Assembly: GCA_009886055.1 (NCBI GenBank)
Contig: VFJM01000025.1
Location: 1 to 33,038 of the forward strand
Length of the DNA stretch: 33,038 bases
Direction: 5' to 3'
Source: Geobacter sp.
GTDB lineage: Bacteria; Desulfobacterota; Desulfuromonadia; Geobacterales; Pseudopelobacteraceae
Shown here: positions 1 to 33,038 of the stretch, piece by piece
How the letters are laid out: each line of letters starts with the position of its first letter
Position numbering within the stretch: the first letter of the stretch is position 1
The notes under the pieces: generated by a model
What the model saw: only the letters and a program-made list of their open reading frames with translations
The model's database searches: none
Told to the model about the DNA's origin: nothing
Made by a program: the position numbers and the translations under genes

Positions 1-29
1 AGAATCTGAATACCTGAATTGTCGCTCAT
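1..29 (-). CDS. nuoF: 5' end of next nuo gene, probably NADH-quinone oxidoreductase subunit F (partial, runs off left edge)
   Basis: Reverse complement of 1-29 reads MSDNSGIQI from an ATG just downstream of nuoE; product inferred from nuo gene order only. Confidence 0.4.
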
Positions 30-56
30 GCGTTGTGTCCTCTAGCGTGAGTCCGC

Positions 57-569
57 TTAATCAAGCGGGAGTGCAGAATATTTGGCTACGATTTCGTCAA
101 CTTTCTGAACAGTCATCTTGCCGTAAGTATCATCATTGACCATGGCAAGCGGTGCCATACCACAGGCCCCCAAACAGGCAACCTCTTCAAAAGTGAAACG
201 CAGATCGGCGCTGGTTTCCGTATGAGCGATGTGTAAAAGGTTAAAAAAAGTTTCTTTAATCCTTTGAGCCCCCTGAACATGACAGGCGGTACCTACGCAG
301 ACACGGATGATAAACCGACCACGCGGCTTAAGATGAAACTGCGCATAAAAGGTAAGCACACCGTAGATCTGGCTGGGGTAGACATTCAGGCGCTCCGCAA
401 TATGATCGGCCACCGCACGCGGGATAAACCCGTACGCATCCTGGACGCCCTGCAGTACCGGCATCAGGTTGCCCGGCAAATCTATATATTTATCAATAAC
501 CTGATCGGCCTTTGCGAGGTCAACTTCCGGTTCCTGCTCTTCGGCCTGCTGCGCCACTACATCACTCAT
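57..569 (-). CDS. nuoE: NADH-quinone oxidoreductase subunit E ([2Fe-2S] thioredoxin-like)
   Basis: ORF has C..GTACHVQGA and EEVACLGACGMAPLAMVNDD motifs of NuoE. Start at 569 preferred over 578 because AAAGGAGA lies at a suitable distance. Confidence 0.92.
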   Translation of the reverse strand: MSDVVAQQAEEQEPEVDLAKADQVIDKYIDLPGNLMPVLQGVQDAYGFIPRAVADHIAERLNVYPSQIYGVLTFYAQFHLKPRGRFIIRVCVGTACHVQGAQRIKETFFNLLHIAHTETSADLRFTFEEVACLGACGMAPLAMVNDDTYGKMTVQKVDEIVAKYSALPLD

Positions 570-598
570 GCGCCCCATCTCCTTTGAATCGTGCGGAG

Positions 599-1771
599 TT
601 ATCTGTCAATTTCACCAAGAACGATGTCCAAGGTACCGATTACGGCCACCAGGTCGGCTATCATGGAACCTACGCTCATCTGTTCGATGGCCTGCAGATT
701 CACGAACGAAGGGGGACGTATCCTCAAACGCTCCGGCTTGTTTCCGCCGTCGCTGACGATATAGAAACCGAGCTCCCCTTTTGGAGCCTCCACGCCGTGG
801 TATACTTCCCCTTCCGGTGCAGCAAAGCCTTCCGAAGCTATCTTGAAGTGGTGGATCAGTCCCTCGATGCTGTTGTAGACATTTTCCTTCGGTGGATAGC
901 AGACCTGCGGACAGTCGGCCAGCACCGGTCCCGGCTTGAGTCTGTCAAGAGCCTGACGGACAATCTTGCAGGCTTCACGCATCTCGACCAGACGAACTTT
1001 ATATCGGTCAAACGTATCGCAGTTTTCACCGGTCGGCACCTTGAACTGGTACTTATCGTAACCGCTGTATGGATTATCGCGGCGAAGATCCCAATCGACA
1101 CCTGATCCCCGCAATGCAGGACCGGTGATGCCGATATCGATCGCATCTTCAGCAGAAATGACGCCGTTGCCGACCGTACGCTTGAGCCAGATCGGGTTGG
1201 TTGTCAAAAGGCCTTCATACTGATCGAGGTAGCCGGGCATAACGTCGATAAAATCGCCGACTTTTTTCACAAACTCATCCGGTACATCCTGCGAAAGACC
1301 ACCGACACGGAAGAAGTTCGATGTCATGCGCGCCCCGGAGATCAGTTCATAGATCTCCATGACCGTTTCGCGCTCACGGAATGCGTAGATAAAAACCGTC
1401 ATCGCACCGATATCGAGAGCATGGCAGGCCAGCCAGACCAGATGAGATTCAAGCCGGGTCAGCTCGGCCATGATTATCCTGATCGTTTCAGCGCGTTCGG
1501 GCACTTCGACCGCCATCAGCTTTTCAACTGTCAGGATATACCCCAGGTTGTTGCTCATAGGAGCCAGGTAATCGAGTCGGTCGGTCAGCGGCAGTATCTG
1601 ATGATAGGTACGGTGTTCAGACAGCTTTTCGACGCCGCGATGCAGGAAGCCGATATGAGGAGTAACCTTGACGATCACCTCGCCGTCAAGCTCGAGTACG
1701 AGCCGCAGAACCCCGTGGGTACTGGGGTGCTGCGGACCCATGTTTAGTGTCATTGTTTCAGTAGTAGCCAT
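599..1771 (-). CDS. nuoD: NADH-quinone oxidoreductase subunit D (49 kDa)
   Basis: MNMGPQHPSTHGVLRLVLELDGE..., HIGFLHRGVEKL, C-terminal IGTLDIVLGEIDR typical of NuoD. Confidence 0.96.
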   Translation of the reverse strand: MATTETMTLNMGPQHPSTHGVLRLVLELDGEVIVKVTPHIGFLHRGVEKLSEHRTYHQILPLTDRLDYLAPMSNNLGYILTVEKLMAVEVPERAETIRIIMAELTRLESHLVWLACHALDIGAMTVFIYAFRERETVMEIYELISGARMTSNFFRVGGLSQDVPDEFVKKVGDFIDVMPGYLDQYEGLLTTNPIWLKRTVGNGVISAEDAIDIGITGPALRGSGVDWDLRRDNPYSGYDKYQFKVPTGENCDTFDRYKVRLVEMREACKIVRQALDRLKPGPVLADCPQVCYPPKENVYNSIEGLIHHFKIASEGFAAPEGEVYHGVEAPKGELGFYIVSDGGNKPERLRIRPPSFVNLQAIEQMSVGSMIADLVAVIGTLDIVLGEIDR

Positions 1772-1815
1772 GTATCGCCTCTTCTATGATCGAATTACAG
1801 AACGATGTAGTAAAA

Positions 1816-2304
1816 CTATGACAAACGCCCTTTATAGGGTTCACGGTCAGGGCCTTGCAGCGGATAATCCTTGCGGAGCGGGTGCCCCACCCAGTCATCT
1901 GTCATGAGGATACGCCGGAGATCGGGATGTCCGCTGAACGTAATTCCGAACAGGTCATAGACTTCACGCTCGAGCCAGTTGGCCGTTTTCCACACCTGGG
2001 TTGCCGTCGGGACAGTGCACTCAACTTCGGTAACCGGCGTTTTGATGCGCAAACGATCCTTGTTGGGAATTGAGTAGAGCTGGTAGACCATCATGAAACG
2101 CTCTTCTTTCTTCCCCAAATAATCAACTGCAGTAAGGTCGGTAAGCAGGTTGTACTGAAGAGACTGCTTGAGGAACGAAAGGATTTCAATAATAGCATCC
2201 TTCGCTACGGTTACCGTCACTTCTCCCCTGAATTCGACGACATCGATGATCGAAGCGGAGAACTTTTCCTTCAGTTTCAGTACTGCACGATTGTTTTCTG
2301 CCAT
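1816..2304 (-). CDS. nuoC: NADH-quinone oxidoreductase subunit C (30 kDa); alternative start 2352
   Basis: REVYDLFGITFSGHPDLRRILMTDDWVGHPLRKDYPL signature of NuoC. Confidence 0.94.
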   Translation of the reverse strand: MAENNRAVLKLKEKFSASIIDVVEFRGEVTVTVAKDAIIEILSFLKQSLQYNLLTDLTAVDYLGKKEERFMMVYQLYSIPNKDRLRIKTPVTEVECTVPTATQVWKTANWLEREVYDLFGITFSGHPDLRRILMTDDWVGHPLRKDYPLQGPDREPYKGRLS

Positions 2305-2359
2305 GATATCCAACCCTTTTGTGGGATTTGTGTATACGTTCGTTGAAAGCACCGAGAGA

Positions 2360-2875
2360 TCAGGCGGCTTCAGGAATATAGCGTTCGCCCAAGCCGATGG
2401 CGGAACCGAATGAGTTACGTTCCTTCATAATCTTGTCCTGCAGCTTCATCAGGCCGAACAGAAGCGCCTCGGGACGCGGAGGACAACCGGGGATATAGAC
2501 ATCAACCGGCAGCGCCTCATCGATACCCTGCACAACACTGTAGGTGTCGAATATCCCGCCGGAGCAGGCGCAGGCGCCCATGGCAATAACCCATTTCGGC
2601 TCGGGCATCTGCTCATAGACCGTCCTGATGACCGGCAGCATCTTTTTGGTAACCGTCCCGGCAATGATGATACAGTCTGCCTGGCGGGGTGATGCGCGGA
2701 ATATGATGCCGAAGCGATCCAGGTCATTGTGGGAGGCGCCGGTAGCCATCATCTCGATAGCACAGCAGGCCAGACCAAAGGTCATCGGCCAGATGGATGA
2801 CTTCCGGGACCAGTTAACCAAGAGGTCCAGTGACGTGGTGATAACGTTATCGCCAAGCGGATTGTCTACTCCCAT
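2360..2875 (-). CDS. nuoB: NADH-quinone oxidoreductase subunit B
   Basis: [57 protein letters not shown]. Confidence 0.97.
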
Positions 2876-3222
2876 TCCAGCGCTCCTTTTTTCCAGACAT
2901 AAATATAACCGACGAAAAGAATGACAATGAAAACTCCCATCTCAACCAGGCCGAAAACCCCCAGCTTCTTGTAGAGAATGGCCCATGGGTAGAGGAACAC
3001 CGCTTCAATATCGAAGAGGATGAACATCATTGCAATCAGATAGAACTTGATCGAATAACGTTCACGGGCGGTCCCGACAGGATCACAACCACTTTCGTAC
3101 GGCTGCAGCTTCAACTTTGACGGCTTTTTCTGGCCAATCAACGATGACATGACAAGGGATACAAGCCCGAAACCTATTGCCACGATTACTAAAAGTAGTA
3201 TTGGCAGGTATGCACCAAGCAT
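2866..3222 (-). CDS. nuoA: NADH-quinone oxidoreductase subunit A
   Basis: [40 protein letters not shown] is the NuoA signature; short overlap with nuoB. Confidence 0.96.
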
Positions 3223-3269
3223 TAAAATCCTCCTTACTTCGGACGGTATACTGTATACAAACGTTGCAT

Positions 3270-3298
3270 TAAATAGGCTGTTTGTATTTCTTTGTCAA
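3270..3298 (-). promoter_or_regulatory. Candidate sigma70-like promoter for the nuo operon
   Basis: Minus strand TTGACA-N17-TATTTA about 50 bp upstream of nuoA start; -35 perfect, -10 weak. Confidence 0.4.
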
Positions 3299-3457
3299 CT
3301 GTTTTTTTACCCCTGCTAAAACCGGGAAAAGAGGACGGAACCCTCTAAATTACAAATAAAATTACTGCTTTACCATTGACATCAGCGGATAGTGTGTGGT
3401 AAATACGCCACTCTGTCAGACTCATTCACCCATCTATTTTCGACACGAGGTACACCT

Positions 3458-4744
3458 ATGAATCACGAACGCTCCAGCTTTCTTTTTCGGCAGGCACAGG
3501 CAGTCATTCCAGGCGGCGTCAACAGCCCCGTACGCGCCTTCAAGTCGGTAGGCGCCGACCCGCTCTTCATCAAGAAGGGGTCCGGCAGCCATATATATGA
3601 CGAAGACGGCAACGCCTTTATTGATTATGTCGGCTCGTGGGGACCGATGATTGTCGGTCATTGTCACCCCGACATCATTACAGCGGTTCAGGACACCATG
3701 ACCAGCGGAGCCAGCTTCGGCGCGCCGACGGAACGGGAGACGACTCTTGCCAACATGGTAATAGACGCGGTTCCTTCCATCGAAATGGTGCGTATGGTCA
3801 GCTCCGGTACCGAAGCGACGATGAGTGCCATCCGGCTTGCCCGCGGCTACACCGGGCGAGATAAAATCCTGAAGTTTTCCGGCTGTTATCACGGTCACGC
3901 CGATTCCCTGCTGGTCAAGGCCGGCTCCGGCGCCGCCACCTTCGGCGTGCCAGACTCTCCCGGCGTTCCGGCTGAGGTTGCCAGACTCACGCTGACCGCT
4001 GAATTCAATTCGCTTGATTCGGTCAGGAAGCTGGTTGCCGAAAACAGAAGCAGCATCGCCTGCATTATCGTAGAACCGGTTGCCGGAAACATGGGAACAG
4101 TCCTCCCACGCGAGGGCTTTTTGGAAGGTCTTCGGGAAATATGCACCAATGAAGGGATAGTATTGATTTTTGACGAAGTCATGTCCGGCTTCCGCGTCGC
4201 CTACGGCGGCGTTCAGGAGCTGTACGGCGTCACTCCGGACATGACCACTCTGGGCAAGATCATCGGCGGCGGCCTTCCGGTTGGAGCTTTTGGCGGAAAG
4301 CGCGAAATCATGGAGAAGCTCTCGCCATCCGGCGGGGTTTATCAGGCAGGTACCCTCTCCGGCAACCCGCTTGCCATGTCGGCGGGGATCGCAACACTGA
4401 ATATTCTCAAGCAGCCCGGTTTCTACGAAGCACTGGAAGAAAAGAGCCGTGCGGTTGCCGAAGGGATCGCTGCGGCGGCCGGGAAGGCCGGGTATCCGAT
4501 CTACTCGACCCGCGTCGGCAGCATGTTTTGCGCCTTTTTCAGCAAAGGTGAAGTACATGACTGGCCGACTGCCAGTCAGTGCGACACCAAAGCCTTTGCA
4601 AAATATTTCCTCGCCATGCTGGATGAAGGGGTCTATTTGGCACCTTCCCAATTCGAGACCGCTTTCGTTTCAGCCGCCCACAGCGAGTCAGACATCGAAA
4701 AAACGATTGCAGCGGCGGCCAGATGTTTCAAGCTGATCGCGTGA
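3458..4744 (+). CDS. hemL: Glutamate-1-semialdehyde 2,1-aminomutase
   Basis: [26 protein letters not shown]-lysine region [21 protein letters not shown] at 3458 gives the canonical N-terminus. Confidence 0.96.
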
Positions 4745-4829
4745 CTCATGTTCTCATTTCTGTTTGACATATCAACGGCACCTGTGGTAAGGAATACCGG
4801 TTTTGTGCCGCTGTCGATACCGACATCTC

Positions 4830-5072
4830 ATGGCCGGTAACAATCGCCAGCTCTTTCAGAGCCTTGCGATGGTTTCCAGTATGGGCATCTCCGTTGTTCT
4901 GGCGATTGCCATCGGAGTCTGGTTCGGCCTGACCCTTGACCGCTGGCTCGGCACGAAACCCTGGTTCTTTTATATTTTTCTGTTCATCGGGATTGCCGCC
5001 GGTTTCAAGAATGTGTACGTTATCGCCGGCAGGGAGATCCGCAAAAGTGATGATAACGATCAACGAGGATAA
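4830..5072 (+). CDS. AtpZ/AtpI-family small membrane protein preceding ATP synthase Fo genes
   Basis: Two predicted TM helices, GVWFGLTLDRWLGTKPWFFYIFLFIGIAAGFKNVY typical of AtpZ/AtpI; start set at MAGNNRQ. Confidence 0.75.
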   Translation: MAGNNRQLFQSLAMVSSMGISVVLAIAIGVWFGLTLDRWLGTKPWFFYIFLFIGIAAGFKNVYVIAGREIRKSDDNDQRG

Positions 5073-5430
5073 CCTCTTTGCTGTCATCATCAAGGGGAGC
5101 CTGGGGTTAGTGGCTTTTCTGACACTGGCCGGATGGACTCTGTTTTCACGACAAGTCGGTTTGGGCGTTCTGGCCGGCGGATGTATCGCGATAGTTAATT
5201 TTGTCTGGATTCGTAACGTACTGCAGCGCGTTCTCGGGCAGCTGCCCGCCAAGGCGACAGCGTACGCTCAGCTCCGCTTTATTGCCCGTTTGAGCGTGAC
5301 CGGGCTGCTGCTCTATTTTATCATTACCTCCGGATGGTTTTCACTGGCCGGATTATTGGTCGGGCTCTCCGTTATTGTAATAAACATAATCGCACTTTCA
5401 CTTTACAGCGCCCTGCGCGCAGGAGGTTAG
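5050..5430 (+). CDS. ATP synthase subunit I-like membrane protein
   Basis: ~126-aa four-TM protein overlapping the AtpZ-like gene and immediately preceding atpB; start at MITINEDN. Confidence 0.7.
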
Positions 5431-5434
5431 CTCC

Positions 5435-6124
5435 ATGGTTCACCCGTTACTTTTTCTCGAATTTTTCCGCAAGCTGCTTGCTCCTCTCCATATAACCGGA
5501 GCAAGTGCCGATGCGATCGCCTATACCTGGCTGATCATCGTGCTGCTGCTGGTTCTTTCGCTGCTGGCCACTGCAGCGCTCAAATCGATTCCAGGCGGGT
5601 TGCAGAACTTCATGGAAACCGTTATCGGCGGCATTGAAACCATGATCGTCGACACGATGGGAGAACATGGGCGCCCCTTTTTCCCGCTGATCGCCACGCT
5701 CGCAATCTTCGTGCTTGTATCCAACCTGATCGGCCTGATACCCGGCTTCTTTCCGCCGACCGCCAATATCAACACGACCGCAGCCTGCGCAGTCATCGTC
5801 TTCGTCTCCACCCATGTGGTAGGGATCAAGCATCACGGCCTGGGCTATATAAAGCACTTCCTCGGACCCATCGCCTGGCTGGCTCCGGTCATGTTCTTCA
5901 TCGAAGTCATCGGCCACCTCTCCCGCCCTGTTTCACTGACGCTGCGTCTGTTCGGCAACATGAACGGCCATGAGCTCGTACTGATGATTTTCTTCGGCCT
6001 GGCGCCGTTCCTCGTACCGCTGCCGATGATGCTGATGGGCGTACTGGTTTCCTTCATCCAGGCTTTCGTATTCATGCTCCTGGCCATGATCTACATCCAG
6101 GGTTCGCTGGAGCACGCACATTAA
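5435..6124 (+). CDS. atpB: ATP synthase Fo subunit a
   Basis: [17 protein letters not shown] and [22 protein letters not shown] are subunit a signatures. Confidence 0.95.
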
Positions 6125-6125
6125 T

Positions 6126-6175
6126 AAGTTAGAAATCATTTTCTGCGGTTTATGCAAAAATGATTTCGTTAACGC
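6126..6175 (+). repeat. Imperfect inverted-repeat intergenic element, copy 1 (sense orientation, directly after atpB)
   Basis: GAAATCATTTT (6132-6142) / AAAATGATTTC (6157-6167), 14-nt loop, flanked by GTTA and TAAC; clearly similar to copy 2 at 14274-14326. Confidence 0.65.
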
Positions 6176-6257
6176 ACTTATCCCCTTGCGGGACTAATTT
6201 TTAATCTCAGATACTCCTATACTGTTTAGGAGACAAAACCATACGGAGGTAGTAAAG

Positions 6258-6533
6258 ATGAGCTTTTTCACGATGTGCGTTCTGGCAGCAGGTATTGGTA
6301 TGGCACTGGGCACCATAGGCACCGGCATTGGCCAGGGTCTCGCAGTAAAAAGCGCCGTAGAAGGCGTTTCCCGTAACCCCGGCGCGTCCGGCAAAATCCT
6401 GACCACGATGATGATCGGTCTGGCCATGATCGAGTCACTGGCAATCTATGCACTGGTTGTCTGCCTGATCATCCTGTTCGCCAACCCTTACAAGGACATC
6501 GCTCTTAAACTGGCTGAAACTGTTGCCAAGTAA
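6258..6533 (+). CDS. atpE: ATP synthase Fo subunit c
   Basis: Hairpin loop SAVEGVSRNPGASG and MIGLAMIESLAIYALV with the ion-binding Glu; good RBS GGAGG upstream. Confidence 0.95.
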   Translation: MSFFTMCVLAAGIGMALGTIGTGIGQGLAVKSAVEGVSRNPGASGKILTTMMIGLAMIESLAIYALVVCLIILFANPYKDIALKLAETVAK

Positions 6534-6564
6534 CTTCTGAACCAGGCAACAACGGCAGAAAGTA

Positions 6565-6592
6565 AAAGGGCATCCACGTGTGGATGCCCTTT
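6565..6592. terminator. Bidirectional hairpin terminator between convergent atpE and lipoprotein gene
   Basis: Perfect 12-bp stem AAAGGGCATCCA / TGGATGCCCTTT with CGTG loop between two convergent genes. Confidence 0.85.
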
Positions 6593-6629
6593 CTCGTTTC
6601 ATATATGCGATTTACGTGGCGTATTTCAG

Positions 6630-7400
6630 TTATTCGTCGTCCTTCAGCATCCCTTCAACCCCATCCGATTCGGCACTTTCTGCGATATCTCCCGACACCT
6701 GCAGCATCAATGCTCTGGCCCAATAGCGGTACTTCACCCCCCGTTCAAGAGCGGCGTCAACATACTCGTTCCCTTTCAGCAGTTCCCTGTTAAGCGGCTC
6801 GTAAGAGCGGGCTGTCGCAGCTGATGAGCGATACAGGTTGTATCCGAGCAGACGCCCCGCTATCTGGGGTTGTGAGGAAATGTGAAGCTTTATCTCCGCA
6901 GGTAATGACTCGATTTTCAAGACGGGGGCGGGAAGTGGCTGAGTAACCCGGACATCCGAAGTCGTGAATGGAGCGCCGTCAATACGATCCTCTGTGAATG
7001 GAACGATGCTGTACGAATATGCGTTCCCTGCAGTCACGTCACTGTCAAGCAGTATCAGACGGTTTCCAGAGCGCTGGGTCGTGGCTGGCAGATGATCGAG
7101 GTAGAGCGTCAGAAACGGGCTGTAATCGGTCGTACAGGAGCGGCAGACATCTTTCCGGTCAGCTTCGGCCGCCCTCCTGCTGATTTTTACGCCAGCCACA
7201 CCCTTCACGGGCCGCCCGGCCCGATCCTTGTCGGGAAGAGCAAATTGAAGCTTTACAACGGAACCGCTCTGCAGCGCAGTAACAGCTGCCGGTGCCGCCG
7301 GGATCAGCATGTCAGGATAGATCAACGCCCCTTTCCTGCCGCAGGCAGTTGCCATCAGCGACAAACCAACGACCAGCGCCGTGCGGCCGAACCGGCTCAT
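6630..7400 (-). CDS. Lipoprotein with LptM/YifL-like lipobox motif
   Basis: Signal peptide with MATACGRKGALIYPD (lipobox Cys followed by G-x-K-G-x-L-x-x-P), then beta-rich fibronectin-like region. Confidence 0.65.
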   Translation of the reverse strand: MSRFGRTALVVGLSLMATACGRKGALIYPDMLIPAAPAAVTALQSGSVVKLQFALPDKDRAGRPVKGVAGVKISRRAAEADRKDVCRSCTTDYSPFLTLYLDHLPATTQRSGNRLILLDSDVTAGNAYSYSIVPFTEDRIDGAPFTTSDVRVTQPLPAPVLKIESLPAEIKLHISSQPQIAGRLLGYNLYRSSAATARSYEPLNRELLKGNEYVDAALERGVKYRYWARALMLQVSGDIAESAESDGVEGMLKDDE

Positions 7401-8092
7401 TTTTTCACCTCGGCCGGCAATACAGCGTCCAGTTTTATCTCGAATGTTCCCGCAGGTGATGAAAAACGGACCCTGTCTGCCTGAATATCACTGATTCTAG
7501 CGCCCGAAACGACAGCACCTTCCTTGAGCAGAAAGCCGTTGACAATCGCCCTTCTCCCTGCGCGCTCGTCCTGCCAGGCAATACCGGACAGTTTGATGTC
7601 AGCAGGCGCCTGCACGGTTTGAACAGGCTGCGCTGGAGAAGACGGCTGGACCATCCCCTGCTTTTTCGAGCGACGCCCTTCACGCGGCGAAGAATAGTCG
7701 TCTCCAACCGGTTCTGTTATTTTTGGTGCAGCCGGAACAGCCGGCGACGGCGCTGCAGGCGGCGCGGCCACCGCCGGCTGCTGAGACTGAGGCGTCACCG
7801 GAACGGGCGGCGGCACGGCTGGAGGGTTTACGGGAGCAGGGAGCGGCGGTGCGGCCGGGCGAGTTACCGCGACGCTCTTCTTGCCGTTTCCGCGGAGCAT
7901 AAACCAGGTGCCCGCACCTGTCACCAGCGATGCCACAACGATAAGCAGCACGGTTTTCCAGATTCTGCCCCGCGCCTTTGGCTGTTTCCGTTCCTGAAAC
8001 AGAGCGCCGGAAATACTGACCCTTCCATCCGGACCGGTTTTTTTGTTTTTTTCATGTTCTATTTTTTTCAGGGCATCAAGAATATAACTCAT
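7397..8092 (-). CDS. General secretion pathway protein B-like (GspB/ExeB)
   Basis: MSYILDALKKIEHEK N-terminus, one TM, Pro/Ala-rich linker, C-terminal LSGIAWQDERAGRRAIVNGFLLKEGAVV. Confidence 0.8.
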   Translation of the reverse strand: MSYILDALKKIEHEKNKKTGPDGRVSISGALFQERKQPKARGRIWKTVLLIVVASLVTGAGTWFMLRGNGKKSVAVTRPAAPPLPAPVNPPAVPPPVPVTPQSQQPAVAAPPAAPSPAVPAAPKITEPVGDDYSSPREGRRSKKQGMVQPSSPAQPVQTVQAPADIKLSGIAWQDERAGRRAIVNGFLLKEGAVVSGARISDIQADRVRFSSPAGTFEIKLDAVLPAEVKK

Positions 8093-8101
8093 ACTGTCAG
8101 G

Positions 8102-8965
8102 TCACTTTCCGGCAAACAGCCAACGCGAAATACGGTACCAGAGCCCTTCACGCTCGTCAACCGGCTGAAGCTCACTGATAACCTCCGCAGCAATCGAAGG
8201 AGAAACGGAGCGGATTTCCTGGGTCCAGGCCATAACCAGCGCCTGTTCACACGCGACATTTATCAACCGGGGAATGCCGTGCGAGAAACGATAGATACGC
8301 CTGACCGCAGCAGGTGAAAAAATCTCCGGGATCCGGCTGCCGGATATGTTGATACGGTGATTGATGTAATGGGTCGTGTCATCAAGTTTCATCGGCGTAA
8401 GACGGCAGCGCACGGTAATGCGCTGGTTAAGCTGGCGCAGGTCGTGTCGCCGGAGGATACCGTTCAACTCCGGTTGTCCCGCCAGTATGATCTGGATCAG
8501 CTTGTCCCGTTCGGTCTCCAGATTGGAGATCATACGCACCTGTTCCAGCACGTCCGGTTCCAGATTCTGCGCTTCATCGATGACGAGAACGACCGTCCGC
8601 CCCGCGCTATGCTCCTCAATCAGAAAGCGGTTGAGCGCGTCCAGATACCCGGAGCGATTCTGCTCACCTCCCTCCACGCCAAACTCCCGGCAGATAGCGG
8701 CCAGAAGCTGCTCGCCTGACATGCAGGGGTTAAAGATAAGGGCGCTTGTGTACTTCTCCGGATCAAGCTGGGTTAACAGCGTACGGAGCATCGTTGTCTT
8801 TCCGGTTCCGACTTCCCCCGTCAGGGCGATGAAACCGGCATGGCTATCGACGCCGTACAGCAGTCGGGCAAACGCCTCGCGGTGAATACTGCTCAGAAAC
8901 ACAAAGCGGGGATTCGGGGTAATCGTGAATGGCTTTTCAGAAAAGCCGAAAAAGTCACAATACAT
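8102..8965 (-). CDS. ExeA/GspA-like AAA ATPase
   Basis: MYCDFFGFSEKPFTITPNPRFVFLSSIHREAFARLLYGV, Walker A TGEVGTGKTT, Walker B TVVLVIDEAQNL. Confidence 0.85.
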   Translation of the reverse strand: MYCDFFGFSEKPFTITPNPRFVFLSSIHREAFARLLYGVDSHAGFIALTGEVGTGKTTMLRTLLTQLDPEKYTSALIFNPCMSGEQLLAAICREFGVEGGEQNRSGYLDALNRFLIEEHSAGRTVVLVIDEAQNLEPDVLEQVRMISNLETERDKLIQIILAGQPELNGILRRHDLRQLNQRITVRCRLTPMKLDDTTHYINHRINISGSRIPEIFSPAAVRRIYRFSHGIPRLINVACEQALVMAWTQEIRSVSPSIAAEVISELQPVDEREGLWYRISRWLFAGK

Positions 8966-8971
8966 CGCTGG

Positions 8972-10348
8972 TCAGTTTCCCGCTCTCACGTTCTGAATTT
9001 CACTCCATACGCGCTCACGAGCCGTTCCACCCGGGATATTACGGGCATTGACACTGGCCTCAACGGTAATGCATTCAAAGATATCATTGTCGATCCTGGC
9101 GGAGAAGAGTTTCCATTCCTCGAGCGACAGCTCGGTAATATCCTTCTTGTTTTTCACACAGTACGCGACCGACTTACCGACCGCCTCGTGGGCATCACGG
9201 AAGGCGAGCCCCTTCCGCACCAGATAATCGGCGACATCAGTGGCCGTCGAGAACCCCTGCCCCGCTGCCGTGCGCATGCTTTCCGTGTTGACCCGCATTT
9301 CACGGATCATATCGGCAAAGATCTTGAGGCTCCCCTTGACCGTGTCAATCGTATCAAAGAGCGGCTCCTTGTCTTCCTGCATATCCTTGTTGTAGGCGAG
9401 CGGAAGAGCCTTCATGGTCGTTAGGAGCGCCATCAGATTGCCGTAGACACGGCCGGTCTTGCCCCGCACCAGTTCCGGCACATCCGGGTTCTTCTTCTGT
9501 GGCATGATTGATGATCCGGTACAGAACCCGTCCGACAGTTCGATGAATTGAAATGCACTGGTCGACCAGAGAATCAACTCTTCCGAAAAGCGGGAGAGAT
9601 GCATCATCAGAATTGATGAGTCCGCCAGAAACTCCAGGGCGAAGTCCCGGTCGGAAACCGCGTCCAGCGAGTTGCGGGTGATCGCCGGAAAACCGAGCTG
9701 CTCGGCAACATATTCACGGTCGATCGGAAAGGTCGTGCCGGCCAGCGCGCCTGCTCCCAGCGGGAGAACGTTGACCCGCTTGAGGCAGTCATCCAGCCGC
9801 CCCTTGTCGCGTTTGAACATCTCGACATACGCCATCAGGTGATGGGCAAACAGGATCGGCTGGGCGGTCTGCAGATGGGTGAAACCGGGCATAAGCGTAT
9901 CCATGTTGGCCTCTGCCTGGGTCAGCAGGGCATCGATCAGCAGGTCGAGATAGGTTGTTATCTGAACGGTCTCATCCCGCAGGTAGAGGCGGATATCCAG
10001 CGCCACCTGATCGTTGCGTGAACGGCCGGTGTGCAGACGCTTCCCCGCTTCACCGATCGCGGCGGAGAGCCGCGCTTCGATGTTCATATGGATATCTTCG
10101 AGGCTGATGGAAAAATCGAACTCCCCCGCCTCGATCTGCTCCAGGATTTTACGCAGACCGTGGACGATCTGCTCGACGTCTTCGAGCGGGATGATCCCCT
10201 GTTTACCCAGCATGCGGGCATGGGCGACCGATCCGCGTATGTCCTGGTGATAGAGGCGCTTGTCGAATTGGATAGAGGAGGTGAACTCCTCGACGAATTT
10301 ATCGGTGGGCTGGGTGAAGCGGCCGCCCCAGAGCTTATCTTTTGACAT
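8972..10348 (-). CDS. argH: Argininosuccinate lyase
   Basis: [41 protein letters not shown] signature. Confidence 0.97.
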
Positions 10349-10452
10349 TCTTTCTCCTGACTTTGAAAACGGAATACGTGCGGTGACAATCTTGTTTTCT
10401 GCCGAAAACGCCTAAAACGATTCCGGGTTGCTGCTATTTCGCTTACGGAACA

Positions 10453-10469
10453 GCGGGTATTTTACCCGC
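10453..10469. other. Hairpin overlapping the stop codon of the nitrilase-like gene
   Basis: GCGGGTA-TTT-TACCCGC perfect 7-bp stem; no adjacent U-tract on the minus strand. Confidence 0.4.
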
Positions 10470-11607
10470 CTGCCGCCGATTCATCGACGGTGATCTTGCT
10501 CCACACGCCAACCTCATCGACAGCCATGATCGCATGAACCTTGAGCGGAATCCGCGAGGTGCGCGGGTCAATCTCGTGCTGCGGAGGGAGGTTGAAATAG
10601 AGCAGCCTCGTTCCCTTGCCGAAGCGGAGTCGACAGACCGGGGCGCCATCAAAGTCATCCGTGGCAAATTCCGAGAGGCTGACTTGTGCCAGGCGATGAC
10701 TATGGTTGATCACGACGTACGAGCGGCCATAAGCGTCCTCTGCGGGAGAGCCTTCAATCGTGGTCTCCTCCGACACGTTGCCGAAGACGGTCACCGTCTC
10801 GCGCACACCCGGCATATCCTCCAGGTATTCGCCGTAGAAGCCGCTTATCACTTCACGATAGGCGTGGTGCTCCGGCTTGGGGTTGCACTGGATGACGAAC
10901 AGGGCGTCCAGCCCCTGCCGGGTCGTAAAGTAGAGCTGGTTGGCGTGGTCGATAATCTGCCGTATGTTCGACGTGTGCAGGTCGCGATACAGGTAATCGA
11001 GACAGATGATGGCCATGAAATTGAAACAGGAGGGACGACAGCGGAACAGGTAGAAATGCCTGCCACGATACAGGTCATGAAACGTGTCGATGTACTCCTC
11101 ACCGTGAAAGGGGTGACTCTTGGCCTCAAGAAAGACCCGCAGCCGGCCGTCGGCTTCCTTGACGGCGACGCAGCACCAGTTGACCGGCATATCCAGCACA
11201 TCGCCCGAATCGATATCGTGATCCACAAACCCGATCGCCTCGGCGTTATCCGCGCTGAAACGTTCCAGCAGGGCACGGTACTCACGCAACCGGATATGTT
11301 CGACACCGAACACCGTTACCGTATTCGGGCGGAATCGCTGTTCGATTACTGCCAGCATATCGTCGAAGCGGGAGGCGGGGAGGCTCGATTCGGGAAACAT
11401 CAGAAAATGGAGCTTCTTCAGGTTCCCTTCCCCGGCCGCCACCAGTTCCAGCACCGAGCTGACCAGGCGCCACTTTTCTTCAGGATCGACCAGGCAGAAG
11501 CCGATTTCCGCCCGCTTGAGATGGTTGGGAATCTGGGCGACCATGCAGTGCAGGTGATGCCCGAGGGGAAATTCCAGGTTTATCTTTTTATCGATAATTT
11601 CAGGCAT
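10462..11607 (-). CDS. Divergent carbon-nitrogen hydrolase (nitrilase superfamily)-like protein
   Basis: Candidate Glu in LHFLMFPESSLP, Lys in FLEAKSHPFHGEEY, Cys in FNFMAIICLDYLYRD. Start MPEIIDKK at 11607 overlaps the Nudix stop; the longer ORF start at 11757 is unlikely. Confidence 0.6.
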   Translation of the reverse strand: MPEIIDKKINLEFPLGHHLHCMVAQIPNHLKRAEIGFCLVDPEEKWRLVSSVLELVAAGEGNLKKLHFLMFPESSLPASRFDDMLAVIEQRFRPNTVTVFGVEHIRLREYRALLERFSADNAEAIGFVDHDIDSGDVLDMPVNWCCVAVKEADGRLRVFLEAKSHPFHGEEYIDTFHDLYRGRHFYLFRCRPSCFNFMAIICLDYLYRDLHTSNIRQIIDHANQLYFTTRQGLDALFVIQCNPKPEHHAYREVISGFYGEYLEDMPGVRETVTVFGNVSEETTIEGSPAEDAYGRSYVVINHSHRLAQVSLSEFATDDFDGAPVCRLRFGKGTRLLYFNLPPQHEIDPRTSRIPLKVHAIMAVDEVGVWSKITVDESAAGG

Positions 11608-12061
11608 CGACGCTATCCGCGAGGTCGTGCAAAGAGAGCTCCGGAAACAGTTTCCCCAGTATGTACCGCGCACCGGCCGGCATGGCGTAACCGCCCAACT
11701 CGCGACTGGGAACCCAGTCGGCCTCGGCGACCTCGTGCGTGTTCTTGACAACATCACAATAGAGCGGACGGCAGCGGTAATAGAGGATCAAGAAGTGGCA
11801 GTTTTCCTCACCGGGAGTGAGGTGTTCGAAGACATCGATCAGCCCCTCGATTTCTATCTCCAGACCTACCTCTTCATGCACCTCCCGCTTCAGCGCCTCC
11901 AGGATCGGTTCGCCGAGGTCGATCTTGCCGCCCGGCATAACCCACAGATCGAGGAAGGGGGGGATACTCCGCCTGGTCAGGAGCACCCGCCCGTCGTCGT
12001 CCACGATCACCGCCACAACCGAGGTGACGATGTGTTCTTTCTTGTAGCGCTTCTTCGTCAA
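11600..12061 (-). CDS. Nudix hydrolase
   Basis: Nudix box GGKIDLGEPILEALKREVHEEVGL (GX5EX7REUXEEXGU). Confidence 0.92.
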   Translation of the reverse strand: MTKKRYKKEHIVTSVVAVIVDDDGRVLLTRRSIPPFLDLWVMPGGKIDLGEPILEALKREVHEEVGLEIEIEGLIDVFEHLTPGEENCHFLILYYRCRPLYCDVVKNTHEVAEADWVPSRELGGYAMPAGARYILGKLFPELSLHDLADSVDA

Positions 12062-12065
12062 TCCA

Positions 12066-13295
12066 TTACTTCTTTTTTGCAGCCTGCATCAGCGAACGGA
12101 TACGTAGCCGCAGGGAGTTGATCTTGATGAACCCCTCGGCATCGGCCTGGTTGAAGACCTGATCCTTCTCGAAGGTGGCGAAGTCAAGGTTGAAGAGCGA
12201 GTCGGAGTCGGACTTGCGGCCGACGGTGCGGCAGAGCCCCTTGTACAGCTTGACGCGGGCTACGCCGTTGACGCACTTTTGCGAGTCGTCGATCAGCGTC
12301 TGCAGCATCAGACGCTCGGGAGAGAACCAGTATCCTGCGTAGATCTGTTTGGCATATTCAGGAATCAGGCCATCGCGGATACGCATGACTTCACGGTCCA
12401 TGGTGATCTGCTCGACTGCCGAATGTGCTTCGCGCAGGATCGTGCCGCCGGGGGTCTCGTAGACGCCACGCGACTTCATGCCGACGGAGCGGTTTTCAAG
12501 GAGGTCGACACGGCCGACGCCATGCTGGCCGCCGAGGTAGTTGAGGTGCGCCAGGAGCTGTGCCGGGGTCATCTTTTCGCCGTCAACGGCCACGGCGTTG
12601 CCGTTTTTGAACTCGATCTCGACGTACTGCGGCTTGTTGGGCGCCTTCTCCGGAGATTTGGTCAGGACATACATCTCTTCCGGCGCTTCGGCCCAGGTAT
12701 CCTCCAGGATGCCCCCTTCGAAGGAGATGTGCAGCAGATTGCGGTCTGACGACCAGGGGCGCTTCTTGATGGTCGGAATGGGAATGTTATTCTTCTTGGC
12801 GTATTCGATCAGCGCCTGGCGGCTGTTCAGGTCCCACATCCTCCAGGGGGCGATGACCTTGATGGCCGGATCGAAGTGGTAGTAGGCCAGCTCGAAACGG
12901 ACCTGGTCGTTCCCCTTGCCGGTGGCGCCGTGGGAAACGGCGTCGCACTTCTCTTTGGCGGCGATTTCCATCTGGCGCTTGGCGATCAGCGGGCGGGCGA
13001 TGGAGGTGCCGAGCAGGTAGTGCCCCTCGTAGATCGCGTTGGCGCGGAACATCGGGAACACGAAGTCGCGCACGAACTCTTCGCGCAGGTCATCGATGTA
13101 CACCTTGTCGGCGCCGGTTGCCAGTGCCTTTTCGCGGACCGGGTCAAGCTCGTCACCCTGTCCCAGATCGGCCGAAAAGGCGACCACCTTGCAGCCGTAC
13201 TCGTTTTTCAGCCATTTCAGGATGATGGAGGTGTCCAGCCCGCCCGAATAGGCCAGAACGATCTTTTTGATTTCCTGCTTCTTTGCTTGTGCCAT
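12066..13295 (-). CDS. argG: Argininosuccinate synthase
   Basis: [38 protein letters not shown]. Confidence 0.97.
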
Positions 13296-13323
13296 GTGCT
13301 CAGTCTCCTTAATGTTGCTGATA

Positions 13324-14235
13324 TTATTTGATCAAAGTGGCCATGATCGCCTTCTGTATATGCAACCGGTTTTCAGCTTCGTCCCAGACCACCGAATGCT
13401 TCCCTTCGATTACCGAGTCCGAGATCTCCTCACCGCGGTGAGCGGGGAGACAGTGCAGGACGATGCAGTCAGGCTTTGCCAGCGCCAGCAGCGCGTCATC
13501 CAGACAGTAGCCGGCAAAGGCCGTTTCACGCTCTTTCTGCTCCGCCTCCTGCCCCATGCTGGCCCAGACATCGGTGTTGACCACATCCGCTCCGGCCACC
13601 GCAGCCTTCGGGTCTGTTGTCAGAAAAATCAGGCCGGGAGCCTTGGCCCGAGCCCACGCCATGACCGTGCTGTCCGGCTCATACCCTGCAGGACAGGCGA
13701 GGCGCAACTCAAAACCGAAGAGTGCGGCCGCCTCGATCCAGGTGTTGGCCATGTTGTTGCCGTCACCTATCCAGGCAAATTTCAATCCGGCATAGCGGCC
13801 CTTGTGCTCGGCCACCGTCTGCAGATCGGCCATGATCTGGCAGGGGTGAAAGAGGTCGGTCAGACCGTTGATGACCGGTACATCCGAGTATTTCGCAAAC
13901 TCCTCCACGATCTCCTGCCCGAAAGTCCGGATCATGACTCCGTCGCAGTAACGGGACATGACGCGGGCACTATCCTTGATCGGCTCACCGCGCCCCATCT
14001 GGGACGAACCGGACGGCATGAACAGGGCATGGCCACCTAGCTGAAAGACACCCACCTCAAAGGAAACCCTGGTGCGGGTGGAGGCTTTTTCGAAGATCAG
14101 CGCCACGCTCTTTCCGTCCAGCAACCGGTGAGGAACACCCCCCTTCTGCTTCCCCTTCAGGTCGGCGGCCAGGGCCAGCAGAGCGTCCAGTTCATCCTTG
14201 GTATAATCGTGCAGCGCCAGAAAATGTTGCGTCAT
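13324..14235 (-). CDS. argF: Ornithine carbamoyltransferase
   Basis: [55 protein letters not shown]. Confidence 0.96.
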
Positions 14236-14273
14236 CTATTCTCTCCTATGCTTGCCCAGTAAACTGGATAAGA

Positions 14274-14326
14274 GCGTTCACGAAATCATTTCCGCAAAAA
14301 AACTCACAGAAATAATTTCTAACTTT
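14274..14326 (-). repeat. Imperfect inverted-repeat intergenic element, copy 2 (sense orientation, directly after argD)
   Basis: GAAATCATTTC (14282-14292) / GAAATAATTTC (14309-14319). Minus strand AAGTTAGAAATTATTTCTG...GAAATGATTTCGTGAACGC aligns with copy 1 AAGTTAGAAATCATTTTCTG...AAAATGATTTCGTTAACGC. Confidence 0.65.
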
Positions 14327-16437
<2,111 letters not shown>

Positions 16438-16470
16438 TTAACGTACTAAAAGAATATCTTCCAACTTACT

Positions 16471-16506
16471 AAAACAAAAACTGCCAGCCTATAAGCGGGG
16501 CAGTTT
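16471..16506 (-). terminator. Rho-independent terminator downstream of the REC-histidine kinase gene
   Basis: Stem AAACTGCC (16478-16485) / GGCAGTTT (16499-16506); minus strand continues TTTTTGTTTT. Confidence 0.7.
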
Positions 16507-16534
16507 ACCGTAAATTTATGAAAATCTCAAAAGG

Positions 16535-17656
16535 TTATTGCAGGGGCAGGTTTATCGTTACTGTCGTACCTAAACCAGGTTCACTGGCGAGACTGATACT
16601 CCCCCCATGCTGCCTGATGAAATCCCGCGCGTAGAACAGCCCCAGTCCGAAACCCCGTATCTGACCGGTTTGGTCCGGATCGATCTGATAAAATTTTTCA
16701 AACACCTTTGGTATCTCGGACTCCGGAATTCCGATTCCCGCGTCTGAAACAATAATAAAGGCAGTATCAGCGTTGCTTCCGATCTTAACGGAGACATGGC
16801 CGAATTTCCCGGAGAATTTGAAGGCGTTATCAATCACCTGCAGGAGTGCGAAGCGGATTTTTGAAGCGTCAAGGAGCACGGGGGGGAGATCCGCGGGGGC
16901 AAAATCAATTTCAAAATCATAACTGCAGTGCGCCTCCCTACATTTGCACAGAACCTCCGCAACGATTTCATTCAAATCACAGGGGCTCTTATTGACACCG
17001 GTACCATTGACCATCATCTGACTGAACAGGAGCAAATCGGCAACCAACGTACCAAGATAGCGCACCTCCTCGCTGGCCATGGCAACATTCTGCTGAAAAA
17101 GCGGATCGTCCGGGTTGATTATCCCCATCCGGAGATTTTGCAGAAAAAGGGAAATACCGGTGATCGGGGTGCGCAGCTTATGTGAAACGAGAGACATAAA
17201 TGCGTTTTTGAGCTCATCGGAGTGCTTGACGTCTGCCAACTCCTCCTTAAGCGCTTTTCTTTCCAGGGTTTTTTCGATCGAGGTTTTCAGCTGCAGAAAA
17301 TTGAGCGGTTTCTTGATAAAATCATCGGCGTCTTCTTTAAGTGCATCCAGTATGACCTCTTTGTTCGCAAACCCGGTCATGATGACCACCGTCGCATTCG
17401 GATCGAGCGCTTTGACCTGCTTGAGCAGATCGATACCCGACCCTCCCGGCATCATGACGTCGGAAAGAACCAGATCAATCTGTCCTTTTTCGTATAACCG
17501 GAGGGCTTCCTCGCAGGTACCCGCCTGGAGTACCCGATAATTCCGGAGCGCCTGTGCGCACAATTCACGAATATTTTTATCGTCATCGACAACTAAAATG
17601 GTACTCCGTGAAGATTGTGAAAGGTGCTCGTTATTATGAGAGGGTGATGCCGACAT
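16535..17656 (-). CDS. Soluble hybrid: N-terminal response-regulator receiver plus histidine kinase
   Basis: REC: ILVVDDDKNIRELC...DLVLSDVMMPGGSGIDLL; HisKA: FMSLVSHKLRTPITGIS; HATPase: VIDNAFKFS, VSDAGIGIPESEI, GFGLGLFYARDFI. No TM segment seen. Confidence 0.9.
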   Translation of the reverse strand: MSASPSHNNEHLSQSSRSTILVVDDDKNIRELCAQALRNYRVLQAGTCEEALRLYEKGQIDLVLSDVMMPGGSGIDLLKQVKALDPNATVVIMTGFANKEVILDALKEDADDFIKKPLNFLQLKTSIEKTLERKALKEELADVKHSDELKNAFMSLVSHKLRTPITGISLFLQNLRMGIINPDDPLFQQNVAMASEEVRYLGTLVADLLLFSQMMVNGTGVNKSPCDLNEIVAEVLCKCREAHCSYDFEIDFAPADLPPVLLDASKIRFALLQVIDNAFKFSGKFGHVSVKIGSNADTAFIIVSDAGIGIPESEIPKVFEKFYQIDPDQTGQIRGFGLGLFYARDFIRQHGGSISLASEPGLGTTVTINLPLQ

Positions 17657-17802
17657 GCTAACTCCGGGGTGCTCACGACTTTACATGCAACCATTCAACG
17701 CACTGCAAAATCATTCAATTTAACAGGAATGAAGGGGATAACTGTAACAAAGTTTTTTTGTTTTAGCTGTTTATCCAAATACCGCTAAATAGGTACCTTC
17801 AG

Positions 17803-20439
17803 TTAACGACCGGATATGCATGTGGAAACTGCCGCCAGCGCCTCGTCAAGTTTGTCCGGCACGCTTCCACCCGCCTGGGCCAGTTCCGGCTTACCGCCGC
17901 CGCTGCCGCCGACAAGCGGCGCAATCTGTTTTATAATATCGCCGGCCCTGATTGACCCGCTCAGTTCTTTGGTGACCGCGACCAGCAGATTTGCCTTGCC
18001 GCCGATGGATGCGCCAAGCGCAATCACACCCTCTCCGATACGATCTTTCAGAGTGTCCGACAGGTCACGCAACGCCTTTACATCCTCCACCTGCACCTGT
18101 ACAGCCAGCACCTTGACACCCTGTACCAGGGTCACCTGCGTCAGCAAATCTCCGGAAGCGACAACATTCAGCCTGGCCTGCAACGATTCGATTTCACGCT
18201 GCAGCTCCCTCTGACGCGCCAGCAGTTTTTCGAGCCGGTCACGCGAATTGCCCGCTTCCACCTTGAGCAACGCAGCGATTCCCCTCTGTTCATCCTGCAT
18301 CTGCCGGACAAAGTCAAGCGCCCCGAGACCGGTCAACGCTTCAATACGACGTACGCCGGCAGCGATCCCCGCTTCCGAAACGATCTTGAACAGGCCGATA
18401 TCACCGGCTGCCCGCACGTGAGTCCCCCCGCACAGCTCCATGCTGACGTCTCCAACCCTCACGACACGAACCGAATCTCCATACTTCTCGTCAAAAAGTG
18501 CCGTGGCGCCAGTCTCAATAGCTTCGGAGATATCCATCTCGCGGGTTACCACCTGATCATTTGCCATGATTAAACTGTTCACAATCGTTTCAATGTGGCG
18601 CAGCTCTTCGTCTGTCACCGCGGAGAAATGGGTAAAGTCAAAACGGAGACGCCCCTGCGACACCAGAGAACCGGCCTGTTTGACATGGTCACCCAACACC
18701 TGGCGCAGCGCGCTCTGCAGCAGGTGAGTTGCGGTGTGATTGCGGCAGGTTGCATCGCGCTGGCTGCGTGACACCTTCAGATCCGCCGCATCGCCGATTT
18801 TGAGGACCCCTTCCGTAACGACGGCGTGGTGGACGATCATGTCGACAAAGGGGCGGCTGGCGGTAACGACGTCAAGGTGTGCGATACCGGTCGAAAGCGT
18901 CCCGCTGTCACCTTTCTGGCCGCCCGAATCGCCATAGAAAGGGGTCCGTTCCGTGATCACCTCAACCGAATCCCCGACGGCGGCCGATTCAACGGGAACG
19001 CCGTCCCGGATAATTGCCAGCACCGGAGCATAGATCGACATTTCGTCATAGCCGACAAACTGACCGCGCACTCCTTTGTTGTGGAGTTCTTTATATATCT
19101 GGGCAATCCCCTCTTCACCGGAACCTTTCCAATGTTCACGTGCCTGGGCCCGCTGCCGCTCCATGCAGAGTTCAAAACCGGCTTCATCGATCGTAAAACC
19201 TTCACTCTCCACGATGTCGGCGGTCAGATCGGTCGGAAAGCCATAGGTATCGTACAGCTTGAACAGGACATCACCCGGAATGGCGCTCTTTCCGGCACCG
19301 CGTAGAGCCGCAACCTCATCATTGAGGATAGCCAGCCCCCGATCCAGGGTTTCAGCAAAACGCTGCTCCTCTGCGAGAACAACCTTCTTGATATACTCTT
19401 CGCGGTCCTGCAGCTCCGGATACGCATCCCCCATGGTCTCCCGCACCGCATCAACCATGTGGTACAGCATCGGTTCCGCACAGCCGAGCATCTTGGCATG
19501 GCGTGCCGCCCGGCGCATGATCCGCCGCAATACATAGCCGCGCCCTTCATTGGAGGGAAGTGCGCCGTCACAGATCAGGAACGTCACCGCCCGTGCATGA
19601 TCGGCAATAACCCGCATCGAGACATTGTCCTTCTCATCGGCGCCGTAGCGTTTGCCCGACAGCCGCTCGATATGGCGGATTATCCCCTGCAGGATGTCGA
19701 TGTCGTAGTTGGAGCTTACCCCCTGCATGACAGCCGAGACCCGTTCCAGCCCCATTCCTGTATCGACCGACGGCTTCGGAAGCGGTGTCAGGGTGCCGTC
19801 ACTTGACCGGTTAAACTGCATAAAGACGTTGTTCCAGATCTCCATATAGCGGTCACAATCACATCCGACCGTGCATTCGGGACGACCGCAGCCGACTGCA
19901 GCCCCCTGATCATAGAAAATTTCGGTGCAGGGGCCGCAGGGGCCGGTATCACCCATCGACCAGAAGTTGTCCTTCTCGCCGAAGCGGAAAATCCGCTCGC
20001 GCGGAATCCCTTCCTGGATGTGCCAGAGGTCGGCCGCCTCATCATCATCGGTGTAGACCGTCACATACAGGCGGCTTTTGTCTATCTTCAACTCTTTGGT
20101 CAGAAACTCCCAGGCGTAGGCGATCGCCTCTTTTTTGAAATAATCACCGAAGGAAAAATTTCCCAGCATTTCAAAGAACGTATGGTGACGTGCCGTCCGA
20201 CCTACGTTTTCCAGATCATTATGCTTCCCCCCCGCCCGAACGCATTTTTGAGAACTGGCGGCCCGGTAATAGCCCCGATCCTCCAGCCCCAGAAAACAGT
20301 CCTTGAACTGATTCATGCCGGCATTGGCAAACATCAGTGTCGGATCGTTCTTGGGGAGGATGCCGGAACTGGGAACGACCGTGTGACCACGGTCGGCAAA
20401 ATACTGAAGAAAGAGTGCCCGAATTTCTGTACCTGTCAT
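17803..20439 (-). CDS. alaS: Alanyl-tRNA synthetase
   Basis: [51 protein letters not shown]; Hxxx[24 protein letters not shown]. Confidence 0.97.
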
Positions 20440-20471
20440 GATGCCCTCATATGTTTCTTATCGATTTTGGT

Positions 20472-20981
20472 TTAATCCTCTGACCGTAGCGCCCGCATTA
20501 TTGCAGAAAACCCGAATCCTCGCCGCTGCAGGAAACCGACCACCCGTCGTTTGTCGCGATCGCTCGCCGCTGAATAGGAAAATCCGGGGTAGCGGCGCTC
20601 TGCCGCCGATCTGACCTCGGAAATTTCATCACTTTCCGCCAGAAGAGGCGCAAGGGTTTCAGTAACTACATCCGGAGTGAACCCTCTGCGGCGCATCTCC
20701 AGGCGGAGACGACCCCCGTAATACCGGCCTGAGGAAAGCGCCGCTTCTGCAAACCGTGCGGCATAACGAGTGTCATCCAGCCACCCCTCACGCTGCAGAC
20801 GGAGAATCACGGCTTCGATCTCCTGCTTGGCAACCTCGCGCGCAGCCAGCTTTTGCCGTATTCTGGCGACGGTATAATCCCGCCCGGTCAGTAGCCGCAC
20901 TGCATACTGGTAGGTCCGTTCAAGCGTTAACGGCTCAGTATTTCTCGATATCAAGTTTATCCGGCTCCGCAGCGGGATCAT
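20472..20981 (-). CDS. recX: Regulatory protein RecX (ORF extends to 21089; ATG at 20981 is an alternative start)
   Basis: YAVRLLTGRDYTVARIRQKLAAREV...GWLDDTRYAARFAEAAL...RYYGGRLRLEMRRRGF; close to recA. Confidence 0.85.
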   Translation of the reverse strand: MIPLRSRINLISRNTEPLTLERTYQYAVRLLTGRDYTVARIRQKLAAREVAKQEIEAVILRLQREGWLDDTRYAARFAEAALSSGRYYGGRLRLEMRRRGFTPDVVTETLAPLLAESDEISEVRSAAERRYPGFSYSAASDRDKRRVVGFLQRRGFGFSAIMRALRSED

Positions 20982-22092
20982 CGGGCTTATTCTCGAACCC
21001 TTCCCAGGAAGCGTCAGAGGTTGATGATATACCTGAGACCTTAAGGGCAAAGTCGTCAGGATTAGAACTCTGGCGAATCGCTTCCTCATACGTAATCAGC
21101 TTGCTGGAATAGAGCCTCATCAGCGACTGGTCAAAGGTCTGCATGCCATAGGTGACATACCCCTGCGAAATAGCATCATTCAGCTGTTTGGTCTTGTCCT
21201 TGTCGTCAATACATTCCCTGACACGGGCCGAGGCCAGCATGATTTCAACCGCCGGAACACGCCCCTTGCCGTCAGCCTTGGGCACCAGTCGCTGGGAGAC
21301 TACCGCCTTGATAATGCCTGCCAGCTGAATACGAACCTGACGCTGGTGATAGGGGGGGAACACGCCGATGATGCGGTTGATGGTTTCCGCCGCGTCCATC
21401 GTATGCAGGGTGGACATGACCAGGTGACCGGTCTCGGCAGCGGTCATCGCCGTCTCGATCGTCTCATAATCACGCATTTCGCCGACCAGAATAACATCCG
21501 GATCCTGGCGCAGGGCACCTTTGAGGGCGGCTGAGAAGGAGGGCGTGTCAGTGCCGACCTCGCGCTGACTGATGATGCTCTTGTTGTCGCGATGAAGGAA
21601 TTCAACCGGATCTTCAACAGTGATGATGTTGCAGGTACGCTGGCTGTTGATGTAGTCGATCATGGCCGCAAGCGTACTCGACTTTCCGGAACCGGTGGTA
21701 CCGGTCACCAGAATCAGCCCCCGCTCTTCCTTGCAGATTTTCTGCATGATCGGCGGCAGATTGAGCCCTTCCAGCGACGGGATAACAATTGAGATCGAGC
21801 GGAATACCATCGCCACGGTGCCGCGTTGATGGTAGACACTAACCCTGAAACGCCCCAAACCAGGCACGGCATAGGCCAGATCGACTTCATAATTTTCTTC
21901 GAAGATACGTCGTTGACGATCACTCATCATCGACATGGCGGTATTGGAAACGAAGTCCGGTGACAAACGCGGGGCGTTGGGGATCGGGTGCAGCCGGCCG
22001 TCAATGCGGACAATAGGGGGGAGGCCGGTCTTTATATGGATATCCGAACCCTTGGCCTTAAACGCAATGGTGAGTATCTCGTTCAGTTCCAC
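20935..22092 (-). CDS. pilT: Twitching motility ATPase PilT
   Basis: MELNEILTIAFKAKGSDIHIKTGLPPIVRIDG; Walker A GTTGSGKSSTLAAMID; GEMRDYETIETAMTAAETGHLVMSTLHT. Confidence 0.93.
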   Translation of the reverse strand: MELNEILTIAFKAKGSDIHIKTGLPPIVRIDGRLHPIPNAPRLSPDFVSNTAMSMMSDRQRRIFEENYEVDLAYAVPGLGRFRVSVYHQRGTVAMVFRSISIVIPSLEGLNLPPIMQKICKEERGLILVTGTTGSGKSSTLAAMIDYINSQRTCNIITVEDPVEFLHRDNKSIISQREVGTDTPSFSAALKGALRQDPDVILVGEMRDYETIETAMTAAETGHLVMSTLHTMDAAETINRIIGVFPPYHQRQVRIQLAGIIKAVVSQRLVPKADGKGRVPAVEIMLASARVRECIDDKDKTKQLNDAISQGYVTYGMQTFDQSLMRLYSSKLITYEEAIRQSSNPDDFALKVSGISSTSDASWEGFENKPDDPAAEPDKLDIEKY

Positions 22093-22107
22093 AATCTACC
22101 TCCGCAG

Positions 22108-23136
22108 CTACGCAGTCTTTTCGGGGACTGGAGCAGGCTTGAGCAGATCCATCAGCTTGCCTTCAATCTCAGCCAGAGTCTCAGGGTGTTCGGTCAACCA
22201 TGTGCGGGAATTCTCGCGTCCCTGTCCGATCCGCTCTTTGCCGTAGGAATACCATGCACCGCTCTTTTCAACGATGTTTCTGTCAACCGCCAGATCGAGC
22301 ACGTCACCGGTGCGAGAGATACCTTCACCGTAGAGGATATCGAACTCAACCTCTTTGAACGGGGGAGCAACCTTGTTTTTCACAACCTTGACCCGGGTAC
22401 GGGAACCGATGATCTGATCACCCTGCTTCAGTGTCGCAATCTTGCGGATGTCCATACGGACTGAAGCGTAGAATTTGAGCGCGTTGCCGCCGGTGGTCGT
22501 CTCGGGATTACCGAACATGACGCCGATTTTCATACGGATCTGATTGATGAAGATCACGCAGCAGTTCGACTTGCTGATGATGCCGGTCAGTTTGCGCAGC
22601 GCCTGGGACATCAGGCGGGCCTGCAGCCCCATATGGGAATCACCCATGTCACCTTCGATCTCGGCCTTGGGAACCAGGGCAGCCACCGAGTCGATTACCA
22701 GCACGTCAATCGCGCCGCTCCTGACCAGGGTTTCGGTAATTTCCAGCGCCTGTTCGCCGGTGTCCGGCTGTGATACCAGCAGGTCATCGGTCTTGACACC
22801 CAGCTTGCGGGCATAGCCGATATCGAGCGCATGCTCGGCATCGATAAAAGCGGCAATACCTCCCGTTTTCTGCGCCTCGGCGACAATGTGCAGTGCAAGC
22901 GTCGTCTTGCCGGAAGACTCGGGGCCATACACCTCAATTACCCTGCCGCGCGGAACACCGCCGACTCCCAGAGCCATGTCGAGAGAAATGGAGCCGGTGG
23001 AAATAGCCTCCACACCCGGAAGCGCCTCGTCATTGCCGAGCCGCATGATCGCGCCCTTGCCGAACTGTTTCTCGATCTGGCTCAGGGCCAGCTCAATCGC
23101 CTTGTTTTTCTCCAGTGCGTTGTTTTTCTCAGCCAT
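22108..23136 (-). CDS. recA: Recombinase RecA
   Basis: [36 protein letters not shown], full-length canonical RecA. Confidence 0.98.
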
Positions 23137-23244
23137 AAGAGGTGTCTCCTGAAGGATAGGGTGTACAGATTAAAAGGGTAGAAAAATAGCATATCCGACA
23201 GAAGTATCGCAAGGTTTTATCTGTCTGTTTTATAAACCTGTCCC

Positions 23245-24048
23245 TCATTCCTGGCAGGTGCGGCAGTAAACAGTGCTCCGCCCCCCGAGCCTGATCTCGT
23301 CAAGGAGCTCTCCGCAGCCGGGGCACGGTTTCCCCCCCCGTCCGTAGACCTTGAAGAGCTGCGGATAATAGGCGACCGTTTCCTCTGCTACCAGGCAGGC
23401 ATCCCCCTCACCGATCGAATCTTCCAGCACCTCACGGATAACCACAGCCAGTTCTGTACACTCCTGGAGTGTCATCGTCCCGGCGGCACGGTCCGGGCGG
23501 ATGCGGGCACGGAACAGCGCCTCGTTGGCGTATATGTTCCCCACCCCGGCCACGACGCCGCTATTCATGATCAGCTGTTTAACCGCAACCCTCCGACCCC
23601 TGCTGGTCGCAAAGAGGTATGTACCGTCGAAGGCGCCGCTGAGCGGTTCCGGGCCGATCTCTGCCAGGAGCGGGTGCTGCAGCGGGTCACCGGTAAGCCA
23701 GGCAACGATGCCGAATTTGCGCGGATCGTGGAAACGGAGCAGCCGGCCATCGTCAAAAATGAAGTCGAGATGATCGTGTTTCCCCGGCGGAGATGTTCCG
23801 CGGAGCAGCCGCAGGAAGCCGGTCATCCCCAGGTGCACGAGCAGCCAGCCGCTTCCGCAGTCGAACAGCAGGTACTTCCCCCGCCGGTCGATGCCGCGCA
23901 CGGTCCGTCCCGGCAGGATCTTCGCCAACTCCGCAGGGACCGGGAGCCGGAGCTGCCTTACGCGCAGCACCACCTGCTTAAAGCTCTTTCCCACCAGCTC
24001 CCGTTCCAACCGGCGGCGGGTTACTTCAACTTCCGGGAGTTCGGGCAC
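23245..24048 (-). CDS. mutM: Formamidopyrimidine-DNA glycosylase
   Basis: PELPEVEVTRRRLE N-terminus, GVGNIYANEALFRARI, C-terminal zinc finger CPGCGELLDEIRLGGRSTVYCRTCQ. Confidence 0.96.
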   Translation of the reverse strand: MPELPEVEVTRRRLERELVGKSFKQVVLRVRQLRLPVPAELAKILPGRTVRGIDRRGKYLLFDCGSGWLLVHLGMTGFLRLLRGTSPPGKHDHLDFIFDDGRLLRFHDPRKFGIVAWLTGDPLQHPLLAEIGPEPLSGAFDGTYLFATSRGRRVAVKQLIMNSGVVAGVGNIYANEALFRARIRPDRAAGTMTLQECTELAVVIREVLEDSIGEGDACLVAEETVAYYPQLFKVYGRGGKPCPGCGELLDEIRLGGRSTVYCRTCQE

Positions 24049-24078
24049 AGCACCTCCAATAGCTGATTTTGCTGCCGC

Positions 24079-25326
24079 CTACTCCCTCTTCAGCAGATAC
24101 CGACGCAGCCAGTCCAGAGCCGTCCATGCCGTCAGTGTACGGATCTCGTCCCGGTTCCCGCTGAACTGGAAGCGTTTGGTCCAGCAGCCGTCTGATGCCG
24201 CAAGCGAAATGTAGACAGTGCCAACCGGCTTCTCTTCGCTGCCGCCATCCGGCCCGGCAATCCCGGTGACCGCCAACCCAAGGTCACTCCCTGAAGCCAT
24301 CCGGACACCCTTGGCCATCGCCGAGGCACATTCGGAGCTGACGGCACCGGAGCTGTTCAGCAGTTCGGCCGGAACCCCCAGCAGTCGCACTTTTGCATCA
24401 TTCGAATAGGTCACCACTCCTTCGTAAAAATACCGGGAACTGCCGGAAATATCGGTGATCCTCTTTGCCAGCAAACCGCCGCTGCACGACTCCGCCAAAG
24501 AGAGCGTCAGGCAACGTTCACGAAACAGCTCCGCCACAGCTTCGTCCATGCTGATATCGCCCGATGAGAAGCAATACTCCTTCAATCGCTCCCGCACGGT
24601 GCGAACCGCCGGCACAAGAAGCTCTGTGGCCGCATCGTCATTGTCCGCTTCACCCCGCAACGTCACTTTTATCCAGGGGTACGTGACGCAAATTCCAAGT
24701 GTGAGCCCCTGTTCCGGCATGGCTATTCCCAGAAGCAATTCATCAACTTCCGCCTCACACGGTCCGAACAGGTTCAGGGCGGCAGTGCGGATAACCCGCT
24801 TGTGTGGAACCCTTTCCAGGATGAAGGGGATAACCGTGTCACGCAGCATGACGATCATCTCGGACGGTACGCCGGGCAGGAAAAACATGAAACAGCCGGT
24901 ATGCATCAGATGAAAACCGCAGGCGGTTCCGTTGGGATTCGGGATCAGAGCAGACTTGGTCGGAATCATGGACTGCTTGTCACTCAAAGGGCAGACGATC
25001 AGGGTTTCCAGCTTGCTTGACATCAGGCGGACATGGGCGCGCGCCTCTTCATGAATGACCAGACGCCGGCCGGTGGCTCGCGCCGCAGCCCGCGACGTCA
25101 GATCATCAGCCGTAGGGCCGAGACCTCCGGTTACGATGATCGCATCGCTGACCCTCCCGAGGTCGTTAAGCGCTCCGATGATATCCGGTTCGTTGTCGCC
25201 GACCGTAAGGTGCCGCTGAACGCGCAACCCTTCCGCAAGCAGCATGGAAGCAATCGTCCCGGCATTCGTATCGGTCAACTGGCCGCAGATCAGTTCATCA
25301 CCGATGCTCAACGTTGAAATTCTCAT
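24079..25326 (-). CDS. cinA: CinA family protein (competence/damage-inducible, with C-terminal nicotinamide-nucleotide amidase domain)
   Basis: [44 protein letters not shown]-terminal [33 protein letters not shown]. Confidence 0.94.
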
Positions 25327-26504
25327 GATTCAGACGCTCCTTTGCTCTGAAGCAGCTCCATGACCTCAAGGCAGGGGATTCCCTTTTCGCGGGCGATCCG
25401 GCGACAATCCTCGTATTCAGGGGATCTGCGCAGTACTTTCCCGCTAGAATCAATAACCTCTTTAAACCGGACTGTGCCAAATCCGGTCGGCTGTTCGACA
25501 ATCCGCCGCTGCAGAACAATGCGATCAGCCCGGTAATAGCGCAGACCGATGGCTGTTGTCTCGCTCAGCAGCAGCTGAGACAACTGATCAAGCTGCCCCG
25601 GGCGGCAGAGAAACGACACCATCACGCCGGGACGACCCTTCTTCATCTGGATCGGCGTAAAGTAGGCGTCCAGAGCCCCACCTTCGAAGAGACGTTCCAT
25701 GGCGTACCCAAGCAGTTCCGGAGTAGAGTCGTCTATATTTGTCTCGGCAACGATCACGTCATCGTTATTTTTGTCATCAGCTCCGGAGTGCCCCAGAAAG
25801 GCCCGCAGAATATTGGGGCAATCAGCGAAATCTTTCCCTCCGGCGCCGCACCCTGTCTTTTCCAGGACCATTGCCGGCTGCTTCCCAAACCCGCTGGCCA
25901 GAGCCGCCACAATGGCTGCGCCGGTCGGAGTTACCCGTTCTCCCGGCCCACACTCGCCATGCACTGCCAATCCTTTCAGAAGCTCGGCCGTGGCCGGGGC
26001 CGGCACCGGCAGGCGCCCGTGGGATGTCTCGACAAAACCGCTACCGAGCGGCAGCGCTGCGGCATAGACCGTCTTGACCCCCAGAAACTCCAGACATATC
26101 GCGGTCCCGACGATATCAATGATAGAGTCAATAGCCCCGACCTCATGAAAATGGACCTCTTCGATGGCGACACCATGCACCAAAGCCTCAGCCTCGGCCA
26201 GCCGGCGGAAGATCAGTCGCGCCCGCTCTTTGACCGGCTCGGCCAAACTGCTTCCGGAGATCAGGTCATCGATCCCGGCATAGTGCCGGTGAGTATGGTG
26301 GTCATGCACCGCCACGTCAAATTTCAGAGCCGGTATCTGCTGCCGCTCCGTTCGACTGGTTGAGAGTTCGTAAGAGCCTGGCGGGAGTCCCAGTTTGTCC
26401 AGCTCGGCGCTCAGGTGCTCCAGCGGCACACCCAGATCAAGCAGCGCAGCAACCGTCATATCGCCGGAGATTCCGGTGTAGCAATCGAGATATAAAATAG
26501 TCAT
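25323..26504 (-). CDS. larC: LarC: nickel-pincer cofactor (P2TMN) nickel insertion protein
   Basis: [86 protein letters not shown] overlap with cinA. Confidence 0.94.
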
Positions 26505-26611
26505 AGCGGTGGATTCCCGTTATTCAAGTTGTTTGAAGCGTATTCAACTTCGTAGAATGAGCTTTTTTACTGCTTTCCAATCCTCAACAGCTGGCGGCAA
26601 TGTGTCCATGA

Positions 26612-26640
26612 CAATTCTCGACGCAGTGCATTGAGAATTG
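26612..26640. repeat. Perfect 8-bp inverted repeat in the larC-proximal intergenic region
   Basis: CAATTCTC (26612-26619) / GAGAATTG (26633-26640), 13-nt spacer. Confidence 0.5.
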
Positions 26641-26894
26641 GGAATGCCTGATAGAATGAACGCATATTTCAGAGGTTTGAACGATCAAAACCTTTGCCAT
26701 GCCTGGAACTCAGCTCGCTGGAGGCAGGGGCGGGTTGCTTAGATCGCGTCATTGGTGTCCTTGATTGATTCATAGGGTAAAGAATCTAACAAATGAAATG
26801 GAATTAGACTTTGCGTCTAAATAAAAAAGTATTTGGATATCAGTCCGTTAACTGTTTAATAACGAGTTAGTAACTGTGCCGTCTAAATAAGCGG

Positions 26895-28304
26895 TTAAGC
26901 CCAAAACGGTACATAACTGCGGTATCTGAGCGAAGTAATAGTCGGGTCAGCCAGCTTGACAATCTCGGCTTCCATCGAATCCCGAATTACCCGTGACACG
27001 GATTCTGTTTTCTTCTCCGGTAACTTGAAGCGGTCTCGCAAGCTTTGGTTGGTCATCTTCTGGTTCATGACATATCTGAGGCAACAGTGCTGATAACAAG
27101 CCCTGATACGATCATTACGATCCATCTCTTCAAATTCTTTATGTGAGAAAAGAATCGCCTTTGTGTGTCGCTCGCCAACTCGGAAATCAGGAGCAGGAAG
27201 TTGGTACACTTCAGCGGCATGAATTACCTTGTCTATGCCACTCCCTTTTTCCTCGCAAATCCCCATACGTCTCATCAAGTCGGCAAGACGCTCATTACGT
27301 GATTGATATTCGTCGATAAAACGTTCGGGAGGGATAAACGGTTTGCCGGGGTTTGCTATCTCGATACGATCAGAATAGATTTCGATCATAACGGAACTGC
27401 CGCTTTCCATGAAGTCCTGATGGATGAGGGCGTTTGCCACCAGTTCCCGGATAGCTATCTCCGGAAACATCTTTACCTCATGGCGTAGAGCGGTTTCGAT
27501 CACCTCATTTGTGGGGATCTGTCCGTTGACAAAATCTATCAAACCCTCAAAACCTACGGCATACCCTTTGATGCCCGGTTTATCCAGACGGGTGTTCATT
27601 TTGCTTGTGCCGTCATACACAATGACTCGTGGTGCTTTGCGGGCAAGATCGGGGAATTCGTCAAGCCGTTTTGCAAGTAGAATTGCACCCAGATTGGTTA
27701 TGTCCCAATGTTCGCCTTGCCTGATGATCAGCCGTTCCCGTTCAAAACGATCCAGAACACCTTCCCGGTTAGCCGGATAAGGGAGTTTGAGCAGGTCAAA
27801 GTAGCTTTGAGAGTCCAACAGTCTGACCACATCGTCAGCGCTGCATTCCTTCAAGGTGTTTTGCGCCAACCAGTCCGCTTTGCCTTCATTGAAGATGCAG
27901 CGTAACCGGTCTTCTGTCATGGAAACGGTATCTTCGGTGGAACGCATCAAATAAGCGCCTTCAAACTGGTACGCAGTTCCTGCCGGTCGTGACGGGATGT
28001 GAAAGACAACTACCCGGCCATCGGGATGACTTACCTCTTCCACATCAACCCGGAGACGCAGCTTTTCAAATATCTTTGCTTGAATATCGCCAGGATTGGT
28101 GAATGCATTGCTGCCGACGACACGGCGGGGCAGCTTGTCGGTCACACCAAGGACAAACCTGCCGCCACCCTCATTCGCCAATGCTACGCAGTATCGATAT
28201 AGTTTGGTAGTGTCGTACTGGTTCTTGGCTTCCTTGAATTCAAGATGTTCGTCTTCGCGTGGCGCTGATATGAGGCTTTCAAGTTCAGGAATGCTGGTGC
28301 TCAT
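26895..28304 (-). CDS. Schlafen AlbA_2 domain plus GHKL-type ATPase (COG2865-like) and C-terminal winged helix-like region
   Basis: EDEHLEFKEAKNQYD...YCVALANEGGGRFVLGV (AlbA_2); EIAIRELVANALIHQDFMESGSSVMIEIYSDRIEIANPGKPF (HATPase_c_4-like); ATGA overlap with upstream gene. Confidence 0.85.
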   Translation of the reverse strand: MSTSIPELESLISAPREDEHLEFKEAKNQYDTTKLYRYCVALANEGGGRFVLGVTDKLPRRVVGSNAFTNPGDIQAKIFEKLRLRVDVEEVSHPDGRVVVFHIPSRPAGTAYQFEGAYLMRSTEDTVSMTEDRLRCIFNEGKADWLAQNTLKECSADDVVRLLDSQSYFDLLKLPYPANREGVLDRFERERLIIRQGEHWDITNLGAILLAKRLDEFPDLARKAPRVIVYDGTSKMNTRLDKPGIKGYAVGFEGLIDFVNGQIPTNEVIETALRHEVKMFPEIAIRELVANALIHQDFMESGSSVMIEIYSDRIEIANPGKPFIPPERFIDEYQSRNERLADLMRRMGICEEKGSGIDKVIHAAEVYQLPAPDFRVGERHTKAILFSHKEFEEMDRNDRIRACYQHCCLRYVMNQKMTNQSLRDRFKLPEKKTESVSRVIRDSMEAEIVKLADPTITSLRYRSYVPFWA

Positions 28305-31300
28305 GGCTCACCTTCTACTACTGTCTCATCAGATTGCTCAGTCCAGTCAGGCCATTGAAACTCCAGCCGCAGCGCTACTTCCTGTATCCAGTGTGGGATA
28401 CGTCCTTGCCGCTGCTTGGCATATTTCTGCCAATTAGTTTTCCAATCCAGGCTCTCAACAGCGTCCGGGGCATACTTGGCACGCCACGCTACTGCGCATA
28501 GCCAGTATGGTTGAGAATCATTTCTACCTGCTTGCGACAATTCATCCCAAGGTGCAATAACCTGTTCCATAAGTTCATCACGCTTTGTAGGAAGCGTAGA
28601 ACAGCATGCCTGCACAAAGGAGCAGCATATCTGAATAGGTCGTTGACGATGGGATGGAATATTCAGTGCTGTGCTATGAATTTGTGCCAAGTCATCGCTT
28701 TTGACAGAATAAGTAACAAGCATACTGAGTAGAATTTGAACGCAGTAGCTGTTGGACAGATCTTCGGTAAATCGTGCTGTGGCTTTCTGGACCAGCCGTT
28801 GACGTATTTCTAGCGCTTGCTCAGCATACCCAAGAGACCTTTCGTATTGTCCAACATCTATCAAGCGGATTGCATAGTTGTTTAATGACATTGCAAAATC
28901 GGGGTCGAAGCGATCTGGATTTTTCTGGGCCAGCCTTTTGTATATTTCAAAGGCATGACAGGCATGCTCCAAAGCTACTTCAACTTGCCCAATATCACTT
29001 AAGTAGATTGCACTGTTACTTAAGGATGTTGCATAGTCGGATTCGAAACGTTCAGGATTCTTATCTGCCAGTCGTTTGTTGATTTCAAGTGCCTGCTTGA
29101 TGTGGTCAAAGGCTTCTTTGTACTGTCCATTGTCTCTCAAACTACTCGCATAATTGTTTAAAGACCTTGCATAGTCGGGTTCGAAACGATCCGGTTTTCC
29201 CTGGGCCAGTTTTTTATGTAGTTCCAAAGCTTGGAAGGCGCGATCCAGAGCTGCTTCGTCTTGCCCTGCATCGCTCAAGTAGCTTGAAAGGTTGCTCAAG
29301 GAAATAGCATAATGTGACTCGTAACGATCAGGATGCTTCTCGGCCAACCGTTTATCGATTTCTAATGCTAGCAAGGCATGAACTAAAGCCTCTTCATTTT
29401 GTCCAGCGCCATTTAGGCGTGCTGCATAATTTCCTAGTGTCATCGCATGATCAGATTCGTAGCGGTTTGGATATTTCTGTGCAAGTCGTTTGTTGATTTC
29501 CAATGCTTGACGTGTATGATCCAAAGCCACTTCGTCTTGTCCGGCATCATCCAGGCGATTAGCGTAGTTATTTATTGATTTCGCATAATCGAGCGAAAAA
29601 CACTCCGGATTCAAAGGATGTAATTTTTTAAAAAGATTATATGCCTCTCGGGCAAAATCAAGTGCCTGCTCATCACGTCCTACCCAATGAAGTGATACGG
29701 AATAATTAATAATTACTCCTGCGTAACGAGCAAGTAACTCCGGTTTTTTATTTTTTTCCAATGTTTGTCGAGCTTTATTAACGAGAAACTCTTTTACCGC
29801 ACACCCCAGTTCTGCAAGTTGTACTGATTCCTGTTGTAAATGTGGATCCAGCAAACCTACGACCTGGCTTTTTGCCGCTGGTCCTAATCGAGCAAAAGCA
29901 GCTTCCGCCGCAGCCGGTAAATATCCTGCGGTCTCAATAACTACAGTCAATATTTCCTGATAACAATGAGCAAAATTGCGAGTTAAGGCATCTGTCAGTG
30001 TCTCGTGCAAATCTGGACGCTTGTCTGACAGCCGAGCTAGAACAGTTAAAGAATGACGTCGAATTTTCTGAGAAGCGGAACTTGAGAGAACAGCATCCAG
30101 CAAGCGAGGAGCATCAGAACCAACTAAAGCTTGTGCTACCAGAGCCTCACCAAGCAGATCAGGGCGTACCGCCTGCAAGCCTTGTTTTCCGGGGTAAAGT
30201 GGCACCAATGCTTTGAACAGAGAGTTGAAATCTGCTGGACTAAGGGTAGTTCCCCCCATTTTATTCCAAAACATCTGGGCATCTTTCGGTGTGGCAAAGC
30301 CGCCAGCCAAGGTGGTCAGCGCCAATAATTGCTGGGCATGCTGTTCCGGTTCGCTGAAGGTGAAATGGGCAAGCAAGCGGCTCCAGTAGCGGCGTTCGTG
30401 GTTGAGCAGCGCCTTAGTCAACCCCTCGGCGGTGGTCGGGCGTTCACCGTGCAGCGCCAACAGGGCTGCCATTTGCAAATAGAGCGGGCGGCCAAAATGA
30501 TCTCCCGCCAGTTCGGGCGTTACATCCGGTGCGCTCACCCCCAAGGCATCGGCAAAGGCGGTCAATGCCTGGCGATAGGCATGGCGACGGTCATCTTCTT
30601 CAGCGTGGAGCGGCGGCAGGGTATATGGTCCTGTCGTAGCATAGCCGGAGAGCAGAGCCTCGCAGTGCGGGTCTTTGCTCGGCAGATTGTCCCACCATTC
30701 CCCGCCATCACGGGCCAGTAACAATAGCCGGACTGGATGATTGCCGGGGTTTTGCACGATGGCTTTGAGCAGGGCGAGCAAAACTTGCTGCCGGGTTTCG
30801 GCATAATCGATGACAACCAAAACGGGCATATCGAATGTACGAAGCTGCTGCCAGGCACCTGTCATCTCCCGTTGTTCCAATTGGGCATCCAGTAACCCGG
30901 TATGCCAGTTTGCAATTGATCGTTGCTGGCATAGTTCCAAAGCCAAACGGGTCTTGCCCAAGCCACCCGCTCCGGTGATCAGTCGTACTGCATGCGGCCA
31001 CTGGTTATCGTCGAGCCAGTTATGTAAAGCGTCTAGATCGGGTTGACGAGCAGAGTCAAAAGGCACCAGTGCTTCTTCCGCCCGCAGCAACTGGCTGTCG
31101 GCCATACCACCACCAGCTTTCCATTGCTTTACCGGCATCTGTAACGGTGAAGATATGGTCGTGGCGGATTGGGAGGGGGGCGTGGGAGCGCTCAGTACCG
31201 ATGCTATCTGTTCGGGGGTAACTGGCGGCAAACTCCCTTTCTGCAATGTCCAGCCGAACGCCTCCACAGCGTCCTCCGCGCAATTGGGCCACGAGAACTT

Positions 31301-32497
31301 TGCAAGATTATTACGCAACCTACCTGCTATGCTACGAGCTTTCTCCGGCTTGTGCGCGATCTCTGTAAGCTTGGCAACAACTGTCGGCAGATCATCCTTA
31401 TGGAAATACGGATTATTGCTTGAAGCACGTACGCTAATCGAGTGCACTTCGTTGTCAAGATCCAATTCATCCAATAGCCGGTATACACCGCTGTTTTCAC
31501 TGATGATCAGCGGAACGCCCGCTGCAATTGCTTCCCATGCCGTAAGTCCGAAACCTTCATGCCAGGACGGCATCATCGCCACGCTCGAACCGCTCAAGTC
31601 GGCATAAAGCATCTGCCGATCCTGTGTAAAAGGTAAGGCATGGAGGTTAATTACTCGTTGTGCATATTCTTCCGCAAACTGCTTAAGTTCTGTTTCAGGA
31701 TTTATTTGGTTATCCTGGAGGGATGGAGATTCAAGATCGACACCGCGCAATACCAGCTTGGGTTCTTTACAGAGGCCATCCGGCATGTTTTTATCACATG
31801 CTTCACGGTGGGCCTGGGCAAAGGCAGCAATACCGAGATGTCCCTGTTTAATCCGAGCCGCGTCATCACTGAGCCGACCGCTGAGAAATGCGGTGAACTT
31901 CTTAGGCGGCTCACGAAGCGATATTTCAGCAAGTCCCGGTATCAACATGTAAACCGGTTTTGCAGCCTCAATCATATCACTCAATGCATCGCGCAAGAGT
32001 GGACCTATTGCCAGAGCAATATCGGCCTGCCTGAAAAGCGTTGTTTGCTCTTCGACTTTTGTTCTGGCTGTTGCTGAATCTTCGGCATACGACTCATAGT
32101 GATCGTAGCTCATATGATGTATCAGGGCAGAACGTCCTCCAGCCAGTTTTGCCGCTGCAATGGCTGCCACGCCGGTGATTCTGTCATGTCCTAACCATAC
32201 AGTATTGCCTAGTTCAAAAGTGATTTCACGGCGCTTTAATTCATCAATAGCTACCTGCGCATGAGCTTCGGAAAACAGCTTGTCCGCGGGAGAGTAGGGA
32301 AGAGGCACAAGAGTTACATATGCATTGCGGGCTTCCTCAATCTCTTCAGGTGTGGCGCTTGTCACAACACAAACAAGTTGCGCTCCGAGATAATAGGCAA
32401 TACCAAAATGATGCAGAAAGTCGGTATTAAAGCAATTGATGCCGCCGTATTTGCTTCCCCATTGTGTGGCAAAAGAAATTAGTGTGTGCACGTTCAC
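28301..32497 (-). CDS. Large GT4-like glycosyltransferase / STAND-type P-loop NTPase / TPR fusion protein
   Basis: GT4: KYGGINCFNTDFLHHFG, SGRLSDDAARIKQG, E-x7-E EGFGLTAWE (31532-31558). NTPase: Walker A GAGGLGKT (30950-30973), Walker B-like MPVLVVIDYAETR, LLLLARDGGEWW. TPR array 28742-29707. GTG start. Confidence 0.85.
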   Translation of the reverse strand: MNVHTLISFATQWGSKYGGINCFNTDFLHHFGIAYYLGAQLVCVVTSATPEEIEEARNAYVTLVPLPYSPADKLFSEAHAQVAIDELKRREITFELGNTVWLGHDRITGVAAIAAAKLAGGRSALIHHMSYDHYESYAEDSATARTKVEEQTTLFRQADIALAIGPLLRDALSDMIEAAKPVYMLIPGLAEISLREPPKKFTAFLSGRLSDDAARIKQGHLGIAAFAQAHREACDKNMPDGLCKEPKLVLRGVDLESPSLQDNQINPETELKQFAEEYAQRVINLHALPFTQDRQMLYADLSGSSVAMMPSWHEGFGLTAWEAIAAGVPLIISENSGVYRLLDELDLDNEVHSISVRASSNNPYFHKDDLPTVVAKLTEIAHKPEKARSIAGRLRNNLAKFSWPNCAEDAVEAFGWTLQKGSLPPVTPEQIASVLSAPTPPSQSATTISSPLQMPVKQWKAGGGMADSQLLRAEEALVPFDSARQPDLDALHNWLDDNQWPHAVRLITGAGGLGKTRLALELCQQRSIANWHTGLLDAQLEQREMTGAWQQLRTFDMPVLVVIDYAETRQQVLLALLKAIVQNPGNHPVRLLLLARDGGEWWDNLPSKDPHCEALLSGYATTGPYTLPPLHAEEDDRRHAYRQALTAFADALGVSAPDVTPELAGDHFGRPLYLQMAALLALHGERPTTAEGLTKALLNHERRYWSRLLAHFTFSEPEQHAQQLLALTTLAGGFATPKDAQMFWNKMGGTTLSPADFNSLFKALVPLYPGKQGLQAVRPDLLGEALVAQALVGSDAPRLLDAVLSSSASQKIRRHSLTVLARLSDKRPDLHETLTDALTRNFAHCYQEILTVVIETAGYLPAAAEAAFARLGPAAKSQVVGLLDPHLQQESVQLAELGCAVKEFLVNKARQTLEKNKKPELLARYAGVIINYSVSLHWVGRDEQALDFAREAYNLFKKLHPLNPECFSLDYAKSINNYANRLDDAGQDEVALDHTRQALEINKRLAQKYPNRYESDHAMTLGNYAARLNGAGQNEEALVHALLALEIDKRLAEKHPDRYESHYAISLSNLSSYLSDAGQDEAALDRAFQALELHKKLAQGKPDRFEPDYARSLNNYASSLRDNGQYKEAFDHIKQALEINKRLADKNPERFESDYATSLSNSAIYLSDIGQVEVALEHACHAFEIYKRLAQKNPDRFDPDFAMSLNNYAIRLIDVGQYERSLGYAEQALEIRQRLVQKATARFTEDLSNSYCVQILLSMLVTYSVKSDDLAQIHSTALNIPSHRQRPIQICCSFVQACCSTLPTKRDELMEQVIAPWDELSQAGRNDSQPYWLCAVAWRAKYAPDAVESLDWKTNWQKYAKQRQGRIPHWIQEVALRLEFQWPDWTEQSDETVVEGEP
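28742..29707 (-). repeat. Seven tandem 46-aa TPR units (138-bp period) inside the STAND protein gene
   Basis: Units begin NYSVSLHW, NYANRLDD, NYAARLNG, NLSSYLSD, NYASSLRD, NSAIYLSD, NYAIRLID; the equivalent base sits at 28894, 29032, 29170, 29308, 29446, 29584 (exactly 138 apart). Confidence 0.9.
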
Positions 32498-32522
32498 CCC
32501 ACCTGGATAATGAAGTTGTTCG

Positions 32523-32551
32523 ATTGTAAATAGCTGTTATTTCAACACCAA
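32523..32551 (-). promoter_or_regulatory. Candidate promoter for the GT-STAND/Schlafen gene pair
   Basis: Minus strand TTGGTG-N17-TACAAT ending about 26 bp upstream of the GTG start; -35 weak. Confidence 0.3.
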
Positions 32552-32616
32552 ATAAATTCCCTGACTATTTTCAACGGGCTAGAATATAGGCTGGTAATTC
32601 CAACGTCAATCCACCC

Positions 32617-33038
32617 TCACATCCGATTCATCAGACTCGCGGCGCAGGCGGCTCCAAAACCGTTGTCGATGTTGACGACCGTTACCCCGGAGGCGCAGGA
32701 GTTGAGCATCCCGAGCAGAGCCGCGATGCCGCCGAAGGAAGCGCCATACCCGACCGAAGTCGGCACCGCAATCACCGGTTTATCCACCAGCCCTCCGACG
32801 ACCGAAGGGAGCGCACCTTCCATGCCGGCCACCACGATAATGACCGCGGCTGCGTTCAACTGTTCGCTCCGGGCCAGCAGCCGGTGAATACCGGCCACGC
32901 CGACATCGTAGATCTGCTCGACCTGGTTACCCAGAAAGCGGGCCGTTACGAGCGCCTCTGCCGCAACCGGAATATCGGACGTGCCGGCTGAAACAACCAG
33001 AATCGTCCCCTTCCCCCGCTGTTCCGGCGGCTGATGCT
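32617..33038 (-). CDS. larB: LarB: pyridinium-3,5-biscarboxylic acid mononucleotide synthase (partial, 5' end beyond window)
   Basis: [123 protein letters not shown]; frame open to the window edge. Confidence 0.92.

Follow-up and report, generated by a model that had tools for sequence, protein, structure and literature searches.

A Two-Gene Insertion Between larB and larC

The window analyzed here (the whole stretch of DNA examined, 33,038 nucleotides) comes from a Geobacter-like bacterium and carries a cassette of two genes, P1 and P2, positioned between larB and larC of the nickel-cofactor operon. The cassette and its surroundings comprise the following features.

32617..33036, minus strand: larB, left flank, C-terminal 139 aa of a gene cut by the contig end (NF033503 LarB, E 6.4e-68)
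26778..32545, minus strand: whole inserted cassette, the extent common to the window and Pelobacter sp. GS8_6, where it lies at another chromosomal site
28301..32497, minus strand: P1, predicted GT4-conflict - STAND NTPase - TPR - C-terminal domain, 1398 aa
26895..28304, minus strand: P2, predicted Schlafen AlbA_2 - GHKL ATPase - winged helix, 469 aa (Pfam; AlphaFold model)
26804..26820, minus strand: conserved 3' element TTAGACGCAAAGTCTAA, an inverted repeat at the cassette end
25323..26504, minus strand: larC, right flank of the insertion (NCBIfam LarC1/LarC2)

In the ORF listing of the window, P1 begins with GTG and its frame shares 4 nt with that of P2 (28301-28304), and both frames are exactly as the initial annotation had claimed. 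The blastn blocks shared with Pelobacter sp. GS8_6 extend approximately 48 nt upstream beyond the start of P1 and approximately 117 nt past the stop of P2, and these limits were checked by boundary alignment. Since the flanks are larB and larC, the insert splits the lar operon, and the insertion must be real because in 21 of 32 genomes of the same genus larC comes directly after larB, the two either overlapping or separated by 1-6 nt. The genes had been described as inserted among housekeeping genes, which is correct as to the insertion itself, but the locus is an insertion hotspot and not a random context. The larB-larC junction is occupied in the other 11 of the 32 genomes, compared with none of 26 for the next junction, larC-cinA (Fisher p 6e-4), a comparison confined to a single genus, whose related genomes are only partly independent of one another.

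Most larB-larC inserts bear defense or toxin-antitoxin genes. These include bSEFIR (1.5e-78), SoFic/Fic, Dsr1-like, DUF1016 PDC-S02, AAA_14/DUF4143 PDC-S01 together with an SNF2 helicase (a match that may be generic), VapBC, PemK, and another SLFN protein. In PADLOC, a threshold of E < 1e-3 proved unspecific, since 2 of 10 housekeeping genes in the window also passed it (best 2.5e-24), and therefore only stronger matches were counted. A literature search for a larB-larC defense hotspot returned nothing relevant. Remnants of the cassette at this junction point to both gain and loss. The core of the TTAGACGCAAAGTCTAA element lies 3' of P2 in all four loci that carry the pair and recurs in the larB-larC remnant of one genome (G009), with a one-base variant in another (G031); it is also found 3' of a P2 gene linked to type I restriction (L070). 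At the cassette ends, neither an integrase nor a transposase was found and there was no clear target-site duplication, and scans for promoters and terminators gave nothing notable above shuffled sequences. The two-gene cassette is probably a laterally moving module. An alternative possibility is that it is mainly a selfish or addictive element, similar to a toxin-antitoxin pair and kept by its own stability, as the VapBC and PemK pairs in the same hotspot and the gain and loss seen in the remnants might suggest. This is improbable, however, given that the cassette has no antitoxin-like partner, that P1 also occurs alone, and that a STAND-TPR architecture with sensor exchange is typical of receptors.

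P1 Is a Predicted STAND Receptor With an N-Terminal GT4 Domain

The features of P1, from its N-terminus to its C-terminus, are listed below.

31274..32476, minus strand: GT4-conflict domain, residues 8-408, predicted effector (PF20706, E 2.6e-78)
31298..32017, minus strand: GT4 segment swapped by recombination, residues ~161-400 (synonymous divergence, pS)
31532..31558, minus strand: GT4 EX7E motif, E314...E322, invariant in 12/12 homologues
30128..31090, minus strand: predicted STAND NTPase core, residues 470-790, motifs conserved in 12 homologues
30950..30973, minus strand: Walker A GAGGLGKT, residues 509-516, K515 invariant
28841..29668, minus strand: TPR array of 46-aa units, candidate sensor (138-nt direct repeats in the DNA; TPR_10/TPR_12)
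28304..28777, minus strand: C-terminal domain, residues 1241-1398, the last ~50 aa conserved again

The match of P1 to PF20706 scores 264 bits against a cutoff of 26 and spans profile positions 2-383 of 385 (Pfam). The retaining GT-B active site (EX7E, glycine loop, and R/K pair) is kept in all 12 homologues, and by these motifs the GT4 active site of P1 is intact. In Foldseek, a low-confidence model of residues 1-960 (pLDDT 68, pTM 0.42) matched best to the GT4 enzymes MshA, GlgM, and WaaG, with EfAvs5 (9jap) also among the matches. An intact GT4 fold located in the lar operon could also suit an ordinary metabolic role, whether in making polysaccharides or in nickel-pincer (lar) metabolism. 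Nevertheless, such a role is largely excluded: P1 is absent from most congeners with an intact lar operon, it is fused to STAND and TPR regions, its best Pfam family is a conflict-associated one, and none of its homologues, where neighbors were tested, lies in a polysaccharide locus, a setting that, according to the initial annotation, would count against a defense role.

The STAND domain of P1 scores below Pfam thresholds. Its Walker B motif (VIDYAE, D564), a sensor-1-like RLLLLAR, and a GxP-like GRPLYLQ are all conserved in the 12 homologues. With a Walker A, a Walker B, a GxP-type motif, and a repeat superstructure, P1 has the features expected of a STAND protein as far as these can be read from sequence, and the earlier assignment of GT4, P-loop NTPase, and TPR domains is borne out by PF20706, the Walker motifs, and TPR_10/TPR_12. 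Actinobacterial STAND-TPR proteins share ~30-34% identity with this part of P1 (E 1e-17 to 1e-27), and elsewhere this related chassis bears an N-terminal trypsin and adjoins Trypco2 genes, or bears an N-terminal PNP-like domain.

Comparison of the alleles from T. thiogenes and UBA6802 indicates that P1 is a mosaic. Their STAND cores are nearly constant at synonymous sites (pS 0.00-0.06), while pS reaches 0.5-0.8 in the TPR region and about 0.61-0.76 in the GT4 segment. These values show, at the level of sequence comparison, that P1 exchanges two cassettes, one comprising the TPR sensor and one comprising half of the GT4 domain. Across P1 homologues, the TPR array varies both in its number of units and in their sequence.

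P2 Is a Predicted Schlafen-Type Endoribonuclease

Two features define P2.

28137..28256, minus strand: Schlafen RNase-type triad E17, E22, D56, plus K24 (sequence alignment)
27153..27401, minus strand: HATPase_c_4 (GHKL), residues 302-384 of P2 (PF13749, E 6e-23)

The Schlafen AlbA_2/GHKL composition given in the initial annotation was recovered, with an SLFN_AlbA_2 match (PF04326, E 1.6e-13) next to the GHKL match above. The AlphaFold model of P2 has a mean pLDDT of 88 and PDB 3lmm as its nearest structure, and a putative C-terminal winged helix is read from the secondary structure of this model alone. The triad is invariant in 13 of 13 diverse homologues and aligns with that of SLFN13/SLFN14 (profile match E 5e-5), in which E205/E210/D248 is catalytic (PMC5862951). 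P2 is thus predicted to be an accessory endoribonuclease of the Schlafen type. Its closest unpaired relatives sit in type I restriction loci in the order hsdS-P2-hsdR, other homologues adjoin a DUF1156 methylase and a PLD protein in antiphage loci, and further homologues are found alone in one phage and one satellite phage. The neighbors of P2 in the window are P1 and larC rather than hsd genes, and so P2 does not share the MloB-like location. Partial matches of P2 to pAgo-associated PADLOC models were set aside as reflecting shared domains.

P2 could instead regulate the operon as a winged-helix repressor or activator with a GHKL switch, its AlbA_2 domain only binding nucleic acid. This would accord with the helical, winged-helix-like C-terminus of the model, with the inverted repeat conserved just downstream of P2, and with older literature that takes AlbA_2 as DNA binding (PMC6299218). 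We consider it rather unlikely, as P2 comes last in the operon, an invariant triad would be needless in a mere binding domain, and BREX loci encode related proteins that are assigned to the Schlafen RNases (PMC12839542). The role of second effector or regulator initially given to P2 is therefore better described as that of a Schlafen RNase-type gene known from type I restriction loci and as a BREX auxiliary.

Distribution of P1 and of the Pair

The distribution of P1 is patchy. Within the order, 5 of 141 genomes carry it, as do 4 of the 395 genomes sampled from the phylum, and full-length homologues occur in Nitrospirota, Syntrophales, Gallionellales, Nitrosomonadales, and Methylococcaceae. 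Searches of phage and viral collections with P1 gave no match, and P1 is thus not a known phage cargo. One homologue (L037) adjoins a Wadjet JetC gene, which together with the contents of the larB-larC inserts favors a defense role; several others (e.g., L034, L036, L162) have only housekeeping neighbors where these were tested.

Four Geobacterales genomes carry the pair with the identical 4-nt overlap, and among them it is found at three chromosomal sites, the cassettes of T. thiogenes and UBA6802 occupying one and the same site by flank comparison. Its recurrence with this overlap in three genomes other than that of the window excludes chance. All four P1 loci with P2 belong to one family, and P2 is absent from eight other P1 loci spanning several phyla (a count that excludes L029, at a contig end, and L033, with a truncated P1, and includes L037, where the P1 frame seems interrupted). 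The co-occurrence that the initial annotation proposed as a check therefore holds across genomes and sites, but within a single family. The eight loci without P2 rule out an obligate two-gene system and indicate that P1 is the core and P2 an optional add-on.

It might then be argued that P1 alone is the defense system and that P2 is an independent hitch-hiker from a type I restriction locus, functionally unlinked to P1. The loci without P2, the type I restriction setting of its nearest relatives, and its solitary homologues in a phage and a satellite phage would all agree with this. Against it, the translational overlap is kept in 4 of 4 pair loci despite the three sites, and P2 is under strong constraint in these loci (pN 0.015-0.037) and has not been lost from them; functional independence is accordingly a doubtful explanation.

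Comparison With Known Systems

GT4 domains have been predicted as effectors fused to STAND NTPases in counter-invader systems (Kaur et al., 2021; PMC8195603). Those proteins resemble P1 in having the same GT4 family (PF20706), the STAND fusion, and the predicted effector role. They differ in that their GT4 is often C-terminal or found in a two-STAND operon, whereas P1 has it at the N-terminus, ahead of a single active STAND and then the TPRs, and a Schlafen partner such as P2 is unmentioned in that work. The actinobacterial STAND-TPR proteins (Pfam nSTAND_NTPase5) have a chassis homologous to that of P1, but in place of GT4 they have trypsin or a different N-terminal part, and in place of a Schlafen gene mostly a neighboring Trypco2, a name from Kaur et al., 2020 (PMC7159879). 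Avs/AVAST proteins (EfAvs5 SIR2-STAND, PDB 9jap) share with P1 the order of N-terminal effector, STAND, and C-terminal repeat sensor, but belong to another STAND subfamily and have another effector. P1 matched no PADLOC family, Avs1-5 models included, at E <= 0.1, and no PADLOC system model covers both P1 and P2, with P2 covered only partially.

Proteins combining Schlafen, minimal histidine-kinase, and wHTH domains are described as auxiliary or back-up RNases of BREX and BREX-related systems (PMC12839542, which cites on these RNases a preprint, Taboada et al., 2025). These RNases and the MloB-type genes of type I restriction loci are like P2 in domain order, triad, and accessory position, but their partner is a DNA methylation-based system, whereas here it is a STAND receptor. 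PrrC is an anticodon nuclease that guards EcoprrI and fires when its partner is blocked. Like the relatives of P2, it is encoded inside a type I restriction locus, which is an analogy only, since PrrC joins an ABC-type ATPase to a HEPN nuclease and P2 joins GHKL to a Schlafen fold.

A literature search on "GT4-conflict" found nothing, and no experimental test of glycosyltransferase effectors in bacterial STAND receptors was found in the literature searched. The pairing was initially taken not to be a named system. This agrees with the lack of a PADLOC model for P1, but both GT4-STAND fusions and Schlafen accessories had been predicted in earlier work; it is the P1-P2 pairing, the double cassette swapping, and the larB-larC hotspot that look new.

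Proposed Function and Implications

Taken together, intact motifs, patchiness, varied sites, defense neighborhoods, and rapid sensor turnover favor the view, which we regard as probable, that the cassette is an antiphage (or anti-element) STAND module in which GT4 is one effector and the Schlafen RNase another, perhaps acting as a guard. The initial proposal was of a STAND defense module in which GT4, at the N-terminus, is the effector; motifs, distribution, and context favor it, although the idea is partly known (PMC8195603). In such a module, P1 would act as an immune receptor whose C-terminal TPR region recognizes an invader-derived or infection-altered protein, and by analogy with its family, binding would lead to nucleotide exchange and oligomerization of the STAND. 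The activated STAND would then switch on the N-terminal GT4, which may glycosylate a host or phage target or drain a nucleotide sugar, and infection would be stopped. P2 would be an accessory endoribonuclease controlled by its GHKL ATP-binding domain, cleaving tRNA once the partner system is triggered or disabled. Because the same gene accompanies type I restriction and BREX-related systems, P2 most likely acts as a second effector, which may be of the guard type. With the STAND core nearly constant, replacement of the TPR array and of half the GT4 domain may serve to diversify recognition and effector against phage escape.

A more ambitious reading, which we put forward tentatively, is that P2 is a portable guard RNase used in unrelated defense systems, killing upon disablement of its partner, here a STAND receptor that swaps two cassettes. 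If so, one module would contain two defense lines that back each other up. The Schlafen add-on itself shows that one RNase gene family is common to three unrelated kinds of defense system, which bears on how bacteria build up back-up immunity. GT4 effectors are predicted for bacterial STAND receptors and also for invertebrate immune proteins, and this compact cassette would be a good test object for glycosyltransferase immune effectors. The T. thiogenes and UBA6802 genes are natural alleles with near-identical STAND cores and swapped TPR and GT4 segments, and trigger and effector specificity can thus be tested by allele comparison. Ultimately, the larB-larC junction offers a ready place for seeking more defense genes in Geobacterales.

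The two-gene cassette

Both genes lie on the minus strand, with reading frames sharing 4 nt, exactly where the initial annotation had placed them:

28301-32497, minus strand: P1, 1398 aa, GT4-conflict, STAND NTPase and TPR protein
26895-28304, minus strand: P2, 469 aa, Schlafen AlbA_2, GHKL and winged-helix protein

Pfam assigns P1 residues 8-408 to GT4-conflict (E 2.6e-78), together with TPRs, and P2 to SLFN_AlbA_2 plus HATPase_c_4. The pair is present once in its genome and is flanked by larB and larC (NCBIfam), with larB incomplete at the contig end because the window is the whole of one contig in a 434-contig assembly. Twelve P1 homologues conserve the glycine loop, HD, R/K and EX7E residues of GT4 and, in the STAND domain, the Walker A and Walker B motifs together with the sensor-1-like and GxP-like ones; P1 thus looks like an active GT-B enzyme atop an active STAND switch. 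The TPR units are 46 aa long, appear in the DNA as 138-nt direct repeats and vary in number among orthologues, and conservation returns in the final ~50 residues. An AlphaFold model of residues 1-960 is of low confidence (pLDDT 68, pTM 0.42); compared with the PDB, it comes closest to GT4 enzymes, and the hits also include EfAvs5, a STAND protein.

The STAND-TPR portion of P1 is also found with other N-termini. Actinobacterial plasmid proteins match P1 from residue ~461 onward (E 1e-17 to 1e-27 with STAND alone) but carry a trypsin-like or other N-terminus in place of GT4, and a Trypco2 gene adjoins most of the loci examined. Within the same phylum, a PNP_UDP_1-like match replaces GT4 in one protein (L163:4944-8444, genome G518), and another locus (L162) encodes a divergent GT4-STAND-TPR protein. 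GT4 is therefore one of several heads on a shared receptor body, as expected of an effector.

Distribution and mobility

Few genomes carry a full-length P1 relative, and those that do are scattered: 5/141 genomes of the order have one, while a profile search of the phylum detected relatives in 4/395 sampled genomes, one of them STAND only. Further loci were found in Nitrospirota, Syntrophales, Gallionellales, Sideroxydans, Nitrosomonadales and Methylococcaceae, and none in the phages or viral contigs searched. The co-occurrence proposed as a check in the initial annotation holds in part: P1 is followed by P2, always with the 4-nt overlap, in four genomes (the window, Trichlorobacter thiogenes, Pelobacter sp. 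GS8_6 and Geobacter sp. UBA6802), and P2 is absent beside P1 at eight other loci (L023, L030-L032 and L034-L037). At one P1 locus, from Syntrophales (L031:5727-8377), two other GHKL genes lie directly upstream, encoding an AlbA_2-HATPase with a Fic-like C-terminal domain and a DUF4062-HATPase. In a Nitrosomonadales MAG, ~1.7 kb separate an apparently frameshifted P1 homologue (L037:1520-4897) from a JetC gene of the Wadjet system.

The four cassettes occupy three chromosomal sites: larB-larC in the window, the 3' side of a tRNA-synt_1c (GluQ-like) gene in T. thiogenes and UBA6802, which have flanks in common, and a position near ferredoxin, PEP-CTERM and UbiD genes in Pelobacter. Their common DNA runs from ~48 nt ahead of P1 to about 85-117 nt past P2. 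About 70-90 nt past P2 is a conserved element, ATTTAGACGCAAA, found at window 26804-26820, at L026 14404, L027 14421, L028 14697 and L070 2976, and at L080 and L081; some copies carry the inverted repeat TTAGAC-GTCTAA. It also occurs 3' of a type I restriction-linked P2, and is a candidate terminator, operator or recombination site.

In the window's genus, the larB-larC junction (L080-L099, L131, L132) is a hotspot at which small modules of defence or toxin-antitoxin type have inserted. It was readable in 32 same-genus genomes, being uninterrupted in 21 (1-6 nt gap or overlap); in the other 11, the window included, larB and larC lie 0.7 to 6.6 kb apart, whereas the next junction, larC-cinA, was unbroken in 26/26 measurable cases, with a 4-nt overlap (Fisher p 6e-4, related genomes not being independent).

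Inserts at larB-larC in other genomes

G031: bSEFIR + Fic
G009 (L081:1649-7445): SMEK-STAND (887 aa, weak Avs2 similarity) + radical SAM/SPASM + DUF1016/YhcG; possibly another undescribed module
G017: DUF1016
G035: Dsr1-like + Fic
G008: another SLFN/GHKL gene
G001: SNF2 helicase + AAA_14/DUF4143
G011: VapBC; matching insert in G022, judged by sequence
G002: PemK
G018: small ORFs

In a PADLOC control, 2/10 window housekeeping genes matched, and the matches for bSEFIR, DUF1016, DUF4143, Dsr1-like and Fic exceed its best (2.5e-24). That best control match, to LmuA, comes from an apparent housekeeping protein (10462-11757) and probably reflects a shared domain. The lar operon is present a second time in G020 (L147, contig C117), and there too small ORFs separate larB from larC. 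Remnants of P2 persist at the junction in G031 (final 92 codons, 95% identical) and G009 (21 codons, 86%), each with the cassette's 3' element; a P2-bearing cassette was therefore formerly present and then overwritten. In the window, the 390 nt that separate P2 from larC share their end sequence with the G018 and G017 inserts, which suggests layered insertion.

Probable recombination within P1

The cassettes of T. thiogenes and UBA6802, which share a chromosomal site, were compared at synonymous positions. Differences are 6% over P1 residues 1-80, 0-6% over the STAND core (471-710) and 17% over P2, and rise to 61-76% over GT4 residues ~161-400 and 54-80% over the TPR region (851-1320). Since selection on the protein is not expected to give such synonymous jumps, the GT4 and TPR segments were most likely swapped through recombination. 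The window shares its GT4 middle with T. thiogenes (synonymous difference per site about 0.3), and its P1 residues 1-80 and P2 are closer to Pelobacter (about 0.3). Such exchange may serve recognition and escape.

Origin and role of P2

The P2 triad E17/E22/D56 is invariant across 13 diverse homologues, and at its location a P2 profile aligns with SLFN13 and SLFN14 (E 5e-5). In SLFN13, the triad E205/E210/D248 is needed for tRNA cleavage (PMC5862951). The predicted P2 structure is good (pLDDT 88), with 3lmm as nearest PDB entry and SLFN N-domains lower in the list. The nearest homologues lacking a P1 partner sit at type I restriction loci: in Acidovorax (hsdM-hsdS-P2-hsdR, again with a 4-nt overlap), in Picosynechococcus, and at four loci of the order (L070-L073) beside hsdS and/or hsdR. 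Others lie within an Aliarcobacter hsd locus or between DUF1156 and PLD antiphage genes, and P2-type Schlafen homologues occur in Burkholderia phage Musica (L107) and, adjoining integrase, in Streptococcus satellite phages (L108). The four P1-linked P2 proteins group together in the tree (92/100 support) inside this set of relatives, a topology consistent with a single capture.

Relation to known systems and proposed mechanism

GT4 has been predicted as a STAND-fused effector, often C-terminal, in a study that does not mention Schlafen (Kaur et al., 2021; PMC8195603). A 2026 BREX survey (PMC12839542) finds BREX/BR loci linked, in at least 1017 taxa, to RNases of the Schlafen family whose C-terminal part comprises a minimal kinase and a wHTH; it refers to a preprint about Schlafens of bacteria in defence against phages. 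PADLOC has no model matching P1, and the papers searched include none on the P1-P2 pair; the supplementary tables of PMC8195603 may list similar architectures.

In the proposed mechanism, the TPR array would sense a ligand, the STAND domain would oligomerise and GT4 would act as effector, with P2 active as an RNase and functionally related to P1. That P2 occurs with methylation-based systems as well as with a STAND receptor speaks for a function independent of GT4 chemistry. PrrC in EcoprrI is the model for a guard or second-line RNase, and by this analogy such a role is our preferred guess for P2.

The architecture, intact motifs, mobility, hotspot company and recombination of the cassette are observed, and the analysis sets beside them type I restriction loci as the likely source of P2. 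The conflict or defence module suspected from the initial annotation is real and probably antiphage. It unites known kinds, a STAND receptor with a GT4 effector and a Schlafen accessory RNase; its new parts are the P1-P2 pairing, the double cassette exchange in P1 and the larB-larC hotspot.
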